Part shown: positions 1-64,000 of the stretch, piece after piece | Numbering within the stretch: position 1 is the first letter of the stretch | How the letters are laid out: each line of letters begins with the position of its first letter | DNA from: Streptomyces sp. NBC_00461 | GTDB lineage: Bacteria > Actinomycetota > Actinomycetes > Streptomycetales > Streptomycetaceae | NCBI RefSeq assembly: GCF_036013935.1 | Contig: NZ_CP107902.1 | Span: forward strand, 8,403,001 to 8,467,000 | DNA length: 64,000 nucleotides | Direction of reading: 5' to 3' | Program-made: the position numbers and the translations under genes | The notes under the pieces: model-generated | Seen by the model: only the letters and a program-made list of their open reading frames with translations | What the model was told of the DNA's origin: nothing | Database searches by the model: none

Positions 1-153
1 CCGGCCGGCGACCGCGAACGCCACGCGGCGCGCGTGGAGGCGCTGACCGAGCGGGCCGGAGCGGCGGCGCCCGCGCTGCGGAAGGTCGTCACGGAGGTGC
101 ACACGGCCCTGACCGCGTCACTGACGGCGGTCGCGGTGGCGACCGGCGAGTGA
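1..153 (+). CDS. C-terminal end of a truncated gene, product unknown
   Basis: Frame 1 is open from the window edge to a TGA at 151-153 and gives about 50 residues ending in TAVAVATGE. The composition (Ala, Arg and Glu rich, GC at third positions) is that of a real Streptomyces gene, and the frame stops just before an intergenic repeat. The segment looks helical, but it is too short to assign a family. The start lies outside the window. It could be a chance open frame, because GC-rich DNA leaves such frames open often. Confidence 0.5.
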   Translation, partial: PAGDRERHAARVEALTERAGAAAPALRKVVTEVHTALTASLTAVAVATGE

Positions 154-190
154 GGCGCTTGTGGCGCCTCCCGTACATGCCGTGCCCCGA

Positions 191-225
191 AGGGGCGCGG
201 GGAACTGCGCGACCAGCCACGACGG
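191..225. repeat. Dispersed Streptomyces intergenic repeat, copy 1
   Basis: This segment has the core GGGGCGCGGGGAACTGCGCG followed by ACCAGCCACGACGG. Related copies lie at 19698-19721 and 24706-24740, also in gaps after genes. The flanks contain complementary GC-rich arms, so the element probably folds. It resembles the short palindromic elements often found at gene ends in Streptomyces. A function in termination or mRNA stability is inference. Confidence 0.6.
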
Positions 226-284
226 CCGCGCAGCCGACACACGGCGCATCGCGCCCCCACCAGCGGAGCGCCACGCGCCACGCG

Positions 285-698
285 TCACGCCTCCCGCATC
301 AGCTCCGCCAGGTCGTGGTCCAGGTCCAGCTGCAGGTGCTCCAGGCCGACGGGGACCAAATTGTTCGTGGCGTCGAGGAAACGGCGAATCTCGTCCGAGC
401 GGACGTGGACGACGGCGGTGCCCTCGGGGGCGTGGAACTCCAGGACGATGCGCTCGTAGCCGTACGGCCGCACACGCACGTCGCCCTGGCCCTCGGGCTC
501 CTCCAGGCCGGCCGTGAGGAGTTCGCGCGAGAAGGTCCAGCAGACGTCCACGCCCTCCAGGGTGGCCGGGGCGGGGAAGGTCATGCGGACTGCGAACGGG
601 TCGCGTCGGTCGTAGTGCAGCTTCGCCGGGATGCTCGACATACGAGGCGCGGCGGCGACGAGACGGGCCTCTACGGGCTGCTCGATGACGGTGGACAA
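285..698 (-). CDS. ssgD: SsgA-like sporulation/cell-division protein (SsgD type)
   Basis: The 137-residue product belongs to the SsgA-like family, found only in morphologically complex actinomycetes, whose members steer septum formation and peptidoglycan remodelling during sporulation. The family pattern is visible: LHYDRRDPFAVRMTF near residue 30, WTFSRELLTAGLEEP, then GDVRVRPYG, and a C-terminal DLDHDLAELM. I chose the TTG at 698 because AAGGGAG lies just upstream and the protein then has the usual 130-140 residues. A longer frame to 785 would add 29 residues that do not look like the family. The name ssgD rests on remembered gene order in S. coelicolor (SCO6722) and is less certain than the family. 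Confidence 0.85.
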   Translation of the reverse strand: MSTVIEQPVEARLVAAAPRMSSIPAKLHYDRRDPFAVRMTFPAPATLEGVDVCWTFSRELLTAGLEEPEGQGDVRVRPYGYERIVLEFHAPEGTAVVHVRSDEIRRFLDATNNLVPVGLEHLQLDLDHDLAELMREA

Positions 699-905
699 CG
701 CCTGCTCCCTTGTGACGGCTGGACGGGCTTCCGGGCGGATCGGTCCGGCACTGCTAGAGACGCTGGAATCAGCCAATCCGTGCATCTGAAATCCGAGTGA
801 CCTCCGTCACCGCATCCATTCACAGGAGTGACAAGGTCCACTTACCGTTTCCCGATGGGCACTTGTGGCGACCGCGGCCATCTGGACGGCGCCCGGGCGG
901 TCGGC

Positions 906-911
906 TAGCTT
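906..911 (+). promoter_or_regulatory. -10 hexamer TAGCTT of a probable leaderless gene
   Basis: TAGCTT lies 8 nt before the ATG at 920, so transcription would begin at or within a base of the start codon. No clear ribosome binding site is present, which agrees with leaderless translation. Confidence 0.45.
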
Positions 912-919
912 CGCCCGCC

Positions 920-2023
920 ATGAGGCGCTTGGGGAACACGCGACGAATGAGACGTACGTTTCGCACGGTGGCCGCGGGGGCGGTGTGCTCGGCGGCGCTG
1001 GCCGCCCTGACCGCCGTACCCGCGCAGGCGCAGGAGCCGGGGAGCCGGGCGCCGCACTGGGAGCTCAAGGACACCGGCGCGGGCGACGTGCGCTTCCGCG
1101 GGCTGTCCGCCGTCAGCCGGAACACCGCGTGGGTGGCCGGAACCGGGGGCACCGTGCTGCGCACCACGGACGGCGGGGCGAGCTGGCGGAACGTCTCGCC
1201 GCCGGGCGCCGCCGACCTCCAGTTCCGGGACATCGAGGCCTTCGACGCGCGGCGGGCCGTGGTGCTGGCCATCGGCGAGGGCGAGGCGTCCCGCGTGTAC
1301 CGCACCGATGACGGCGGCGCGACCTGGACCGAGTCCTTCCGCAACACCGACGCCAAGGCGTTCTACGACTGCCTCACCTTCTTCGACAGCCGCCACGGCC
1401 TCGCGATGAGCGACCCGGTGGACGGCAGGTTCCGCATCCTGTCGACCGGCGACGGCGGTCGCTCCTGGAAGGTGCTCCCGAGCGACGGCATGCCGGCCGC
1501 GCTGGACGGCGAGGCGGGCTTCGCGGCGAGCGGCCAGTGCCTGGTCGCCTCCGGCCCGTCGGACGCCTGGCTGGCCACCGGCGGTGGCGCACACGCGCGC
1601 GTGCTGCACTCCCGCGACCGCGGCAGGACCTGGACGGCGGCCGACACACCGATCCCGGCGGGCGATCCGGCCAAGGGCGTCTTCGCACTCGCTTTCCGCG
1701 ACCGCACCCACGGGCTCGCCGTCGGCGGAGACTACCGGCCCGACCAGCCCTCGCCGCAGGCCGCCGCACGTACCGGCGACAGCGGCCGAACCTGGCAGCC
1801 CGCCGCCGAGCCGCCGTCCGCCTACCGCTCCGGTGCCGCCTGGCTCCCGCACAGCCGCACCGCGGCCCTCGCGGTCGGCCCCACCGGCACCGATCTGACC
1901 ACCGACGGCGGCCGCACCTGGCGGACGGTCGACACCGGCTCGTACGACACCGTGGACTGCACCGCCGACCTCGGCTGCTGGGCCGCGGGGGAGCAGGGAC
2001 GGGTGGCGCGCCTGGAACGGTGA
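920..2023 (+). CDS. Secreted YCF48/BNR-repeat beta-propeller protein
   Basis: The 367-residue protein begins with an arginine-rich n-region and a hydrophobic Ala/Val core ending in AQAQEP, a likely signal peptide of about 38 residues. The rest is a series of blades with Asp-box-like repeats (TTDGGASW, TDDGGATW, STGDGGRSW, SRDRGRTW, TGDSGRTW, TTDGGRTW), as in YCF48/sialidase-type propellers. Such proteins bind partners or glycans outside the membrane. No catalytic sialidase residues can be recognised, so an enzymatic name is not justified. The ATG at 920 is placed 8 nt after a TAGCTT -10 box; a second in-frame ATG is at 947. It stands alone. Confidence 0.8.
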   Translation: MRRLGNTRRMRRTFRTVAAGAVCSAALAALTAVPAQAQEPGSRAPHWELKDTGAGDVRFRGLSAVSRNTAWVAGTGGTVLRTTDGGASWRNVSPPGAADLQFRDIEAFDARRAVVLAIGEGEASRVYRTDDGGATWTESFRNTDAKAFYDCLTFFDSRHGLAMSDPVDGRFRILSTGDGGRSWKVLPSDGMPAALDGEAGFAASGQCLVASGPSDAWLATGGGAHARVLHSRDRGRTWTAADTPIPAGDPAKGVFALAFRDRTHGLAVGGDYRPDQPSPQAAARTGDSGRTWQPAAEPPSAYRSGAAWLPHSRTAALAVGPTGTDLTTDGGRTWRTVDTGSYDTVDCTADLGCWAAGEQGRVARLER

Positions 2024-2124
2024 CGCATAAAACGCGAATACGGGTACTCGGTCGCCGGCTGCGGCAGTGGTGACCGTGACGGTCGTGACTGCGGCAGTCG
2101 TGACGGCGAGAGGAGTGAGCGACC

Positions 2125-2457
2125 ATGCCCGCAGGCTCGAACTCCAAGCGGGAGCGCCAGTACGAGCACATCAAGGAGAGCGCACAGGACCGGGGCGAGA
2201 GCGCCGGACGCGCCAAGGAGATCGCGGCCCGGACCGTCAACAAGGAACGGGCCCGGTCCGGCGAGTCGAAGAGCGCGAGCCGTACGTCGACCCAGGACAT
2301 GTCGTCCGGTAAGCGGGGCGGACAGCGCTCGGGTCAGGGTTCCCAGGGCCCGACCCGCGACCAGCTGTACAACGAGGCCAAGCAGCGCGGCATCGAAGGC
2401 CGTTCGAACATGAACAAGGACCAGCTGCAGCGCGCGCTGAACGCGAAGAAGGGCTGA
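2125..2457 (+). CDS. Small hydrophilic protein with Rho-N/SAP-like C-terminus
   Basis: The 110-residue, strongly charged protein starts MPAGSNSKRERQYEHIKESA and continues through a disordered Gly/Ser/Arg middle (GKRGGQRSGQGSQ). Its C-terminus, TRDQLYNEAKQRGIEGRSNM followed by NKDQLQRALN, resembles the helical Rho-N or SAP-like nucleic-acid-binding motif. Similar Streptomyces proteins are often labelled plasmid stabilisation protein, with weak support. An RBS-like GAGAGGAG precedes the ATG at 2125. The GGGTAC hexamer at 2042-2047 resembles the -10 of the SigB stress family, so this may be a stress protein. Function is unknown. Confidence 0.75.
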   Translation: MPAGSNSKRERQYEHIKESAQDRGESAGRAKEIAARTVNKERARSGESKSASRTSTQDMSSGKRGGQRSGQGSQGPTRDQLYNEAKQRGIEGRSNMNKDQLQRALNAKKG

Positions 2458-2467
2458 GCCGCGCGGT

Positions 2468-2764
2468 TCAGCCGGACGTCGCGCGGTACTGCTCCAGCGC
2501 CGGGGCCGTCCGGGTCGCCTCGAACTCGATGATGCGGTACGTGCACACGCCGCCGGTCGAGAACGGGTCTCCGGCGGTGATCTCCTCGGCCCGTGCGCGG
2601 TCCTTGACCATGGCGAGGATGATCCCGCCGTCGCGGGGCTCCTTGCGCCCGGCCGCGAGGAAGACGCCCTTGTCGAACTGCTCGTCCAGCCACGCCACAT
2701 GGGCCTCAAGGAGTCCGTCGACGGCGTCCAGCGGGGCGGTGTAGGTCAGCTCCAGTACGAACAT
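2468..2764 (-). CDS. YciI-family protein
   Basis: The 98-residue product matches the YciI/YCII fold (dimeric ferredoxin-like): MFVLELTYTAPLDAV, then AHVAWLDEQFDKGVFLAAGR, GGIILAM and DPFSTGGVCTYRIIEF. Family members are small stand-alone proteins with a conserved His-Asp pair suggested to be catalytic; the reaction is unknown. The AHxAWLD segment and the GDPF turn are intact. A TAGGCT box at 2772-2777 on the minus strand is 7 nt before the ATG, so the mRNA is probably leaderless. It is divergent from endonuclease V, and the two promoters share about 75 bp. Confidence 0.88.
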   Translation of the reverse strand: MFVLELTYTAPLDAVDGLLEAHVAWLDEQFDKGVFLAAGRKEPRDGGIILAMVKDRARAEEITAGDPFSTGGVCTYRIIEFEATRTAPALEQYRATSG

Positions 2765-2771
2765 GATCGCG

Positions 2772-2777
2772 AGCCTA
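2772..2777 (-). promoter_or_regulatory. -10 hexamer TAGGCT for the YciI gene
   Basis: On the minus strand TAGGCT is followed by 7 nt and then the ATG at 2764, the spacing expected for a leaderless transcript. Confidence 0.5.
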
Positions 2778-2839
2778 CGCCGGCCGGTGCGGGCCCGTAC
2801 GACCGTCCCCGTCGTGACGACCGTACGCTCGTCCTCATC

Positions 2840-3535
2840 ATGACGACCGTACGCATTCCCGCGGGCTGGCCCGCGACCGAGGACGAGGCCCGCGCCGTTC
2901 AGGACGAGCTGCGGGGGCGGGTGGTGCACGACGAGCCGGGACCGCCGCCCGGTACGGGCCATGTCACCGGCGTGGACGTGGCGTACGACGACGAGCGGGA
3001 CGTCGTCGCGGCCGCGGCGGTCGTATTGGACGCGGCGAGTCTGGAGGTCGTGGCCGAGGCGACGGCCGTCGGCCGGATCTCCTTCCCGTACGTGCCGGGC
3101 CTGCTGGCCTTCCGGGAGATCCCCACGGTCCTCGCCGCCCTGGACGCCCTTCCGTGCCCGCCCGGCCTGGTCGTCTGCGACGGGTACGGCCTCGCCCACC
3201 CGCGCCGCTTCGGCCTCGCCAGCCACCTCGGCGTCCTGACGGGCCTGCCCACGATCGGCGTCGCCAAGAACCCCTTCACCTTCGCCCACGACGATCCGGG
3301 CACCGCGCGCGGCAGTACGACACCGCTCCTGGCGGGCAGCGACGAGGTCGGCCGCGCCCTGCGCACCCGGGACGCCGTCAAACCGGTCTTCGTGTCCGTC
3401 GGCCATCGGGTGAGCCTCGACAACGCCTGCGCCCACACCCTGGCGCTGACCCCCGCCTACCGCCTCCCGGAGACGACCCGCAGAGCGGACGCGCTGTGCC
3501 GCCGGGCGCTTCAGGAGGCGACGCCGCGCCACTGA
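2840..3535 (+). CDS. nfi: Endonuclease V (deoxyinosine 3' endonuclease)
   Basis: The 231-residue enzyme cuts DNA (or RNA) one phosphodiester 3' to hypoxanthine as part of deamination repair in the cytoplasm. Family motifs are in order: GVDVAYDDERD near residue 45 (metal-binding Asp), the VCDGYGLAHPRRFGLASHLG block near residue 115, and GVAKNPF near residue 145. Length is normal. The ATG at 2840 starts MTTVRIPAGWP, which fits the family; upstream in-frame sequence is the YciI promoter region. A TACGCT at 2824-2829 could be the -10. No obvious operon partner, although a small membrane-protein gene follows 90 bp later. Confidence 0.93.
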   Translation: MTTVRIPAGWPATEDEARAVQDELRGRVVHDEPGPPPGTGHVTGVDVAYDDERDVVAAAAVVLDAASLEVVAEATAVGRISFPYVPGLLAFREIPTVLAALDALPCPPGLVVCDGYGLAHPRRFGLASHLGVLTGLPTIGVAKNPFTFAHDDPGTARGSTTPLLAGSDEVGRALRTRDAVKPVFVSVGHRVSLDNACAHTLALTPAYRLPETTRRADALCRRALQEATPRH

Positions 3536-3624
3536 CCCGCGTGCGCGCCCGGTGCCGTCTGAGTACGTGGACTGAGTACCCGTACGGATGTGGGCGCGGT
3601 CCGGCGGTCGGCAGGCTGTGCCGC

Positions 3625-3771
3625 ATGACGACGCACCGAGCCCCGAAGCCCCTCGCCGACCCCAACCGTCCCGTCGAGCGCGCCGTCACGGCCGCGCTGG
3701 TCCTCGCCGTGCTGGCGGGGCTCGGCTGGATCGGCGGGATGATCTACACGGTGGCGGGGTGGTCGCTGTAG
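3625..3771 (+). CDS. Conserved small single-pass membrane protein
   Basis: The 48-residue product starts MTTHRAPKPLADPNRPVERA and has one hydrophobic helix (AALVLAVLAGLGWIGGMIYTV, about residues 23-43) ending in AGWSL. Small proteins of this design, with a charged N-terminus and one glycine-containing TM segment, recur in Streptomyces and are uncharacterised. No clear RBS; the CAGGCT sequence upstream of the ATG may be a weak leaderless -10. The gene ends 8 bp before the convergent enoyl-reductase gene. Confidence 0.6.
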   Translation: MTTHRAPKPLADPNRPVERAVTAALVLAVLAGLGWIGGMIYTVAGWSL

Positions 3772-3778
3772 GTCGGGT

Positions 3779-4957
3779 TCACCGGCTCGCGACGACCCGG
3801 AAGGTGATGCCGGCCCCGCGCAGACGCTCGGTCAGCGCGTCGCCCATCGCGACCGCCGTGGTCACCTGGCCGGCCGTCGGCGGAAGGTCGTCGAAGGCCA
3901 GCGACAGAGCCGACTCGGCGAACATCCTGGCCGTCTCGTCGTAACCGGGGTCGCCGCCCGCGACCTCCGTGAACACCCGGCGCCCGCCGCCCTCGCCCAC
4001 GAAGCGGACCTTGAACCAACTCTTCGCACGCTTCTCGGCGCTCGGGCCCTCGCCGGGCTTGAGCCGGTCCGACAACCAGCGCCGTACGGGCGGCAGTTGG
4101 GCGGCCGCGAAGATGCCGCCGACGGCCGCGATCCCGCCCGCCGCGACGGGCAGGTGCCGCACCGCCGCGTAGTGCCGGTAGCGGAAGTCGGGGCCGTACC
4201 GCTCCAGGGCCTTCGCCGAACGGCCCACGATCTGGGCGTCGATGGTGGGCAGCGGCAGCGCCCACGCGCCGATCTCCTTCGCGAACCGGGGCAGCCCCGT
4301 GGGAGCTGCGGCCCGCCTGCCCACCAGACGCGGCTCGTTCCGCTTGCGGTCCCGCTCGGCCGCCAGCATCGGGCGCACCCGCGAGAACTGGTTGAGCGCC
4401 GACGCGAACGTACCGCCCGAGAACGTGGCGTCCGCCGTCACGAACCCGTCCACCGTCAGCGGCACTCCCTCCGGCAGCTGCCGGACGGTGAAGTACGCGC
4501 CCAGGTCGTGGGGGACGGAGTCGAAGCCGCAGGCGTGCACCAGCCGGGCACCGGTCTCACGCGCGCGTGCGTCGTGGCGGACGTACGTCAGGTCCGCGAA
4601 CTCGGGCTCACCGCACAGATCCAGGTAGTCGGCCCCGGTGTCCGCGCAGGCGGCGACCAGCTCCTCGCCGTACGTCACGTACGGCCCCACCGTCGTCGCC
4701 ACCACGCGCGCGTGCTCGGCGAGTGCGCGCAACGAGGCCGGGTCGGCCACGTCCGCCCGCTCCACCCCGACGTGCTCACCGCCGGGCAGCAGCTCGCGCA
4801 GCTGCTCCAGTTTCCGCTCGCTGCGGCCCGCGATCGCCCAGCGCAGCCCCTCGGGCGCGTGCTCGGCGAGGTACCGCGCGGTGAGCGTCCCGACGAAGCC
4901 CGTGGCCCCGAAGAGCACGATGTCGTACGGGCGGTCCGCCCCATTCAGCCTGCTCAT
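3779..4957 (-). CDS. Saccharopine dehydrogenase-like trans-acting enoyl reductase
   Basis: The 392-residue protein begins with a Rossmann nucleotide-binding motif (VLFGATGFVGTLTARYL, residues 13-29), followed by AIAGRSERKLEQL. It has the family signature of the mycobacterial Rv2449c/Rv2953 type: VGPYVTYGEELVAACADTG, YLDLCGEPEF and HACGFDSVPHDLGAY. Rv2953 is a trans-acting enoyl reductase for phenolic glycolipid lipids; relatives elsewhere are oxidoreductases of unknown substrate. A hydrophobic patch near residue 275 (AVGGIFAAAQL) may touch membrane. The ATG at 4957 has GAGGGG upstream. It is divergent from the MmcQ gene across a DNA-damage promoter motif. Confidence 0.88.
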   Translation of the reverse strand: MSRLNGADRPYDIVLFGATGFVGTLTARYLAEHAPEGLRWAIAGRSERKLEQLRELLPGGEHVGVERADVADPASLRALAEHARVVATTVGPYVTYGEELVAACADTGADYLDLCGEPEFADLTYVRHDARARETGARLVHACGFDSVPHDLGAYFTVRQLPEGVPLTVDGFVTADATFSGGTFASALNQFSRVRPMLAAERDRKRNEPRLVGRRAAAPTGLPRFAKEIGAWALPLPTIDAQIVGRSAKALERYGPDFRYRHYAAVRHLPVAAGGIAAVGGIFAAAQLPPVRRWLSDRLKPGEGPSAEKRAKSWFKVRFVGEGGGRRVFTEVAGGDPGYDETARMFAESALSLAFDDLPPTAGQVTTAVAMGDALTERLRGAGITFRVVASR

Positions 4958-4984
4958 GACACCCCTCGTCCGCAGCACGCGCCG

Positions 4985-5007
4985 TTGTCGGTGGCCGAGG
5001 CTAGCGT
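4985..5007 (+). promoter_or_regulatory. RecA-NDp (PafBC-type) DNA-damage promoter
   Basis: TTGTCGGTG (4985-4993), 8 nt, then TAGCGT (5002-5007) matches the mycobacterial/actinobacterial RecA-independent damage promoter consensus tTGTCRgtg-N8-TAnnnT at every defined position. It points toward the MmcQ gene, giving a leader of about 33 nt with GGAGG at 5036-5040. Confidence 0.7.
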
Positions 5008-5046
5008 GAGGGGTGCGGAGCCCGACGAGGAGCCCGGAGGTAAGCG

Positions 5047-5452
5047 GTGACCGTGACCGAAAATGCCCTGAAGAAGTGGGAGAAAGTGCGCGAGTTCGCT
5101 CTGGGGCTGCCGGGTGCCGTCGAGCCACGCGGCGGAGCCGCATATCGATACAGCCCCTGGGGCGAGAGCGTCGCGAAGGTCAACAAGAAGGTGTTCGTCT
5201 TCCTCGGGGTCGACGACGGCAGCTGTCCGCTCGGCGTCACGGTGAAGCTCAAGGACGACGAGGCTCATGCCCACGCCCTGCCCCCCCCCCGGCGCCGAGC
5301 CCGCCGGTCACGGCCTGGGCAGGGCCGGCTGGGTCCGCATCCCGCTGGAGGAGAAAGGGGCTCCGGCGGCGGAGCTGCTGTGCGACTGGGTCGAGGAGAG
5401 CTACCGGGTGATCGCCCCGAAGCGGCTGATATCGGAGCTCGACGCGAGCTGA
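5047..5452 (+). pseudogene. MmcQ/YjbR-family protein, frameshifted at a poly-C tract
   Basis: The first part, from GTG 5047, gives MTVTENALKKWEKVREFALG, then YRYSPWGESVAKVNKKVFVF and VTVKLKDDEAHAHAL, typical of MmcQ/YjbR proteins (CyaY-like fold, often called DNA-binding). At 5281-5290 there are ten C residues. Read as ten, the frame runs into an arginine-rich tail that ends at 5478. Read as nine, it continues as PPPGAEPAGHGLGRAGWVRI and ends IAPKRLISELDAS at 5452, the proper family C-terminus with a total near 135 residues. GGAGG precedes the start. The extra C may be a sequencing error, a true null mutation, or slippage-prone phase variation. Confidence 0.8.
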
Positions 5453-5477
5453 GTGCCGGGGCGCGGGTCTTGCGGTG

Positions 5478-5519
5478 AGCCAGGCCGCCTGGCTTCCTGT
5501 AATTGGCTAAGCGCTTGCT
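5478..5519. promoter_or_regulatory. Two inverted repeats before the beta-oxidation operon
   Basis: AGCCAGGC-C-GCCTGGCT at 5478-5494 is a perfect inverted repeat with one central base. At 5506-5519 GCTAAGCGCTTGCT has an AAGCGCTT core. Read on the minus strand it resembles AnCAAGnnCTTGnT operators of TetR regulators in lipid catabolism such as KstR2, with two mismatches. Both lie between the MmcQ pseudogene and the CoA-transferase start. An operator role is inferred from shape and position only. Confidence 0.4.
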
Positions 5520-5599
5520 CGCTCAGGGCTTGTGCTGAATGGAACGTGTTCTTAGCATCACTGGTGTTACATCAGTTGTGTCACATCGCTGGGGGCTGG

Positions 5600-6859
5600 A
5601 TGACAACGGCTAGGACGCCGCCCGGGCAGGGTCCGCTCACCGGCGTGCGCGTGGTCGAGCTGGCCGGCATCGGGCCCGGCCCGTTCGCCGCCATGCTCCT
5701 CGCCGACCTGGGCGCCGACGTGGTGCGCGTGGACCGCCCCGGCGGTGTCGGCCTCGCGATCGACCCGGCGTACGACGTCACCAACCGCAACAAGCGCTCG
5801 GTGATCGTCGACCTGAAGTCCGCGGACGGCCCCGCGCGCGTCCTCGACCTCGCCGAACGCGCCGACATCCTCATCGAGGGCTACCGCCCCGGAGTGGCCG
5901 AGCGCCTCGGCGTCGGCCCCGAGGCCTGCCACGCCCGCAACCCCCGGCTGGTCTACGGCCGGATGACGGGCTGGGGCCAACAGGGCCCGCTGGCCGACCG
6001 CGCCGGCCACGACATCGCCTACATCGCACTCACCGGCACCCTCGGCATGATCGGTGCCCCCGACGCCCCTCCGGCCGTCCCCGCCAACCTCCTCGGCGAC
6101 TACGCGGGCGGCTCGCTCTACCTGGCCGTCGGCGTCCTCGCCGCCCTCCACCACGCGCGCGCGGGCGGCACCGGCCAGGTCGTCGACGCAGCCATCGTCG
6201 ACGGCACGTCCCACCTCTCCGCCATGATCCACGGCATGCTCGCCGCCGGCGGCTGGCACGACCGGCGCGGCGCCAACCTCCTGGACGGCGGCTGCCCGTA
6301 CTACGGCACGTACGAGACGGCCGACGGCAGGCACATGGCGGTCGGCGCCCTGGAACCGCAGTTCTACGAGGAGTTCGTGACCCTTCTCGGCCTCCCGGAG
6401 CACACCGGCGCCCGCAAGGACTGGGCCCGCTGGGGCGAGCTGCGCGAGGCGGTCGCCGCCCGCTTCAAGTCGCGCACCCGCGACGAGTGGACGGCAGTCT
6501 TCGAGGGCTCCGACGCGTGCGTGGCGCCCGTACTGACGCTGCGCGAGGCCCCCGGCCACCCGCACCTCGCCGCCCGCGGCACCTTCACCGACCACGGCGG
6601 CATCACCCAGCCCGCGCCCGCGCCCCGGTTCTCCGCGACCCCCACGGCCGTACGAACCGGCCCGGCCCGGCCCGGCGCGGACACCGCGGACGTGGCGCGC
6701 GACTGGGAGGTACCCGACCTCATGAAGGACCGGGAACCCATGAATGACCGGGAACTCGCCGATCGGCGAAGTGCCGACCGGGAACTCGCGAACGACCGGG
6801 AACACACGGACGACCAGGAACACAGGGACGACCAGGAACTCGCGAAAGGCCCCGAATGA
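5600..6859 (+). CDS. CaiB/BaiF family CoA transferase with repeat tail
   Basis: The 419-residue protein is a type III CoA transferase or alpha-methylacyl-CoA racemase relative: GVRVVELAGIGPGPFAAMLL, then ADLGADVVRVDRPGG, NKRSVIVDLKS, ADILIEGYRPGVAERLGVGP, GRMTGWGQQGP, and AGHDIAYIALTG with the catalytic Asp in GHDI. A stretch near 375-419 departs from the family: a charged hexapeptide repeat of the type DRELAN or DREHTD, encoded by 18-bp repeats (6728-6847). It opens a four-gene operon for acyl-CoA processing, and the last codons overlap the next ATG (ATGA at 6856). It probably activates or epimerises a branched acyl-CoA for beta-oxidation. The start at 5600 is preceded by GGGGGCTGG. Confidence 0.9.
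   Translation: MTTARTPPGQGPLTGVRVVELAGIGPGPFAAMLLADLGADVVRVDRPGGVGLAIDPAYDVTNRNKRSVIVDLKSADGPARVLDLAERADILIEGYRPGVAERLGVGPEACHARNPRLVYGRMTGWGQQGPLADRAGHDIAYIALTGTLGMIGAPDAPPAVPANLLGDYAGGSLYLAVGVLAALHHARAGGTGQVVDAAIVDGTSHLSAMIHGMLAAGGWHDRRGANLLDGGCPYYGTYETADGRHMAVGALEPQFYEEFVTLLGLPEHTGARKDWARWGELREAVAARFKSRTRDEWTAVFEGSDACVAPVLTLREAPGHPHLAARGTFTDHGGITQPAPAPRFSATPTAVRTGPARPGADTADVARDWEVPDLMKDREPMNDRELADRRSADRELANDREHTDDQEHRDDQELAKGPE
6728..6847 (+). repeat. 18-bp coding tandem repeat (DREnnn hexapeptides)
   Basis: Codons GAC CGG/CAG GAA recur at 18-bp intervals and give DREPMN, DRELAD, a four-codon interruption RRSA, then DRELAN, DREHTD, DQEHRD and DQELAK. The array is confined to the extreme C-terminus of the CoA transferase and is likely disordered in the protein. 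Confidence 0.85.
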
Positions 6860-7998
6860 AGCGGCAGATCTTCGCCCCCGAGCACGACGCGTTCCGCGCG
6901 ACCGTGCGTGCCTTCCTGGCCAGGGAGGTGCTGCCGTACTACGAGCAGTGGGAGAAGGACGGCGTCGTCTCCCGGGACGCGTGGCGGGCGGCGGGCAAGC
7001 AGGGCCTGCTCGGACTCGCCGTGCCCGAGGAGTTCGGGGGCGGCGGCACCACCGACTTCCGCTACAGCGCCGTACTGGCCGAGGAGTTCACGCGCGCGGG
7101 CGCCCCCGGGCTCGCCCTGGGACTGCACAACGACATCATCGGCCCGTATCTCACCGGCCTTGCCACCGAGGAGCAGAAGCGGCGCTGGCTGCCCGGCTTC
7201 TGCGACGGCTCGCTGATCACCGCCATCGCCATGACCGAGCCCGGCGCCGGCTCCGACCTGCAGGGCATCCGGACCCACGCCGAGGACAAGGGCGACCACT
7301 GGCTGCTCAACGGTGCCAAGACGTTCATCTCCAACGGCATCCTCGCCGACCTGGTGATCGTGGTCGCGAAGACGACCCCCGAGGGCGGTGCACACGGACT
7401 GTCGCTGCTGGTCGTCGAGCGCGGCAGGGACGGCTTCGAGCGCGGCCGCAACCTCGACAAGATCGGCCAGAAGGCCCAGGACACGGCCGAGTTGTTCTTC
7501 AACGACGTACGCGTGCCGAAGGAGAACCTCCTCGGCACGCTCAACGGCGCGTTCGGCCACCTGATGACGAACCTCGCGCAGGAGCGTCTGAGCATCGCCG
7601 TCTCAGCGATCGCAGCCGCCGAGCACCTGCTGGAGATCACCACCGAGTACGTCAAGGAGCGCGAGGCGTTCGGCCGGCCGCTCGCCGCCAAGCAGCACGT
7701 CCGGTTCGAGATAGCCGAGATGGCGACCGAGTGCGCCGTCACGCGCACCTTCCTCGACCGCTGCATCGAGGAGCACGCGGACGGCTCGCTCGACGCCGTG
7801 CACGCCTCCATGGCCAAGTGGTGGGCGACCGAGCTGCAGAAGCGGGTCGCCGACCGCTGCCTCCAACTGCACGGCGGCTACGGCTACATGACCGAGTATC
7901 CCGTGGCGCGTGCCTTCACCGACGGCCGCATCCAGACCATCTACGGCGGGACCACCGAGATCATGAAGGAGATCATCGGCCGTTCCCTGCTGGGCTGA
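6856..7998 (+). CDS. Acyl-CoA dehydrogenase
   Basis: The 380-residue flavoprotein catalyses the first (alpha,beta-dehydrogenation) step of acyl-CoA oxidation. Signatures: [19 protein letters not shown] near residue 128 (FAD and substrate contact), [39 protein letters not shown], and the C-terminal [19 protein letters not shown] followed by [19 protein letters not shown]. The Glu in GGTTEIM is in the position of the catalytic base of several family members. Full length for the family. Its ATG overlaps the preceding stop, so it is translationally coupled to the CoA transferase. Chain-length preference cannot be read from sequence. Confidence 0.95.
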
Positions 7999-8022
7999 CC
8001 CTCACCCCCGAAAGGCTTATCC

Positions 8023-9237
8023 GTGAGCACCGAAGCGTATGTGTACGACGCGATCCGCACCCCGCGCGGCCGCGGCAAGGCGAACGGCTCCTTGCACGGC
8101 ACCAAGCCCATCGACCTGGTCGTCGGACTCATCCACGAGATCCGCGACCGCTTCCCCGGCCTGGACCCGGCCGCGATCGACGACATCGTGCTGGGTGTCG
8201 TCGGACCGGTCGGCGACCAGGGCTCCGACATCGCCCGGATCGCCGCCGTCGCCGCGGGGCTGCCGGACACGGTGGCCGGCGTCCAGGAGAACCGCTTCTG
8301 TGCGTCGGGCCTGGAAGCCGTCAACATGGCCGCCGCCAAGGTCCGTTCGGGCTGGGAGGACCTGGTCCTCGCGGGCGGCGTCGAGTCCATGTCCCGGGTG
8401 CCGATGGCCTCCGACGGCGGCGCCTGGTTCAACGACCCGATGACCAACCTGGCCGTCAACTTCGTGCCGCAGGGCATCGGCGCCGACCTGATCGCCACCA
8501 TCGAGGGCTTCACGCGCCGGGACGTCGACGAGTACGCGGCCCTCTCGCAGGAGCGGGCGGCGACGGCCTGGAAGGAAGGCCGCTTCGACCGTTCGGTCGT
8601 GCCGGTCAAGGACCGCGGCGGACTCGTCGTCCTCGACCACGACGAACACCTGCGCCCCGGTACCACCGCCGACTCCCTCGCCAAGCTGAAGGCGTCCTTC
8701 GCGGACATCGGCGACCTGGGCGGCTTCGACGCGGTGGCGCTGCAGAAGTACCACTGGGTCGAGAAGATCGACCACGTCCACCACGCGGGCAACTCCTCCG
8801 GCATCGTGGACGGCGCCTCCCTGGTCGCGATCGGCTCCAAGGAGGTCGGTGAGCGGTACGGCCTCACCCCGCGCGCGCGGATCGTGTCCGCTGCGGTCTC
8901 CGGCTCCGAGCCCACGATCATGCTCACCGGCCCCGCCCCCGCCACCCGCAAGGCGCTCGCCAAGGCCGGGCTGACCATCGACGACATCGACCTCGTGGAG
9001 ATCAACGAGGCCTTCGCGGCGGTCGTCCTGCGCTTCGTGCGGGACATGGGCCTGTCCCTGGACAAGGTCAACGTCAACGGCGGTGCCATCGCCCTCGGCC
9101 ACCCGCTCGGCGCCACCGGCGCCATGATCCTGGGCAGCCTGATCGACGAACTGGAGCGCCAGGACAAGCGCTACGGCCTCGCGACCCTTTGCGTCGGCGG
9201 CGGCATGGGCATCGCGACCATCGTCGAGCGCATCTGA
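8023..9237 (+). CDS. Acetyl-CoA acyltransferase (thiolase, FadA type)
   Basis: The 404-residue thiolase performs thiolytic release of acetyl-CoA in beta-oxidation. The nucleophile Cys is in [15 protein letters not shown] near residue 94. The catalytic His is in [15 protein letters not shown] near residue 356, and the second Cys is in [10 protein letters not shown] near residue 388. EINEAFAAV is also intact. GTG at 8023 follows AAAGG-rich sequence and the gap from the dehydrogenase is only 24 bp, so it is part of the same operon. The next gene supplies the hydratase and hydroxyacyl-CoA dehydrogenase, so the pair forms a FadA-FadB style set. Confidence 0.95.
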
Positions 9238-9287
9238 ACCCCCGGCGGAACCAAGAGACTTCAGAGACTTCTACGGAGACCCCCGTC

Positions 9288-11465
9288 ATGACTCAGAGCA
9301 CCACCATCCGCTGGGAACAGGACCGCACCGGCGTCGTCACCCTCGTCCTCGACGACCCGAACCAGTCCGCGAACACCATGAACCAGGCGTTCCGCGACTC
9401 CCTCGCCGTGATCACCGACCGCCTGGAGGCCGAGAAGGACTCCATCCGCGGCATCATCTTCACCTCCGCCAAGAAGACCTTCTTCGCGGGCGGCGACCTG
9501 CGAGACCTCATCCGGGTCACGCCCGAGACGGCGCAGGAGCTGTTCGACGGCGGCATGGCGATCAAGCGCAACCTGCGCCGCATCGAGACGCTCGGCAAGC
9601 CCGTGGTCGCGGCGATCAACGGCGCTGCCCTGGGCGGCGGTTACGAGATCGCCCTCGCCTGCCACCACCGGGTCGCCCTCGACGCGCCCGGCTCGAAGAT
9701 CGGCTGCCCCGAGGTCACCCTGGGCCTGCTCCCCGGAGGCGGCGGCGTCGCCCGTACCGTACGCCTGCTGGGCATCGCCGACGCACTGCTGAAAGTGCTG
9801 CTCCAGGGCACCCAGTACACCCCGCAGCGCGCCCTGCAGAACGGCCTGGTCGATGAAGTCGTGGCCACCGGCGACGAGTTGCTCGCCCGGGCCCGCGCCT
9901 TCATCGACGCCCACCCCGAGTCGCAGCAGCCCTGGGACAAGCCCGGCTACCGCATCCCGGGCGGCACCCCCGCCAACCCCAGGTTCGCGGCCAACCTGCC
10001 CGCCTTCCCGGCCAACCTGCGCAAGCAGACGAACGGCGCCCCCTACCCCGCGCCGCGCAACATCCTGGCCGCGGCCGTCGAGGGCTCCCAGGTCGACTTC
10101 GAGACCGCGCAGGTCATCGAGGCGCGCTACTTCGTGGAGCTGGCCGCCGGCCAGACCTCGAAGAACATGATCCAGGCGTTCTTCTTCGACCTCCAGGCCG
10201 TCAACTCGGGCGCGAACCGGCCCAAGGGCGTCGAGCCCCGCCAGGTCCGCAAGGTCGTCGTCCTCGGCGCCGGGATGATGGGCGCGGGCATCGCGTACTC
10301 GTGCGCCCGCGCGGGCATCGACGTCGTCCTGAAGGACGTGTCCCTGGAAGCTGCCGTCAAGGGCAAGGGCTACTCCGAGAAGCTCTGCGCCAAGGCGGTC
10401 TCCCGGGGGCGTACGACCCAGGAGAAGGCGGACGCGCTGCTCGCCCGGATCACGCCGACCGCGGATCCGCAGGACGTGGCCGGCTGCGACGCGGTGATCG
10501 AGGCCGTCTTCGAGAACCCCGAGCTCAAGCACAAGGTGTTCCAGGAGATCGAGCACATCGTCGAACCGGACGCGCTGCTGTGCTCCAACACCTCGACGCT
10601 GCCGATCACCGTGCTGGCCGAAGGCGTGGAGCGCCAGGCCGACTTCGTCGGGCTGCACTTCTTCTCACCCGTCGACAAGATGCCGCTCGTCGAGATCATC
10701 AAGGGCGAGCGCACCGGGGACGAGGCGCTGGCCCGCGCCTTCGACCTGGTCCGTCAGATCAAGAAGACACCGATCGTCGTCAACGACTCGCGCGGCTTCT
10801 TCACCTCCCGCGTCATCGGCCACTTCATCAACGAGGGTGTCGCGATGGTCGGCGAGGGCATCGAGCCCGCGTCGGTCGAGCAGGCGGCCGCGCAGGCGGG
10901 TTACCCGGCGAAGGTCCTCTCCCTGATGGACGAGCTGACCCTCACGCTCCCGCGCAAGATCCGCAACGAGTCGAAGCGGGCCGTCGAGGAAGCGGGCGGC
11001 ACCTGGCCGACGCACCCCGCCGAGGCCGTCGTCGACCGCATGGTCGACGAGTTCGGGCGCCCCGGGCGCAGCGGGGGAGCGGGCTTCTACGCGTACGGCG
11101 AGGACGGCAAGCGGGCCGGACTGTGGCCCGGACTGCGCGAGCACTTCACCAAGCCGGGCCACGAGATCCCCTTCGAGGACATGCAGGAACGCATGCTCTT
11201 CTCGGAGGCCCTCGACACGGTCAAGCTCCTGGAGGAGGGCGTCCTGACATCCGTCGCCGATGCCAACATCGGCTCGATCTTCGGCATCGGCTTCCCCGGC
11301 TGGACGGGCGGTGTCCTCCAGTACATCAACGGCTACGAGGGTGGCCTGCCGGGCTTCGTGGCACGCGCGCGTGAGCTGGCCGAGCGGTACGGGGAGCGGT
11401 TCGACCCGCCCGCGCTGCTGGTGGAGAAGGCGGAGAAGGGGGAGCGGTTCGCCGACGCACGCTAG
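9288..11465 (+). CDS. Fused enoyl-CoA hydratase / 3-hydroxyacyl-CoA dehydrogenase (FadB-like)
   Basis: The 725-residue protein has an N-terminal crotonase domain (FTSAKKTFFAGGDLRDLIRV, oxyanion-hole GGD; then INGAALGGGYEIALACHHRV) and from about residue 325 an NAD-binding 3-hydroxyacyl-CoA dehydrogenase domain (VVLGAGMMGAGIAYSCARAG; then LLCSNTSTLPI, LHFFSPVDKMPLVEIIKG, NDSRGFFTSRVI). It carries out the hydration and oxidation steps between the dehydrogenase and thiolase encoded just upstream. ATG 9288 has CGGAGAC before it; the in-frame sequence upstream is thiolase 3' DNA. The operon ends here and is followed by a strong hairpin. Confidence 0.95.
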   Translation: MTQSTTIRWEQDRTGVVTLVLDDPNQSANTMNQAFRDSLAVITDRLEAEKDSIRGIIFTSAKKTFFAGGDLRDLIRVTPETAQELFDGGMAIKRNLRRIETLGKPVVAAINGAALGGGYEIALACHHRVALDAPGSKIGCPEVTLGLLPGGGGVARTVRLLGIADALLKVLLQGTQYTPQRALQNGLVDEVVATGDELLARARAFIDAHPESQQPWDKPGYRIPGGTPANPRFAANLPAFPANLRKQTNGAPYPAPRNILAAAVEGSQVDFETAQVIEARYFVELAAGQTSKNMIQAFFFDLQAVNSGANRPKGVEPRQVRKVVVLGAGMMGAGIAYSCARAGIDVVLKDVSLEAAVKGKGYSEKLCAKAVSRGRTTQEKADALLARITPTADPQDVAGCDAVIEAVFENPELKHKVFQEIEHIVEPDALLCSNTSTLPITVLAEGVERQADFVGLHFFSPVDKMPLVEIIKGERTGDEALARAFDLVRQIKKTPIVVNDSRGFFTSRVIGHFINEGVAMVGEGIEPASVEQAAAQAGYPAKVLSLMDELTLTLPRKIRNESKRAVEEAGGTWPTHPAEAVVDRMVDEFGRPGRSGGAGFYAYGEDGKRAGLWPGLREHFTKPGHEIPFEDMQERMLFSEALDTVKLLEEGVLTSVADANIGSIFGIGFPGWTGGVLQYINGYEGGLPGFVARARELAERYGERFDPPALLVEKAEKGERFADAR

Positions 11466-11482
11466 GCCCTGAAGGGCCTTGT

Positions 11483-11540
11483 CCTCAAACGCCGGACGGG
11501 CTGAAAATGCAGGTACTTCCAGCCCCTCCGGCGTTTGAGG
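11483..11540 (+). terminator. Long hairpin after the beta-oxidation operon
   Basis: CCTCAAACGCCGGACGGGCT on the left pairs with AGCCCCTCCGGCGTTTGAGG on the right with one mismatch, across a 17-nt AT-richer loop. The same palindrome type is common at Streptomyces gene ends. There is no U tract, as usual for the genus. Confidence 0.75.
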
Positions 11541-11613
11541 AGCGGGGTCCGGGGCCGCCCCCCCCGGAACGGAACGGGTAGGGGCGGCGGGGGCGCATCC
11601 CACGACCACGACG

Positions 11614-11619
11614 TAGCGT
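11614..11619 (+). promoter_or_regulatory. -10 hexamer TAGCGT for the ACT-domain gene
   Basis: TAGCGT is followed by exactly 7 nt and then ATG 11627, which supports that start over the in-frame GTG codons at 11618 and 11621 and predicts a leaderless mRNA. Confidence 0.5.
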
Positions 11620-11626
11620 GGTGCGC

Positions 11627-12025
11627 ATGGCCGGAGAAACCGATCTGAGCAAGCTGCTGAGCGGCATGCGGCCGGAGCTGAATCCGGGCCGCTACGTGTT
11701 CACCACCGTCGAGGGAGACATCCCCGCAGGCGTCGCCCCCGTCGTCACGGTCGCCGAGCCGGAGGGCCTGACACTCGTGGTGCGGCAGGAGGAAGCGGAC
11801 GCGGCCGGGCTCGCCTACGACTACGTGGCCGGGTGGATCACCCTGCGCGTCGTCTCCGCGCTCGAAGCGGTGGGCCTGACAGCGGCGTTCGCACGGGAAC
11901 TCGCCGAGGCCGGCCTGAGCTGCAATGTCGTCGCCGGGTACCACCACGACCACATCTTCGTGCCCCATGAGCAGGCCGAGCAGGCGGTGGCGGCGCTGAA
12001 CGACCTGGCCCACCGGTCCGGTTGA
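11627..12025 (+). CDS. ACT-domain protein (DUF2241/ACT_3-like)
   Basis: The 132-residue protein starts LSKLLSGMRPELNPGRYVFT and continues with LTLVVRQEEADAAGLAYDYV and ALEAVGLTAAFARELAEAGL. It ends with the characteristic CNVVAGYHHDHIFVPHEQAE segment. This is the small stand-alone ACT family in which two ACT-like halves form a ligand-binding module; amino-acid binding is assumed but not shown. It is monocistronic, between a terminator and the convergent MerR gene. Confidence 0.85.
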   Translation: MAGETDLSKLLSGMRPELNPGRYVFTTVEGDIPAGVAPVVTVAEPEGLTLVVRQEEADAAGLAYDYVAGWITLRVVSALEAVGLTAAFARELAEAGLSCNVVAGYHHDHIFVPHEQAEQAVAALNDLAHRSG

Positions 12026-12055
12026 GGGACGACCGCGGGACGCTCCGGCGACGTG

Positions 12056-12769
12056 TCAGGCGGGCCGGCCGTCGTCCGAGGCGGCCAGCCACTGGTGCAC
12101 CTCTTCCTTGAGCGACCGCTGGAAGGTCGTCAACAGGGCCTGCACCACGATGGGCTCCATGTGCGCGGACAGGGACTTCACGTCCTCCTCGGCCCGCTCG
12201 GACACCTCGCCCCTGAACAGCTGCGACAGCTCGTGCGCGGCGGCCCGCGAGTGCTCGATGAGCACCTTGCGCGCCGCGAGGATCGCCTCCTGCGACAGCG
12301 GTACGTCGAGAAGCTGGACGGCGAGCCGGAGCAGGCCCGAGTCCACGCGGTGGGAGTCCCCTTCCGGGCGGACCACGTTCATCGCCGCGAGCCGTTCCAG
12401 GTCGTCCTCGCCCAGCGGCCGTCCTGCCCGGCGCTGCAGTTCCTCCGCCGTCACCGTCTCCACGCTGTCCGGCGCCCAGGACGCCACCACGGCCCGGTGG
12501 ACGGCGAGGTCGCCGTCGCTCAGGTCCGGGGGCAGCTGCTCCATGTAGCGCTCGATCGCCGCCAGGGTCATGCCCTGGTGCTGCAGCTCCTCGATCAGCG
12601 CCAGCCGGGCCAGGTGCTGCCTGCCATAGTGGCCCACCCGCCGCGGACCGATCACCGGCGGCGGCAGCAGTCCCTTGGTGCCGTAGAACCGGACCGTGCG
12701 GACCGTGATGCCGGCCCGCGCTGCCAGTTCGTCGATCGTGAGCGCCGGCTCCCCGGTGTCGGTCGTCAT
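12056..12769 (-). CDS. MerR-family transcriptional regulator
   Basis: The 237-residue protein has an N-terminal winged helix (LTIDELAARAGITVRTVRFY, then GTKGLLPPPVIGPRRVGHYG, residues 10-50), the MerR dimer helix with EELQHQGMTLAAIERYM, and a long C-terminal region (120-237) without the Cys residues of metal-sensing MerR proteins. The effector is probably an organic ligand or there is none. It is divergent from the AnsP-like permease 235 bp away, a common arrangement for a local regulator, although the permease 5' leader has its own structure. An imperfect repeat CAGTGT-N13-ATACTG lies just upstream of its start on the minus strand. Confidence 0.9.
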   Translation of the reverse strand: MTTDTGEPALTIDELAARAGITVRTVRFYGTKGLLPPPVIGPRRVGHYGRQHLARLALIEELQHQGMTLAAIERYMEQLPPDLSDGDLAVHRAVVASWAPDSVETVTAEELQRRAGRPLGEDDLERLAAMNVVRPEGDSHRVDSGLLRLAVQLLDVPLSQEAILAARKVLIEHSRAAAHELSQLFRGEVSERAEEDVKSLSAHMEPIVVQALLTTFQRSLKEEVHQWLAASDDGRPA

Positions 12770-12902
12770 GTGCAGCAGTATCGCTGTCTCACCAACACTG
12801 TGAAACCTGTCGGGACGCGATGGCCCTCATGGTCGGACGGGACCGCTGGGAGAAGCACCGCTGTGTGACATGAGCCACCGCATGCCCGGTGCGCCCTCCG
12901 GG

Positions 12903-12946
12903 AAGGGGACCCCTTGGTCCGTGCCGCGAGCAAGGTGGCACGGACC
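12903..12946 (+). promoter_or_regulatory. Overlapping hairpins in the permease leader
   Basis: AAGGGGACCCCTT (12903-12915) is palindromic. It abuts GGTCCGTGCC (12916-12925), which pairs perfectly with GGCACGGACC (12937-12946) across an 11-nt loop. A third pairing, GGACC-CCTT-GGTCC, would compete with both. They lie 58-102 nt before the permease start. An attenuator or RNA regulator is possible; a transcription-factor site is the alternative. Confidence 0.45.
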
Positions 12947-13004
12947 TTGGCACGTACGGACACCGGGCACACCCCGCCCGGGAGCACCAGAGAGTGGTAC
13001 CACC

Positions 13005-14471
13005 GTGAGCAAGGACGCCGTACGCACGGCACAGGCCGCCGCCCACCCTGAGGCGACCGTGACGCCCGCCGACGCGGGTGACGCCGGATACAGCAAGGAC
13101 CTCAAGGCCCGCCACGTCAACATGATCGCCATCGGTGGTGCGATCGGCACCGGACTCTTCCTCGGCGCCGGAGGACGCCTTCACAGCGCGGGCCCGGCGC
13201 TCGCGCTCGCGTACCTGGTGTGCGGGATCTTCGCCTTCTTCGTGGTCCGCGCCCTCGGTGAGCTGGTCCTGTACCGCCCGTCCTCCGGGTCCTTCGTGTC
13301 GTACGCGCGCGAGTTCCTCGGCGAGAAGGGCGCGTACGTCGCCGGCTGGATGTACTTCCTGAACTGGTCGACGACCGGCATCGCCGACATCACCGCGATC
13401 GCGCTCTACACGCACTACTGGAGCCTGTTCACGGACATTCCCCAGTGGACGCTGGCCCTCGTCGCGCTCGCCGTGGTGCTGGCCGTGAACCTCATCTCGG
13501 TGAAGATCTTCGGTGAGATGGAGTTCTGGTTCGCGATCATCAAGGTCGCCACGCTCGTCGGCTTCATGCTGATCGGCATCTTCCTGCTGGCCACCCAGCA
13601 CGAGGTGGGCGGCCGCACCCCGGGCCTGAGCGCGATCAGCGACCACGGCGGCGTCTTCCCGCACGGCGTGATGCCGGTCGTCCTCGTCATGCAGGGCGTG
13701 ATCTTCGCGTACGCCGCTCTGGAACTCGTCGGCGTCGCCGCGGGCGAGACCGCCGAGCCGGAGAAGGTCGTCCCGCGCGCGGTGAACTCGATCATGTGGC
13801 GGGTCGGCCTCTTCTACGTGGGTTCGGTGGTCCTCCTCGCCCTTCTCCTCCCCGGCTCCGTGTACTCGGCGGACCAGAGCCCCTTCGTCACGGTCCTGTC
13901 GAAGATCGGCGTCCCGGCGGCGGGCGACGTGATGAACCTGGTGGTCCTCACGGCCGCGATGTCCTCCCTCAACTCCGGCCTCTACTCCACGGGCCGCATC
14001 CTCCGCTCGATGGCGATGGCGGGCTCGGCCCCGAAGTTCACGGCGCGCATGAACCGCAGCCAGGTCCCCTACGGCGGCATCCTGCTCACCTGCGCGGTGT
14101 GCGTGCTCGGCGTCGGCCTCAACTACCTCATGCCGAGCCAGGCCTTCGAGATCGTGCTGAACGTCGCCTCCCTCGGCATCGTCAGCACCTGGGTGATCAT
14201 CATGATCTGCCACCTGGTCTTCGTCCGGCGCGCGAAGGCGGGCCTGCTGACCCGCCCGTCCTTCCGCCTCCCCGGCAGCCCGGTCACCGAGTTCACCACC
14301 ATCGCCTTCCTCATCGCCGTCCTGGCCCTGATGTGGAACGACCCCGAGGTCGGCCGCAAGACCCTCCTCCTCATCCCGGTGATCGCCGTGATGCTGGTGG
14401 GCGGCTGGTTCGGGGTCCGGCGCCGGGTTGCGAAGACGGAGGACCGGGAGCTGGCCGAGCTCGCGGAGTAA
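13005..14471 (+). CDS. Amino-acid permease, AnsP-like (APC superfamily)
   Basis: The 488-residue protein is an APC-type secondary transporter with about 12 membrane helices. The family opening [20 protein letters not shown] is present at residue 42, followed by [40 protein letters not shown] and [20 protein letters not shown]. It most resembles asparagine (AnsP) and aromatic/GABA permeases; substrate is inferred. GTG 13005 gives a normal cytoplasmic N-terminus; the RBS is poor (AGAGTGG). The leader carries competing hairpins. It is divergent from the MerR gene, which may control it. Confidence 0.92.
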
Positions 14472-14480
14472 CCAGCGCCA

Positions 14481-14503
14481 CTGTCAGTGGTGACCTCTAT
14501 GGT
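14481..14503 (+). promoter_or_regulatory. RecA-NDp (PafBC-type) promoter of the macrodomain gene
   Basis: CTGTCAGTG (14481-14489), 8 nt, then TATGGT (14498-14503) fits tTGTCRgtg-N8-TAnnnT apart from the weakly conserved first base. The -10 ends 6 nt before ATG 14510, so the message should be leaderless. It agrees with reports that the S. coelicolor homologue SCO6735 is under a RecA-independent damage promoter. Confidence 0.8.
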
Positions 14504-14509
14504 GGCGTC

Positions 14510-14998
14510 ATGTCGGAGATCACTTATGTCCGGGGTGACGCCACCGTTCCGTCGGTGAAGGGCGTCAAGGTGATAGCCCATGTGTGCAACGACATCGGGG
14601 GATGGGGCAAGGGCTTCGTGGTGGCCCTCTCGCGCCGCCGGCCCGAGCCGGAGGCGGCGTACCGGGCCTGGCACCGCGGGCGCGCGACGAACGACTTCGG
14701 GCTGGGCGCGGCCCAGTTCGTGAGGGTCGAGCCGTACATGTGGGTGGCCAACATGGTCGGGCAGCGGGGGATACGCACAGGCAGCAAGGGCGTCCCGGTG
14801 CGCTACGAGGCGATCGACGCGGCCCTCGGGCGGCTGGCACAGAAGACCACCGAGCTCGGCGCCTCCGTGCACATGCCCCGGATAGGGTGCGGACTGGCCG
14901 GGGGCGCGTGGGCCCGCGTCGAGCCGCTCATCACCGAGCGGCTCGTGCGGCGGGGGATCTCCGTCACGGTCTACGACCATGGGGAGGGCCGGAGTTGA
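14510..14998 (+). CDS. Macrodomain protein (ADP-ribosyl hydrolase, SCO6735-like)
   Basis: The 162-residue protein consists of one macrodomain: ITYVRGDATVP, IAHVCNDIGGWGKGFVVALS (the ADP-ribose-binding loop with the Asn), FGLGAAQFVRVEPYMWVANM, VHMPRIGCGLAGGAWARVEP. It corresponds to S. coelicolor SCO6735, which is reported to remove ADP-ribose from proteins and whose loss raises antibiotic output. It acts in the cytoplasm. The promoter is an exact RecA-NDp match, so induction by DNA damage is expected. Its end is embedded in a short direct repeat that also covers the start of the PfkB kinase gene. Confidence 0.93.
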   Translation: MSEITYVRGDATVPSVKGVKVIAHVCNDIGGWGKGFVVALSRRRPEPEAAYRAWHRGRATNDFGLGAAQFVRVEPYMWVANMVGQRGIRTGSKGVPVRYEAIDAALGRLAQKTTELGASVHMPRIGCGLAGGAWARVEPLITERLVRRGISVTVYDHGEGRS

Positions 14999-15044
14999 GC
15001 TGGACGTCGGTATACAGCCAAGGGGAGGGCTGGAGTTGAGCCGG
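14981..15044 (+). repeat. 41-bp-offset direct repeat across the macro/pfkB junction
   Basis: 14981-15003 and 15022-15044 share 21 of 23 bases (GGGGAGGGCYGGAGTTGAGC core). Each copy carries a purine-rich RBS and a TTG. The first TTG (14995) overlaps the macrodomain stop and opens only a 14-codon frame; the second (15036) starts the kinase. Confidence 0.7.
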
Positions 15045-15944
15045 GACATCGACGTGCTCGTGCTGGGCGGCGCGGGCGTGGACACCATCGTGTACGTGCC
15101 GGAGCTTCCGCTGCCGTACGCCGACAGCTACATGATCGAGGACGGGATCCGTACGCGCGCCGGGCAGACCGGTGACTTCGTCGCGCTGGGCCTGGCCGCC
15201 CTGGGCCTGCGCACGCACCACCTCGACATGCTCGGCGGCGACCCGGAGGGCGACCTCGTGCGCGCCCTGCACCATGACCACGGCATCGCGCTCACCGCCG
15301 TCCCCCAGCCCGCAGGCACCAAGCGCGCGGTGAACCTCGTCAGCCCCGACGGCAGACGGCTGTCCCTCTACGACTCGAGCCGCGCCCGGGACGAGGACCG
15401 GTTCCCGGAGCCCCTGCTCCAGGAGCTGGCGGGCGCCTGCCGCCACGCCCACGTCTCCATCACCCAGCCCTGTGCCCACGCCCTGCCCGTGCTGCGCGAG
15501 GCCGGCGTCACCCTCTCGACCGACCTGCACAACTGGGACGGTGAGAACCCCTACCACGAGCCGTTCGCGTTCACGGCGGACATCGTCTTCCTGTCCACGG
15601 CCGCCCTCACCAACCCCGAGCGCACCATGCGCCGCATCGCCGCCCGCGGCCGGGCCGAGGTGGTCGTGGCCACGGCCGGAGCGAAGGGCGCCTACCTCCT
15701 GGCCGACGACGAGCTGACCCACGTACCGCCCGTCACGCCGCCCGCACCGGTGGTGGACTCCAACGGTGCGGGCGACGCCTTCGCCGCCGCGTTCCTCTAC
15801 GGCTGGCTGAACCGCGAGGCACCTCAGCGCTGTGCCCGGTACGGTGCGATCTCCGGTGCTCACGCCTGCACGGTGCCGTCCACGCAGACGCAGCCCATAC
15901 GCCGAGAGGAACTCCTGGCAAGGTCGGCCGGGTCGCCCCTCTAG
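15036..15944 (+). CDS. PfkB-family carbohydrate/nucleoside kinase
   Basis: The 302-residue cytoplasmic sugar-kinase fold begins DVLVLGGAGVDTIVYVPELP. It has RAGQTGDFVALGLAALGL near residue 45, LDMLGGDPEGDLV, and the C-terminal PfkB signature DSNGAGDAFAAAFLYGWLNR with the catalytic Asp near residue 247. The acceptor sugar is unknown; the GAGDAF box fixes only the ATP-dependent kinase chemistry. TTG 15036 is preceded by GGGAGGGCTGGAG. It lies 37 bp after the macrodomain gene and could be co-transcribed with it. Confidence 0.9.
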   Translation: MSRDIDVLVLGGAGVDTIVYVPELPLPYADSYMIEDGIRTRAGQTGDFVALGLAALGLRTHHLDMLGGDPEGDLVRALHHDHGIALTAVPQPAGTKRAVNLVSPDGRRLSLYDSSRARDEDRFPEPLLQELAGACRHAHVSITQPCAHALPVLREAGVTLSTDLHNWDGENPYHEPFAFTADIVFLSTAALTNPERTMRRIAARGRAEVVVATAGAKGAYLLADDELTHVPPVTPPAPVVDSNGAGDAFAAAFLYGWLNREAPQRCARYGAISGAHACTVPSTQTQPIRREELLARSAGSPL

Positions 15945-15988
15945 GAGCGCGGGGCGGAACCCGGCAGATCCTCGGTGCACGTTGTTCG

Positions 15989-17476
15989 TCAGTGCACGCT
16001 GTTCGTCGCAGCGATCTTCTTCCAGGACTTCGGCTGCACCGGAGCCTTGGACTCCTTCGCGAGGGACACCGCGTGCGCCGCGGGAGCGCTCGGCTTGGAC
16101 GGCTGGAACAACCACGCATCGAACAAGGGGCTCAACGACTTCCCGGACACCCGCTCGGCGTACGCCCTGAAGTCGGCGACCGAGGCGTTGCCGTACGCGT
16201 GCTCCTGAGGCCACCCCTTCAGAATGGCGAAGAACGCGTCGTCACCGACGGCGTTGCGCAGCGCCTGGACGGCCAGCGCCCCCCGGTCGTAGACGGCGAT
16301 GTCGAACTGGTTGTCCGGACCCGGGTCACCCGGCGCGACCTTCCAGAAGGCGTCGTCGGCCGGATGCGAGGCGTACACGTAGTCGGCGAGTTCCTGCGTC
16401 GTGCCCTCGCCCTCGTGCTCGGACCACAGCCACTGTGCGTACCGCGCGAAGCCCTCGTTGATCCAGATGTCCTTCCAGCCCTTCAGCGACACGCTGTCGC
16501 CGTACCACTGGTGTGCCAACTCGTGCACGACGACAGAGGCGTTGGCGCCGTTCGCGAACTGCTTCGGGCTGTAGTACACGCGGGTCTGCGTCTCCAGCGC
16601 GTACCCGGTGGTGGTGTTCGGGACATACCCGCCGGCGGAGCTGAAGGGATACGGCCCGAAATAGCCGCTCAGCCAGTCGACGAACTCACCGGTGCGCTCG
16701 ACGCTCGCCCGCGCGGCCCCGTCGTTGTCGCCGAGGTCCTTGCTGTAGGCGTTCACGACCGGCACCCCGCCCTCCGAGGTGCTCGTCGTGATGTCGAACC
16801 TGCCGACCGCCAGCGTGGTGAGATACGTCGCCTGCGGCTTGTTCTCACGCCAGTTGTAGCGGGTCCAGCCGAGCTGTGAACTCGTGGACTGCAGCGTGCC
16901 GTTGGAGATGACCTGGGTGCCGTTCGGCACGGCCACGGACACGTCGTACGTCGCCTTGTCCAGCGGGTGGTCGTTGCTCGGGTACCACCACCAGGCCGCC
17001 TCGGGCTCGTCGGCCGCGATCGCCCCGTCCGGGGTGCGGTGCCAGGTGTTGAAGCCGTACGCGCTCTTGGTGGAGGGCACCCCGCTGTAGCGGACCACGA
17101 CGGTGATCGGGGTGCCCTTGGCCAGGGACGCCTTCGGCGTGATCACCAGTTCGTGCTGGCCAGAGGTGGTGAAGGAGGCCTTGGCGCCGTTGACCCGCAC
17201 TTCGCTGACGTCCAGCAGGAAGTCCAGGTCGAAGCTCGACAGGTCCTGCGTGGTCTTCGCCAGGATCGTCGCCGTCCCCTCCAGCCGATCGGTCGAAGGC
17301 TGGTACTTCAGGCGCAGGTCGTAGTGGGAGACGTCGTATCCGCCGTTGCCGTAGGCCGGGTAGTAGGGGTCGCCGATGCCCGGGGCGCCGGGGGAGTAGC
17401 TCGCGGCCGACGCCGGGATCGCCAGCATCAAAGACGCGGCAGCGAGTGCGCCCGGCGCGATGATTCTGCGGTGCAC
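15989..17476 (-). CDS. Secreted M1-family zinc aminopeptidase
   Basis: The 495-residue protein opens with HRRIIAPGALAAASLMLAIP then ASAASY, a clear Sec signal peptide. Next is the M1 N-terminal beta domain (YDVSHYDLRLKYQPSTDRLE), then the catalytic gluzincin core HELAHQWYGD with WINEGFARY 18 residues on, supplying the third zinc ligand Glu. The GAMEN-type exopeptidase loop appears as GGYVPNTT, which is atypical. It is short (no ERAP-like C-terminal domain), like other secreted Streptomyces M1 enzymes. GTG 17476 has GGAGC upstream. It is divergent from another secreted peptidase. Confidence 0.92.
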   Translation of the reverse strand: MHRRIIAPGALAAASLMLAIPASAASYSPGAPGIGDPYYPAYGNGGYDVSHYDLRLKYQPSTDRLEGTATILAKTTQDLSSFDLDFLLDVSEVRVNGAKASFTTSGQHELVITPKASLAKGTPITVVVRYSGVPSTKSAYGFNTWHRTPDGAIAADEPEAAWWWYPSNDHPLDKATYDVSVAVPNGTQVISNGTLQSTSSQLGWTRYNWRENKPQATYLTTLAVGRFDITTSTSEGGVPVVNAYSKDLGDNDGAARASVERTGEFVDWLSGYFGPYPFSSAGGYVPNTTTGYALETQTRVYYSPKQFANGANASVVVHELAHQWYGDSVSLKGWKDIWINEGFARYAQWLWSEHEGEGTTQELADYVYASHPADDAFWKVAPGDPGPDNQFDIAVYDRGALAVQALRNAVGDDAFFAILKGWPQEHAYGNASVADFRAYAERVSGKSLSPLFDAWLFQPSKPSAPAAHAVSLAKESKAPVQPKSWKKIAATNSVH

Positions 17477-17661
17477 GAAAGCTCCAAGTCGTAGGGGCAC
17501 GAAGTCTGTCTGAAGCCTATTCAGTCCCTGTGGCCCCGGGCATGTCCATGGCATCGCCTGTCACACGATCGCCATTCGGCCGTCACGAGGAACCGTCCCC
17601 GTCACCCCCACCCGTCCCGCCGGCGTCCGATTCCCCTCTTCTGCACAGGAGTTGACCCCTG

Positions 17662-17667
17662 TACCGT
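17662..17667 (+). promoter_or_regulatory. -10 hexamer TACCGT for the X-Pro peptidase
   Basis: TACCGT is followed by 7 nt and the ATG at 17675, which predicts a leaderless message. GTTGAC lies closer than a normal -35. Confidence 0.4.
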
Positions 17668-17674
17668 CCCGCGC

Positions 17675-19639
17675 ATGCCCATACGCATGCGCTTCACGAC
17701 CTGGCGACCGCCCGCGGCGGCGGCCGTCGCCGCCCTCATGGCGGCCTTCCTCACCCCGGCGGCAGCCCACGGGGCCCCGCAGAAACCGCGTGAGAGTCAA
17801 CCCGTCTACTCGTACGCGAACGCCGTCCGCGAGGCCGTATGGGTGGACACCGGACTCGACGGAGACGGCGACGGGAAGACCGACCGCGTCGCCGTCGACA
17901 TCGTCCGCCCCCGCGAACCCGCCCAGCAGGGCCGCAAGATACCCGTCATCATGGACGCCAGCCCGTACTACTCCTGCTGCGGCCGCGGCAACGAGAGCCA
18001 GCTGAAGACGTACGACGCCAAGGGCCACGTCGTCCAGATGCCGCTCTTCTACGACAACTACTTCGTGCCCCGCGGCTACGCCTTCGTCGGTGTCGACCTC
18101 GCCGGCACCAACCGCTCCGACGGCTGCGTCGACGTCGGCGGCCGCTCCGACGTCCAGTCCGCGAAGGCCGTCGTCGACTGGCTGAACGGCAGGGCCAGGG
18201 CCTACACGACACGCGCCGGCACCAGGACCGCCAAGGCGACCTGGACCAACGGGAAGACCGGCATGATCGGCAAGAGCTGGGACGCCACGATCGCCAACGG
18301 CGTCGCCGCCACCGGTGTGAAGGGCCTGAAGACCATCGTGCCGATCAGCGGTATCTCCTCCTGGTACGACTACTACTTCGCCAAGGGCGCCCCGCTCTAC
18401 GACTCCGGCCCCGACGGGCTCTCGAACTACGTCGACAGCCCCGACGCCCAGGCCAAGTGCGCCGCCGTGCAGCAGAAGCTCGTCGACGGGGCCCCGCGCA
18501 CCGGCGACTGGACGCCGTTCTGGACCGAGCGCGACTACGTCAAGGACGCGGGCAAGGTGCGGGCGAGCGTCTTCCTCACCCACGGCATGCAGGACCTCAA
18601 CGTCCGCACCAAGCACTTCGGCCAGTGGTGGGACGCCCTCGCCAAGAACGGCGTCCACCGCAAGATCTGGCTCTCCCAGACCGGCCACGTCGACCCCTTC
18701 GACTTCCGCCGCGGCGCCTGGGTCGACACCCTGCACCGCTGGTTCGACCACGAACTCCTCGGCTACGACAACGGCATCGACCGCGAGCCCATGGCCGACA
18801 TCGAGCGCCACCCCGACCAGTGGGTCACGTCGAGGGTCTGGCCGCCGAGCGGCACGCACACCACCACCCTGCGCCCTGACCGGGGCACCCAGGCGGGCGT
18901 CGGCACCCTCGGCCTCACCAAGGGCGACGGCACCGAGACCGTCACCGACAACCCGCAGCTGAGCGAGACCGACTGGGCCGCGAAGATCGGCACCCCGACC
19001 CCCGACAAGGCCGGCTTCGTGACCCGGCCCCTCACTCACGACCTGCGCCTGTCCGGCTCCTCCACGGTCACCGTCACCGCGACACCGACCACCCCGACGG
19101 CCCACCTGTCCGCCGTTCTGGTCGACCTCGGTCCCGACACGATCCGCGACTACGCCGACGGCGGCGAGGGCATCACCACGCTCACCGACCGCAGCTGCTG
19201 GGGTGCGAGCACGGCAGGTGACAGCGCCTGCTTCAAGACCACCCAGGCAAAGAAGACGGCCGTCGACTACACGGTGTTCAGCCGCGGCTGGGCCGACCTC
19301 GGCAACTACGCCTCCGACCGCAAGGGCGTCCCGCTCACCCCCGGCAAGGCGTACACCATCACCCTGGACCTCGCGGCCACCGACCACGTAGTCCCGGCCG
19401 GACACCGCCTCGCACTGATCGTCGCGGGCACCGACAAGGACCTCATCGACCCGCCGGCCGACAAGCCGACGCTCACCGTGGACCTGTCCCGCACCCAGGC
19501 CCGCGTCCCGCTGGTCGGCGGCGCGGCGGCGTTCGCCAACGCCACCTCGGGCAAGCCGCCGGCCGCACCCGCGGCAACGACGCTGAAGGGCGTCCGCGAC
19601 CCGAGCGCCGCCCACCGCATCCCCGGAGAAGCCGGTTAA
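17675..19639 (+). CDS. Secreted Xaa-Pro dipeptidyl-peptidase (S15, CocE/NonD type)
   Basis: The 654-residue protein has a signal peptide (RRP-rich start, hydrophobic AAAAVAALMAAFLTP, then AAAHGAP). The alpha/beta hydrolase core has Ser201 in GKSWDATIANG, Asp in LTHGMQDLNV near residue 309, and His in SQTGHVDPFDF. A C-terminal beta-jellyroll (about 410-654) is typical of S15 and cocaine-esterase relatives. The usual nucleophile box GxSYxG reads GKSWDA here. It should release Xaa-Pro dipeptides outside the cell. It is paired divergently with the M1 aminopeptidase, which suggests shared peptide scavenging. Confidence 0.9.
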   Translation: MPIRMRFTTWRPPAAAAVAALMAAFLTPAAAHGAPQKPRESQPVYSYANAVREAVWVDTGLDGDGDGKTDRVAVDIVRPREPAQQGRKIPVIMDASPYYSCCGRGNESQLKTYDAKGHVVQMPLFYDNYFVPRGYAFVGVDLAGTNRSDGCVDVGGRSDVQSAKAVVDWLNGRARAYTTRAGTRTAKATWTNGKTGMIGKSWDATIANGVAATGVKGLKTIVPISGISSWYDYYFAKGAPLYDSGPDGLSNYVDSPDAQAKCAAVQQKLVDGAPRTGDWTPFWTERDYVKDAGKVRASVFLTHGMQDLNVRTKHFGQWWDALAKNGVHRKIWLSQTGHVDPFDFRRGAWVDTLHRWFDHELLGYDNGIDREPMADIERHPDQWVTSRVWPPSGTHTTTLRPDRGTQAGVGTLGLTKGDGTETVTDNPQLSETDWAAKIGTPTPDKAGFVTRPLTHDLRLSGSSTVTVTATPTTPTAHLSAVLVDLGPDTIRDYADGGEGITTLTDRSCWGASTAGDSACFKTTQAKKTAVDYTVFSRGWADLGNYASDRKGVPLTPGKAYTITLDLAATDHVVPAGHRLALIVAGTDKDLIDPPADKPTLTVDLSRTQARVPLVGGAAAFANATSGKPPAAPAATTLKGVRDPSAAHRIPGEAG

Positions 19640-19689
19640 GAAGGGCGTGCGGCAGCGTCCTTAAGGGGGGCGGCGCTGTGACATCAGCG

Positions 19690-19757
19690 GCTCCGCCGCG
19701 GGGCGCGACCAGCCACGACGGCGCCGCAGACGATATCGCCGCACCCCCCGCGGAGCG
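19690..19757. repeat. GC-rich hairpin and dispersed repeat, copy 2 (19698-19721)
   Basis: GCTCCGCCGCGGGG near 19690 pairs with CCCCGCGGAGC at the far end with a one-base bulge. Between the arms is the CGCGACCAGCCACGACGG core shared with 191-225. It sits between two convergent genes and is probably a two-way terminator. Confidence 0.6.
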
Positions 19758-20714
19758 CTAGGCGGCCGGACAAGCCAACCCGGCCGCCTCCTCCGCACAC
19801 CCCCACGCCACCGTCACACCCGCCCCGCCGTGCCCGTAGTTGTGCACCAGAACCCGCCCGTCCGGCAGGACTTCACGCTCCAGCCGCACCGCGTCCCGTA
19901 CCGGCCGCAGCCCCACCCGGTGCTCCAGCACCCGCGCCCCCGCGATCTCCGGCCGCAGCGCCGCACACCGCCGTACGATCGCCTCGGCCACCGCCGGATC
20001 CGGCGTCGTCGACCACGCGTCCTCGTCGGCGGTGCCGCCCAGCAGGAGCCGCCCGGGCTGCGGGAAGAAGTACGCCATCTTCCCGTCCGCTCCGGTGGTG
20101 ACGAGCCAGGTGCGGATCCCGGGGTTCTCGACGACGACCAGCTGCCCGCGCACCGGACGCACGGAGGCGTCCGGCACCAACTCGCGAGCCCCCAGCCCCG
20201 TGCAGTTGACCACCACCGGCGCCTCGGCCTCCGCGAGGTCGGACACCGTCCGCTCCTCGACCACTCCGCCCGCCGCCAGGAGCCTCTCCCGCAGCCACGG
20301 CAGATGAGTCGACATGTCGATGAGCGGCAGCCGTGCCCACAGCCCGGTCCCGGCGTACTCCTCGGGTGTCGAGGCCCGCAGCCCCGGGAGCCGGGCGGCC
20401 GCCCACATCACGGCGCTGTCCAGGTCGGTTTCACCCTGTACGCCCTCGACCATGCGTACGCCGGTCGTATCGGGCCGAGCCGCCAACTCCTCGTACAGAG
20501 CAAGGGATCGCAGCGCCCAAGTGCGCGCCGCCGCGGCCGGCTTGATCCGGTACGGCCACCACAGCGCCCCCGCAACCGCCGAGGTCGTCCGCTCGACGGG
20601 CTCCCGCGTCCACACCCGCACCCCTGCGCCGCGCTCGGCGAGAACGACGGCCGTCGTCAGCCCGATGACCCCACCGCCGACCACGATGACATCGTTTTTC
20701 CGTGTGCTCTTCAC
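19758..20714 (-). CDS. D-amino-acid oxidase (FAD-dependent)
   Basis: The 318-residue protein has an N-terminal FAD-binding beta-alpha-beta (VIVVGGGVIGLTTAVVLAER), ALWWPYRIKP, VVNCTGLGARELVPD, RPVRGQLVVVENPGI, and the C-terminal DAO box VHNYGHGGAGVTVAWGCAEE. These match the eukaryote-like DAO family that oxidatively deaminates D-amino acids to 2-oxo acids with release of ammonia and peroxide. The start is GTG 20714: TAACGT at 20721-20726 (minus strand) is 6 nt upstream, so it is probably leaderless. No peroxisome-type or signal sequence. Confidence 0.92.
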   Translation of the reverse strand: MKSTRKNDVIVVGGGVIGLTTAVVLAERGAGVRVWTREPVERTTSAVAGALWWPYRIKPAAAARTWALRSLALYEELAARPDTTGVRMVEGVQGETDLDSAVMWAAARLPGLRASTPEEYAGTGLWARLPLIDMSTHLPWLRERLLAAGGVVEERTVSDLAEAEAPVVVNCTGLGARELVPDASVRPVRGQLVVVENPGIRTWLVTTGADGKMAYFFPQPGRLLLGGTADEDAWSTTPDPAVAEAIVRRCAALRPEIAGARVLEHRVGLRPVRDAVRLEREVLPDGRVLVHNYGHGGAGVTVAWGCAEEAAGLACPAA

Positions 20715-20780
20715 GCGGGGACGTTAGCGGAATATGTCATGCCGTGCTCAGAGTGCTCCCAGTCTGGGGATACTCACAGC

Positions 20781-21812
20781 ATGTCTGCCGAATACGCGAC
20801 CTTCGGCCTGGCACCGGCGATGCGTGCCGGTGGAGTTCTCGCCAACGGTGACTACCAGGTTCACCGGGACTTCGTGGACTTCATCGTCGAAGGACGCCCG
20901 CTGCTGTTCCAGCTCTCCGACCTCGACGCCGTCTCCCCGCTCGCCTCCGACGTCCCACCCGCGATCTTCACCGAACAGGTCCGCGGCCTCCTCCTGGAGG
21001 CGGATCCACCGCTTCCGGACGGCCGTTACATCATCTACGGCTGCCCCGAGTGCGCGGACCTGGCCTGCGGCGCGGTCACCGCGATCATCGAGCGGGAGGG
21101 CCAGGAAGGCGAGGACTACGTCTGGCGCGACTTCGCCTGGCAGACCACCGAACACGCCGACCTGGAACTCAACGGCTACCACGGGATAGGGCCCTTCCGC
21201 TTCCGGGGCGCCGAGTACCGCGAGGCCCTGGCGGCTCTGCTCGACGGCCTCTCCCGGGGCACGCGTCGCCGGGTCCTGCTGATCGGCGCCCGGGTCGCCC
21301 TGCTCGCGAAGCTCGCCGCCGCCCTGCGCACCATCGGCATCGGCGCCGACATCGCCCACGACGTGAACGGCGTCCACGCCGACGAACTGCGCGGCTACGG
21401 CGCGGTCGCCTTCGGCCGCACGGTCACCCAGGAGGAACGCGCCGCCGTACGCCGCTCCTTCGAACAGGCCGGCGTCGAGGTGGCGTACGTCGAGGGCCTC
21501 GCCCCGATCGTCCCCCTCCTCGTGGCCCAGATCGAACACGCCCTGGACCGCAGCCCGGTGGAGCTGCGCCGGCTGACCCGGCTGGTGGCGGCCGACGGCG
21601 AGGCGGGCGTCGAGGTCACCTCGCCCTGCCGGGTCCGCCTGACCGCGTACCGACTGGACCGCCTCTACCGCACCCATGCCCACGAGGTCTTCGACGGCGT
21701 CCTCGAACCGGGCCGCCATCGCATCGCCCTGGAGGCCAGGGCGGTGAAGGGGGAGGCCTTCGTGGTGGCGCGGACGGCGGGGAGTGTGCTGGTGGAGGCC
21801 ATGGCACGCTGA
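20781..21812 (+). CDS. Conserved hypothetical protein with CPEC motif
   Basis: The 343-residue protein begins SAEYATFGLAPAMRAGGVLA and is read without TM segments. Around residue 92 it has YGCPECADLACGAVTAIIER, a possible metal-binding C-x2-C-x4-C. A middle segment GTRRRVLLIGARVALLAKLA and GYGAVAFGRTVTQEERAAVR looks like a Rossmann-type half. The C-terminal part ends HRIALEARAVKGEAFVVART. Related Streptomyces proteins are loosely called oxidoreductases, but I see no established catalytic motif. ATG 20781 is chosen because the frame upstream belongs to DNA antisense to the DAO gene. It is 48 bp before the ABC-F gene. Confidence 0.75.
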   Translation: MSAEYATFGLAPAMRAGGVLANGDYQVHRDFVDFIVEGRPLLFQLSDLDAVSPLASDVPPAIFTEQVRGLLLEADPPLPDGRYIIYGCPECADLACGAVTAIIEREGQEGEDYVWRDFAWQTTEHADLELNGYHGIGPFRFRGAEYREALAALLDGLSRGTRRRVLLIGARVALLAKLAAALRTIGIGADIAHDVNGVHADELRGYGAVAFGRTVTQEERAAVRRSFEQAGVEVAYVEGLAPIVPLLVAQIEHALDRSPVELRRLTRLVAADGEAGVEVTSPCRVRLTAYRLDRLYRTHAHEVFDGVLEPGRHRIALEARAVKGEAFVVARTAGSVLVEAMAR

Positions 21813-21860
21813 AACGCCGAGGCGGAGAGCGTGCGGTGGCCGGTTAGGATCGACGTCCTG

Positions 21861-23501
21861 ATGACTGCCACTCTCGTCGCCAAGAACCTCGCCGCCGGAC
21901 ACGGCGACCGCTCCCTCTTCGCCGGGCTCGACCTCGTCGTCGCGCCCGGCGACGTGATCGGGCTGGTCGGTGCCAACGGCGCGGGCAAGTCCACGCTGCT
22001 CAGGATGCTCGCGGGACTGCTCGCGCCCGAGCAGGGGGAGCTCAGGCTCTCCCCGCCGACGGCGACCGTCGGCCACCTCCCGCAGGAGCCGGACCGCCGC
22101 CCCGGCGAGACCGTCCGTGAGTTCCTGGCCCGCCGCACCGGCGTCGCCGAGGCCCAGCGCGTGATGGACGAGGCCACGCAGGCCCTGGTCGACGGCGCAC
22201 CCGGGGCCGATGACGCGTACGCGACGAGCCTGGAGCGCTGGCTCGACCTCGGCGGCGCCGACCTGGAGGAGCGGTCGGAGGAGGTCGCGGACTCCCTCGG
22301 TCTGGCCGTCGACCTGGACCAGCCCATGACGTCCCTGTCCGGCGGGCAGGCGGCCCGCGCCGGTCTCGCCTCCCTCCTCCTGTCCCGCTACGACGTCTTC
22401 CTCCTCGACGAGCCGACCAACGACCTCGACCTGGACGGCCTGGAGCGCCTCGAACGCTTCGTCTCCGGCCTCCGCGCCGGCACCGTCGTCGTGAGCCACG
22501 ACCGCGAGTTCCTCACCCGCACGGTGACCAAGGTGCTCGAACTCGACCTGGCTCAGCAGCAGATCACCCTCTACGGCGGCGGCTACGAGGCCTACCTGGA
22601 GGAGCGGGACGTGGCCCGCCGACACGCCCGCGAGGACTTCGAGGAGTACGCCGACAAGCGCGCCGCCCTCCAGGACCGGGCCCAGACGCAGCGCTCCTGG
22701 ATGGACAAGGGCGTCAAGAACGCCCGCCGCAAGGCGAACAACGACAACGACAAGATCGGCCGCAAGTTCCGCAGCGAGGCCAGCGAGAAGCAGGCCGCGA
22801 AGGCCCGCCAGACCCAGCGCATGATCGAACGGCTCGACGTGGTCGAGGAGCCCCGCAAGGAGTGGGACCTGCGCATGGAGATCGCGTCGGCCCCGCGCTC
22901 GGGCGCCGTCGTGGCCACCCTGCGGGACGCGGAGGTGCGACGCGGCGACTTCACCTTCGGCCCGGTCACTCTGCAGATCGACTGGGCGGACCGGGTGGCG
23001 GTGACCGGGGCGAACGGCGCCGGCAAGTCGACCCTGCTGGGCGCCCTGCTCGGCCGCGTCACGCCCGACGCGGGCCACGCGGCCCTCGGCTCCGGCGTCC
23101 TGGTCGGCGAGGTCGACCAGGCCCGCAAGCTGTTCCACGGCACGGAGGCCCTGCTCGACGCGTTCGGCGACGCGGTGCCCGACACCGAACCGGCCGAAGT
23201 GCGCACCCTGCTGGCCAAGTTCGGCCTCAAGGCGGACCACGTCCTGCGCCCGGCGGCGACCCTGTCCCCGGGCGAACGCACCAGGGCCGCCCTGGCCCTG
23301 CTCCAGGGGCGGGGCGTCAACCTCCTCGTCCTCGACGAACCGACCAATCACCTCGACCTGCCGGCCATCGAGCAGTTGGAGTCCGCCCTCGACGCCTACG
23401 AGGGCACGCTCCTCCTGGTCACCCACGACCGGCGCATGCTGGACGCGGTGCATGTGACCCGCCGCCTGGAAGTCTCGGCAGGAAAAGTTACGGAGCGTTA
23501 G
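21861..23501 (+). CDS. ABC-F family ATPase
   Basis: The 546-residue soluble protein has two ABC domains and no membrane helices. Domain 1: Walker A GLVGANGAGKSTLLRML (about 36-52), signature LSGGQAARAGLASL, Walker B YDVFLLDEPTNDLDLDG. There is a charged linker with AHARE-like helices (DFEEYADKRAALQDRAQTQR). Domain 2: VTGANGAGKSTLLGALLGRV, LSPGERTRAALALL, LLVLDEPTNHLDLPAIEQLE. ABC-F proteins act on ribosomes, in translational quality control or in resistance to macrolides, lincosamides and pleuromutilins. Which role applies cannot be read from sequence. TAGGAT precedes the ATG by 10 nt. Confidence 0.93.
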   Translation: MTATLVAKNLAAGHGDRSLFAGLDLVVAPGDVIGLVGANGAGKSTLLRMLAGLLAPEQGELRLSPPTATVGHLPQEPDRRPGETVREFLARRTGVAEAQRVMDEATQALVDGAPGADDAYATSLERWLDLGGADLEERSEEVADSLGLAVDLDQPMTSLSGGQAARAGLASLLLSRYDVFLLDEPTNDLDLDGLERLERFVSGLRAGTVVVSHDREFLTRTVTKVLELDLAQQQITLYGGGYEAYLEERDVARRHAREDFEEYADKRAALQDRAQTQRSWMDKGVKNARRKANNDNDKIGRKFRSEASEKQAAKARQTQRMIERLDVVEEPRKEWDLRMEIASAPRSGAVVATLRDAEVRRGDFTFGPVTLQIDWADRVAVTGANGAGKSTLLGALLGRVTPDAGHAALGSGVLVGEVDQARKLFHGTEALLDAFGDAVPDTEPAEVRTLLAKFGLKADHVLRPAATLSPGERTRAALALLQGRGVNLLVLDEPTNHLDLPAIEQLESALDAYEGTLLLVTHDRRMLDAVHVTRRLEVSAGKVTER

Positions 23502-23586
23502 TCTCACTCCGGGCGCCCGACTCACCCCTCCGTCTGCCGCGTACGCTGACGGCGATTCTTCGTGGGCTACTGGTCAGGGAGTGGTG

Positions 23587-24057
23587 ATGGGCGCCAAGGC
23601 GAACCGGTCGGGTGTGCGGATCATGCACGAGGAGGCCCTCTTCGCGCGGATACGCGGGACCCAGGACCGGATCGCGGACGGGATCACCGCCTTCGCCGGA
23701 ACGATGCAGTTCGTGTATCTGCACGCCCTGTGGTTCGCGGTGTGGATCGTGTGCAACGAAGGGGTGTTCGGCGACGGGGCGGTCTGGGACCCGTACCCCT
23801 TCGGACTGCTCACCATGATCGTCAGCCTGGAGGCGATCTTCCTGTCCACCTTCGTCATGGTCAGCCAGAACCGTCAGGCCGCCCGCGAGAACGTACGCGC
23901 CGACCTGGACTTCGAGACCAACGTGCGCTCGGAGGTGTGGTCCATCCACATGGGCCGCGCCCTCGGCGTCGACCCCGCGGAGGTCGAACGGCGTGTTCAG
24001 GAACTCCTCACGGAAAACCGCGCCCTGATGAACGGCACCGCCCGGCCCTCGGACTGA
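23587..24057 (+). CDS. DUF1003 membrane protein
   Basis: The 156-residue protein matches DUF1003: AFAGTMQFVYLHALWFAVWI (TM1), WDPYPFGLLTMIVSLEAIFL (TM2), STFVMVSQNRQAARENVRAD, LDFETNVRSEVWSIH. A coiled C-terminus (EVERRVQELLTENRAL) follows. The family is widespread and its function unknown. In-frame GTG codons at 23581 and 23584 are alternatives; ATG 23587 has AGGGA 6-10 nt before it. It stands alone, 85 bp after the ABC-F gene. Confidence 0.85.
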   Translation: MGAKANRSGVRIMHEEALFARIRGTQDRIADGITAFAGTMQFVYLHALWFAVWIVCNEGVFGDGAVWDPYPFGLLTMIVSLEAIFLSTFVMVSQNRQAARENVRADLDFETNVRSEVWSIHMGRALGVDPAEVERRVQELLTENRALMNGTARPSD

Positions 24058-24100
24058 ACATGATCACGCTGCGGTCGCCACCCGGATGTGCGCGCCTGTG

Positions 24101-24664
24101 TCAGCGTCGGCGCGTGGCCAGACTCGGGTAGTCGAGGACGAATCCGTCGCCGTCGAACTCCAGGTCACTTCTGAAGGCGCCCGAGGAGTAGCGGACCCGG
24201 GTGCCCCGCTCGGTGGGACCGAGGTGGGTGTACGTCTGCTGTGAGGGCTGCACGGCCAGGTCCGGCACCGACACCCACGCCATCAGGAACTCCCGTTCGC
24301 CGGGCGTCTGATGGAGGCCGTGTCGCAGCACCGGCATGGTGTTGGTGAGCGGGCACAGACCCAGGTCGCAGTCGAGTGCGCCGTCGACGTCCGGCAGCGG
24401 CTCGCCGTCCGCGGTCCACCGGCCATGACCGTCGTGCCGCAGGTCGAGGGTGCGGGTACCGGTCCCGGTCTCTGCCGTGACGCTCAGCCGGCGGGTCACG
24501 AAGTCCTCGCCCGCATCGAGTTCGTACGAGATCCAGTACGGCTCCGGCACGACCCCGACCGCCCGTCCGCGGGCCCGCAGGGAGCCGTCGGAGAGTTCGG
24601 CCCAGGCGGTCTCGTATCCCTTGCTCTCGATGACGTCCCAGGTGATGACACGGGAGATGGCCAT
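24101..24664 (-). CDS. Putative glycolipid-binding protein (DUF1089-like)
   Basis: The 187-residue beta-rich protein starts AISRVITWDVIESKGYETAW and ends FRSDLEFDGDGFVLDYPSLA, with ADGEPLPDVDGALDCDLGLC and PLTNTMPVLRHGLH in between. This is the putative glycolipid-binding family first seen as Pseudomonas PA1994; the role in actinobacteria is unknown. ATG 24664 is selected because TAGAGT (24672-24677, minus strand) is exactly 7 nt upstream; the longer frame to 24697 would run into the Tex terminator hairpin. Confidence 0.82.
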   Translation of the reverse strand: MAISRVITWDVIESKGYETAWAELSDGSLRARGRAVGVVPEPYWISYELDAGEDFVTRRLSVTAETGTGTRTLDLRHDGHGRWTADGEPLPDVDGALDCDLGLCPLTNTMPVLRHGLHQTPGEREFLMAWVSVPDLAVQPSQQTYTHLGPTERGTRVRYSSGAFRSDLEFDGDGFVLDYPSLATRRR

Positions 24665-24671
24665 GCCGATC

Positions 24672-24677
24672 ACTCTA
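24672..24677 (-). promoter_or_regulatory. -10 hexamer TAGAGT for the glycolipid-binding gene
   Basis: TAGAGT on the minus strand is 7 nt before ATG 24664 and immediately downstream of the Tex terminator arm, so this promoter is insulated from tex. Confidence 0.5.
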
Positions 24678-24680
24678 GGC

Positions 24681-24707
24681 CTGAAAGGGCGCTGCACGCC
24701 CTTTCAG
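24681..24707 (-). terminator. Perfect 11-bp hairpin after tex
   Basis: CTGAAAGGGCG pairs perfectly with CGCCCTTTCAG across the loop CTGCA. It lies about 70 nt past the tex stop on the minus strand. Confidence 0.75.
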
Positions 24708-24754
24708 GGGCGCGGGGAACCGCGCGACCGGCCACAACCGGCCCGCGGTTCCCC
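24706..24754. repeat. Dispersed intergenic repeat, copy 3, forming a second hairpin
   Basis: 24706-24740 carries the GGGGCGCGGGGAACCGCGCG core shared with 191-225. GGGGAACCGCG (24714-24724) also pairs perfectly with CGCGGTTCCCC (24744-24754). Together with the adjoining 24681-24707 stem it makes a tandem hairpin after tex. Confidence 0.65.
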
Positions 24755-24774
24755 ACGGACTTCCCGCCCAAGGC

Positions 24775-27234
24775 TCAGCGCTTGCCGTTCTTGGGGTTCA
24801 GCAGCCCTGCCTTGCGCAGGGCATCGGCCATCGCACTGTTGGCCGGCGGCGCCGCCTGGCGCGACCCACCGCCCTGACCGCTGCGGCCGCCACCCTGACG
24901 CTGCCCTTGCCCTTGCCCTTGCCCTTGCCCTTGCCCTTGCCCCTGGCTCTGACGCTGCCCCTGCCGCTGCTGGGGCGGGCGCCCACCCCGCTGCCGACGG
25001 TCACCGCCGCCGCCCTGCTGCTGATCCTGCGCGGCCGCCTCGTCGTCCAGCCGCAGCGTGAGCGAGATCCGCTTGCGCGGAATGTCGATGTCGAGGACCT
25101 TCACCTTGACGATGTCCCCGGACTTCACGACGTCCCGCGGGTCCTTGACGAACGTCTTCGACATGGCGGACACATGGACCAGACCGTCCTGGTGGACGCC
25201 GATGTCCACGAACGCGCCGAAGGCCGCCACGTTCGTGACGACGCCCTCCAGCACCATCCCGGACGACAGGTCGGCGATCTTCTCCACGCCCTCCTTGAAG
25301 GTGGCCGTCTTGAAGGCCGGCCGCGGGTCGCGACCCGGCTTCTCCAGCTCCTTGAGGATGTCCGTGACGGTCGGCAACCCGAACGACTCGTTCACGAAGT
25401 CACCCGGCTTGAGCGAGCGCAGCGTCGCCGTGTTGCCGATGAGCGCGGCCACTTCCTGCCCTGACGTCTTCACCATGCGCCGCACGACCGGGTACGCCTC
25501 GGGGTGCACGCTGGACGCGTCCAGCGGGTCGTCGCCGCCGCGGATGCGGAGGAAGCCCGCGCACTGCTCGTAGGCCTTGGGGCCGAGCCGTGCCACGCCC
25601 TTGAGCTGCGTACGGGACTTGAACGGTCCGTTGGCGTCGCGGTGCGCCACGATGTTCTCGGCCAGCCCGGCGGTGATGCCGGAGACGCGCGCGAGCAGCG
25701 GGGCGGAGGCCGTGTTGACGTCCACGCCCACGCCGTTCACACAGTCCTCCACGACCGCGTCCAGCGAGCGCGACAGCTTCACCTCGGACAGGTCGTGCTG
25801 GTACTGGCCGACGCCGATCGACTTGGGGTCGATCTTCACCAGCTCGGCGAGCGGGTCCTGCAGCCGGCGTGCGATCGACACGGCGCCGCGCAGCGACACG
25901 TCCATGTCGGGCAGTTCCTGCGAGGCGAACGCGGACGCCGAGTACACGGACGCGCCCGCCTCGGACACCATCACCTTGGTGAGGTTCAACTCCGGGTGCT
26001 TGGCGATGAGTTCACCGGCGAGCTTGTCGGTCTCGCGGGACGCCGTGCCGTTGCCGATCGCGATCAGGTCGACCGCGTGCTCCTTCGACAGGCGGGCCAG
26101 CTTGGCGATCGCCTCGTCCCACTTGTTGGCGGGCACGTGCGGGTGGATGACGTCCGTGGCGACCACCTTGCCGGTCGCGTCCACGACGGCGACCTTCACG
26201 CCCGTACGGAATCCGGGGTCCAGGCCCAGCGTCCCGCGCGTGCCGGCCGGGGCGGCGAGCAGCAGGTCGCGCAGGTTGGTCGCGAACACGTGGACGGCCT
26301 CGTCCTCGGCCGTCGTGCGCAGCCGCAGCCGCAGGTCGATGCCGAGGTGCACGAGGATGCGGGTGCGCCAGGCCCAACGGACCGTGTCCGTCAGCCACTT
26401 GTCGCCCGGGCGACCGCGGTCGGCGATCTGGAACCTGTGGGCGACGATCCCCTCGTACGACGAGGGCCCGTCCGTCGGCTCCTCCGGCTCCAGGACGAGG
26501 TCGAGGACCTCCTCCTTCTCGCCGCGCAGCATCGCGAGGATGCGGTGCGAGGGCAGCTCGGTGTACGGCTCGGCGAAGTCGAAGTAGTCGGCGAACTTGG
26601 CGCCCGCCTCCTCCTTGCCGTCCCGGACCTTCGCGGCGAGGCGGCCGCGCACCCACATGCGCTCGCGCAGCTCGCCGATCAGGTCCGCGTCCTCCGAGAA
26701 CCGCTCGGTCAGGATCGCCCGGGCGCCGTCGAGGGCGGCCTGCGGATCGGCGACGCCCTTGTCGGCGTCGACGAACGCGGCGGCGGCCGCGAGCGGTTCG
26801 ACGGTCGGGTCGCTGAGCAGGCCTTCGGCCAGCGGCTCAAGACCGGCCTCACGCGCGATCTGTGCCTTGGTGCGCCGCTTGGGCTTGAACGGGAGGTAGA
26901 TGTCCTCCAAGCGCGCCTTGGTCTCGGCGCCCCGGATCTGCGCCTCCAGCTCCTCGGTGAGCTTGCCCTGCTCGCGCACCGACGTCAGGATCGCCGCCCG
27001 CCGCTCCTCCAGCTCCCGCAGATAGCGCAGCCGCTCCTCGAGCGTGCGCAGCTGCGCATCGTCGAGCATCTCGGTCGCTTCCTTGCGGTAACGGGCGATG
27101 AAGGGCACTGTCGAACCGCCGTCGAGCAGTTCCACGGCAGCCTTGACCTGCCGCTCCCGCACGCCGAGCTCCTCGGCGATCCTGCCTTCGATGGATCCCA
27201 CGTTGATGGATCCGCTGGACCCGGGTGTCGTCAC
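24775..27234 (-). CDS. tex: Tex-family RNA-binding transcription accessory protein
   Basis: The 819-residue protein matches Tex/YhgF from end to end: N-terminal helices with [40 protein letters not shown], the YqgF/RuvC-like domain [20 protein letters not shown], a helix-hairpin-helix region ([20 protein letters not shown]), and the S1 domain [20 protein letters not shown] then [16 protein letters not shown]. It then has a Gly/Gln/Arg tail encoded by hexanucleotide repeats (24901-24942), longer than usual for Tex. The start is GTG 27234, with TAGGGA upstream. A near-match DNA-damage promoter lies at 27271-27293. Confidence 0.93.
24901..24942 (-). repeat. Hexanucleotide repeat encoding a Gly-Gln tract
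   Basis: CTTGCC is repeated about seven times in the plus strand and encodes alternating Gly-Gln in the Tex C-terminal tail. The number of units may vary by slippage without changing frame. Confidence 0.8.
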
Positions 27235-27270
27235 GATCCCCTACCGCCTTCTCACTGAGGTTGCGCGGCA

Positions 27271-27293
27271 ATTGTGGCAGGTAGCACCGACAA
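27271..27293 (-). promoter_or_regulatory. Near-match RecA-NDp promoter before tex
   Basis: On the minus strand TTGTCGGTG (27293-27285), 8 nt, then CACAAT (27276-27271) matches the damage-promoter consensus except for C in place of the first T of TAnnnT. It would give a leader of about 30 nt ahead of GTG 27234. Confidence 0.4.
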
Positions 27294-27335
27294 TCGTGGA
27301 TCAGGGCGGCACCCGGGCGGGCCGCGGCGGCGGAA

Positions 27336-27467
27336 TCAGGCCCTGCGGCCGCCCGCGGAGTCCGAGGCCCCGCCGAAGAGCCGGGCCAGGGCCCGGAAGG
27401 GCAGGGTGACGACGGTGGCGATAGCGCCACCGATCTGGCGCAGGACGTCGGCCATTGCACGGAACAC
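27336..27467 (-). CDS. 43-residue small protein with LPFR motif
   Basis: A GTG at 27467 with an AAGGGGAAG ribosome-binding site opens a 43-codon frame. It begins FRAMADVLRQIGGAIATVV, followed by TLPFRALARLFGGAS, and stops at 27336. The pattern of a short amphipathic or hydrophobic segment with LPFRALARLFGGAS recurs in Streptomyces small proteins that I recall being named for the LPFR motif; I am not certain of the database name. It may associate with the membrane. It lies upstream of tex in the same orientation, 102 bp before the tex start and across the near-match damage promoter. Confidence 0.7.
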   Translation of the reverse strand: MFRAMADVLRQIGGAIATVVTLPFRALARLFGGASDSAGGRRA

Positions 27468-27540
27468 GAGCTTCCCCTTTCCTCTCCCGGCCGCGGTGAC
27501 CGGCGGAGATCCGGGTACCTCAGCTGCGGCGGAGCAATCT

Positions 27541-28410
27541 TCAGCCCTTGCCGATCAGGCCGTCGGGGAACGCGCCCGCGACGGCCGCGGCCCGCGCGAA
27601 CCCCGCCCCAAGCTCCGTCAGACGAGCGACGCCCTCGGCGCCCAGGTGCTCGTACGGCGCCCGGTCCAGCCGGTCCGTCTCCGCCTCGATCTCAGCCCGC
27701 AGCGCGACGCCCCGCTCCGTCAACTCGCCCGCCGCGTCCAGCAGCCCGCGCTCCCGCAGCCGCCCGGCGGCGGCGTCCCACTCCTCCTGGCTCCAGCCGC
27801 GGCTGCCGAACACCCACTTCGGCGCCATGCCCTTCCCGGTTGCGGTATGGCTCACGATGGCCTCCAGCCCGTCGAGCTCCGCCGACATCAGGACGGCGAG
27901 ATGTCCGTCGCCCCGGTGCTCACGCAGCAGCGTGGCGGCGTGGAAGTACGCCAGGTGCGGCTCCTCGGGCACGGGCAGGTCGGCATACGCGGAGTACAGC
28001 GGCCGGGCCGAACGCCCACAGGCCTCGGCGGCCCGCAGTGCCAGCCGTGCCGCCTCGGCCATCTCCTCGGACGCGACGGCCTCCTCGCCCAGCAGGCGAC
28101 GCAGGGTCGCATCGATGGCACGCGCGCGTGCGTCCAGGATCTGCCCGGGCGTGGCGGTCTCCCACACGGCGGGCACAAACCGTGCCACCAGCTCGTACTT
28201 GTAGTTGTAGAACGTCGCCGCCACCATGCCCGCCCCGACCGGCCCCAGGGCGGCCGCCCGCGTGGCGAAGTTGACGGCCCTCGGGTGGGTGATGCCGACG
28301 GCGCCCATTTCCCTGCCCAGATCGGGCGAGAAGTAGTACGTCGCGTGCAGGGAGTTGAGGGCGTTGTGGCAGCGGCGGCCGGCGTGCGGATCGATGGCGG
28401 CAGTAGTCAT
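27541..28410 (-). CDS. SCO6745-family protein (SalK-like)
   Basis: The 289-residue helical protein starts HAGRRCHNALNSLHATYYFS and has GPVGAGMVAATFYNYKYELV near residue 55, GWSQEEWDAAAGRLRERGLL near residue 205, then LTERGVALRAEIEAETDRLD. The second half resembles a winged-helix (MarR-like) module. The family is named from the S. coelicolor locus and includes SalK of polyether clusters; its activity is unknown. TAACCT at 28418-28423 (minus strand) is 7 nt before ATG 28410. It is divergent from the GlxA regulator. Confidence 0.85.
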   Translation of the reverse strand: MTTAAIDPHAGRRCHNALNSLHATYYFSPDLGREMGAVGITHPRAVNFATRAAALGPVGAGMVAATFYNYKYELVARFVPAVWETATPGQILDARARAIDATLRRLLGEEAVASEEMAEAARLALRAAEACGRSARPLYSAYADLPVPEEPHLAYFHAATLLREHRGDGHLAVLMSAELDGLEAIVSHTATGKGMAPKWVFGSRGWSQEEWDAAAGRLRERGLLDAAGELTERGVALRAEIEAETDRLDRAPYEHLGAEGVARLTELGAGFARAAAVAGAFPDGLIGKG

Positions 28411-28417
28411 GACCGGA

Positions 28418-28423
28418 AGGTTA
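28418..28423 (-). promoter_or_regulatory. -10 hexamer TAACCT for the SCO6745-family gene
   Basis: TAACCT is separated by 7 nt from ATG 28410 on the minus strand, predicting a leaderless transcript. Confidence 0.5.
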
Positions 28424-28547
28424 CCGACTGGTTGGTACGGACTCCAGGGGGCCGCGGGATCGGCAGGAAGGGGTGGCAGGACGAGTGGCAGGAAAGGTGG
28501 GGTCCTCGTCATTGCGGCCATCGGTCGGACCGCCAAGAATCGAACGC

Positions 28548-29501
28548 ATGCAAACCGTCCTGGTCGTCCTCTTCGACGACGTGCAGAGCCTAGACGTCAC
28601 GGGCCCGGTGGAGGTCTTCAACGGCGCCGAGCTGCACTGCCCAGGCACGTACCGCATCCGCACCGTCAGCCGCGACGGCCGGGCCGTGCGCACCTCCAGC
28701 GGCCTCACCCTGGTCCCGGACCACTGCTTCGCCGACGCACCGCCCGCGCACATCCTGCTGGTCCCGGGCGGTGCGGGCACCCGGCGCCCCGACCCGGGCC
28801 TGGTGGCCTGGCTGCGGGAGAACGGCCCGCGGGCCGAGCGCCTCGTCTCGGTGTGCACCGGAGCACTCCTGCTCGCCGAGGCGGGCCTGCTGGACGGCCG
28901 ACGGGTGACGAGTCACTGGTCGGTGTGCGAGAAACTCGCCCGCGACCACCCGGCCGTGGAGGTGGACCCGGACCCCATCTTCATCCGTGACGGACAGCTC
29001 GCCACCTCGGCCGGCGTCACGTCCGGCATCGACCTGGCCCTCGCGCTCGTCGAGGAGGACGTCGGCCGCGAGATCGCCCTCTCCATCGCCCGCCATCTCG
29101 TCGTCTTCCTGCGGCGACCGGGAAACCAGGCCCAGTTCAGTGCCCAGCTCGCCGCACAGACCGCGCAGCGGGAGCCGTTGCGCCAAGTCCAGCAGTGGAT
29201 CACCGAACATCCCGGCGCGGACCTGTCGGTGGACGTCCTCGCGGCCCGCGCCCGGCTCTCGCCCCGCCACTTCGCCCGGGCCTTCCAGACCGAGACCGGC
29301 ATGACGCCGGGCCGCTACGTCGACCGCGTCCGTCTGGAACACGCCCGCCGTCTGATCGAGGACACCTCCGACGGCATCGAGGAGATCTCCCACGCCTGCG
29401 GCTACGGCACCCCGGAGGCGATGCGCCGGGCCTTCGTACGCACGCTCGGCGCGGCGCCCAACGAGTACCGGCGCCGATTCCGCCCGGCGCCCACCCACTG
29501 A
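28548..29501 (+). CDS. GlxA-family transcriptional regulator (DJ-1 domain + AraC HTH)
   Basis: The 317-residue protein has an N-terminal class-I amidotransferase/DJ-1-like domain (VLVVLFDDVQSLDVTGPVEV; the elbow VSVCTGALLLAEAGLLDGRR with Cys; VTSHW). Its C-terminal AraC-type double helix-turn-helix runs from about residue 215 (DVLAARARLSPRHFARAFQT, then IEEISHACGYGTPEAMRRAF). GlxA regulators commonly control nearby amine or aldehyde catabolism. ATG 28548 lies 7 nt after AAGAAT, a weak leaderless -10. The following gene encodes a stand-alone DJ-1 enzyme whose elbow is almost identical, so the pair probably forms one regulatory unit. Confidence 0.93.
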   Translation: MQTVLVVLFDDVQSLDVTGPVEVFNGAELHCPGTYRIRTVSRDGRAVRTSSGLTLVPDHCFADAPPAHILLVPGGAGTRRPDPGLVAWLRENGPRAERLVSVCTGALLLAEAGLLDGRRVTSHWSVCEKLARDHPAVEVDPDPIFIRDGQLATSAGVTSGIDLALALVEEDVGREIALSIARHLVVFLRRPGNQAQFSAQLAAQTAQREPLRQVQQWITEHPGADLSVDVLAARARLSPRHFARAFQTETGMTPGRYVDRVRLEHARRLIEDTSDGIEEISHACGYGTPEAMRRAFVRTLGAAPNEYRRRFRPAPTH

Positions 29502-29526
29502 GCACCGCCCACCGAAGGGGGAACCC

Positions 29527-30177
29527 ATGCAGATCGCGATCGTCCTCTACGACGGCTTCACCGCCCTCGACGCGGTCGGACCGTACGAGACCCTCGGCCG
29601 TCTGCCCGACTCCGAGACCGTGTTCGTCGCCGAGCGGACCGGCCCGGTCCGTACCGACAGCGGGAACCTCGCGCTCACCGCCGACAGGACCCTGGACGAG
29701 GTGCCGAACCCCGACGTCGTGGTCGTCCCGGGCGGCCCGGGACAGACCGCGCAGATGGACAACAAGGCGCTGCTCGACTGGATCCGCGCCGCCGACGCCA
29801 CGAGCACCTGGACGACCTCGGTGTGCACCGGCTCCCTGCTGCTGGCCGCAGCGGGGCTCCTCGACGGCCACCGCGCGACCTCGCACTGGCTGGCCCTCGA
29901 CGAACTGAGGAAGTTCGGCGTCGAGCCCACGGGCGAGCGGGTCGTCACCGACGGCAAGTACGTCACCGCGGCCGGCGTCTCCTCCGGCATCGACATGGGG
30001 CTCGCGCTGCTCGGCCGGATCTCGGGCGACGTGGTCGCCCAGGCCGTACAGCTGGGCATCGAGTACGACCCGCAGCCGCCCTACGACGCGGGATCCCCGC
30101 AGAAGGCGCCCGCGGACGTCGTCGAGCTGATCCGATCGAGGAGCCGGTTCATCCTCGGTCTGGAACCGACCACGTGA
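29527..30177 (+). CDS. DJ-1/PfpI family protein (isonitrile hydratase-like)
   Basis: The 216-residue single-domain protein has QIAIVLYDGFTALDAVGPYE at the N-terminus, VVVVPGGPGQTAQ near residue 62, the nucleophile elbow TSVCTGSLLLAAAGLLDGHR with Cys near residue 100, and ATSHWLALDEL. Members include Pseudomonas isonitrile hydratase; the substrate here is inferred only from similarity. AAGGGGGAA precedes the ATG, and the gap from the GlxA gene is 25 bp, so they are co-transcribed. Its 3' end overlaps the convergent enoyl-CoA hydratase gene by 29 bp. Confidence 0.88.
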   Translation: MQIAIVLYDGFTALDAVGPYETLGRLPDSETVFVAERTGPVRTDSGNLALTADRTLDEVPNPDVVVVPGGPGQTAQMDNKALLDWIRAADATSTWTTSVCTGSLLLAAAGLLDGHRATSHWLALDELRKFGVEPTGERVVTDGKYVTAAGVSSGIDMGLALLGRISGDVVAQAVQLGIEYDPQPPYDAGSPQKAPADVVELIRSRSRFILGLEPTT

Positions 30178-30904
30178 ACCGCGGCTGACGGCGCTCCAGG
30201 AAGGCGGCGACGCCCTCGGCGGTGTCGCCGCTGCCGCGCGCCTGCTCCGTCCAGTACGTGTCCCGGTCGCCGCGCCCGCTCGCGAACTCCTTCGCCGCGG
30301 CCTGGGTGAGCTGCGAGCGGGACACCAGGATCCGGGTGAACTCCGCGACCCGCTTGGCGAGTTCGCCCTCGGGCAGAACCTCGTCCAGCAGGCCGGTGCG
30401 CAGCGCCCGCCCGGCGTCGATCAACTCGCCGGAGAACAGCAGGTACTTCGCGGTCGCCGGCCCCACCAGCGACACCAGCCGCCGGGTGGAGGACGCCGGA
30501 TACACGATCCCGAGCTTCGCCGGGGTCACCCCGAACAGCGACCCCTCCTCGGCGAACCGCAGGTCGCAGGCGGCCGCCAGCTGCGACCCGCCGCCGACAC
30601 AGTGCCCGCGGACCGCGGCCAGCGTCGGCTTCGGGAAGGCGGCAAGGGCCTCCTCGGCACGCACCGCGAGCGTCTGCGCCTCCTCCGGTGAACCCCGCAG
30701 CGTGGAGATGTCGGCCCCGGCGCAGAACGTCCCGCCCTCCCCGGTCAGCACCAGCGCCCGTACGCCCGGGTCGGCCGCGAGGGAGTCGAGCAGCGGCGGC
30801 AGGGCTGCCCACATCGCGGCCGTCATGGCGTTGCGCTTGGCCGGGTGGTGGACGACGACGGTGGCGACCGCGTCGGTGACGCCGTGCAGCAGCTGGGGCT
30901 CCAT
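30149..30904 (-). CDS. Enoyl-CoA hydratase/isomerase family protein
   Basis: The 251-residue crotonase-fold protein has HHPAKRNAMTAAMWAALPPL, the oxyanion-hole GEGGTFCAGADISTLRG near residue 58, and VRGHCVGGGSQLAAACDLRF near residue 100. The Glu pair of true hydratases is not obvious: the second oxyanion segment reads GVTPAKLGIVYPASSTRRLV, where hydratases often have a Glu. It could therefore be an isomerase or another crotonase. TAGCAT at 30912-30917 (minus strand) is 7 nt before the ATG, so it is leaderless. Its end overlaps the convergent DJ-1 gene. Confidence 0.9.
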   Translation of the reverse strand: MEPQLLHGVTDAVATVVVHHPAKRNAMTAAMWAALPPLLDSLAADPGVRALVLTGEGGTFCAGADISTLRGSPEEAQTLAVRAEEALAAFPKPTLAAVRGHCVGGGSQLAAACDLRFAEEGSLFGVTPAKLGIVYPASSTRRLVSLVGPATAKYLLFSGELIDAGRALRTGLLDEVLPEGELAKRVAEFTRILVSRSQLTQAAAKEFASGRGDRDTYWTEQARGSGDTAEGVAAFLERRQPRFTWSVPDRG

Positions 30905-31204
30905 GACCCGGATGCTAACCGCACCCCGCGAACACACGATCAAGGAGCCGGCCGCGGGCCCCGCTGGCCGCGACGGCCCGCGGTATGAGTCGGCACCGAG
31001 AAGGCGGCCAAACCCGTACAACCCGAATAGTTCGCGAAGGCGGCTGAAGGGGGACAGGAGTAGTCCCACAACTGACCGTGTCATACGCCAACGGTCATAA
31101 GTGCTCGATACCTGCTGACTTCTGTTCAGGCATCCGGGGTGGAGCGGGTCGTTATCAACACTCGACGTGTGGTGACAATCGAGCGCAAGGGTGGCGACCG
31201 GACG
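30905..31204. other. Intergenic region with an inverted repeat
   Basis: This 300-bp gap separates divergent genes. It holds TAGCAT (30912-30917), the -10 of the enoyl-CoA hydratase gene, and TGACCGT (31073-31079) facing ACGGTCA (31091-31097), perfect 7-bp arms with an 11-nt spacer that could bind a regulator. In-frame GTG codons at 31139 and 31172 might extend the HATPase gene. No small gene is supported. Confidence 0.5.
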
Positions 31205-31720
31205 ATGGACAACCACGGGCGCGGGTCAGGCCCACGCCCAGAAGGCGACGCCGACGCCGACGAGCCCCGTGACCCGGGGCCTGCGGACCCGTTGCCGTAC
31301 GAAGGTGTCTGGCGGTTCACCGCTCCCGCCGTCGACGCCTCCGTCCCGCAGGCGCGACACGCCGTACGGGACCTGCTGTACCGCCAAGGCGTGCCCGTCT
31401 CCGACGACCTCGTGCACGGTCTGCTGCTGATCGTCTCGGAACTGGTCACGAACGCCGTCAGGCACGCGGCTCTGCTGTCGCCGGTACTCGCCGTGGAGGT
31501 CGCCGTCGGCGCCGAGTGGGTGCGGGTGTCCGTGGAGGACAACCACCCTTACCGCCCCACCGCCCTGGAGGCCGACCACGGCCAGACCGGGGGGCGAGGA
31601 CTGCTCCTGGTGAGCGAGGTCACCCGGGAGGCGGGCGGGGTGTGCGACGTCGAGCACACGTCGAGCGGCGGCAAGGTGATCTGGGCCGCCCTGCCGCTCA
31701 AACCCGTACGGGTGCCCTGA
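31205..31720 (+). CDS. ATP-binding protein of the anti-sigma/HATPase_c (RsbW-like) family
   Basis: The 171-residue protein has an acidic disordered start and then a GHKL ATPase fold: N-box LLIVSELVTNAVRHAALLSP near residue 78, G1-like VRVSVEDNHPYRP, and TGGRGLLLVSEVTREAG with the G2 glycines. Streptomyces have dozens of these stand-alone domains; some are kinases of anti-anti-sigma factors. No sigma factor or anti-anti-sigma gene is adjacent, so the partner is unknown. ATG 31205 is tentative because AAGGG is 14 nt upstream; GTG 31172 or 31139 could be used. Confidence 0.82.
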   Translation: MDNHGRGSGPRPEGDADADEPRDPGPADPLPYEGVWRFTAPAVDASVPQARHAVRDLLYRQGVPVSDDLVHGLLLIVSELVTNAVRHAALLSPVLAVEVAVGAEWVRVSVEDNHPYRPTALEADHGQTGGRGLLLVSEVTREAGGVCDVEHTSSGGKVIWAALPLKPVRVP

Positions 31721-31726
31721 AGGGGA

Positions 31727-32320
31727 TCACCAGCCGGCCGACGGGCCGGTCAGCTCCTTGACCGCCGGACGGGCGGCGTCCAGCACGGTCATGAACCAGG
31801 ACGAGAACGTGTCCTTCGCATGCCGCTCGGCCAGTTCCTCGGGGGTCACGAAGGCCGTCGCGCCGACCTCCTCCGGGTCCGGACGCAGCGCGGACTGCAC
31901 CAGCCCGACGAACAGGTGGTTGTACTCCTGCTCGACCAGGCCCGACTCCGGGTCGGGGTGGTTGTAGCGGACGGTGCCCGCCTCGGCGAGCAGCGAGGGC
32001 GACACACCCAGCTCCTCGTACGTCCGCCGGGCGGCTGCCGCGAAGGGCGCCTCGCCGGGGTAGGGGTGGCCGCAGCAGGTGTTGGACCACACGCCGGGGG
32101 AGTGGTACTTGCCCTGCGCCCGCTGCTGCAGCAGCAGCCGCCCGCGCTCGTCGAAGAGGAAGACGGAGAAGGCGCGGTGCAACTGCCCAGGCGGCTGGTG
32201 GGCGGCGAGCTTCTCCGCGGTGCCGATCGTGACGCCGTCCTCGTCGACCAGTTCCAGCAAAATCGCGTCTGCGGTGCCGTTCGACGGACTGTGCGTCGCG
32301 GTGGCAGGTGTGATCGGCAT
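31727..32320 (-). CDS. idi: Isopentenyl-diphosphate delta-isomerase, type I
   Basis: The 197-residue Nudix-fold enzyme interconverts IPP and DMAPP, the C5 units for the prenyl chains used by the hopanoid operon 10 kb away. Diagnostic: HRAFSVFLFDERGRLLLQQR, WSNTCCGHPYPGE with the catalytic Cys, EELGVSP (Nudix-like Glu box), YNHLFVGLV with acidic metal ligands. I chose ATG 32320, with GAAGGA at good spacing, over ATG 32326. The MEP pathway (dxs and ispG below) produces both isomers, so Idi here tunes the ratio. It is transcribed away from the hopanoid operon. Confidence 0.95.
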   Translation of the reverse strand: MPITPATATHSPSNGTADAILLELVDEDGVTIGTAEKLAAHQPPGQLHRAFSVFLFDERGRLLLQQRAQGKYHSPGVWSNTCCGHPYPGEAPFAAAARRTYEELGVSPSLLAEAGTVRYNHPDPESGLVEQEYNHLFVGLVQSALRPDPEEVGATAFVTPEELAERHAKDTFSSWFMTVLDAARPAVKELTGPSAGW

Positions 32321-32401
32321 ACCCATCCTTCACATCGGTCTTCGCGCCCCAAGTGTGCCGCACGAATCCGGCACTCCCGGCACTTCACGACGCGCCCGCA
32401 T

Positions 32402-32422
32402 GTCCCGCGCGGGGCGCGGGAC
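32402..32422. terminator. Perfect 9-bp hairpin between CDF and idi genes
   Basis: GTCCCGCGC pairs with GCGCGGGAC across GGG. It lies downstream of the cation-efflux gene on the minus strand (about 155 nt past its stop) and upstream of idi. A terminator is likely; a leader structure for idi is possible. Confidence 0.5.
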
Positions 32423-32575
32423 GCGGCCGTCACCGGTCACATGCCGGAAGAGGGGCCCGGTAGTTGATCGTGCCCGGTGGGATCGGCGGGGAACCGTCCG
32501 GGCAGCGCTGTGAGGCTTAACGACGCAGGGTCGCGCCGGAGGGCTGCATTCCGGCCGGGGGGCACCTCATCTGCC

Positions 32576-33517
32576 TCAATGACACACCTTCGCCTCGTGC
32601 TCCGCGTGCCCGCCCGGTTCCAGCTGGAAGGTGCAGTGCGCCACGTCGAAGTGGTCGCCCAGGCACCCCTGGAGCTCGTGGAGCATCTTCTCGTGGCCGA
32701 TCGCGCTGAGGACGTCGGAGTGGACGACCACGTGCGCGGACAGCACCGGCATGCCGGAGGTGATCGTCCAGGCATGCAGGTCGTGTACGTCCTCGACGCC
32801 GTCCAGGGCCAGGATGTGAGTCCGTACGTCCGCCATGTCGACGCCCCTGGGGGCCGCCTCCAGCAGGACGTCCAGGGTCTCGCGCAGCAGCTTGAACGTA
32901 CGCGGCACGATCATCAGGCCGATGACCAGCGAGGCGATCGGGTCGGCGGTCTGCCAGCCGGTGGCGAGGATCACCAGTGCCGAGATGATCACCGCGAGCG
33001 AGCCGAGCGCGTCCGCGGCCACCTCCAGGAACGCCCCGCGCACGTTCAGGCTCTCCGACTGGCCACGCACCAGCAGCGTGAGCGAGATCATGTTGGCGAT
33101 CAGACCGATCAGACCGAACACGATGGTCAGCCCGCCCTCGGTGTCGGCGGGCGTGACGAACCGCTGGATCGCCTCGTACAGGACATAGCCGCCGACGCCG
33201 AGCAGCAGCAGGCAGTTGGCGAGCGCGGCGAGGATCTCGGCGCGGGCGTAGCCGAAGGTGCGGTTCCCGGTCGGGGGGCGGTTGGCGAAGTGGATGGCGA
33301 ACAGGGCCATGCCGAGGCCGAGCGCGTCGGTCGCCATGTGGGCGGCGTCCGCGATCAGCGCGAGCGAGTCCGCGAGCAGACCGCCGACGATCTCGACGAC
33401 CATGACGCCGAGCGTGATCGACAGCGCGACACGCAGCCGCCCGCGATACGCCGCCGCAGCGGTGCCGGTGGGCGGCGCATGCCCGTGCCCATGCCCGTGA
33501 TCGTGCCCAGCCCCCAT
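32576..33517 (-). CDS. Cation diffusion facilitator (CzcD-like zinc/metal exporter)
   Basis: The 313-residue membrane protein begins with a His-rich metal-binding tail (GHDHGHGHGHAPP), then six TM helices. TM2 contains the zinc site HxxxD-type ADAAHMATDALGLGMALFAI, TM5 has EVAADALGSLAVIISAL, and a cytoplasmic ferredoxin-like C-domain runs from about 215 (GVEDVHDLHAWTITSGMPVL). This is standard for CDF proteins exporting Zn, Cd or Co by proton antiport. GGAGGG precedes the ATG. No metal regulator gene is adjacent. Confidence 0.93.
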   Translation of the reverse strand: MGAGHDHGHGHGHAPPTGTAAAAYRGRLRVALSITLGVMVVEIVGGLLADSLALIADAAHMATDALGLGMALFAIHFANRPPTGNRTFGYARAEILAALANCLLLLGVGGYVLYEAIQRFVTPADTEGGLTIVFGLIGLIANMISLTLLVRGQSESLNVRGAFLEVAADALGSLAVIISALVILATGWQTADPIASLVIGLMIVPRTFKLLRETLDVLLEAAPRGVDMADVRTHILALDGVEDVHDLHAWTITSGMPVLSAHVVVHSDVLSAIGHEKMLHELQGCLGDHFDVAHCTFQLEPGGHAEHEAKVCH

Positions 33518-33607
33518 GACAGCCGCCCTCCTGTGTTCCGCCCGGGATCACAGTGAACTACGGGCGGGGGGTACTGGGCAACGCGGCACTGAACACCGTT
33601 GTCATGT

Positions 33608-33642
33608 GCCCTGACCTGCGGAAACGATATGCAGGTCAGGGC
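33608..33642 (-). terminator. Perfect 12-bp hairpin after galE
   Basis: GCCCTGACCTGC pairs exactly with GCAGGTCAGGGC across an 11-nt loop, 25 nt past the galE stop on the minus strand. Confidence 0.85.
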
Positions 33643-33666
33643 GCCCTCAGTTCTCTTGCCGTGGTG

Positions 33667-34632
33667 TCACCGGCCGTGGTGCAGCAGCCAGCCCCGCCAT
33701 GCCGACTCGACCATCTCGCGCACCCCGCGCCGGGCGGTCCAGCCCAGCTCCTCGGCGGCCAGGGCGGCGGAGGCGACCGCGCGGGGCGCGTCCCCCGGGC
33801 GGCGTGCCTCGACGAGGGGCGGCCTGCGGTCGCCGCTGACCTCGCCGATGACGGAGATCAGCTCGCGGACGGAGACGCCCTCGCCGCGCCCGATGTTCAC
33901 CGTGAGGTCACCACTGCGGTCGGCGAGCCGCCGGGCCGCCGCCAGATGCGCCTCGGCCAGGTCGGCGACATGGATGTAGTCGCGGACGCACGTGCCGTCC
34001 GGCGTCGGATAGTCGTCGCCGAAGATCCTGGGGGCCTCGTCCCGGGTGAGCCGGTCGAAGACCATGGGCACGATGTTGAAGACGCCCGTGTCGGCCAGCT
34101 CGGGCGCGGCCGCCCCCGCCACGTTGAAGTAGCGCAGGCAGACCGTCGAGATGCCGTGCGCCCGCCCCGTCGCCCGGACCAGCCACTCGCCGGTGAGCTT
34201 GGTCTCGCCGTACGGGTTCACCGGCGCGCACGGGGTGTCCTCCGTGATCAGGTCGACGTCCGGGTTGCCGTAGACGGCCGCCGACGAGGAGAACAGGAAC
34301 TTCCTGATCCCGGCCTCCGCGACCGTCTCGAGGAGCGTGGCGAGACCGCCGACGTTCTCCCGGTAGTAGCGGGTGGGCTGCGCCACGGACTCGGCGACCT
34401 GCTTGCGCGCCGCGAGGTGGACGACGCCACTCACGCCGTACTCGGCGAAGACCCGCTTCAGCAGGTCGCCGTCGTGCGACGAGCCCTCGACGAGCGGGAC
34501 GCCCGCGGGCAGTCGTGCGGCGAATCCGGCCGAGAGGTCGTCGAGCGCCACGACGCGCTCCCCGGCGTCGGTCATGGCCCGCACCACATGGGCCCCTATG
34601 TATCCCGCTCCGCCTGTGATCAGCCATGTCAT
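33667..34632 (-). CDS. galE: UDP-glucose 4-epimerase
   Basis: The 321-residue short-chain dehydrogenase-fold enzyme interconverts UDP-glucose and UDP-galactose. Visible: TWLITGGAGYIGAHVVRAMT (NAD motif GxxGxxG), VVHLAARKQVAESV, FLFSSSAAVYGNPD (catalytic Ser), NPYGETKLTGEWL (YxxxK), RYFNVAGA, CVRDYIHVADLA. TAGGGT (34641-34646, minus strand) is 8 nt before the ATG. It lies beside, and is divergent from, the phosphodiester polymer/lipid cluster, so UDP-Gal or a related sugar may feed the glycosyltransferase there; that link is inference. Confidence 0.95.
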   Translation of the reverse strand: MTWLITGGAGYIGAHVVRAMTDAGERVVALDDLSAGFAARLPAGVPLVEGSSHDGDLLKRVFAEYGVSGVVHLAARKQVAESVAQPTRYYRENVGGLATLLETVAEAGIRKFLFSSSAAVYGNPDVDLITEDTPCAPVNPYGETKLTGEWLVRATGRAHGISTVCLRYFNVAGAAAPELADTGVFNIVPMVFDRLTRDEAPRIFGDDYPTPDGTCVRDYIHVADLAEAHLAAARRLADRSGDLTVNIGRGEGVSVRELISVIGEVSGDRRPPLVEARRPGDAPRAVASAALAAEELGWTARRGVREMVESAWRGWLLHHGR

Positions 34633-34640
34633 GGTCGCCC

Positions 34641-34646
34641 ACCCTA
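34641..34646 (-). promoter_or_regulatory. -10 hexamer TAGGGT for galE
   Basis: TAGGGT lies 8 nt before ATG 34632 on the minus strand, consistent with a leaderless or nearly leaderless galE message. Confidence 0.45.
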
Positions 34647-34824
34647 TGTCCAGGCCGCACGGCGTTCCTCAATGTCCCGGATGCCTGATGTGGGCACCGC
34701 GGTTTGTGGGCGGGACCCCGAATAACCGATGATGATCGCGGCAAAGGCCAGTGGAGGCGGCGTTGATCGGCCCGTGAACGGGCGGTGAACGGCACCCTCC
34801 GGGCATCCGATAGCCTCTGCCGAC

Positions 34825-34905
34825 ATGCCGCCCGACTGGTGCAGCCAACGGGGCGCCCCCACCATGCACATGACCGGCGCCAGCGCGTCGGCACCCAGGG
34901 AGTGA
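34825..34905 (+). CDS. 26-codon upstream ORF before the CDP-alcohol cluster
   Basis: TAGCCT at 34811-34816, 8 nt before ATG 34825, gives a likely leaderless start. The frame begins MPPDWCSQRGAPTMHMTGAS and stops at 34903-34905, six bases before the TTG of the phosphotransferase gene. The RBS AGGGAG of that gene lies inside the last codons, so translation of the short frame could control access to it. The peptide itself may have no function. Confidence 0.4.
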   Translation: MPPDWCSQRGAPTMHMTGASASAPRE

Positions 34906-34911
34906 GTTCGG

Positions 34912-36702
34912 TTGTCGACCGCCATCCTCACCGGTCAGCCGGTCCCCGGATCGTCGATCGAGGGTGATCTGCGGTCCCTCGGCTTCGACGTACGGGTCGC
35001 CGCCGACGCCGCCGATGCCGAGACGCTCCTCGCCCAGGTTCCGAGCGACCAGCGGGTCGCCGTGGTCGACGCCCGCTTCGTGGGCCACCTGCACGCACTG
35101 CGCCTCGGTCTCACCGACCCCCGCTTCCCGCTCGCCGCGATCCCGGGCGCCGTCACGGCCCAGGCGGCCGGCCGCCAGGCCCTGACCCGCGCGATGGCCC
35201 GCGACAACTCCGCGGGCGGCGGTACGGCGGTCGCCGTGGACAGCCTCGCCGACCGCATGGTCACCGCCCTCGACGCCGACGGCGCCGGCGTCCACCGCCC
35301 CGAGCTGGGCAGCCTGGTCGCCGAGGTCCCGGCCGACCCGCAGGCCCGCAACGAGGCACGGCAGGCCGTGGCGAACGTCGACGAGGAGGCCGTACGCCTG
35401 AAGTCGGCCGTGAAGTCCCGCGACGGCTTCTTCACCACGTTCTGCATCAGCCCGTACTCGCGCTACCTGGCCCGCTGGTGCGCCCGCCGGGGCCTGACCC
35501 CGAACCAGGTCACCACCGCCTCCCTGCTCACCGCGCTGATCGCGGCGGGCTGCGCGGCCACCGGCACCCGCGTCGGCTTCGTCGCGGCCGGGATCCTGCT
35601 GATCTGCTCGTTCGTCCTGGACTGCACCGACGGCCAGCTCGCCCGCTACTCCCTGCAGTACTCCACGCTCGGCGCCTGGCTCGACGCCACCTTCGACCGC
35701 GCCAAGGAGTACGCCTACTACGCGGGCCTCGCGCTGGGAGCGGCCCGGGGCGGCGGTGACGACGTATGGGCGCTCGCTCTCGGCGCCATGATCCTGCAGA
35801 CCTGCCGGCACGTCGTCGACTTCTCCTTCAACGAGGCGAACCACGACGCCACCGCCAACACCAGCCCCACCGCGGCGCTCTCCGACAAGCTGGACAGCGT
35901 CGGCTGGACGGTGTGGGTACGGCGCATGATCGTGCTCCCGATCGGCGAGCGCTGGGCGATGATCGCGGTCCTCACCGCCGTCACGACCCCGCGCATCACC
36001 TTCTACGTCCTGCTCGCCGGCTGCGCCTTCGCGGCGACGTACACCACGGCCGGGCGGGTGCTGCGCTCGCTGACGCGCAGGGCGCAGCGCACGGACCGGG
36101 CGGCGCAGGCGTTGGCGGACCTCGCGGACAACGGCCCGCTCGCCTCCCTCGTGGCGCGTGCCACCCGCGTCCGCCTCGGCGCCCCGCTGCTGGTGGCGAC
36201 GGCCGGGACCGCTGTCCTCGCCGTGTCCCTCTTCTCCGGCGTGACCTGGGCGCCCGTCGCGGGCGCCGTCGTCTACACCGTCACCGCCGGTCAGGCCCTG
36301 TACCGCCCCCTCAAGGGCGCCCTCGACTGGCTGGTCCCGCCGCTGTTCCGGTTCGCCGAATACGGCACCGTCCTGGTCCTCGCGGCCAAGGCGGACGTGA
36401 ACGGCGCCCTCCCTGCGGCTTTCGGGCTGGTGGCTGCCGTCGCCTACCATCACTACGACACGGTGTACCGCATCCGCGGCAACGCCGGAGCGCCCCCGGC
36501 CTGGCTGGTGCGCGCCATCGGGGGGCACGACGGGCGGACGCTGCTCGTCACCGTTCTGGCCGCGGTCCTCACCGCCTCGCAGTTCAAGGTCGCGCTCACG
36601 GCGCTCGCCGTGGCCGTCGCCCTGCTGGTGCTCGTCGAGAGCATCCGCTTCTGGGTGTCCGCTGGGGCGCCCGCCGTACACGATGAAGGAGAACCCGCAT
36701 GA
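34912..36702 (+). CDS. CDP-alcohol phosphatidyltransferase-family protein (DUF5941-type)
   Basis: The 596-residue protein has a soluble N-terminal domain of about 150 residues (STAILTGQPVPGSSIEGDLR; later VVDARFVGHLHALRLGLTDP), which I cannot assign. It is followed by a CDP-alcohol phosphotransferase domain with the full D-x2-DG-x2-AR-x8-G-x3-D-x3-D signature (DCTDGQLARYSLQYSTLGAW then LDATFD, near residue 225-250), and further membrane helices to about 590. The enzyme should transfer a phospho-alcohol from a CDP-alcohol to an acceptor. TTG 34912 follows AGGGAG. Its last codon overlaps the next ATG, so it heads the operon. Confidence 0.88.
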   Translation: MSTAILTGQPVPGSSIEGDLRSLGFDVRVAADAADAETLLAQVPSDQRVAVVDARFVGHLHALRLGLTDPRFPLAAIPGAVTAQAAGRQALTRAMARDNSAGGGTAVAVDSLADRMVTALDADGAGVHRPELGSLVAEVPADPQARNEARQAVANVDEEAVRLKSAVKSRDGFFTTFCISPYSRYLARWCARRGLTPNQVTTASLLTALIAAGCAATGTRVGFVAAGILLICSFVLDCTDGQLARYSLQYSTLGAWLDATFDRAKEYAYYAGLALGAARGGGDDVWALALGAMILQTCRHVVDFSFNEANHDATANTSPTAALSDKLDSVGWTVWVRRMIVLPIGERWAMIAVLTAVTTPRITFYVLLAGCAFAATYTTAGRVLRSLTRRAQRTDRAAQALADLADNGPLASLVARATRVRLGAPLLVATAGTAVLAVSLFSGVTWAPVAGAVVYTVTAGQALYRPLKGALDWLVPPLFRFAEYGTVLVLAAKADVNGALPAAFGLVAAVAYHHYDTVYRIRGNAGAPPAWLVRAIGGHDGRTLLVTVLAAVLTASQFKVALTALAVAVALLVLVESIRFWVSAGAPAVHDEGEPA

Positions 36703-37451
36703 TCGGCCTCGTGCTGGCGGCCGGCGCCGGACGGCGTCTGCGCCCCTACACCGACAGCCTTCCCAAGGCTCTGGTGCCGGTGGGCCCCGCGGGCATAGAG
36801 GGCGAGCCCACGGTTCTCGACCTGACGCTCGGCAACTTCGCCGAGATCGGGCTGACCGAGGTCGCGATCATCGTCGGCTACCGCAAGGAGGCCGTGTACG
36901 AGCGCAAGGCGGCCCTGGAGCAGAAGTACGGTCTCAAGCTCACCCTCATCGACAACGACAAGGCCGAGGAGTGGAACAACGCCTACTCCCTGTGGTGCGG
37001 CCGTGACGCCCTCAAGGACGGCGTGATCCTCGCCAACGGCGACACCGTGCACCCGGTCTCCGTCGAGCGGACGCTGCTCGCCGCCCGCGGCGACGGCAAG
37101 AAGATCATCCTCGCCCTCGACACCGTGAAGTCGCTGGCGGACGAGGAGATGAAGGTCGTCGTCGATGCCGAGAAAGGCATGACGAAGATCACCAAGCTGA
37201 TGGACCCGGCCGAGGCGACCGGCGAGTACATCGGCGTCACCCTCATCGAGGGCGACGCCGCCCCCGAACTGGCCGACGCCCTGAAGGCGGTCTGGGAGAC
37301 CGACCCGCAGCAGTTCTACGAGCACGGGTACCAGGAGCTGGTGAACCGCGGCTTCCGGATCGATGTGGCGCCGATCGGCGACGTCAAGTGGGTCGAGATC
37401 GACAACCACGACGACCTCGCCAAGGGACGGGAGATCGCGTGCCAGTACTGA
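36699..37451 (+). CDS. Nucleotidyltransferase, phospho-alcohol cytidylyltransferase-like
   Basis: The 250-residue protein opens MIGLVLAAGAGRRLRPYTDS then LPKALVPVG, the nucleotidyltransferase Gx(G/A)xRLxPxT-PK signature. It has NDKAEEWNNAYSLWCGRDAL and GVILANGDTVHP, features shared with LicC-type phosphocholine and inositol-phosphate cytidylyltransferases rather than sugar-nucleotide enzymes. It would produce the CDP-alcohol used by the two flanking phosphotransferases. The ATG overlaps the upstream stop (ATGA at 36699), and its 3' end overlaps the next gene by 13 nt. The real alcohol is not known. Confidence 0.85.
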   Translation: MIGLVLAAGAGRRLRPYTDSLPKALVPVGPAGIEGEPTVLDLTLGNFAEIGLTEVAIIVGYRKEAVYERKAALEQKYGLKLTLIDNDKAEEWNNAYSLWCGRDALKDGVILANGDTVHPVSVERTLLAARGDGKKIILALDTVKSLADEEMKVVVDAEKGMTKITKLMDPAEATGEYIGVTLIEGDAAPELADALKAVWETDPQQFYEHGYQELVNRGFRIDVAPIGDVKWVEIDNHDDLAKGREIACQY

Positions 37452-38500
37452 CCCGGCTCATCCCCTCACCCGTCGTCGTGGACATCCGCCCGGGTGCCCT
37501 CGACGATCTCGCGTGCGTGCTGGCCGACGAGCGGATCTCGCAGTCGGGCAAGCTCGCCATCGCCGTCAGCGGCGGTTCCGGTGCCCGGCTGCGTCAGCGG
37601 CTGGAGCCGACGTTGCCCGGCGCCACCTGGTTCGAGGTCGGCGGCGGCACGCTCGACGACGCCATCCGCCTGGCCGGCGACATGAAGGCCGGGCACTACG
37701 ACGCGGTCGTGGGACTCGGCGGCGGCAAGATCATCGACTGCGCCAAGTTCGCCGCGGCGCGCGTGGGCCTGCCGCTGGTCGCCGTACCGACGAACCTCGC
37801 GCACGACGGCCTGTGCTCCCCGGTCGCGACGCTCGACAACGACGCGGGCCGCGGCTCCTACGGTGTGCCCAACCCGATAGCGGCCGTCATCGACCTCGAC
37901 GTGATCCGTGAGGCCCCGGTGCGGTTCGTGCGCGCGGGCATCGGCGACGCGATCTCCAACATCAACGCGATCGCGGACTGGGAGCTCGCCAACCGCGTCA
38001 ACGGTGAGAAGATCGACGGGCTCGCGGCCGCGATGGCCCGCCAGGCGGGCGAGGCGGTGCTGCGGCACCCGGGCGGGGTCGGCGACAACCACTTCCTCCA
38101 GGTGCTCGCCGAGGCACTGGTCCTCACGGGCGTCGCGATGTCGATCTCGGGTGACTCGCGCCCCGCCTCGGGCTCCTGCCACGAGATCAACCACGCCTTC
38201 GACCTGCTCTACCCCAAGCGCGCCGCAAGCCACGGCGAGCAGTGCGGCCTCGGCGCCGCCTTCGCGATGTACCTGCGCGGAGCCCACGAGGAGTCGGCCT
38301 ACATGGCCGAGGTGCTGCGCCGGCACGGGCTTCCGGTGCTGCCGGAGGAGATCGGCTTCACGGTGGACGAGTTCGTCCGCGCCGTGGAGTTCGCCCCGCA
38401 GACCCGGCCCGGCCGCTACACGATCCTCGAACACCTCGACCTGAAAACCAACCAGATCAAGGACACCTACGCCGACTATGTCAAGGCCATCGGTAGCTGA
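37439..38500 (+). CDS. sn-glycerol-1-phosphate dehydrogenase-like (COG0371) oxidoreductase
   Basis: The 353-residue protein belongs to the dehydroquinate-synthase-like/iron alcohol dehydrogenase fold. VGLGGGKIIDCAKFAAAR gives the NAD(P) binding site; PTNLAHDGLCSPVATLDN and SGDSRPASGSCHEINHAFDL with His give the metal site seen in archaeal and Bacillus (AraM) G1P dehydrogenases. In those enzymes DHAP is reduced to sn-glycerol-1-phosphate, the stereochemistry of archaeal lipids. GTG 37439 overlaps the nucleotidyltransferase. Other polyol-phosphate substrates are possible because this family is diverse. Confidence 0.85.
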   Translation: MPVLTRLIPSPVVVDIRPGALDDLACVLADERISQSGKLAIAVSGGSGARLRQRLEPTLPGATWFEVGGGTLDDAIRLAGDMKAGHYDAVVGLGGGKIIDCAKFAAARVGLPLVAVPTNLAHDGLCSPVATLDNDAGRGSYGVPNPIAAVIDLDVIREAPVRFVRAGIGDAISNINAIADWELANRVNGEKIDGLAAAMARQAGEAVLRHPGGVGDNHFLQVLAEALVLTGVAMSISGDSRPASGSCHEINHAFDLLYPKRAASHGEQCGLGAAFAMYLRGAHEESAYMAEVLRRHGLPVLPEEIGFTVDEFVRAVEFAPQTRPGRYTILEHLDLKTNQIKDTYADYVKAIGS

Positions 38501-39257
38501 ACTCCGCCCGGTCGTCCACCCCGCGGGGGTCAAGGACCGGCGCAGCGGTGAGCACTGGATGGGACGCCTCTACATGCGTGAGGTGTCCCTGCGGATCGAC
38601 CGCTACCTGGTGAACACCAGGGTCACCCCCAACCAGCTCACGTACCTGATGACCGTGTTCGGTGTGCTCGCGGCCCCGGCCCTGCTGGTGCCGGGGGTCC
38701 TGGGTGCGGTGCTCGGTGTGGTGTGTGTCCAGATGTACCTGCTGCTGGACTGCGTCGACGGCGAGATCGCGCGCTGGAAGAAGCAGTACTCGCTGAACGG
38801 CGTCTACCTGGACCGGGTCGGCGCCTACCTCACCGACGCCGCCGTCCTCGTCGGCTTCGGGCTGCGCGCCGCCGACCTGTGGGGCAGCGGCCGTATCGAC
38901 TGGCTGTGGGCCTTCCTCGGCACCCTGGCCGCGCTCGGGGCGATCCTGATCAAGGCCGAGACCGACCTGGTCGGCGTCGCCCGGCACCAGGGCGGGCTGC
39001 CGCCGGTCAAGGAGGCCGCCGCCGAGATGCGCACCTCCGGCATGGCGCTGGCCCGCCGCGCCGCCGCCGCTTTCAAGTTCCACCGGCTGATCCTCGGCAT
39101 CGAGGCGTCGCTGCTGATCCTGGTCCTGGCGATCGCGGACCAGCTCCGCGGCGACCTGTTCTTCTCCCGGCTCGGCGTCGCGGTGCTGGCCGGCATCGCA
39201 CTCCTGCAGACCCTGCTGCACCTGGTGTCGATCCTCGCGTCGAGCAGGCTGAAGTGA
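38478..39257 (+). CDS. Second CDP-alcohol phosphatidyltransferase-family protein
   Basis: The 259-residue membrane protein contains DCVDGEIARWKKQYSLNGVY then LDRVGAYLTD near residues 91-120, the DG-AR-G-D-D active site of CDP-alcohol phosphotransferases. It has about six hydrophobic segments and begins SRPSVAELRPVVHPAGVKDR. It overlaps the dehydrogenase gene by 23 nt, so translation is coupled. Two paralogous phosphotransferases in one operon suggest two successive transfers, or transfer to two acceptors. The GT-A glycosyltransferase follows directly. Confidence 0.88.
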   Translation: MSRPSVAELRPVVHPAGVKDRRSGEHWMGRLYMREVSLRIDRYLVNTRVTPNQLTYLMTVFGVLAAPALLVPGVLGAVLGVVCVQMYLLLDCVDGEIARWKKQYSLNGVYLDRVGAYLTDAAVLVGFGLRAADLWGSGRIDWLWAFLGTLAALGAILIKAETDLVGVARHQGGLPPVKEAAAEMRTSGMALARRAAAAFKFHRLILGIEASLLILVLAIADQLRGDLFFSRLGVAVLAGIALLQTLLHLVSILASSRLK

Positions 39258-40135
39258 GCGCCATGAAGGTCGGCGCGGTGATCATCACCATGGGCAACCG
39301 CCCCGACGAGCTCCGCGCCCTCCTCGACTCGGTCGCCAAGCAGGACGGCGACCGTGTCGAGGTCGTCGTGGTCGGCAACGGCTCGCCGGTCCCGGACGTC
39401 CCCGAGGGTGTCCGCACCATCGAGCTGCCCGAGAACCTCGGCATCCCCGGAGGCCGCAACGTCGGCATAGAGGCCTTCGGCCCCAGCGGCCGCGACGTCG
39501 ACGTGTTGATGTTCCTCGACGACGACGGCCTCCTCGCGGGCCACGACACCGCCGAGCTGTGCCGCCGGGCCTTCGAGACCGACCACGAACTCGGCATCAT
39601 CAGCTTCCGCATCGCCGACCCCGAGACGGGGGTCACCCAGCGCCGCCACGTCCCCCGGCTGCGCGCGGCCGACCCGATGCGCTCCTCCCGGGTCACCACC
39701 TTCCTCGGCGGCGCCAACGCCGTCCGCACCCAGGTCTTCGCCGAAGTCGGCGGCCTCCCGGACGAATTCTTCTACGCCCACGAGGAAACCGACCTGGCAT
39801 GGCGGGCTCTCGACGCGGGCTGGATGATCGACTACCGGTCCGACATGGTGCTGTACCACCCCACGACCGCGCCCTCGCGGCACGCGGTCTACCACCGCAT
39901 GGTCGCCCGCAACCGCGTCTGGCTGGCCCGCCGCAACCTCCCCGCGCTGCTCGTCCCGGTCTACCTCGGGGTCTGGTTGCTGCTCACCCTCGTTCGCCGC
40001 CCCTCGCGGCCCGCCCTCAGGGCGTGGTTCGGCGGGTTCCGCGAAGGCTGGACCACCTCGTGCGGACCGCTCAGGCCCATGAAGTGGCGTACGGTGTGGC
40101 GGCTGACCCGACTGGGCCGGCCCCCGGTGATCTGA
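39254..40135 (+). CDS. Family 2 glycosyltransferase
   Basis: The 293-residue GT-A fold protein: VGAVIITMGNRPDELRALLD at the N-terminus, VEVVVVGNGSPVPDVPEG, ENLGIPGGRNVGIEA, the metal site VLMFLDDDGLLAG near residue 82, and EFFYAHEETDLAWRALDAGW (the ED box). A hydrophobic helix lies near 245 (LLVPVYLGVWLLLTLV), and the C-terminus is basic. It would add a sugar to a membrane-bound phospho-acceptor. GTG 39254 (GTGA overlap with the previous stop) is chosen; ATG 39263 is a close alternative. Confidence 0.88.
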   Translation: MSAMKVGAVIITMGNRPDELRALLDSVAKQDGDRVEVVVVGNGSPVPDVPEGVRTIELPENLGIPGGRNVGIEAFGPSGRDVDVLMFLDDDGLLAGHDTAELCRRAFETDHELGIISFRIADPETGVTQRRHVPRLRAADPMRSSRVTTFLGGANAVRTQVFAEVGGLPDEFFYAHEETDLAWRALDAGWMIDYRSDMVLYHPTTAPSRHAVYHRMVARNRVWLARRNLPALLVPVYLGVWLLLTLVRRPSRPALRAWFGGFREGWTTSCGPLRPMKWRTVWRLTRLGRPPVI

Positions 40136-40210
40136 CAAGCTCGTTCCTGTTCACGAGGTCTTGCCCTTGCCCGCACGGGCTGCGCATCCCGAAGACGAAA
40201 GTTTCCACCA

Positions 40211-41140
40211 GTGAGTGAGTCAACGCACGACGGCACGGTCACGCTGAGCGTGGCCGTATCGCCCGACGAGGGCCTCGCGGCGCGGCAGCTCGCCGCCAAG
40301 TACGGGCTGACCGTGAGCGGCGCCCGGCCCTCCCTCGTCGAGTACGTCCGCCAGCTCTGGGACCGGCGTCACTTCATCCTCGCCTTCTCGCGGGCGAAGC
40401 TGACCGCTCAGTACAGCCAGGCCAAGCTCGGCCAGCTCTGGCAGGTGGCGACCCCGCTGCTGAACGCGGCCGTCTACTTCTTCATCTTCGGCGTCATCCT
40501 GAACGCCAGCCGGGGCATGTCGAAGGACGTCTACATCCCGTTCCTGGTCACGGGCGTCTTCGTGTTCACCTTCACTCAGAGCTCGGTGATGGCCGGGGTA
40601 CGGGCGATCTCCGGCAACCTCGGCCTGGTCCGCGCCCTGCACTTCCCGCGCGCCTCGCTGCCGATCTCCTTCGCGCTGCAGCAGCTCCAGCAGCTGCTGT
40701 TCTCGATGATCGTGCTGTTCGCCGTGGCCATCGGCTTCGGCAGCTTCCCGGACCTGTCCTGGCTGCTGATCGTGCCGGTACTCGCGCTGCAGTTCCTGTT
40801 CAACACCGGCCTGGCGCTGATCATGGCCCGCGCGGGCGCCAAGACCCCGGACCTGGCCCAGCTCATGCCGTTCATCATGCGTACGTGGATGTACGCGTCC
40901 GGCGTGATGTTCTCGATCCCCATCATGCTGGCCGACAAGCCGCAGTGGGTGGCGACCGTCCTGCAGTGGAATCCGGCCACCATCTACATGGACCTGATGC
41001 GCTTCTCGCTCATCGAGGACTATGGCGCCGAGAACCTTCCCGATCACGTCTGGGCGGCCGCGGGCGGCTGGGCCGCGCTGTGTGCCCTCGGCGGCTTCGT
41101 GTACTTCTGGAAGGCGGAGGAGAGGTACGGCCGTGGCTGA
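40211..41140 (+). CDS. ABC-2 type permease (TagG/Wzm-like polymer exporter)
   Basis: The 309-residue protein has a cytoplasmic N-terminus (SPDEGLAARQLAAKYGLTVS) and then about six TM helices. The Wzm/TagG pattern is visible: FSRAKLTAQYSQAKLGQLWQ (amphipathic entry helix), ATPLLNAAVYFFIFGVILNA, and the C-terminal half with SGVMFSIPIMLADKPQWVAT and QWNPATIYMDLMRFSL. Wzm/TagG exporters move lipid-linked teichoic acids or O-antigen-like chains. It forms a pair with the next gene, whose GTG overlaps its stop. A 75-bp gap separates it from the glycosyltransferase gene, possibly with a weak promoter. Confidence 0.9.
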   Translation: MSESTHDGTVTLSVAVSPDEGLAARQLAAKYGLTVSGARPSLVEYVRQLWDRRHFILAFSRAKLTAQYSQAKLGQLWQVATPLLNAAVYFFIFGVILNASRGMSKDVYIPFLVTGVFVFTFTQSSVMAGVRAISGNLGLVRALHFPRASLPISFALQQLQQLLFSMIVLFAVAIGFGSFPDLSWLLIVPVLALQFLFNTGLALIMARAGAKTPDLAQLMPFIMRTWMYASGVMFSIPIMLADKPQWVATVLQWNPATIYMDLMRFSLIEDYGAENLPDHVWAAAGGWAALCALGGFVYFWKAEERYGRG

Positions 41141-41924
41141 GCAGAACCCCGAGCAACCGCAGGGCGAGCGGATCCCCACCGTCATCGCCGACGAGCTGCA
41201 CATCGTCTACCGCGTCCATGGCGCGAAGACCGGCAAGGGCAGCGCCACCGCCGCCCTCAGCCGCATCATCAAGCGCGGCGAAGAGCGCGGCGTGCGCAAG
41301 GTGCACGCCGTCAAGGGAGTCTCCTTCGTCTCCTACCGCGGCGAGGCCGTCGGCCTGATCGGCTCCAACGGTTCCGGCAAGTCGACCCTGCTGCGCGCCA
41401 TCGCCGGTCTGCTCCCGGCAGAGAAGGGGCGCGTCTACACCAACGGCCAGCCCTCGCTGCTGGGCGTGAACGCGGCCCTGATGAACGACCTGACGGGCGA
41501 GCGGAACGTCATATTGGGCGGGCTCGCCATGGGAATGTCCCGCGAGCAGGTCAGGGAGCGCTACCAGGAGATCGTCGACTTCTCGGGCATCAACGAGAAG
41601 GGCGACTTCATCACCCTCCCGATGCGCACCTACTCCTCCGGCATGGCGGCCCGTCTGCGCTTTTCCATCGCCGCCGCCAAGGACCACGACGTCCTGATGA
41701 TCGACGAGGCGCTGGCCACCGGTGACCGCAAGTTCCAGAAGCGCTCCGAGGAACGCATCCGCGAGCTGCGCAAGGAGGCCGGCACGGTGTTTCTCGTCAG
41801 TCACAACAACAAGTCGATCCGCGATACCTGCGACCGCGTCCTGTGGCTGGAACGCGGCGAGCTGCGCATGGACGGGCCTACCGAAGAGGTCCTCAAGGAG
41901 TACGAGAAGTTCACGGGCAAGTAG
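41133..41924 (+). CDS. ABC exporter ATPase (TagH/Wzt-like)
   Basis: The 263-residue protein has the teichoic acid/O-antigen type ABC domain. HAVKGVSFVSYRGEAVGLIG precedes Walker A SNGSGKSTLLRAI near residue 80, then LLGVNAALMNDLTGERNVIL, PMRTYSSGMAARLRFSIAAA (signature with YSSGM), Walker B VLMIDEALATGD, and VFLVSHNNKSIRDTCDRVLW. It lacks the C-terminal carbohydrate-binding domain of long Wzt proteins, as TagH-like short forms do. GTG 41133 overlaps the permease stop. A strong terminator follows the gene. Confidence 0.92.
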   Translation: MAEQNPEQPQGERIPTVIADELHIVYRVHGAKTGKGSATAALSRIIKRGEERGVRKVHAVKGVSFVSYRGEAVGLIGSNGSGKSTLLRAIAGLLPAEKGRVYTNGQPSLLGVNAALMNDLTGERNVILGGLAMGMSREQVRERYQEIVDFSGINEKGDFITLPMRTYSSGMAARLRFSIAAAKDHDVLMIDEALATGDRKFQKRSEERIRELRKEAGTVFLVSHNNKSIRDTCDRVLWLERGELRMDGPTEEVLKEYEKFTGK

Positions 41925-41960
41925 TCCACCCCGACCTGGACGGACTGGCCAGGACGCTTC

Positions 41961-41997
41961 GCAGGGCCCCGCCGGAACTGACCCGGCGGGGCCCTGC
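41961..41997 (+). terminator. 15-bp perfect hairpin terminating the exporter cluster
   Basis: GCAGGGCCCCGCCGG pairs with CCGGCGGGGCCCTGC across AACTGAC. A further GACGC/GCGTC flank extends the pairing. It lies 37 nt past the ATPase stop and isolates it from the hopanoid operon. Confidence 0.88.
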
Positions 41998-42000
41998 GTC

Positions 42001-42249
42001 TGCAAAGGAAACGTCAACTGGCGCTCGCCCCAGGAATCTTGACGCCAATCGGTGTGTTGTTGTGATGTGCAGGACACCCCAGGGAAGCGCACCGCGTTGT
42101 ACAACGTAAGCTGTACCGGTCCCGAAACGCGGCAAACTGGGGCGATAATGCGCGACACCCTCAAGCGGGACAGCCGCGCGGGCTGCCGGGCGGCGTGTCC
42201 GAAATAGTATGCATTGGGACAACAGTGTAGAACGGGAGATGTGACGGCA
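42001..42249 (+). promoter_or_regulatory. Promoter/operator region of the hopanoid operon
   Basis: TTGACG (42039-42044) with TGATGT 18 nt on is a possible -35/-10 pair. CGTTGTACAACG at 42095-42106 is a perfect 12-bp palindrome, an operator-like site for a TetR-type repressor, followed by TAAGCT. A TAGTAT hexamer near 42205 is a second -10 candidate, and GGGAG lies before the leader ORF at 42250. No gene is seen here apart from that short ORF. Confidence 0.45.
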
Positions 42250-42315
42250 ATGGCTACGGAAACTCCCCAGCTGTGCGCAGCATGTGCCGTCCCCGCCCCG
42301 GGTAGTCACCGGTGA
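42250..42315 (+). CDS. 21-codon leader ORF with CAAC motif before hpnC
   Basis: ATG 42250 opens a 21-residue frame starting MATETPQLCAACAVPAPG. Its TGA (42313-42315) overlaps the hpnC GTG (42312-42314) as GTGA. GGGAG lies 12 nt upstream, so the peptide may be translated and couple to hpnC. The two Cys with AA between them could bind metal or simply arise from coding chance. Nothing more can be said about function. Confidence 0.45.
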   Translation: MATETPQLCAACAVPAPGSHR

Positions 42316-43214
42316 CGGGAACCGGCAGGCCGCACACCGGTGACCCGGAGCGCGGCACGCTCGACAAGGCCGCGGGTGAGAACTTCCCCGTGGCGCCGTT
42401 CTTCCTGCCCAAGGCCTGGCGCGCCGACCTCATGGCCGTGTACGGCTTCGCCCGCCTCGTCGACGACATCGGCGACGGCGATCTGGCCCCCGGCGGCGCC
42501 GACGCGCGTCTGCTCGGCGTGTCGGCCGAGGAGGCCGAGAACCGCCTGCTGCTCCTGGACGCCTTCGAGACGGACCTGAACCGGGTCTTCGACTCGACCC
42601 CGCGCCACCCCCTGCTGCGCCGCCTCCAGCCGACCGTCCGGCGCCACACGCTGACCCCCGAGCCCTTCCGCGGCCTGATCGCCGCCAACCGCCAGGACCA
42701 GCTCGTCAGCCGCTACGAGACCTACGACGACCTGCTCGCGTACTGCGAACTGTCGGCCAACCCCGTGGGCCGCCTCGTCCTCTCCGTCACCGGCACCTCG
42801 ACCCCCGAGCGCATCCGCCTCTCGGACGCGATCTGCACCGCCCTCCAGATCGTCGAACACCTCCAGGACGTCGCCGAGGACCTCGGCCGCGACCGCATCT
42901 ACCTGCCCGCCGAGGACATGAAGCAGTTCCATGTGCAAGAGGCGGATCTCGCCACGCCGACCGCGGGCGCATCGTTGCGCGCACTGGTCGCATACGAAGC
43001 GCAACGCGCCCGCGATCTCCTGAATGAAGGCGCCCCCCTGGTGGGTAGCGTCCACGGCAGGTTGAAGTTGCTGCTCGCCGGGTTCGTGGCGGGGGGAAGG
43101 GCGGCGATCCGTGCGATCGCCGCCGCGGAATACGACGTACTTCCCGGTCCGCCCAAGCCCGGCAAGGTCCAGCTGCTGCGCGAGGTGGGCGTGACTCTGC
43201 GAGGAGAGGGGTGA
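42312..43214 (+). CDS. hpnC: Hydroxysqualene synthase HpnC
   Basis: The 300-residue squalene/phytoene synthase-fold enzyme converts presqualene diphosphate to hydroxysqualene. Motifs: GENFPVAPFFLPKAWRADLM, the first Asp-rich box FARLVDDIGDGDLAPGG, LIAANRQDQLVSRYETYDDL, CELSANPVGRLVLSV, and the second Asp-rich box HLQDVAEDLGRDRIYLPAED. It opens the HpnCDE route from FPP to squalene. GTG 42312 overlaps a leader ORF, and the 3' end overlaps hpnD (GTGA at 43211). Confidence 0.93.
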   Translation: MTGTGRPHTGDPERGTLDKAAGENFPVAPFFLPKAWRADLMAVYGFARLVDDIGDGDLAPGGADARLLGVSAEEAENRLLLLDAFETDLNRVFDSTPRHPLLRRLQPTVRRHTLTPEPFRGLIAANRQDQLVSRYETYDDLLAYCELSANPVGRLVLSVTGTSTPERIRLSDAICTALQIVEHLQDVAEDLGRDRIYLPAEDMKQFHVQEADLATPTAGASLRALVAYEAQRARDLLNEGAPLVGSVHGRLKLLLAGFVAGGRAAIRAIAAAEYDVLPGPPKPGKVQLLREVGVTLRGEG

Positions 43215-44161
43215 TCCGGACCGTGGAGTCGGAACAACACGTGTCCGCACCGGTACTCGCCGCCTACAGCTACTGCGAGGCCGTCACCGGACAGCAGGCA
43301 CGTAACTTCGCGTACGGCATCAGGCTGCTGCCGACGCCCAAGCGTCGCGCCATGTCGGCCCTGTACGCGTTCTCCAGGCGCGTCGACGACATCGGCGACG
43401 GCGCGCTGGCGGTCGACGTCAAGGCGGCACGACTCGAGGACACCCGGGCGCTGCTGGCCCGGGTGCGCGAGGGGGTGGTCGCCGAGGACGACATCGACCC
43501 GGTGGCCGTCGCCCTCACCCACACTGCCGAGACCTTCCCGGTCCCGCTCGACGGACTGGACGAGCTGATCGACGGCGTGCTGATGGACGTCCGCGGTGAG
43601 ACCTACGAGACCTGGGACGACCTGAAGGTCTACTGCCGCTGTGTCGCGGGCGCCATCGGGCGGCTCTCGCTCGGCGTGTTCGGCACGGAACCGGGAGCGC
43701 GCGGCGCCGAGCGCGCGCCGGAGTACGCCGACACGCTGGGGCTGGCGCTGCAGCTCACCAACATCCTCAGAGACGTCCGCGAGGATGCCGAGGGTGGTCG
43801 TACGTATCTGCCCTCCGACGACCTCGCGAAATTCGGGTGCTCGGCCGGGTTCAACGGGCCGACCCCGCCGGAGGGCTCCGACTTCGCGGGCCTCGTGCAC
43901 TTCGAAGTGCGACGGGCCCGCGCTCTTTTCGCCGAGGGCTATCGGCTCCTCCCCATGCTCGACCGGCGCAGCGGCGCGTGCGTCGCCGCCATGGCCGGCA
44001 TCTACCGCCGTCTGCTCGACCGCATCGAGCGCGACCCCGAGGCCGTGCTGCGGGGCCGGGTCTCGCTGCCCGGGCGGGAGAAGGCGTACGTCGCCGTCCG
44101 CGGCCTGTCCGGGCTGGACGCCCGGCATGTGACGCGGAGGACCATCAGGAGGCGCGCCTGA
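43211..44161 (+). CDS. hpnD: Presqualene diphosphate synthase HpnD
   Basis: The 316-residue enzyme condenses two FPP to presqualene diphosphate. It has the same fold as HpnC, with YSYCEAVTGQQARNFAYGIR, FSRRVDDIGDGALAVDV (first Asp box), LDELIDGVLMDVRGETYETW, YCRCVAGAIGRLSLGVFG and LALQLTNILRDVREDAEGGR (second Asp box) then TYLPSDDL. Start GTG 43211 overlaps the hpnC stop. Its stop overlaps the next ATG as TGATG. It probably acts first in the HpnCDE sequence. Confidence 0.93.
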   Translation: MIRTVESEQHVSAPVLAAYSYCEAVTGQQARNFAYGIRLLPTPKRRAMSALYAFSRRVDDIGDGALAVDVKAARLEDTRALLARVREGVVAEDDIDPVAVALTHTAETFPVPLDGLDELIDGVLMDVRGETYETWDDLKVYCRCVAGAIGRLSLGVFGTEPGARGAERAPEYADTLGLALQLTNILRDVREDAEGGRTYLPSDDLAKFGCSAGFNGPTPPEGSDFAGLVHFEVRRARALFAEGYRLLPMLDRRSGACVAAMAGIYRRLLDRIERDPEAVLRGRVSLPGREKAYVAVRGLSGLDARHVTRRTIRRRA

Positions 44162-44301
44162 TGGACAAACAGGGCCAAGGTGATTCCACCGACGAAAAGC
44201 GGCACGCAACCCTCCATGCAGGGACGGCGTCCCTGACTGCAACGGCCTGCTGTTGTGCACGGTTCAACCACGGCGGTCGCGCAGGGGAGGATGCACGATG
44301 A
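44161..44301 (+). CDS. 46-residue Cys-rich micro-protein inside the hopanoid operon
   Basis: This frame starts MDKQGQGDSTDEKRHATLHA and continues GTASLTATACCCARFNHGGR to its end at AGEDAR. Its ATG overlaps the hpnD stop (TGATG at 44159) and its TGA overlaps the hpnE ATG (ATGA at 44298), so it is coupled on both sides, which is strong evidence of translation. I recall small DUF-numbered relatives (possibly DUF6380) in other Streptomyces hopanoid clusters, but am not sure. The CCC triplet could bind metal or form a disulphide. Function unknown. Confidence 0.75.
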   Translation: MDKQGQGDSTDEKRHATLHAGTASLTATACCCARFNHGGRAGEDAR

Positions 44302-45725
44302 GCGACGTCACGCGGTCCGACGATTCGCCCGCGGATCCGGCGGGGCGCTCCGCAAGGGACGCCGTCGTGATCGGTGGCGGGCTCGCCGGCATCACCGCCG
44401 CGCTCGCGCTCGCCGACGCCGGAGTGCGTGTCACCCTGGTCGAGGGCAGGCCGAGACTCGGTGGCCTGGCCTTCTCGTTCCAGCGCGGCGAGCTGACCGT
44501 CGACAACGGACAGCATGTGTACCTGCGCTGCTGCACCGCCTACCGCTGGTTCCTCGACCGCATCGAGGGGACGGCGCTGGCGCCGCTGCAGGATCGTCTC
44601 GACGTGCCCGTACTCGATGTCGACAAGCCCGAGGGGCGACGGCTCGGCAGGCTGAGGCGCGACGCGCTGCCCGTGCCCCTGCATCTGGGGCGCAGCCTCG
44701 CTACGTATCCGCATCTCTCCCTAGCCGAGCGGGCCAGAGTGGGGCGTGCCGCGCTCGCGCTCAAGGGGCTCGACCTCGCCGATCCGACCCTGGACACCCA
44801 GGACTTCGGCAGCTGGCTGACCGCGCACGGTCAGTCGGCGCGTGCCGTCGAGGCCCTGTGGGACCTGGTCGGGGTCGCCACTCTCAACGCGGTCGCGGGC
44901 GACGCCTCGCTGGGGCTCGCCGCGATGGTGTTCAAGACCGGTCTGCTGTCCGACCCGGGCGCGGCCGACATCGGATGGGCGCACGTCCCGCTGGGCGAAC
45001 TGCATGACCGTCTCGCCCGCAAGGCGCTCGACTCCGCGGGCGTCCGTACCGAGGTCCGTACACGCGTCACCTCCATCTCTACTGACGAAAACGGGCGCCT
45101 GCGCGTTCAGGTTCCCGGCGAGGAGCTCCGAGCGGACACGGTGGTGCTCGCCGTACCCCAGCGCGAGGCCCACGATCTTCTGCCGGCAGGCGCCCTCGAC
45201 GCCCCTGACCAGCTGCTCGACATCGACACCGCGCCGATCCTCAACGTGCACGTCGTCTACGACCGGAAGGTGCTGAACCAGCCCTTCTTCGCGGCCCTCG
45301 GCACCCCCGTGCAGTGGGTCTTCGACCGCACCGACGCCTCAGGCCTGCGCGAAGGCCAGTACCTCGCGCTGTCCCAGTCGGCCGCCCACGACGAGATCGA
45401 CGAGCCGGTCGCCGCGCTGCGCGAGCGCTATCTGCCCGAGCTGGAGCGGCTGCTGCCGGGCACCCGCGACGCAGAGGTGAAGGACTTCTTCGTGACCAGG
45501 GAGCGCACGGCGACGTTCGCTCCGACCCCAGGCGTCGGGCGGCTGCGGCCCGGCGCCCGCACCAGGACCCCGGGCCTGTACCTGGCCGGAGCGTGGACCG
45601 CCACAGGGTGGCCCGCGACCATGGAGAGTGCGGTCCGCAGTGGCGTGAGTGCGGCGGACGCCGCGCTGAGCGCCCTGGGCCGGCCCCGCCCGAGTCACCT
45701 CTTCGACTTCGAGGAGGCGGCCTGA
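44298..45725 (+). CDS. hpnE: Hydroxysqualene dehydroxylase HpnE
   Basis: The 475-residue flavoprotein reduces hydroxysqualene to squalene. The N-terminal dinucleotide motif AVVIGGGLAGITAALALADA, then RPRLGGLAFSFQRGELTVDN with GQHVYLRCC, and the C-terminal LYLAGAWTATGWPATMESAV then RSGVSAADAALSA, mark the phytoene-desaturase-like HpnE group. The ATG at 44298 overlaps the micro-protein stop. The next gene begins 60 bp later or, by an alternative start, overlaps the stop. Confidence 0.92.
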   Translation: MSDVTRSDDSPADPAGRSARDAVVIGGGLAGITAALALADAGVRVTLVEGRPRLGGLAFSFQRGELTVDNGQHVYLRCCTAYRWFLDRIEGTALAPLQDRLDVPVLDVDKPEGRRLGRLRRDALPVPLHLGRSLATYPHLSLAERARVGRAALALKGLDLADPTLDTQDFGSWLTAHGQSARAVEALWDLVGVATLNAVAGDASLGLAAMVFKTGLLSDPGAADIGWAHVPLGELHDRLARKALDSAGVRTEVRTRVTSISTDENGRLRVQVPGEELRADTVVLAVPQREAHDLLPAGALDAPDQLLDIDTAPILNVHVVYDRKVLNQPFFAALGTPVQWVFDRTDASGLREGQYLALSQSAAHDEIDEPVAALRERYLPELERLLPGTRDAEVKDFFVTRERTATFAPTPGVGRLRPGARTRTPGLYLAGAWTATGWPATMESAVRSGVSAADAALSALGRPRPSHLFDFEEAA

Positions 45726-45784
45726 TGCTCGATCAGCACGCGGCAGGCCCCCGCACCCCCGGTACCGCAACAAGAGGAGAGACT

Positions 45785-46852
45785 GTGCCCACTGTGCCCC
45801 CGGCCGAGACGGCTGCCGACGCGGTGGACGTGACCGCGCTCCTGGAGCGCGGCCGGACCCTTGCCACACCGGTACTGCGGGCGGCCGTGGACCGCCTGGC
45901 ACCCCCCATGGACACCGTTTCCGCCTACCACTTCGGCTGGATCGACGCCGAGGGCAACCCCGCGGACGGGGACGGCGGCAAGGCCGTGCGCCCCGCCCTC
46001 GCGGTCCTGTCCGCCGAGGTCACCGGCGCCGCCCCTGAGGTCGGCATCCCCGGAGCCGTCGCCGTCGAACTGGTCCACAACTTCTCGCTGCTGCACGACG
46101 ACCTGATGGACGGCGACGAACAGCGCCGCCACCGCGACACCGTCTGGAAGGTGCACGGCCCCGCCCAGGCGATCCTCGTCGGCGACGCCCTGTTCGCCCT
46201 CGCCAACGAGGTCCTGCTGGAACTCGGCACCGTCGAGGCCGGCCGTGCCACCCGCCGCCTGACCACCGCCACCCGCGCCCTGATCGACGGCCAGGCCCAG
46301 GACATCTCCTACGAACACCGCGACCGCGTCAGCGTCGAGGAGTGCCTGGAGATGGAGGGCAACAAGACCGGCGCCCTGCTCGCCTGCGCCAGCTCCATCG
46401 GCGCCGTGCTCGGCGGCGCGGACGACCGCACCGCCGACACCCTGGAGAAGTACGGCTACCACCTCGGCCTCGCCTTCCAGGCCGTCGACGACCTCCTCGG
46501 CATCTGGGGCGACCCGGTCTCCACCGGCAAGCAGACCTGGAGCGACCTGCGCCAGCGCAAGAAGTCCCTGCCGGTCGTGGCCGCGCTCGCGGCGGGCGGT
46601 GCCGCCTCCGAGCGGCTCGGCGAGATCCTCGCCGCCGACGCCAAGAGCAGCGACTTCGAGAACTTCTCCGAGGAGGAGTTCGCCTATCGCGCCGCCCTGA
46701 TCGAGGACGCGGGCGGCCGCGAGTGGACGGCCCAAGAGGCACGTCGTCAGCACACCATCGCCATCGAGTCCCTGCACGCCATCGACATGCCCGACCGGGT
46801 ACGGGACCGGTTCACGGCGCTCGCGGACTTCGTCGTCGTACGAAAGAGATGA
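45785..46852 (+). CDS. Polyprenyl (farnesyl-type) diphosphate synthase
   Basis: The 355-residue trans-prenyltransferase has the first Asp-rich motif NFSLLHDDLMDGDEQRRHRD near residue 108 and the second motif LAFQAVDDLLGIWGDPVSTG, written DDxxGxWGD. It should make FPP (or GGPP) for HpnD, given its location between hpnE and shc; product length cannot be decided. GTG 45785 has AGAGGAGAG just upstream. ATG 45725, overlapping the hpnE stop as TGATG, is a possible longer start. Confidence 0.9.
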   Translation: MPTVPPAETAADAVDVTALLERGRTLATPVLRAAVDRLAPPMDTVSAYHFGWIDAEGNPADGDGGKAVRPALAVLSAEVTGAAPEVGIPGAVAVELVHNFSLLHDDLMDGDEQRRHRDTVWKVHGPAQAILVGDALFALANEVLLELGTVEAGRATRRLTTATRALIDGQAQDISYEHRDRVSVEECLEMEGNKTGALLACASSIGAVLGGADDRTADTLEKYGYHLGLAFQAVDDLLGIWGDPVSTGKQTWSDLRQRKKSLPVVAALAAGGAASERLGEILAADAKSSDFENFSEEEFAYRAALIEDAGGREWTAQEARRQHTIAIESLHAIDMPDRVRDRFTALADFVVVRKR

Positions 46853-46885
46853 TCGTTATCGGTCGAATAACCCTCGCGTAGTCGC

Positions 46886-46917
46886 CGGCCGGTGTCGCGG
46901 GAAGACAGCACCGGCCG
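46886..46917 (+). terminator. Hairpin between the prenyl synthase and shc
   Basis: CGGCCGGTG (46886-46894) pairs with CACCGGCCG (46909-46917). It lies in the 115-bp gap before shc and may be an internal attenuator or RNA-processing site. Confidence 0.4.
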
Positions 46918-46967
46918 ACGGCGGACCCACAGCAGCACGATTCGCACGACTGCACTAAGGGGAAGCC

Positions 46968-48977
46968 ATGACAGCGACGACCGACGGAAGCACCGGGGCC
47001 CTGCCGCCCCGAGCTGCCGCGGCCAGCGAAACCGCCAGTACGAACCCCGTGGCGGCCGGGGTGCACGACGCCGCCGTACACGCCGTACAACGCTCCACCG
47101 ACTTCCTGCTGTCCACGCAGGACGCCGAGGGCTGGTGGAAGGGCGACCTCGAGACCAACGTGACCATGGACGCCGAGGATCTGCTTCTGCGGCAGTTCCT
47201 GGGCATCCTGGACGAGGCCACCGCGCAGGCCGCCGCCCTGTTCATCCGCGGTGAGCAGCGCGAGGACGGTGCCTGGGCCACCTTCTACGGCGGACCGGGC
47301 GAACTCTCCGCCACCATCGAGGCGTACGTCGCCCTGCGCCTGGCCGGCGACGAGCCGCAGGCGCCGCACATGGCGAAGGCCTCGGCCTGGATCCGCGAGC
47401 GGGGCGGCATCGTCTCGGCCCGCGTCTTCACCCGGATCTGGCTCGCCCTGTTCGGCTGGTGGAAGTGGGAGGACCTGCCCGAACTCCCGCCGGAACTCAT
47501 CTACTTCCCCAAGTGGATGCCGCTCAACATCTACGACTTCGGGTGCTGGGCCCGGCAGACCATCGTGCCGCTCACGATCGTGTCCGCGAAGCGGCCGGTG
47601 CGGCCCGCGCCCTTCCCCCTCGACGAGCTGCACGCCGATCCGGACAACCCGAATCCGCCCAAGTCCCTTGCTCCAGCGGCCAGTTGGGACGGTGCCTTCC
47701 AGCGACTCGACAAGGCGCTGCACCAGTTGCGCAAGGTCGCGCCGCGCAGACTGCGCAAGGCGGCCATGAACACGGCGGCCCGCTGGATCATCGAGCGGCA
47801 GGAGAACGACGGCTGCTGGGGCGGCATCCAGCCGCCGGCCGTGTACTCGGTGATCGCGCTGTATCTGCTGGGCTACGACCTCGAACACCCGGTGATGCGC
47901 GAGGGGTTGGCGTCGCTGGACCGTTTCGCCGTGTGGCGCGAGGACGGGGCGCGGATGATCGAGGCCTGTCAGTCGCCCGTGTGGGACACCTGCCTCGCCA
48001 CCATCGCGCTCGCCGACGCGGGCGTGCCCGCCGACCACCCCCAGCTCGTCAAGGCGGCGGACTGGATGCTCGGCGAGGAGATCGTCCGCCCCGGCGACTG
48101 GTCCGTGAAGCGGCCCCAACTGCCGCCCGGTGGCTGGGCGTTCGAGTTCCACAACGACAACTACCCCGACATCGACGACACCGCTGAGGTCGTCCTCGCC
48201 CTGCGCCGAGTCAAGCACCACGACCCGGAGCGGGTGGAGAGGGCGATCGGGCGCGGGGTGCGCTGGAACCTCGGGATGCAGTCGAAGAACGGTGCCTGGG
48301 GTGCCTTCGACGTCGACAACACCAGCCCCTTCCCCAACCGGCTGCCGTTCTGCGACTTCGGCGAGGTCATCGACCCGCCCTCCGCGGACGTCACGGCACA
48401 CGTGGTGGAGATGCTGGCAGTCGAGGGCCTCTCGCACGACCCGCGCACCCGGCGCGGCATCGAGTGGCTGCTCGCCGAACAGGAGGCGGACGGCTCGTGG
48501 TTCGGGCGCTGGGGCGTCAACTACGTGTACGGCACCGGGTCCGTCGTACCCGCCCTCGTCGCGGCCGGCTTTCCCGCCGCGCACCCGGCGATCCGGCGGG
48601 CCGTCTCCTGGCTGGAGTCGGTCCAGAACGACGACGGCGGCTGGGGCGAGGACCTGCGCTCGTACAAGGACGTCAAGAAGTGGAGCGGTCGCGGAGCCTC
48701 CACCGCCTCGCAGACGGCGTGGGCGCTGATGGCCCTGCTGGCGGCGGGCGAGAAGGGCTCCAACGCCGTCGAGCGCGGTGTCGAGTGGCTCGCGGCCACG
48801 CAGCGCGAGGACGGTTCCTGGGACGAGCCGTACTTCACCGGGACCGGCTTCCCGTGGGACTTCTCGATCAACTACCACCTCTACCGGCAGGTGTTCCCGC
48901 TCACCGCACTCGGCCGCTACGTGCACGGAGAACCCTTCGCCAAGAAGCCGCCGCTCGCCGAGGTCAAGGGGGGCTGA
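46968..48977 (+). CDS. shc: Squalene-hopene cyclase
   Basis: The 669-residue monotopic membrane enzyme cyclises squalene to hopene (and hopanol). The catalytic motif DIDDTAE is at residues 401-404, with EACQSPVWDTCLATIALADA upstream. QW repeats (QEADGSWFGRWGVNYVYGTG, QNDDGGWGEDL, QREDGSWDEPYFTGTGFPWD) are visible. The N-terminus lacks a signal peptide, and the non-polar FGWWKWEDLPELPPELIYFP segment fits membrane insertion. AAGGGGAAG precedes the ATG. The stop overlaps the hpnG start (TGATG). Confidence 0.96.
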   Translation: MTATTDGSTGALPPRAAAASETASTNPVAAGVHDAAVHAVQRSTDFLLSTQDAEGWWKGDLETNVTMDAEDLLLRQFLGILDEATAQAAALFIRGEQREDGAWATFYGGPGELSATIEAYVALRLAGDEPQAPHMAKASAWIRERGGIVSARVFTRIWLALFGWWKWEDLPELPPELIYFPKWMPLNIYDFGCWARQTIVPLTIVSAKRPVRPAPFPLDELHADPDNPNPPKSLAPAASWDGAFQRLDKALHQLRKVAPRRLRKAAMNTAARWIIERQENDGCWGGIQPPAVYSVIALYLLGYDLEHPVMREGLASLDRFAVWREDGARMIEACQSPVWDTCLATIALADAGVPADHPQLVKAADWMLGEEIVRPGDWSVKRPQLPPGGWAFEFHNDNYPDIDDTAEVVLALRRVKHHDPERVERAIGRGVRWNLGMQSKNGAWGAFDVDNTSPFPNRLPFCDFGEVIDPPSADVTAHVVEMLAVEGLSHDPRTRRGIEWLLAEQEADGSWFGRWGVNYVYGTGSVVPALVAAGFPAAHPAIRRAVSWLESVQNDDGGWGEDLRSYKDVKKWSGRGASTASQTAWALMALLAAGEKGSNAVERGVEWLAATQREDGSWDEPYFTGTGFPWDFSINYHLYRQVFPLTALGRYVHGEPFAKKPPLAEVKGG

Positions 48978-49618
48978 TGAGCACACAGCCCGCCTCGGCC
49001 CCGCTGCTGATCGCCTGCGCGCTCGGCATCGAGCACCTCGCCCTGCGCACGAGCGACCGAGGGGGCGCCGGCGGTCCTGTCACCGTTCTGCGCACCGGCA
49101 TGGGGCGCGAGGCGGCCGAGCGGTCCGTCACCCGGCTGCTGGCCGACCCGGCCCTGCGTGATGCAGCCGTGCTGGCCACCGGCTTCTGTGCCGGGCTCGC
49201 CCCCGGGATGCACCCCGGCGATCTGGTCGTCGCCGAGGAGACCCGGGATCCGGACGGAACCGTTCCGTGCGTCGGGACCGACCTCCTCGTCAAAGAGCTC
49301 GCGCGGGCCGTGCCCGGGCGTGCCGTCCACACAGGGCCGCTGACCGGCTCTGATCACGTCGTCCGCGGTCACGAACGGTCGGATCTGCTCGCAACCGGCG
49401 CGATCGCGGTCGACATGGAATCCGCGGCGACGCTCCTCAGCGCCGTACGCACAGGTGAGCGCCCGGTTGCGGCCGTACGAGTGGTCGTGGACGCTCCTGA
49501 ACATGAACTCGTCCGGATCGGCACGGTGCGCGGTGGAATATCAGCTTTCCGCGTCCTTCGTTCCGTTCTTCCAGCTTTCTTCGAATGGCACCGTTCTTTG
49601 CTGCTCCCCCGGAGGTGA
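48977..49618 (+). CDS. hpnG: HpnG-like adenosylhopane nucleosidase/phosphorylase
   Basis: The 213-residue purine-nucleoside-phosphorylase-like protein has LLIACALGIEHLALRTSDRG, LATGFCAGLAPGMHPGDLVV then AEETRDPDGT, and AIAVDMESAATLLSAV with the conserved MES Glu. HpnG removes adenine from adenosylhopane to give ribosylhopane, linking HpnH to amino-bacteriohopanetriol. The ATG overlaps the shc stop, so translation is coupled. The short length compared with PNPs is usual for HpnG. Confidence 0.9.
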   Translation: MSTQPASAPLLIACALGIEHLALRTSDRGGAGGPVTVLRTGMGREAAERSVTRLLADPALRDAAVLATGFCAGLAPGMHPGDLVVAEETRDPDGTVPCVGTDLLVKELARAVPGRAVHTGPLTGSDHVVRGHERSDLLATGAIAVDMESAATLLSAVRTGERPVAAVRVVVDAPEHELVRIGTVRGGISAFRVLRSVLPAFFEWHRSLLLPRR

Positions 49619-49623
49619 GCCAG

Positions 49624-50646
49624 ATGGCCATGCCGCTGCGCCAGTCCATCAAGGTCGCTACGTACTTGGTTGAACAGAAGCTCCGCAAGCGGGACAAGTT
49701 CCCGTTGATCGTGGAGCTGGAACCTCTCTTCGCATGCAATCTGAAGTGCGAGGGCTGCGGCAAGATCCAGCACCCGGCGGGTGTGCTCAAGCAGCGCATG
49801 CCGGTCGCGCAGGCCGTGGGAGCGGTGCTGGAGTCCGGCGCGCCGATGGTGTCGATCGCGGGCGGCGAACCCCTGATGCACCCTCAGATCGACGAGATCG
49901 TGCGGCAGTTGGTGGCGAAGAGGAAGTACGTCTTCCTCTGCACCAACGCCATGCTGCTGCGCAAGAAGATGGACAAGTTCAAGCCCTCTCCCTATTTCGC
50001 CTTCGCCGTGCACATCGACGGGCTGCGGGAGCGGCACGACGAGTCGGTGGCGAAGGAGGGCGTGTTCGACGAGGCCGTGGAGGCCATCAAGGAGGCCAAG
50101 CAGCGCGGCTTCCGGGTGACCACCAACTCGACCTTCTTCAACACGGACACCCCGCAGACCATCATCGAGGTGCTCAACTTCCTCAACGACGACCTCAAGG
50201 TCGACGAGATGATGATCTCGCCCGCCTACGCCTACGAGAAGGCGCCCGACCAGGAGCACTTCCTGGGCGTGGAACAGACCCGCGAACTGTTCAAGAAGGC
50301 CTTCGCGGGCGGCAACCGCAAGAAGTGGCGGCTCAACCACTCGCCGCTGTTCCTTGACTTCCTCGAGGGCAAGGTCGACTTCCCCTGCACCGCCTGGGCG
50401 ATCCCGAACTACTCGCTCTTCGGCTGGCAGCGTCCCTGCTACCTGATGAGCGACGGGTACGTGCCGACGTACCGCGAGCTGATCGAGGACACCGACTGGG
50501 ACAAGTACGGCCGCGGCAAGGACCCGCGCTGCGCCAACTGCATGGCGCACTGCGGCTACGAGCCCACCGCCGTCCTCGCCACCATGGGGTCCCTGAAGGA
50601 GTCCCTGCGCGCCATGCGCGAGACGGTCTCCGGAAACCGGGATTGA
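49624..50646 (+). CDS. hpnH: Adenosylhopane synthase HpnH (B12-independent radical SAM)
   Basis: The 340-residue radical-SAM protein has CNLKCEGCG with Cys38, Cys42 and Cys45 for the 4Fe-4S cluster, then [29 protein letters not shown] and a SPASM-like C-terminal Cys set ([20 protein letters not shown] and [20 protein letters not shown]). It joins the 5'-deoxyadenosyl group to hopene. GGAGGTGAG is just before ATG 49624, and [11 protein letters not shown] is the family N-terminus. It sits 5 bp after hpnG. Confidence 0.95.
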
Positions 50647-50650
50647 CGTC

Positions 50651-51826
50651 GTGACCGCCATTTCCTTGGGCGTCCCCGAGGTGCCGGCCCGTCCGATCGC
50701 CGAGCGGCGCCTGTCGCGGCAGATCCATGTCGGGCCGGTGGCGGTCGGGGGCGGGGCCCCGGTGTCGGTGCAGTCGATGACGACGACCCGTACGTCGGAC
50801 ATCGGTGCCACCCTCCAGCAGATCGCCGAGCTCACCGCGTCCGGCTGTCAGATCGTGCGCGTGGCCTGCCCGACGCAGGACGACGCGGACGCGCTCGCCA
50901 CCATCGCCCGCAAGTCGCAGATCCCGGTGATCGCCGACATCCACTTCCAGCCCAAGTACGTCTTCTCGGCGATCGAGGCCGGCTGCGCCGCGGTCCGGGT
51001 GAACCCGGGCAACATCAAGCAGTTCGACGACAAGGTGAAGGAGATCGCGCGGGCCGCGAAGGACCACGGCACGCCGATCCGGATCGGGGTCAACGCCGGC
51101 TCGCTGGACCGGCGTCTGCTGCAGAAGTACGGCAAGGCGACCCCGGAGGCCCTCGTCGAGTCGGCCCTGTGGGAAGCCTCCCTCTTCGAGGAGCACGGCT
51201 TCCGGGACATCAAGATCTCGGTCAAGCACAACGACCCGGTCGTGATGATCGAGGCGTACAAGCAGCTCGCCGCCCAGTGCGAGTACCCGCTGCACCTCGG
51301 GGTGACCGAGGCCGGTCCGGCCTTCCAGGGCACGATCAAGTCGGCCGTCGCCTTCGGCGCGCTGCTGTCGCAGGGCATCGGCGACACCATCAGGGTCTCG
51401 CTGAGTGCCCCGCCCGCCGATGAGGTCAAGGTCGGCCTCCAGATCCTGGAGTCGCTCAACCTCAAGCAGCGGCGGCTGGAGATCGTCTCCTGCCCGTCGT
51501 GCGGCCGCGCCCAGGTCGACGTCTACAAGCTCGCCGACGAGGTCACGGCAGGCCTTGAGGGCATGGAAGTGCCCCTGCGCGTCGCGGTCATGGGCTGTGT
51601 GGTCAACGGCCCCGGCGAGGCCCGCGAGGCCGACCTCGGCGTCGCCTCCGGCAACGGCAAGGGACAGATCTTCGTCAAGGGCGAGGTCATCAAGACCGTA
51701 CCCGAGTCGAAGATCGTGGAGACGCTCATCGACGAGGCGATGAAGATCGCCGAGCAGATGGAGCAGGACGGGGCCGCATCGGGCGCCCCCACCGTCTCGG
51801 GAAAACCGGCAGTGACGGTGAGTTGA
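50651..51826 (+). CDS. ispG: 4-hydroxy-3-methylbut-2-enyl diphosphate synthase
   Basis: The 391-residue enzyme performs the penultimate MEP step with a 4Fe-4S cluster. Ligand motif: [20 protein letters not shown] with two Cys, then [20 protein letters not shown] with the third Cys and the Glu. The N-terminal TIM-barrel part has [20 protein letters not shown] and [21 protein letters not shown] 50651 is 4 nt after hpnH. Its presence in a hopanoid operon suggests a dedicated second copy; a housekeeping ispG elsewhere is expected but is outside the window. Confidence 0.95.
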
Positions 51827-51857
51827 AGCAAGGCACGGACCGAGAGGGGGCCCGAGC

Positions 51858-53792
51858 GTGACGATGCTGGAGAACATCCGGGGACCACGCGACCTGAAGG
51901 CGCTGTCCGAAGCGGAACTCGGTGAACTGTCCGAGGAGATCAGGGAGTTCCTGGTACACGCGGTGGCCAGGACCGGCGGACACCTCGGGCCCAATCTGGG
52001 GGTGGTGGAACTCTCCATCGCGCTCCACCGGGTCTTCGAGTCGCCGGTCGACCGCATCGTGTGGGACACCGGCCACCAGAGCTACGTACACAAGATCCTG
52101 ACGGGCCGTCAGGACTTCTCCAAGCTGCGCGGGAAGGGCGGCCTGTCCGGCTACCCCTCGCGCGAGGAGTCCGAGCACGACATCGTCGAGAACAGCCACG
52201 CCTCCACCGCGCTCGGCTGGGCCGACGGCCTCGCCAAGGCCCGCCAGGTGCAGGGCGAGAAGGGGCATGTCGTCGCGGTCATCGGCGACGGCGCGCTCAC
52301 CGGCGGTATGGCCTGGGAGGCGCTGAACAACATCGCGGCCGCCAAGGACAGGCCGCTGATCATCGTCGTCAACGACAACGAGCGCTCGTACGCGCCGACC
52401 ATCGGCGGCCTGGCGAACCACCTGGCCACCCTGCGCACCACCGACAGCTACGAGAAGGTGCTCGCCTGGGGCAAGGACGTGCTGCTGCGCACGCCGGTCG
52501 TCGGCAACACCGTCTACGAGTCGCTGCACGGCGCGAAGAAGGGCTTCAAGGACGCCTTCGCCCCGCAGGGCATGTTCGAGGACCTGGGCCTGAAGTACGT
52601 GGGCCCGATCGACGGGCACGACATCGGGGCCGTCGAGTCGGCGCTCCGGCGCGCGAAACGCTTCCACGGTCCGGTCCTCATCCACTGCCTCACGGAGAAG
52701 GGCCGCGGCTACGAGCCCGCCCTCGCCCATGAGGAGGACCACTTCCACACCGTCGGCGTGATGGACCCGCTCACCTGCGAGCCGCTCGCGCCGTCCAACG
52801 GCCCCTCCTGGACCTCGGTGTTCGGGGACGAGATCGCCGCGATCGGGGAGGAGCGGGAGGACGTCGTGGCGATCACGGCCGCCATGCTGCACCCGGTGGG
52901 CCTCGGCAAGTTCGCCGCACGCTTCCCGGACCGTGTGTGGGACGTCGGCATCGCCGAGCAGCACGCGGCGGTGAGCGCGGCAGGCCTGGCGACCGGCGGT
53001 CTCCACCCCGTCGTCGCCGTCTACGCCACCTTCCTCAACCGTGCCTTCGACCAGCTCCTGATGGACGTGGCGCTGCACCGCTGCGGGGTCACCTTCGTCC
53101 TGGACCGGGCCGGCGTCACGGGCGTCGACGGCCCGTCCCACAACGGCATATGGGACATGTCCATCCTCCAGGTCGTGCCGGGGCTGCGCATCGCCGCTCC
53201 ACGCGACGCCGACCAACTGCGCGCCCAGCTGCGCGAGGCCGTCGCCGTCGACGACGCTCCGACACTGGTCCGCTTCCCCAAGGAGTCGGTCGGTCCGCAG
53301 ATCCCGGCGATCGACCGCGTGGGCGGACTCGACGTCCTGCACCGCGGCCCGGACACGCCCGAGGTGCTGCTCGTCGCCGTCGGCGTGATGGCGCCCGTCT
53401 GCCTCCAGGCCGCCGACCTGCTGGAGGCTCGCGGCATCTCGTGCACCGTCGTCGACCCCCGCTGGGTCAAGCCCGTCGACCCGGCGCTCCCGGGCCTCGC
53501 GGCCGAACACCGCCTGGTGGCCGTCGTCGAGGACAACAGCCGTGCGAGCGGGGTGGGAGCCGCGGTGGCGCTGGCGCTCGGCGATGCCGAAGTCGATGTA
53601 CCAGTACGACGGTTCGGCATCCCGGAGCAGTTCCTCGCGCACGCCAAGCGCGGAGAGGTGCTGGCCGACATCGGGCTGACGCCGGTGGAGGTGGCCGGCC
53701 GGATCAGCGCGAGCCTCGCCGTCAAGGAGGCCGAGGACACCCTGGCCGTCAAGGAGCAGGAGAACGGCCCAGTCAAGGAGAACGCTGAATGA
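51858..53792 (+). CDS. dxs: 1-deoxy-D-xylulose-5-phosphate synthase
   Basis: The 644-residue thiamine-dependent enzyme starts the MEP pathway from pyruvate and glyceraldehyde-3-phosphate. TPP/Mg motif [20 protein letters not shown] and NDNERSYAP; Dxs-specific [24 protein letters not shown]-like [33 protein letters not shown] (catalytic Glu), and [18 protein letters not shown] [19 protein letters not shown]. The tail holds AVKE repeats. GTG 51858 has GAGGGGG upstream; ATG 51864 is an alternative. The stop overlaps hpnO (ATGA). Confidence 0.95.
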
Positions 53793-55174
53793 CCAAGGAG
53801 TTCGACCTCGGCGCTCTCCTGGCCGAGCGCGGAGCCGAGCGCTACGAGCTGCACGGCAAGTACCTGAACCACCAGCTCCCGCGCATGCTGCACACCATCG
53901 GCTTCGACAAGGTCTACGAGCGCGCCGAGGGTGCCCACTTCTGGGACGCGGACGGCAACGACTACCTGGACATGCTGGCCGGGTTCGGGGTCATGGGCCT
54001 GGGGCGCCACCACCCCGTCGTCCGCAAGGCGCTGCACGACGTCCTCGACGCCCAGCTCGCCGACCTCACCCGCTTCGACTGCCAGCCGCTGCCCGGACTG
54101 CTGGCCGAGAAGCTGCTCAGGCACAGCCCGCACCTGGACCGGGTGTTCTTCGGCAACAGCGGTACGGAGGCGGTGGAGACCGCGCTGAAGTTCGCCCGGT
54201 ACGTCACCGGCAGGCCGAGGATCCTGTACTGCGACCACGCCTTCCACGGCCTGACCACCGGATCGCTGTCGGTCAACGGCGAGGACGGCTTCCGGGACGG
54301 CTTCGCCCCGCTGCTGCCCGACACGGCCATCCCGCTCGGTGACCTCGACGCCCTGGCGCGGGAGTTGAAGAAGGGCGACGTCGCCGCCCTGATCGTCGAG
54401 CCGATCCAGGGCAAGGGTGTGCACGAGGCCCCGCCCGGCTATCTCCGGGCGGCCCAGGAGCTCCTGCGCAAGCACAAGGCGCTGCTCATCGCCGACGAGG
54501 TGCAGACGGGCCTCGGCCGCACCGGGGACTTCTACGCCTACCAGCACGAGGACGGCGTCGAGCCGGACCTGGTGTGCGTGGCCAAGGCCCTGTCCGGCGG
54601 CTATGTGCCGGTCGGCGCCACCCTCGGCAAGGACTGGATCTTCAAGAAGGTCTACTCGTCCATGGACCGGGTGCTCGTTCACTCGGCGAGTTTCGGTTCC
54701 AACGCCCAGGCCATGGCGGCCGGCCTCGCCGTGCTGTCCGTGATGGAGAACGAGCAGGTCGTGGCGGGCGCGCGGGTGACCGGCGAGCAGCTGAGGACCC
54801 GGCTCGCGGCGCTGATCGACAAATACGAGCTGCTCGCCGACGTCCGCGGCCGGGGCCTGATGATCGGCATCGAGTTCGGCAGGCCCAAGTCGCTGAAGCT
54901 GCGCAGCCGTTGGACCATGCTGCAAGCGGCGCGCAAGGGCCTGTTCGCGCAGATGGTCGTCGTACCGCTGCTGCAGCGGCACCGGATCCTCACCCAGGTC
55001 TCCGGAGACCATCTGGAAGTCATCAAGCTGATCCCGCCGCTGATCATCGGAGAGCAGGACGTGGACCGGTTCGTCGACGCCTTCACGGCTGTGATGGACG
55101 ACGCGCACAGCGGTGGTGGCCTGATGTGGGACTTCGGCAAGACACTGGTGAAGCAGGCGGTCGCCAACCGATAG
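53789..55174 (+). CDS. hpnO: HpnO, PLP aminotransferase for aminobacteriohopanetriol
   Basis: The 461-residue class III aminotransferase contains [59 protein letters not shown] (PLP Asp), and the PLP-Lys segment [20 protein letters not shown] near residue 271. HpnO converts the ribosylhopane-derived aldehyde to 35-aminobacteriohopane-triol, giving the amino-hopanoid typical of Streptomyces aerial mycelium. It is the last hopanoid gene. The ATG overlaps the dxs stop. Confidence 0.94.
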
Positions 55175-55191
55175 GCATAGCGGCGGGTCTT

Positions 55192-55228
55192 TTGCCTCTG
55201 AGGCAAGAAATTTGCCGCAGAGGCAAAT
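55192..55228. promoter_or_regulatory. Two phased TTGCC-N5-GGCAA operators
   Basis: TTGCC TCTGA GGCAA (55192-55206) and ATTTGCC GCAGA GGCAAAT (55210-55228) are both perfect inverted repeats of one consensus, with centres 20 bp apart, about two helical turns. They end 11 nt before the XRE regulator start, which implies autoregulation by cooperative dimers. Confidence 0.75.
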
Positions 55229-55238
55229 CTCCGGCTGA

Positions 55239-55910
55239 ATGGAGAGCATGAGCTCTCCCGAGACAGAGACAGAGGCCGAGCCGGAGCCCGGGCGCGCGGC
55301 ACCGGGCTCGTCGGCCGGGCCGGAGGAATTCCTGCCCACCGTCGCACCACAGCTCCGCGCGCTGCGCCGCCAGGCCTCCCTCACCCTGGAGGCCGCGGCC
55401 CGCGCCGCCGGACTGTCACCGGCCCATCTCTCCCGGCTGGAGACCGGACAGCGCCAGCCGTCGCTGCCGATGCTGCTCGCCCTCGCCCGTATCTACGGTA
55501 CGACCGTCTCGGAGCTGCTCGGCGAGACGGTCGCCGACCGGGACGCCGTCGTACGCGCCGCCGACATGGAACCGACCGTGGCGGGCGGCTGGACCTACTG
55601 GCAGGCCGGCGCATCAGGCCGCGGCATGCAGGCCCTGCGCGTCCACGTACCGCACGGCTCGCAGGGCGACATCGTGCGCGTGCACCCCGGCGAGGAGTGG
55701 CTGTACGTCCTCAAGGGGCGGCTGCGGCTGCGCCTCGGGGACGCCACGCACCGGCTCACCGCCGGAGACAGCGCGCACTTCGACTCGCTGACCCCGCACC
55801 GGATCGCCGCCGAGGACCCCGACGGGGTCGAGCTCCTGTTCGTCCACACCCTTCTGCAGAGCCCCACGGCCACGCTGTGCCTGGGCCCGATCACCGGAGA
55901 CATGGCATGA
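55239..55910 (+). CDS. XRE-family regulator with C-terminal cupin
   Basis: The 223-residue protein has an N-terminal acidic tail, an XRE HTH (LRALRRQASLTLEAAARAAG, then LSPAHLSRLETGQRQPSLPM, about residues 38-85) and a cupin sensor domain (VHVPHGSQGDIVRVHPGEEW, LKGRLRLRLGDATHRLTAGD, SAHFDSLTPHRIAAEDP). Such regulators sense small molecules through the cupin. The two operators just upstream suggest self-repression. ATG 55239 is chosen; ATG 55248 is close. It is co-transcribed with a small membrane protein whose ATG overlaps its stop (ATGA at 55907). It follows hpnO but probably has its own promoter. Confidence 0.93.
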   Translation: MESMSSPETETEAEPEPGRAAPGSSAGPEEFLPTVAPQLRALRRQASLTLEAAARAAGLSPAHLSRLETGQRQPSLPMLLALARIYGTTVSELLGETVADRDAVVRAADMEPTVAGGWTYWQAGASGRGMQALRVHVPHGSQGDIVRVHPGEEWLYVLKGRLRLRLGDATHRLTAGDSAHFDSLTPHRIAAEDPDGVELLFVHTLLQSPTATLCLGPITGDMA

Positions 55911-56032
55911 GCGACAGGAACATGGAGGAGAAGTTCCCTCGCGCCCTGTGGGTGCGCCTGATCGTCTACATCGCGGTGGGACACCTCTTCGCCGCCTTCA
56001 TCTACCTGCTGTTCTCGGTGGGGGCGAAGTAG
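55907..56032 (+). CDS. Small membrane protein paired with the XRE-cupin regulator (DUF6126-like)
   Basis: The 41-residue protein runs MSDRNMEEKFPRALWVRLIV then YIAVGHLFAAFIYLLFSVGAK, one membrane helix with a charged cytoplasmic N-terminus. Its ATG overlaps the regulator stop. I recall DUF6126 as the name of this pair partner, with moderate confidence. It may be an effector, or a membrane anchor or sensor for the regulator. Confidence 0.8.
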   Translation: MSDRNMEEKFPRALWVRLIVYIAVGHLFAAFIYLLFSVGAK

Positions 56033-56050
56033 ACGGAGCGGGCGAAGATC

Positions 56051-56146
56051 AGTGAGGCAGTGAGGCAGTGAGACAGTGAGGTAGTGAGGTAGTGAGGTAG
56101 TGAGGTAGTGAGGTAGTGAGGTAGTGAGGTAGTGCGACAGTGAGGC
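56051..56146. repeat. Octamer tandem array (AGTGAGGT x 12)
   Basis: Twelve direct 8-bp units: AGTGAGGC twice, AGTGAGAC once, seven AGTGAGGT, AGTGCGAC once, AGTGAGGC once. The array fills the gap between the small membrane protein and the convergent phosphatase gene and is non-coding. The purine-rich strand has no inverted arms. It may be a slippage-prone minisatellite. Confidence 0.95.
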
Positions 56147-56158
56147 GGGCTCACCCGT

Positions 56159-56956
56159 TCAGTCGAGGAGCCGCTCGCGCAGGCCCTCGCGGAATCCCGG
56201 GGTGAACTCCAGGCCCTGCTCCAGGTAGGTGTCGACGTCGCCCCACGTCTCCTCGATTGTCTCGAAGGCCGCAGCCAGATACTCGGCGCGCGCCTCGAAC
56301 AGAGGGCTGAGCAACTCCATGACCTCGGGGGAGTAACCGGCGGCGGAGCTGCCGCTGCGGTGCACCTTGTAGCGGCGGTGCTTGGCGTTCGACTCCAGGT
56401 AGTCCGCGATGATCGCCTCGCGTTCCACGCCCAGGGCGAGCAGCGTCACGGCTATCGACAGGCCCGCACGGTCCTTGCCCGCAGCGCAGTGCATCAGCGC
56501 GGGCACGCTGTCCTTCGCGAGAGAGCGCAGTACGCGCGCGTGCTCGGCGGTGCGCTCCTTGATGATCGTGCGGTAGGAGACGATCATGCGGTTGGCCGCC
56601 TTGCCGTCGCCGAGGATGCCGCGCAGCTGGTCGATCTCGCCGTCGCGGACCATCTTCCAGAACTCGGCGCCGTCCGCGGGATCGGTCAGCGGAAGGTTCA
56701 CGTTCCGTACGCCCGGCAGCTCGACGTCGGGGCCCTCCAGCTTCTGGTCCGCCGCATTGCGGAAGTCGAAGACCGTGTGCAGGCCCAGGGAGGTCAGGAA
56801 GGCGGCATCCTCCTCCGTCGCGTGTGCGAGATGGCCGCTGCGGAACAGCACCCCGTACCGCACCCGCCGTCCGTCCGAGGCCGGGAGCCCACCCACATCG
56901 CGGAAATTGCGGACTCCGGCCAGCTCCGGCTCGGTCGACGGGATCTGCTGCGTCAC
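56159..56956 (-). CDS. Protein tyrosine/serine phosphatase (PtpB-like, CX5R)
   Basis: The 265-residue enzyme contains LMHCAAGKDRAGLSIAVTLL, the P-loop with nucleophile Cys and Arg (C-x5-R), with Asp in place of Thr/Ser after it. GVRNFRDVGGLPASDGRRVR at the N-terminus is typical of MptpB-type and lipid-phosphatase relatives (DSP family with NFRDVGG). It could act on phosphotyrosine, phosphoserine or phosphoinositides. GTG 56956 has GGAGGAG upstream. The 3' end lies 13 bp after the octamer array. Confidence 0.92.
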   Translation of the reverse strand: MTQQIPSTEPELAGVRNFRDVGGLPASDGRRVRYGVLFRSGHLAHATEEDAAFLTSLGLHTVFDFRNAADQKLEGPDVELPGVRNVNLPLTDPADGAEFWKMVRDGEIDQLRGILGDGKAANRMIVSYRTIIKERTAEHARVLRSLAKDSVPALMHCAAGKDRAGLSIAVTLLALGVEREAIIADYLESNAKHRRYKVHRSGSSAAGYSPEVMELLSPLFEARAEYLAAAFETIEETWGDVDTYLEQGLEFTPGFREGLRERLLD

Positions 56957-57125
56957 GGGGGCTCCTCCCAGTCAGCCAGGCCGACGGGCTCGTCGGCGGG
57001 CACGCTTTCGACGATACGACATGGATTCCTCAGGCAATGAGTTGTCCACAGGCGTTGCCGACAGGCCCCGAAGCACTTGATGATGTTGGCCATTGATCGC
57101 ACCTGTTCGAATGTGTGAGGGCTTG

Positions 57126-59204
57126 ATGCTGGAGATCTCCGCCAACGGCCGTACGTGGCTCCTCTCAGGGCCGACCAGCAGTTACGCCGTCCATCTCACC
57201 GAGGGCGACGAACTGCTGCACCTGCACTGGGGCCCCCGGCTCGCGCTCGCCGACGCCGAGGCGCTCGCCGTCCGCCCGCTGCCCGACTACCGGCCCTTCG
57301 AGTCGCAGCTCGACGGCCACGAGGAGTACCCGGTCGAGGGCGGCCCCCGCTTCGCGCGGCCCGCCCTGTCGGTGCGCACCGACGAGCGGCGCGGCACCGA
57401 GTGGCACTTCGAGGCGTACGAGGCCGACGGCGGAGACGACGGCGAGCTGCGCCTGCGCTTCCGTGACGGCGGGCTCACGCTCACCCTGCACTACCGGATG
57501 CGGCACGACGTCGTAGAACGCTGGGTGACTCTCGACAACGAAGGGGCCGCCCTGGAGCTGCTGCGGGCAGACTCCGCCACCTGGACGCTGCCCGAGCGCG
57601 AGGACTGGCGGCTGTCCCAGCTGCATGGACGCTGGGCCGCCGAGTCCCGGCTGACCAGTTCTCTTCTCACCTACGGCGAGAAGGTCCTCGGCAGCCGCCG
57701 CGGCCACACCGGGCACCAGCATCTGCCCTGGGTCGCACTCGACACCGACGCCACCGAGGAGCGCGGCGAGGTCTACGGCTGCGCGCTCGGCTGGTCGGGC
57801 TCCTGGCGGATCGCAGTCGCGCAGCTCGCGGACGCGCGCGTGCAGATCACCGGCGGCGCCGGATACGACGACTCAGGGCTGCTGCGCCTGGACGCGGGGG
57901 AGTCGTACGCGACGCCCGTCTTCGCCGGCCTGTGGAGTGACGGCGGCTTCGGCGGCGCGAGCCGCGCCTGGCACGCCTACCAGCGCGCGTACGTCATCCC
58001 GGACGCGGACCGGGACCGGCCGGTGCTGTTCAACTCCTGGGAGGCCACCGAGTTCGACATCTCCGAGGAGCAGCAGGGGACACTCGCCCGGCGGGCCGCG
58101 GCGATCGGCGTCGAGCTGTTCGTGGTCGACGACGGCTGGTTCGGCAAGCGCACCAGCGACCGGGCCGGACTCGGCGACTGGACCCCCAACCCCGACCGCT
58201 TCCCGAACGGCCTGAAGCCGGTCGCGGACTATGTGCACGCCCTCGGCATGCAGTTCGGCATCTGGGTCGAGCCGGAGATGGTCAACCCGGACAGCGAGCT
58301 CTATCGCGCCCACCCCGACTGGGTGCAGTTCCAACCGGGACGAAAGCGGACGGAATTCCGCAACCAGCTCGTACTGAACCTGGCCCGGGAGGACGTCCAG
58401 GAGTACCTCTGGGGGCAGCTCGACGGGCTCCTCTCCAGTGCCCCGATCGACTACGTCAAGTGGGACTTCAACCGCTGCTTCACCGACGCGGGCTGGCCCG
58501 ACGACCCCTACCCGCAGCGGCTGTGGATCGACCATGTCCGGGCGCTGTACGGCCTGTTGGATCGGCTGCGCGCGGCCCACCCGGGCGTTGCCTTCGAGTC
58601 CTGCTCGGGTGGTGGCGGCCGGATCGACCTCGGGATCCTGGGCCGTACGGACCAGGTGTGGACCTCCGACAACACAGACCCGCTCGACCGGCTCGCCATC
58701 CAGCACGGCTTCAGCCAGATCCACCCCGCGCGCGTGATGGCCGCCTGGGTCACCGACAGCCCCAACACCCAGCTCAACGGGAGGGTCAGCTCGCTGCGCT
58801 TCCGCTTCGTCAGCTCCATGGCCGGCGTGCTGGGGGTCGGCGGGGACCTCGCCCAGTGGACCGAGGAGGAGCTGGCCGAGGCCGGCGAGTGGGTGGCCCT
58901 CTACAAGGAGATCCGTCCGCTCGTGCAGCACGGAGACCTGTACCGGTTGCGGCCTCCGCGGGGCGGGCTCAGTGCGGTGCAGTACGTGCGTGGCGACGAG
59001 GCGGTCGTCCTCGCGTGGCTTCAGGCGCAGAGCTACGGGGAACCCGTGCCGGCGCTGCGATTGCAGGGCCTCGACCCGACAGCGTCGTATGAATGCCGCG
59101 AAACGGGCGAAGTTCACAGAGGTGCCGTACTCCTGCATCACGGACTGCGCACCGGGTTGCGCGGTGACCTCGACGCGGCAGTTTTCCGCCTGCGTCGCAT
59201 TTGA
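57126..59204 (+). CDS. Alpha-galactosidase (GH36)
   Basis: The 692-residue enzyme has the N-terminal beta-supersandwich and a TIM barrel. YVKWDFNRCFTDAGWPDD carries the nucleophile Asp447, FESCSGGGGRIDLGIL and VWTSDNTDPLDRLAIQHGFS supply the acid/base region, and ELFVVDDGWFGKR and FGIWVEPEMVNPDSELYRAH are further GH36 blocks. The C-terminal beta-sandwich ends the protein. No signal peptide, so it is cytoplasmic and acts on imported alpha-galactosides. ATG 57126 is preceded by GTGAGGG. No sugar transporter is adjacent. Confidence 0.94.
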   Translation: MLEISANGRTWLLSGPTSSYAVHLTEGDELLHLHWGPRLALADAEALAVRPLPDYRPFESQLDGHEEYPVEGGPRFARPALSVRTDERRGTEWHFEAYEADGGDDGELRLRFRDGGLTLTLHYRMRHDVVERWVTLDNEGAALELLRADSATWTLPEREDWRLSQLHGRWAAESRLTSSLLTYGEKVLGSRRGHTGHQHLPWVALDTDATEERGEVYGCALGWSGSWRIAVAQLADARVQITGGAGYDDSGLLRLDAGESYATPVFAGLWSDGGFGGASRAWHAYQRAYVIPDADRDRPVLFNSWEATEFDISEEQQGTLARRAAAIGVELFVVDDGWFGKRTSDRAGLGDWTPNPDRFPNGLKPVADYVHALGMQFGIWVEPEMVNPDSELYRAHPDWVQFQPGRKRTEFRNQLVLNLAREDVQEYLWGQLDGLLSSAPIDYVKWDFNRCFTDAGWPDDPYPQRLWIDHVRALYGLLDRLRAAHPGVAFESCSGGGGRIDLGILGRTDQVWTSDNTDPLDRLAIQHGFSQIHPARVMAAWVTDSPNTQLNGRVSSLRFRFVSSMAGVLGVGGDLAQWTEEELAEAGEWVALYKEIRPLVQHGDLYRLRPPRGGLSAVQYVRGDEAVVLAWLQAQSYGEPVPALRLQGLDPTASYECRETGEVHRGAVLLHHGLRTGLRGDLDAAVFRLRRI

Positions 59205-59529
59205 CCTGTCTGTCCGAAGTGGCATCTTGATTGAACTTCTGCCGCCTTTGGCCATCTTTAGTGCCGTTCGCTCCTCTTCGCTCCCTTGTGTTCTCTTTTA
59301 CTTCCCTTCATTCCAACTCGCTCCGGAATAGGGGCTCCTGGGCTGAGGGTGCGTGAGGAGCGTCATATTCGTGACCGAACGTGGCGCGTCATGTCCACGT
59401 AATTCACTTGCTTTACAAGGGGGTTTGTCCAAAGGGGCGACCTCGGAATTCACACACGGTCACCGGGATTTCTCGCAAGGGATCAACAGAAACGCATTCG
59501 CAGGGAACCATCACTTGTCCCTTTGCGTC
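59205..59529. other. AT-richer intergenic region with pyrimidine tract and promoter candidates
   Basis: About 325 bp with no gene. 59258-59320 is a strongly pyrimidine-rich, low-GC tract with TTCGCTCC repeated. GGAAC at 59504-59508 followed by CGTC at 59526-59529 (17-nt spacer) resembles an ECF sigma (SigE-type) promoter for the downstream peptidase. I see no small ORF with a credible RBS. Confidence 0.5.
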
Positions 59530-59737
59530 CCGGTCGCTTACGTTCGCCACCAATCCGGACGGACGCCCAATCCTGCCGCCGCCCGGTGCCCGCACAACTC
59601 ACCCGTGAACGGCAGGAGCGGGGGACCCACAGGTATCACTGCCTGTTCCGGTCTCCGGAACGGCTTGGGGTAAAGCCGCGTCAAATGCGCGGCCGGGCAT
59701 CTCCAGCTCGCACCCGACAGCTCACCTCGTAGGCGCC
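59530..59737 (+). ncRNA. ydaO/yuaA c-di-AMP riboswitch
   Basis: The 3' end CACCCGACAGCTCACCTCGT AGGC (59711-59734) is the diagnostic ydaO terminal element, and GGGGACCCACAGGT (59621-59634), GGCTTGGGGTAAAGCCG (59662-59678) and GCCGGGCATCTCC (59692-59704) are the conserved inner pieces. It ends 15 nt before the LysM/M23 peptidase start. Streptomyces place this riboswitch ahead of resuscitation and cell-wall hydrolase genes, where c-di-AMP lowers expression. The 5' boundary is approximate. Confidence 0.88.
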
Positions 59738-59752
59738 GGAGAGGAATTCGTC

Positions 59753-60658
59753 ATGCCCGCGAAGGGTAAGCACCGCCGCCCGAAGCCCCAGCGCTTCACC
59801 CGTTCCATCGCCGTCGCCGGTACCGGTGGCGCCGCACTCGCACTACCGCTCATGGGTGCCACCGGCGCCCATGCCGCAACAACGCAGTCTGTTTCCCAGT
59901 CGGTTTCGCAAAAGACCGTCCAGTCCCTTCCGGCCGTGGAGAAGAAGGCGGCCGAGAAGAAGAGCGCCGCGCACCACGCGGGCGTGCGGACCTATTCGGT
60001 GCGGGGCGGCGACTACCTTTCGAAGATCGCCGACCAGCAGCACGTCGCCGGCGGCTGGAAGAAGCTCTACTCGGACAACCGCCGGGCCGTCGGCGGCGAT
60101 CCGTCGCTGATCCACCCGGGCCTGAAGCTCACGCTCGGCAAGAAGGCCACCGCGACCACCAAGTCGTCGTCCCGGCCGTCTTCTTCGTCCGCGCCCAAGG
60201 CGTCCTCGTCCTCGAACAAGACGACCGCCACGCAGACCTCCACCGCCACCGGCTTCACCCTCCCGGTGTCGGGCGCCACCATCGGCACCGGCTACCACGT
60301 GCCTGGCAGCATGTGGTCCAGCGGGTACCACACCGGCGTCGACTTCGTCGTCCCGACGGGCACCCCGGTCAAGGCCGTCGGTGCGGGCACGGTCGTTTCC
60401 GCGGGCTGGGGCGGCGCGTACGGCAACCAGGTCGTCATCAAGCTCGCCGACGGCTACTACGCGCAGTACGGCCACCTCTCCCAGCTCTCCGTCTCGGCCG
60501 GCCAGACCGTGACCGAGGGGCAGCAGCTCGGTCTCTCCGGCGCGACCGGCAACGTGACCGGCCCGCACCTGCACTTCGAGATCCGCACCACGCCGGACTA
60601 CGGCTCCGACGTCGACCCGGTCGCCTACCTCCGATCCAAGGGCGTAGCGGTCGGCTGA
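59753..60658 (+). CDS. Secreted LysM + M23 cell-wall endopeptidase
   Basis: The 301-residue protein has a basic n-region and hydrophobic core (IAVAGTGGAALALPLMGATG, cleaved near HAATT), a LysM-like domain (YSVRGGDYLSKIADQQHVAG then GWKKLYSDN) around 80-130, a Ser/Thr-rich linker (140-170), and an M23 domain with zinc ligands in YHTGVDFVVPTGTPV and GPHLHFEIRTTP. It cleaves peptidoglycan cross-links. The ydaO riboswitch upstream implies repression by c-di-AMP, placing it in germination or osmotic remodelling. GGAGAGG precedes the ATG. Confidence 0.95.
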   Translation: MPAKGKHRRPKPQRFTRSIAVAGTGGAALALPLMGATGAHAATTQSVSQSVSQKTVQSLPAVEKKAAEKKSAAHHAGVRTYSVRGGDYLSKIADQQHVAGGWKKLYSDNRRAVGGDPSLIHPGLKLTLGKKATATTKSSSRPSSSSAPKASSSSNKTTATQTSTATGFTLPVSGATIGTGYHVPGSMWSSGYHTGVDFVVPTGTPVKAVGAGTVVSAGWGGAYGNQVVIKLADGYYAQYGHLSQLSVSAGQTVTEGQQLGLSGATGNVTGPHLHFEIRTTPDYGSDVDPVAYLRSKGVAVG

Positions 60659-60721
60659 CCCACCGCCGACCGCTCCCGCGCGGCTTCGCCAGTGCGTGGG
60701 GACGCGGCGCCCGTCACGCCG

Positions 60722-60759
60722 CCGAAGGCCGGACCCCGATCCCCGGGTCCGGCCTTCGG
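60722..60759 (+). terminator. 15-bp perfect hairpin after the M23 peptidase
   Basis: CCGAAGGCCGGACCC pairs exactly with GGGTCCGGCCTTCGG across CGATCCCC, 64 nt past the stop. Confidence 0.88.
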
Positions 60760-60946
60760 TGCGTCCGGCTACGCCCGGCCACGTCTGGCTCCGCCTCGCC
60801 GCCGGTGCCGCCCTGGCCGCGCGGTTCGCCCCTCAACATCCCTGATCGGAGGCTTATTCCGGGCTTGGCCAACACTTAGACGTGGCTTATCTCACCGTCC
60901 GTCAACCCTGTATTACGGTCGCGTAGGTCACATTCGAAGGTGAATC

Positions 60947-61774
60947 ATGGTCGATGTGGCAGACGATTCGAAGAGTGACAGCAGATCAGTGATCGGGTCG
61001 TACGTTGCGGTGGGGGACAGCTTCACCGAGGGCGTCGGCGATCCCGGCCCCGACGGTGCGATGGTCGGCTGGGCCGACCGGTTCGCGGTGCTTCTCGCGG
61101 ACCGGAGGCCCGAGGGCGACTTCGGCTACACGAACCTCGCCGTACGCGGCAGACTTCTCGACCAGATCGTGGAGGAGCAGGTCCCGCAAGCCGTCGAGCT
61201 CGCCCCGGACTTGGTCTCCTTCTGTGCGGGCGGCAACGACATCATCAGGCCCGGCACCGACCCCGACGAGGTCGCCGAGCGTTTCGAGCGGGCGATCCTC
61301 CGGCTCACCGAAGCCGTGGGCACCGTCATGGTGACGACCGGCTTCGACACCCGTAACGTTCCCGTGCTCAAGCACCTGCGCGGCAAGATCGCCACCTACA
61401 ACGGTCATGTACGGGCCGTCGCCGACCGGTACGGCTGCCCCGTGCTCGACCTGTGGTCCCTGAAGACCGTCCAGGACCGCCGGGCCTGGGACGACGACCG
61501 GCTCCACCTCTCGCCCGAGGGGCACACGCGCGTGGCGCTGCGCGCCGGGCAGGTTCTCGGCCTGGAGGTCCCGGCCGACCCGGACCAGCCCTGGCCGCTG
61601 CTCCCGCCGCGCGGCACCCTCGATGTCCGGCGGGACGACGTGCACTGGGCGCGCGAGTACCTGGTGCCGTGGATCGGCCGTCGGCTGCGCGGTGAGTCGT
61701 CCGGGGATCACGTCACGGCGAAGGGCGCGCTGTCGCCGGACGACATCAAGATGCGGATCGCTTCGGTCGCCTGA
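60947..61774 (+). CDS. SGNH/GDSL-family hydrolase
   Basis: The 275-residue protein is an SGNH esterase/lipase: block I AVGDSFTEGVGDPGPDGA with nucleophile Ser near residue 26, block III SFCAGGNDIIRPGT with Asn, and block V WDDDRLHLSPEGH with Asp and His. The sequence lacks a signal peptide, so it is probably intracellular. The substrate is unknown; lipase, esterase or carbohydrate-deacetylase activity are all possible. AGGTGA precedes the ATG. Single gene. Confidence 0.92.
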   Translation: MVDVADDSKSDSRSVIGSYVAVGDSFTEGVGDPGPDGAMVGWADRFAVLLADRRPEGDFGYTNLAVRGRLLDQIVEEQVPQAVELAPDLVSFCAGGNDIIRPGTDPDEVAERFERAILRLTEAVGTVMVTTGFDTRNVPVLKHLRGKIATYNGHVRAVADRYGCPVLDLWSLKTVQDRRAWDDDRLHLSPEGHTRVALRAGQVLGLEVPADPDQPWPLLPPRGTLDVRRDDVHWAREYLVPWIGRRLRGESSGDHVTAKGALSPDDIKMRIASVA

Positions 61775-61864
61775 GCGCGGTTGCCGGACGGTGGTGTGCG
61801 GGTTGCTCGAGGGTGTGAAAGCGGTTCGTCTGCCGGTAGTGAGTCCTCGCCCAGTGCGGCGAGC

Positions 61865-62485
61865 TCACTGCTCGGAGGTGGTCAACGCCGCCCGCTCCAG
61901 GCCCAGTTCCCGCGCCAGCGCCTCCTCCACCCACTCCTGCGCCCGCGCGCGGGACACCGCACCGGCGTACGACGTCATCTGAACGGCGAGCCCGTCCAGC
62001 AGGGCCGTCAGTCGCAGAGCCGTACTCTGCGGGTCCGGGCAGCGGAACTCGCCCGCGGCCACGCCCTCAGCTATCACCTCGGCGATCGCAGCTTTCCACT
62101 CCCTGTCGAGGTCCCGTGTGACCTCCTGCAGCGCGGGCTCGCGCAGCGCAGCCGCCCAGCCCTCGATCCACAGGCGCCAGCCCTTGGCCTGGCCCGTCGG
62201 CGCGTACCAGCGCACGGCCGACCGCAGTCGCCGCAGCGCCGTGGTCCGGCGGCCGAGAAGCTTGCGCAGATGCCCGAGGTCGTCCTCGGCCGCGAACGTG
62301 AACGCCGCGGCGACCAGCTTCTCCTTCGTCGAGAAGTGGTACAGCACCAGCGCGTTGCTCACGCCGAGCGCCGAGGCCACGTCGGCGATCCTGACCGCCG
62401 CCACGCCCCGCGCCTCGATCTGCCCGATGGCGGCCCGCAGCAGCTCCTCGCGCCGCTCGGCCACGCTCAACCGCACTCTCGCCAC
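61865..62485 (-). CDS. TetR-family transcriptional repressor
   Basis: The 206-residue protein has an N-terminal TetR HTH (AERREELLRAAIGQIEARGV, then AAVRIADVASALGVSNALVL, YHFSTKEKLVAAAFTF, residues 8-60) and a helical ligand domain (WKAAIAEVIAEGVAAGEFRC, then LRLTALLDGLAVQMTSY). Start GTG 62485 is 6 nt after TAGGGT (62492-62497, minus strand), so leaderless. It is likely autoregulated and may control the neighbouring dehydrogenase. The convergent SGNH gene ends 90 bp away. Confidence 0.92.
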   Translation of the reverse strand: MARVRLSVAERREELLRAAIGQIEARGVAAVRIADVASALGVSNALVLYHFSTKEKLVAAAFTFAAEDDLGHLRKLLGRRTTALRRLRSAVRWYAPTGQAKGWRLWIEGWAAALREPALQEVTRDLDREWKAAIAEVIAEGVAAGEFRCPDPQSTALRLTALLDGLAVQMTSYAGAVSRARAQEWVEEALARELGLERAALTTSEQ

Positions 62486-62491
62486 GCGGTC

Positions 62492-62497
62492 ACCCTA
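62492..62497 (-). promoter_or_regulatory. -10 hexamer TAGGGT for the TetR gene
   Basis: TAGGGT on the minus strand, 6 nt before GTG 62485. It supports a leaderless start. Confidence 0.45.
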
Positions 62498-62710
62498 TTC
62501 CGTCGCCGCTCACGGTGCCGGGCGAGGTCATTACTTGGCGAGTTCGGCCGGGTACAGATCGGGCCACGTGATCGCCGCATCACGCCTCCCCGCATCCGGC
62601 ATCCCGCTCAGGGCGGTGGGCCGTTCGGCGGCCATGAAACCGTGGGTTGTCTGAAGGCCTCCCAGAGCCGGGGGTGAACAGAGCCGAGGACAGCGGTTGG
62701 CGGCCCGTCG

Positions 62711-63889
62711 TCAGCGGTACCAGCCGAACCGTTCCGCGATCACCGGCAGCCGGTCCGCGACGATGGCGTGCGCGGCCGCGCGCGGGGTCGTTCCGTCGGC
62801 CTCCGCGCGGGCCAGCATCTGCTCGATCAGGGCGCGCATCGAGCGGCGGGTGTGGGCGAACGCCTCGTCCGCGTCCGGGCCGATGTCGCCGAACAGGGTC
62901 CACCACCACCAGGCGTTCGTACCGGAGTTGACGACCACGTCGGGCAGCACGGTCACCCCGCGCGCGGCCAGCAGCTCCTCCGCCTCGGGCAGGACGGGCA
63001 TGTTGGCCGCCTCGACGACCCAACGGGCGCTGATCTGCTCCTGGTTGGCGACATCGATCGCGTACGAGACCGCCGCCGGCACGAGCACCTCCGCCTCGGC
63101 CGACAGCCAGGCGTCGCCGGGCAGTTCGCGGTCGTCGGAGCGCAGGACCGTGCGGTCCACGGTGCCGTACGCGTCCCGCGCGGTGAGCAGCGCCTCGACG
63201 TCGAGGCCCGCCGGGTTGGCGATCGTGCCCTTGATGTCGGCGACGGCCACGACGGTGAGCCCCGCGCGCGTGAGGAAGCGTGCCGTGGCCCCGCCCATCG
63301 TGCCCAGCCCCTGCACGGCGACCCGCGCCCGCGCATACGGCACGCCCGCCCGGTCCAGGGCCGCCAGCGCCGACTCGGCGACCCCGCAGCCGCCGGCCAG
63401 CTCGTCCAGGCCGATGCCGTCCACCTCCACCGCGAACGCGTCCGCGAGCCGCCGCCGCGCCGTCGCCTCGTCGTCCAACAGCGGATACACGGCCTGGATG
63501 GACGACACAAGACCCGCTTCCACGGCCGCCCGGTCCACCAGGTCCTGGGTGAGCCCGAGATCCTCTCCGGTGGTCCAGAGGCTCTCGATGTACGGCTTCA
63601 TGGCGCGCAGGTAGCGCACCAGGAGTGTGTACGCCCCCGGGTCCTGGGGATCGCAGTCGATGCCTCCCTTGGCGCCTCCGAGGGGGACGTAGCGGCCCTC
63701 GGGGTTGTAATGCAGCGCCTCTTTCATGGTCATGCCGCGGGCGAGCCCGGCGACCTCGTCCAGGGTGCAGCCCTCGCGCATGCGCAGCCCGCCGCTGGAG
63801 ACGCCGCGCACCAGCCGGTCGACGACCAGGAAACCCTGGCGGCCGGTGAGGTGATCGGTCCACGTGAGCGACATCAGGGGGGCGGTCAT
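62711..63889 (-). CDS. Glu/Leu/Phe/Val dehydrogenase family protein
   Basis: The 392-residue oxidoreductase has the family catalytic block YVPLGGAKGGIDCDPQD with the Lys near residue 75, EDLGLTQDLVDRA, and the NAD-binding Rossmann VAVQGLGTMGGATARFLTRA. In LeuDH/GluDH the conserved K and D are kept, but the amino-acid side-chain pocket cannot be read. GAGGAG lies upstream of ATG 63889. Only 219 bp separate it from the TetR gene. Sequence upstream (63890-64000) holds no credible start for another gene. Confidence 0.9.
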   Translation of the reverse strand: MTAPLMSLTWTDHLTGRQGFLVVDRLVRGVSSGGLRMREGCTLDEVAGLARGMTMKEALHYNPEGRYVPLGGAKGGIDCDPQDPGAYTLLVRYLRAMKPYIESLWTTGEDLGLTQDLVDRAAVEAGLVSSIQAVYPLLDDEATARRRLADAFAVEVDGIGLDELAGGCGVAESALAALDRAGVPYARARVAVQGLGTMGGATARFLTRAGLTVVAVADIKGTIANPAGLDVEALLTARDAYGTVDRTVLRSDDRELPGDAWLSAEAEVLVPAAVSYAIDVANQEQISARWVVEAANMPVLPEAEELLAARGVTVLPDVVVNSGTNAWWWWTLFGDIGPDADEAFAHTRRSMRALIEQMLARAEADGTTPRAAAHAIVADRLPVIAERFGWYR

Positions 63890-64000
63890 GCGATCTCCTC
63901 GCGGATGGTGATCAGGGTGGAAGGTCCGAGGGTGTCGAGGGCCCAGGTGACGCGTGCGCTCGCATGCGAGGAGATCCGCCCACGCGGCCGCTACCCCGGC

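Follow-up and report, generated by a model that had tools for sequence, protein, structure and literature searches.

The locus considered here raises the question of what is made and exported by a compact run of Streptomyces genes in which CDP-alcohol phosphotransferases (CDP-APs) stand beside a relative of the archaeal glycerol-1-phosphate (G1P) dehydrogenases and a TagGH-type exporter. Within the window, the whole 64,000-nucleotide stretch of Streptomyces sp. NBC_00461 DNA that was analysed, genes A to G form a same-strand (+) run at 34912-41924. A preliminary description had listed seven consecutive, overlapping same-strand genes (two CDP-APs, a LicC-like nucleotidyltransferase, a G1P dehydrogenase-like protein, a GT2 glycosyltransferase and a TagGH-type exporter) closed by one terminator, and this outline holds: all seven lie where it placed them and their families are confirmed by Pfam and NCBIfam matches. 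Overlaps amount to 4 nt (A/B), 13 nt (B/C), 23 nt (C/D) and 8 nt (F/G); E may start at GTG 39254, which would give a D/E overlap of 4 nt, or at ATG 39263, and a 75 nt gap separates E from F. After G, the terminator-like hairpin (41960-41998, + strand) is a perfect 16-bp inverted repeat (arms 41960-41975 and 41983-41998) around a 7-nt loop, with a fold z of -6.3 and 0 of 200 shuffles equally good; the consensus terminator scan missed it because it carries no T run. No sigma-70 promoter was found by a consensus scan of the window cluster.

The genes recur together in many genera, down to approximately 44-50% identity for B, C, D and E, which argues for clustering beyond chance. C was found in every Streptomyces genome searched for it, and in 78 of 80 named actinobacterial loci one strand carries both B and C, no more than 10 kb apart. 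Content varies among groups: the Micromonosporaceae loci (n = 16) hold B, C and a short CDP-AP without D, E or F, and no F/G was found near the Streptosporangiales loci (n = 18); these neighbour counts rest on tblastn, which recovered A and TagGH at one locus (L142) and E at another (L197). A relative of C on a Nitratidesulfovibrio plasmid adjoins neither B nor a CDP-AP and is uninformative. The hopanoid neighbours (42312-45725, + strand, outside the module), two squalene/phytoene synthases and an amine-oxidase-type oxidoreductase, stand in the same order as genes annotated hpnC, hpnD and hpnE in S. fungicidicus (NZ_CP023408). Their proximity, pointed out in the preliminary description, is seen in 28 of 29 Streptomycetaceae loci but is incidental, occurring in 0 of 36 other loci; a hopanoid function for the cluster was rejected since the adjacency is confined to Streptomycetaceae among the loci compared. 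The synteny is already in print: the available text of PMC13118837 describes a syntenic region in which the CDP-AP, GT2 and nucleotidyltransferase clusters stand with crtB, tagH, tagG and araM, and links them by gene names to teichoic acid biosynthesis. As far as we searched, with most subscription journals outside the search, the function is not, and we recognised no functional study of this cluster.

A link to teichoic acids comes from paralogous genes. TagF (PF04464) is absent from the window cluster and present in three copies elsewhere in the same genome (G000), where the region at 3.928-3.943 Mb holds three TagF genes, galE2, a TetR gene, TagG2 and TagH2. The TagG-like ABC permease F (40211-41140, + strand, PF01061) is 67% identical to TagG2 over 283 aa, the TagH-like ABC ATPase G (41133-41924, + strand, PF00005) is 82-83% identical to TagH2, and the divergent neighbour galE, a UDP-glucose 4-epimerase gene (33667-34632, - strand; TIGR01179 323 bits, above cut-off), is 69% identical to galE2 over 320 aa. 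The preliminary description did not mention this paralogous locus. A TagH tree puts the second copies from G000, G128 and G023 among the Streptomyces cluster copies and those from G107/G300 and G307 in other places; support for its inner branches is mostly low (85/86), and we claim only that exchange or late duplication is likely. The Nocardiopsidaceae F/G, on a long branch, are perhaps another exporter.

In two genomes from another family of the order (G311 and G315), TagF, galE and TagGH are found at the locus of the module. TagF, a GT4 gene, galE, B, C, D, E, TagG and TagH all lie on one strand in G311; in G315, A, galE, B, C, D, E, TagG and TagH do so, beside TagF and GT4. Neither genome gave a TagD match even at 1e-3 or a full-length IspD-SDR (CDP-ribitol-type) fusion, which makes B the candidate donor maker there, and with assemblies of approximately 430 and 420 contigs these absences are not final. 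Across 21 genomes of the order, none holds a TagD above the TIGR01518 cut-off and nine hold weaker matches; G000 is among the nine, with two TagD-family matches of 60 and 34 bits against a cut-off of 165, so a TagD-like route is possible in Streptomyces. The exporter and galE paralogs at the TagF locus, along with TagF co-location in G311 and G315, lend support to the earlier proposal of an exported polyol-phosphate glycopolymer, and we lean, with modest confidence, towards reading the cluster from its gene content as the second teichoic-acid-type glycopolymer locus of this genome. Several features may count against a teichoic reading: the window cluster lacks TagF, the Streptosporangiales and Micromonosporaceae loci lack parts of the module, D lacks an aspartate of its motif (below), and the exporter genes resemble those for galactan as well. 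In NCBIfam, F scores highest against a galactan export permease (50 of 380 bits), and G is nearest TagH (178 of 320 bits) with a galactan exporter at 159 of 400, all under cut-off.

The GT2 glycosyltransferase E (39254-40135, + strand, PF00535) has an LDDDG segment invariant in 13 rows, and its profile gives weak matches to solved GT2s only, among them the TagF of 3l7j. The galactose substituent suggested earlier fares unevenly, galE forming part of the G311 and G315 loci but adjoining the module in only 12 of 26 Streptomycetaceae loci and in 0 of 36 others.

Whether the polyol could be G1P, a hallmark of archaeal membranes, turns on C (37439-38500, + strand, Pfam Fe-ADH_2), a member of the G1P dehydrogenase (G1PDH) family (EgsA/AraM). 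Its best NCBIfam match is the G1PDH model PRK00843 with 244 bits, short of the curated cut-off of 413, and the second, glycerol dehydrogenase, follows 158 bits behind with 86. C matches PDB 4rgq at E 1.5e-42, and its segments GxGDxxSN, SGxxH and HGEQ align with that structure, so that metal-ligand motifs are present: D169, H247 and H263 are near-invariant in the first family alignment, and H247, H263 and the flanking GxG and SN positions are invariant in a nine-row alignment. These Asp-His-His motifs presumably correspond to the metal ligands of solved G1PDHs. Of the earlier claim of a G1P dehydrogenase, the family match and the motifs stand, but at 244 of 413 bits C is filed as a family relative and not as a proven G1PDH. 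That score, together with the SGxEH motif, whose Glu in 4rgq is a Cys in C, suggests that its substrate may differ. The same two observations, and the rank of PntC as the second-best profile match of B, favour a reading in which the substrate of C is a different polyol, phosphorylated or free, and the product of B a different CDP-alcohol or a phosphonate derivative; we hold this improbable, as C is far nearer G1PDH than the other iron-alcohol-dehydrogenase models listed and no phosphonate gene was found among the scanned genes around C. Like the AraM of B. subtilis, C is a bacterial G1PDH homolog; unlike in that system, PcrB, which we take to be the bacterial partner of AraM and the known bacterial user of G1P, gave no match in any of the 21 genomes searched from the order, and the heptaprenylglyceryl phosphate route (AraM-PcrB) was rejected on that ground. 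AraM is linked to heptaprenylglyceryl phosphate in the available text of PMC5059525, whose G1PDH alignment already includes a Streptomyces EgsA/AraM homolog.

A matching donor could come from B (36699-37451, + strand; PF00483, NTP_transferase). Its profile (11 rows, some distant) best matches LicC (111.9 bits), followed by PntC (100.5) and 4jd0 (79.1), and its top matches are CTP-using enzymes of small non-sugar substrates (CTP:phosphocholine and phosphonate cytidylyltransferases). We infer a LicC-type enzyme, putatively a CTP:glycerol-phosphate cytidylyltransferase; the earlier claim that it makes a CDP-alcohol holds at the level of family membership.

Gene A (34912-36702, + strand, start TTG, 596 aa; Pfam CDP-OH_P_transf and DUF5941) is built of a degenerate cytidylyltransferase-like head (~1-156), a CDP-AP core (~165-393) and DUF5941 (~395-596). 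It holds the full CDP-AP motif, D1xxD2GxxAR...GxxxD3xxxD4, and its four Asp are unchanged across 33 rows; the motif is present in 45 of 66 A-family match segments, always with Asp, and the other 21 do not span it. The second CDP-AP, D (38478-39257, + strand, Pfam CDP-OH_P_transf), lacks the fourth motif aspartate, as does its subfamily: none of 55 orthologs has it, 38 carrying His and 17 Ala in its place, the D of the window among the latter. The aspartate is the putative base in a motif described as absolutely conserved in the available text of PMC4634129, a description that the D subfamily challenges. Neither the missing aspartate of D nor the three-part build of A figured in the preliminary description.

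In structure and profile comparisons, A and D are matched best by AF2299 and the A. fulgidus IPCT-DIPPS, which likewise carry a cytidylyltransferase-like domain ahead of the CDP-AP core; A differs in its shortened, degenerate head and in having DUF5941, and the separate B is the likely nucleotidyltransferase. The nearest NCBIfam models of A and D are of inositol type (archaetidylinositol phosphate synthase, PIP synthase and the DIPP fusion), and none of these matches reaches its cut-off. Such matches would suit AF2299/DIPP-synthase-like enzymes making a soluble or phospholipid phosphodiester, such as a small molecule or an inositol lipid, that is then glycosylated and exported; this seems distinctly improbable, the TagGH-type exporter, the GT2 and the co-location with TagF being better suited to a polymer.

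The predicted model of A (pLDDT 88.4) matches AF2299, IspD and the eukaryotic CHPT1/CEPT1, its residues 169-587 aligning with the last at 12-13% identity in matches that Foldseek rates weak. By its model, A would be a two-bundle enzyme of the choline-phosphotransferase type, headed by a degenerate cytidylyltransferase domain. A few bacterial CDP-APs have been noted as tandem units, according to the available text of PMC10182977, which also gives the class II motif as G2ExxD3HxxD4 with a His/Glu pair; unlike CHPT1/CEPT1, A lacks this pair and reads GAWLDATFD. Among 296 Actinomycetota genomes DUF5941 turned up in 13, each of which belongs to the 14 that have C at E ≤ 3e-93; in one genome (G204) an A with DUF5941 adjoins a TagGH-like pair. 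As a sequence homolog of the CDP-AP core DUF5941 was rejected (hhalign not significant); a fragment model of A was of low quality, its 19 rows all being from, or labelled as, Streptomycetaceae, and only its DUF5941 half was used. In the same literature search, largely outside subscription journals, no paper on DUF5941 was found.

CHPT1 and CEPT1 are class II enzymes with a polar CDP donor and a lipid acceptor (available text of PMC10156783), and the alignment of A with them favours a lipoteichoic acid (LTA) route without LtaS, in which A would use CDP-G1P to place G1P on an acceptor of the glycolipid or diacylglycerol type, D and E would extend or decorate it, and F/G would export a lipid-anchored poly(glycerol-1-phosphate). 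It also fits the sn-1 series of glycerol phosphate reported for B. subtilis LTA, as against the sn-3 series of wall teichoic acid (WTA; available text of PMC7086022), and a poly(glycerol phosphate) LTA in S. hygroscopicus along with actinobacteria without clear LtaS orthologs (available text of PMC3196553). We nevertheless consider this route unlikely, since a shape likeness of a predicted model, rated weak, gives no acceptor. TagGH exporters are moreover known for polyprenyl-linked WTA, and F/G are close to such a pair. The accessible part of PMC3196553, in which Agromyces is another LTA maker, itself favours a route common with teichoic acid.

Returning to the teichoic-acid-type reading, the gene content, order, wide conservation, paralogy and co-location with TagF and galE are observations, from which we infer every substrate and product of the following route. 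C would convert dihydroxyacetone phosphate to sn-glycerol-1-phosphate, and B would activate it with CTP to a G1P-series CDP-glycerol, taking over the role of TagD. A, whose model resembles lipid-acceptor enzymes, perhaps with D, would transfer glycerol phosphate to a membrane-bound acceptor; judging from the shared locus, the same donor may be used by TagF-type polymerases in the related family and possibly in Streptomyces. E might add a sugar, conceivably galactose via GalE, and F/G, as close paralogs of the TagGH pair near TagF, would flip the lipid-linked product outward. In its most specific form, which we put forward tentatively and regard as rather doubtful, Streptomyces and many other actinobacteria would make a poly(glycerol phosphate) surface polymer from CDP-sn-G1P by means of an archaeal-type G1PDH and a LicC-like transferase; the polymer would be started on a lipid by the CHPT1-like two-bundle A, with DUF5941 as a dead second CDP-AP unit, aided by the Asp-to-His/Ala protein D, so that TagD and LtaS would both be replaced and the sn-1 chirality would be inverted relative to Bacillus WTA.

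If true, this would give bacterial G1P a concrete, testable use in a surface polymer, would help to explain how glycerol-phosphate polymers are built without the usual enzymes in these bacteria, and would lend DUF5941 a structural meaning. Actinobacterial LTA biosynthesis, with no clear LtaS, is posed as an open question in the available text of PMC3196553, and the stereospecific enzyme GlpQ (available text of PMC7086022) makes polymer chirality directly testable.

Among known systems, the Caulobacter CpgD, likened here by description, is a cytidylyltransferase of a C3 phosphate (phosphoglycerate) that feeds a surface lipid in another pathway (available text of PMC12275187). S. roseosporus has a TetR-controlled tagG-tagH pair in which tagG deletion led to less sporulation and to plasmolysis, rescued by B. 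subtilis tagG, and this phenotype appeared despite a constitutive second pair, orf659/orf658, of 60.5%/73.4% identity (available text of PMC10269677). Its tagR-tagG-tagH set resembles the TetR-tagG-tagH set near TagF at 3.94 Mb in G000, and both genomes have a second TagGH pair; the pair tested there is the TetR-linked one. If orf659/orf658 are the A-E-linked F/G of this cluster, the two exporters would not be interchangeable. The Bacillus tag/tar WTA loci share with our cluster the TagGH-type exporter, the GT2 and a CDP-alditol logic, and with G311 and G315 also TagF and galE. They differ in that no TagD over cut-off accompanies our cluster, the donor probably arising instead from the G1PDH homolog and the LicC-type transferase. 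To our knowledge, CDP-APs are absent from tag/tar loci, and they are present in this cluster.

Seven genes (A to G) lie on one strand with short overlaps at 34912-41924 of the window sequence, and a perfect 16-bp hairpin (41960-41998) stands 3′ of them. Pfam and NCBIfam identify A as a CDP-alcohol phosphotransferase (CDP-AP) with a C-terminal DUF5941 part, B as an NTP transferase, C as an iron-type alcohol dehydrogenase closest to G1P dehydrogenase, D as a second CDP-AP, E as a GT2, F as an ABC permease and G as an ABC ATPase closest to TagH. The host genome is a single 10.37 Mb contig, in which galE is found upstream on the opposite strand and hopanoid genes downstream. Alongside the gene order, conservation, paralogy and co-location observed here, we infer the substrates, direction and product of a pathway in which C would convert DHAP to G1P and B would turn G1P into CDP-glycerol. 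A, perhaps with D, would transfer onto a lipid-borne acceptor, as may TagF in some lineages, E would glycosylate and F/G would export.

The organisms named among the 120 best matches to C are Streptomyces. C has a match at E 1e-3 in 156 of 296 Actinomycetota genomes, at 3e-93 or better in 14 (the next best match being 1.8e-56): nine of the same genus, the window genome included, plus G204, G086, G183, G108 and G045. DUF5941 is present in 13 of the 296, all within those 14. A further set gave C in 20 of 24 genomes, including 13 out of 13 of the same genus, four of which also belong to the 296-genome search.

A named-genome survey covered the best 80 of 557 confirmed C loci, and B lies within 10 kb on the same strand in 78 of these, the exceptions being L085 and L095. 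Counting matches of at least 45 bits in these best 80, with contig ends cutting many loci so that missing-gene counts per group are upper bounds, Streptomycetaceae (32 loci, taking in L120 although its record is labelled Streptosporangium) show A in 26, B in 32, D, E and F in 31 each and G in 30; Streptosporangiales (18) A in 15, B in 18, D and E in 16 each, F and G in none; Nocardiopsidaceae (4) A in two and B, D, E, F and G in four each; Micromonosporaceae (16) B in 16, a weak A-like match in 10, D, E and F in none and a weak G in two; and other groups (10) A in one, B in eight, D in four, E in two, F in four and G in three. Micromonosporaceae carry a short CDP-AP downstream of C, confirmed by Pfam in L069. 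The hopanoid adjacency looks incidental, since HpnC/HpnD relatives occur in 28/29 Streptomycetaceae loci whose sequence reaches 6 kb downstream, versus 0/36 others. galE precedes the cluster in 12/26 Streptomycetaceae loci with 6 kb upstream (0/36 others) and is thus an optional neighbour within this family.

Relatives of B and C also occur in other settings. A distant B-C pair (L039) is accompanied in a Pfam scan by DUF4012, a PF01663 phosphodiesterase and a polyprenyl sugar transferase, a different use of the same two enzymes; gene lengths are similar in L040, L041, L043, L044, L047 and other f9-family loci. In a Nitriliruptoraceae MAG (L085, 8343-12164) C has no accompanying B match and neighbours genes of the short-chain dehydrogenase and APH/choline-kinase-like types, and on a Nitratidesulfovibrio plasmid a 34% C relative (L144, 11983-13032) sits between SpoIIE-type phosphatase and radical SAM genes, without B or CDP-AP alongside. 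Further genes adjoin the module in Streptosporangiales (L090, 5988-6734; L073, 6218-6967): an IspD-like nucleotidyltransferase below both the ispD and ribitol cut-offs and, in Actinomadura, a GDPD phosphodiesterase.

Across D (38478-39257) and 55 orthologs, the fourth aspartate of the CDP-AP motif (D4) is His in 38, Ala in 17, all from Streptomyces records, and Asp in none. In Streptomycetaceae, DUF5941 (36094-36699) and the CDP-AP core form a single protein; in other lineages DUF5941 is encoded by its own, adjacent gene (L032, L033, L143, L065, L087).

The module is joined to TagF in G311 and G315, two genomes of the same taxonomic order as the window organism and of a different family. G311 carries TagF (1006 aa, PF04464 at 315 bits), GT4, galE, B, C, D, E (63.5% over 296 aa), TagG and TagH on one strand with A divergent; G315 has A, galE, B, C, D, E, TagG and TagH on one strand, adjoined by TagF (957 aa) and GT4. 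Neither assembly (about 430 and 420 contigs) gave a TagD match at 1e-3 or, in a 25-genome search, a full-length IspD-SDR fusion, which we take to be the type expected to make CDP-ribitol; B is therefore the candidate donor maker for TagF there. That search found the full-length fusion in 11 genomes (E no weaker than 4.3e-188; a TAG lies inside it in two of them), and the other 14 gave nothing better than 3.1e-29.

In G204 such a fusion adjoins TagH of a TetR-TagG-TagH set (L194; C1, 2.189-2.192 Mb). The TetR-linked kind of TagGH may thus represent a ribitol arm, and the layout suggests one alongside a glycerol arm, the A-G module. The same genome places a DUF5941-bearing A next to a TagGH-like pair (L142, 9441-13036), 0.9 Mb from its B-C-CDP-AP set.

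In the window genome itself, three TagF-type genes lie within 3.928-3.935 Mb, with galE2, a divergent TetR gene (PF00440), TagG2 and TagH2 4-9 kb beyond them; TagG2 is 67% identical to F, TagH2 82% to G and galE2 69% to the window galE. Besides this genome, four of five same-genus second TagGH copies (L187-L190) are TetR-TagG-TagH with TagF nearby, TagH alone being seen in the fifth (L191), and galE2 is found in one of the five. Same-genus G171 has one close TagH, that of the cluster itself.

PMC13118837 already reports the synteny, with a teichoic acid label given by gene names, and a second TagGH pair is likewise published (PMC10269677); our literature search found no functional study of A-E. 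New here are the co-location of the module with TagF and galE, the argument from the missing TagD, the D4-less subfamily and the build of A. The TetR-TagG-TagH arrangement matches tagR-tagG-tagH of S. roseosporus, for which PMC10269677 describes later and lower sporulation, no spores by SEM and plasmolysis upon tagG deletion, with rescue by B. subtilis tagG. Its second pair, orf659/orf658 (60.5% and 73.4% identical), is constitutive, and the phenotype that the tagG mutant shows despite it speaks against the two S. roseosporus pairs being fully redundant.
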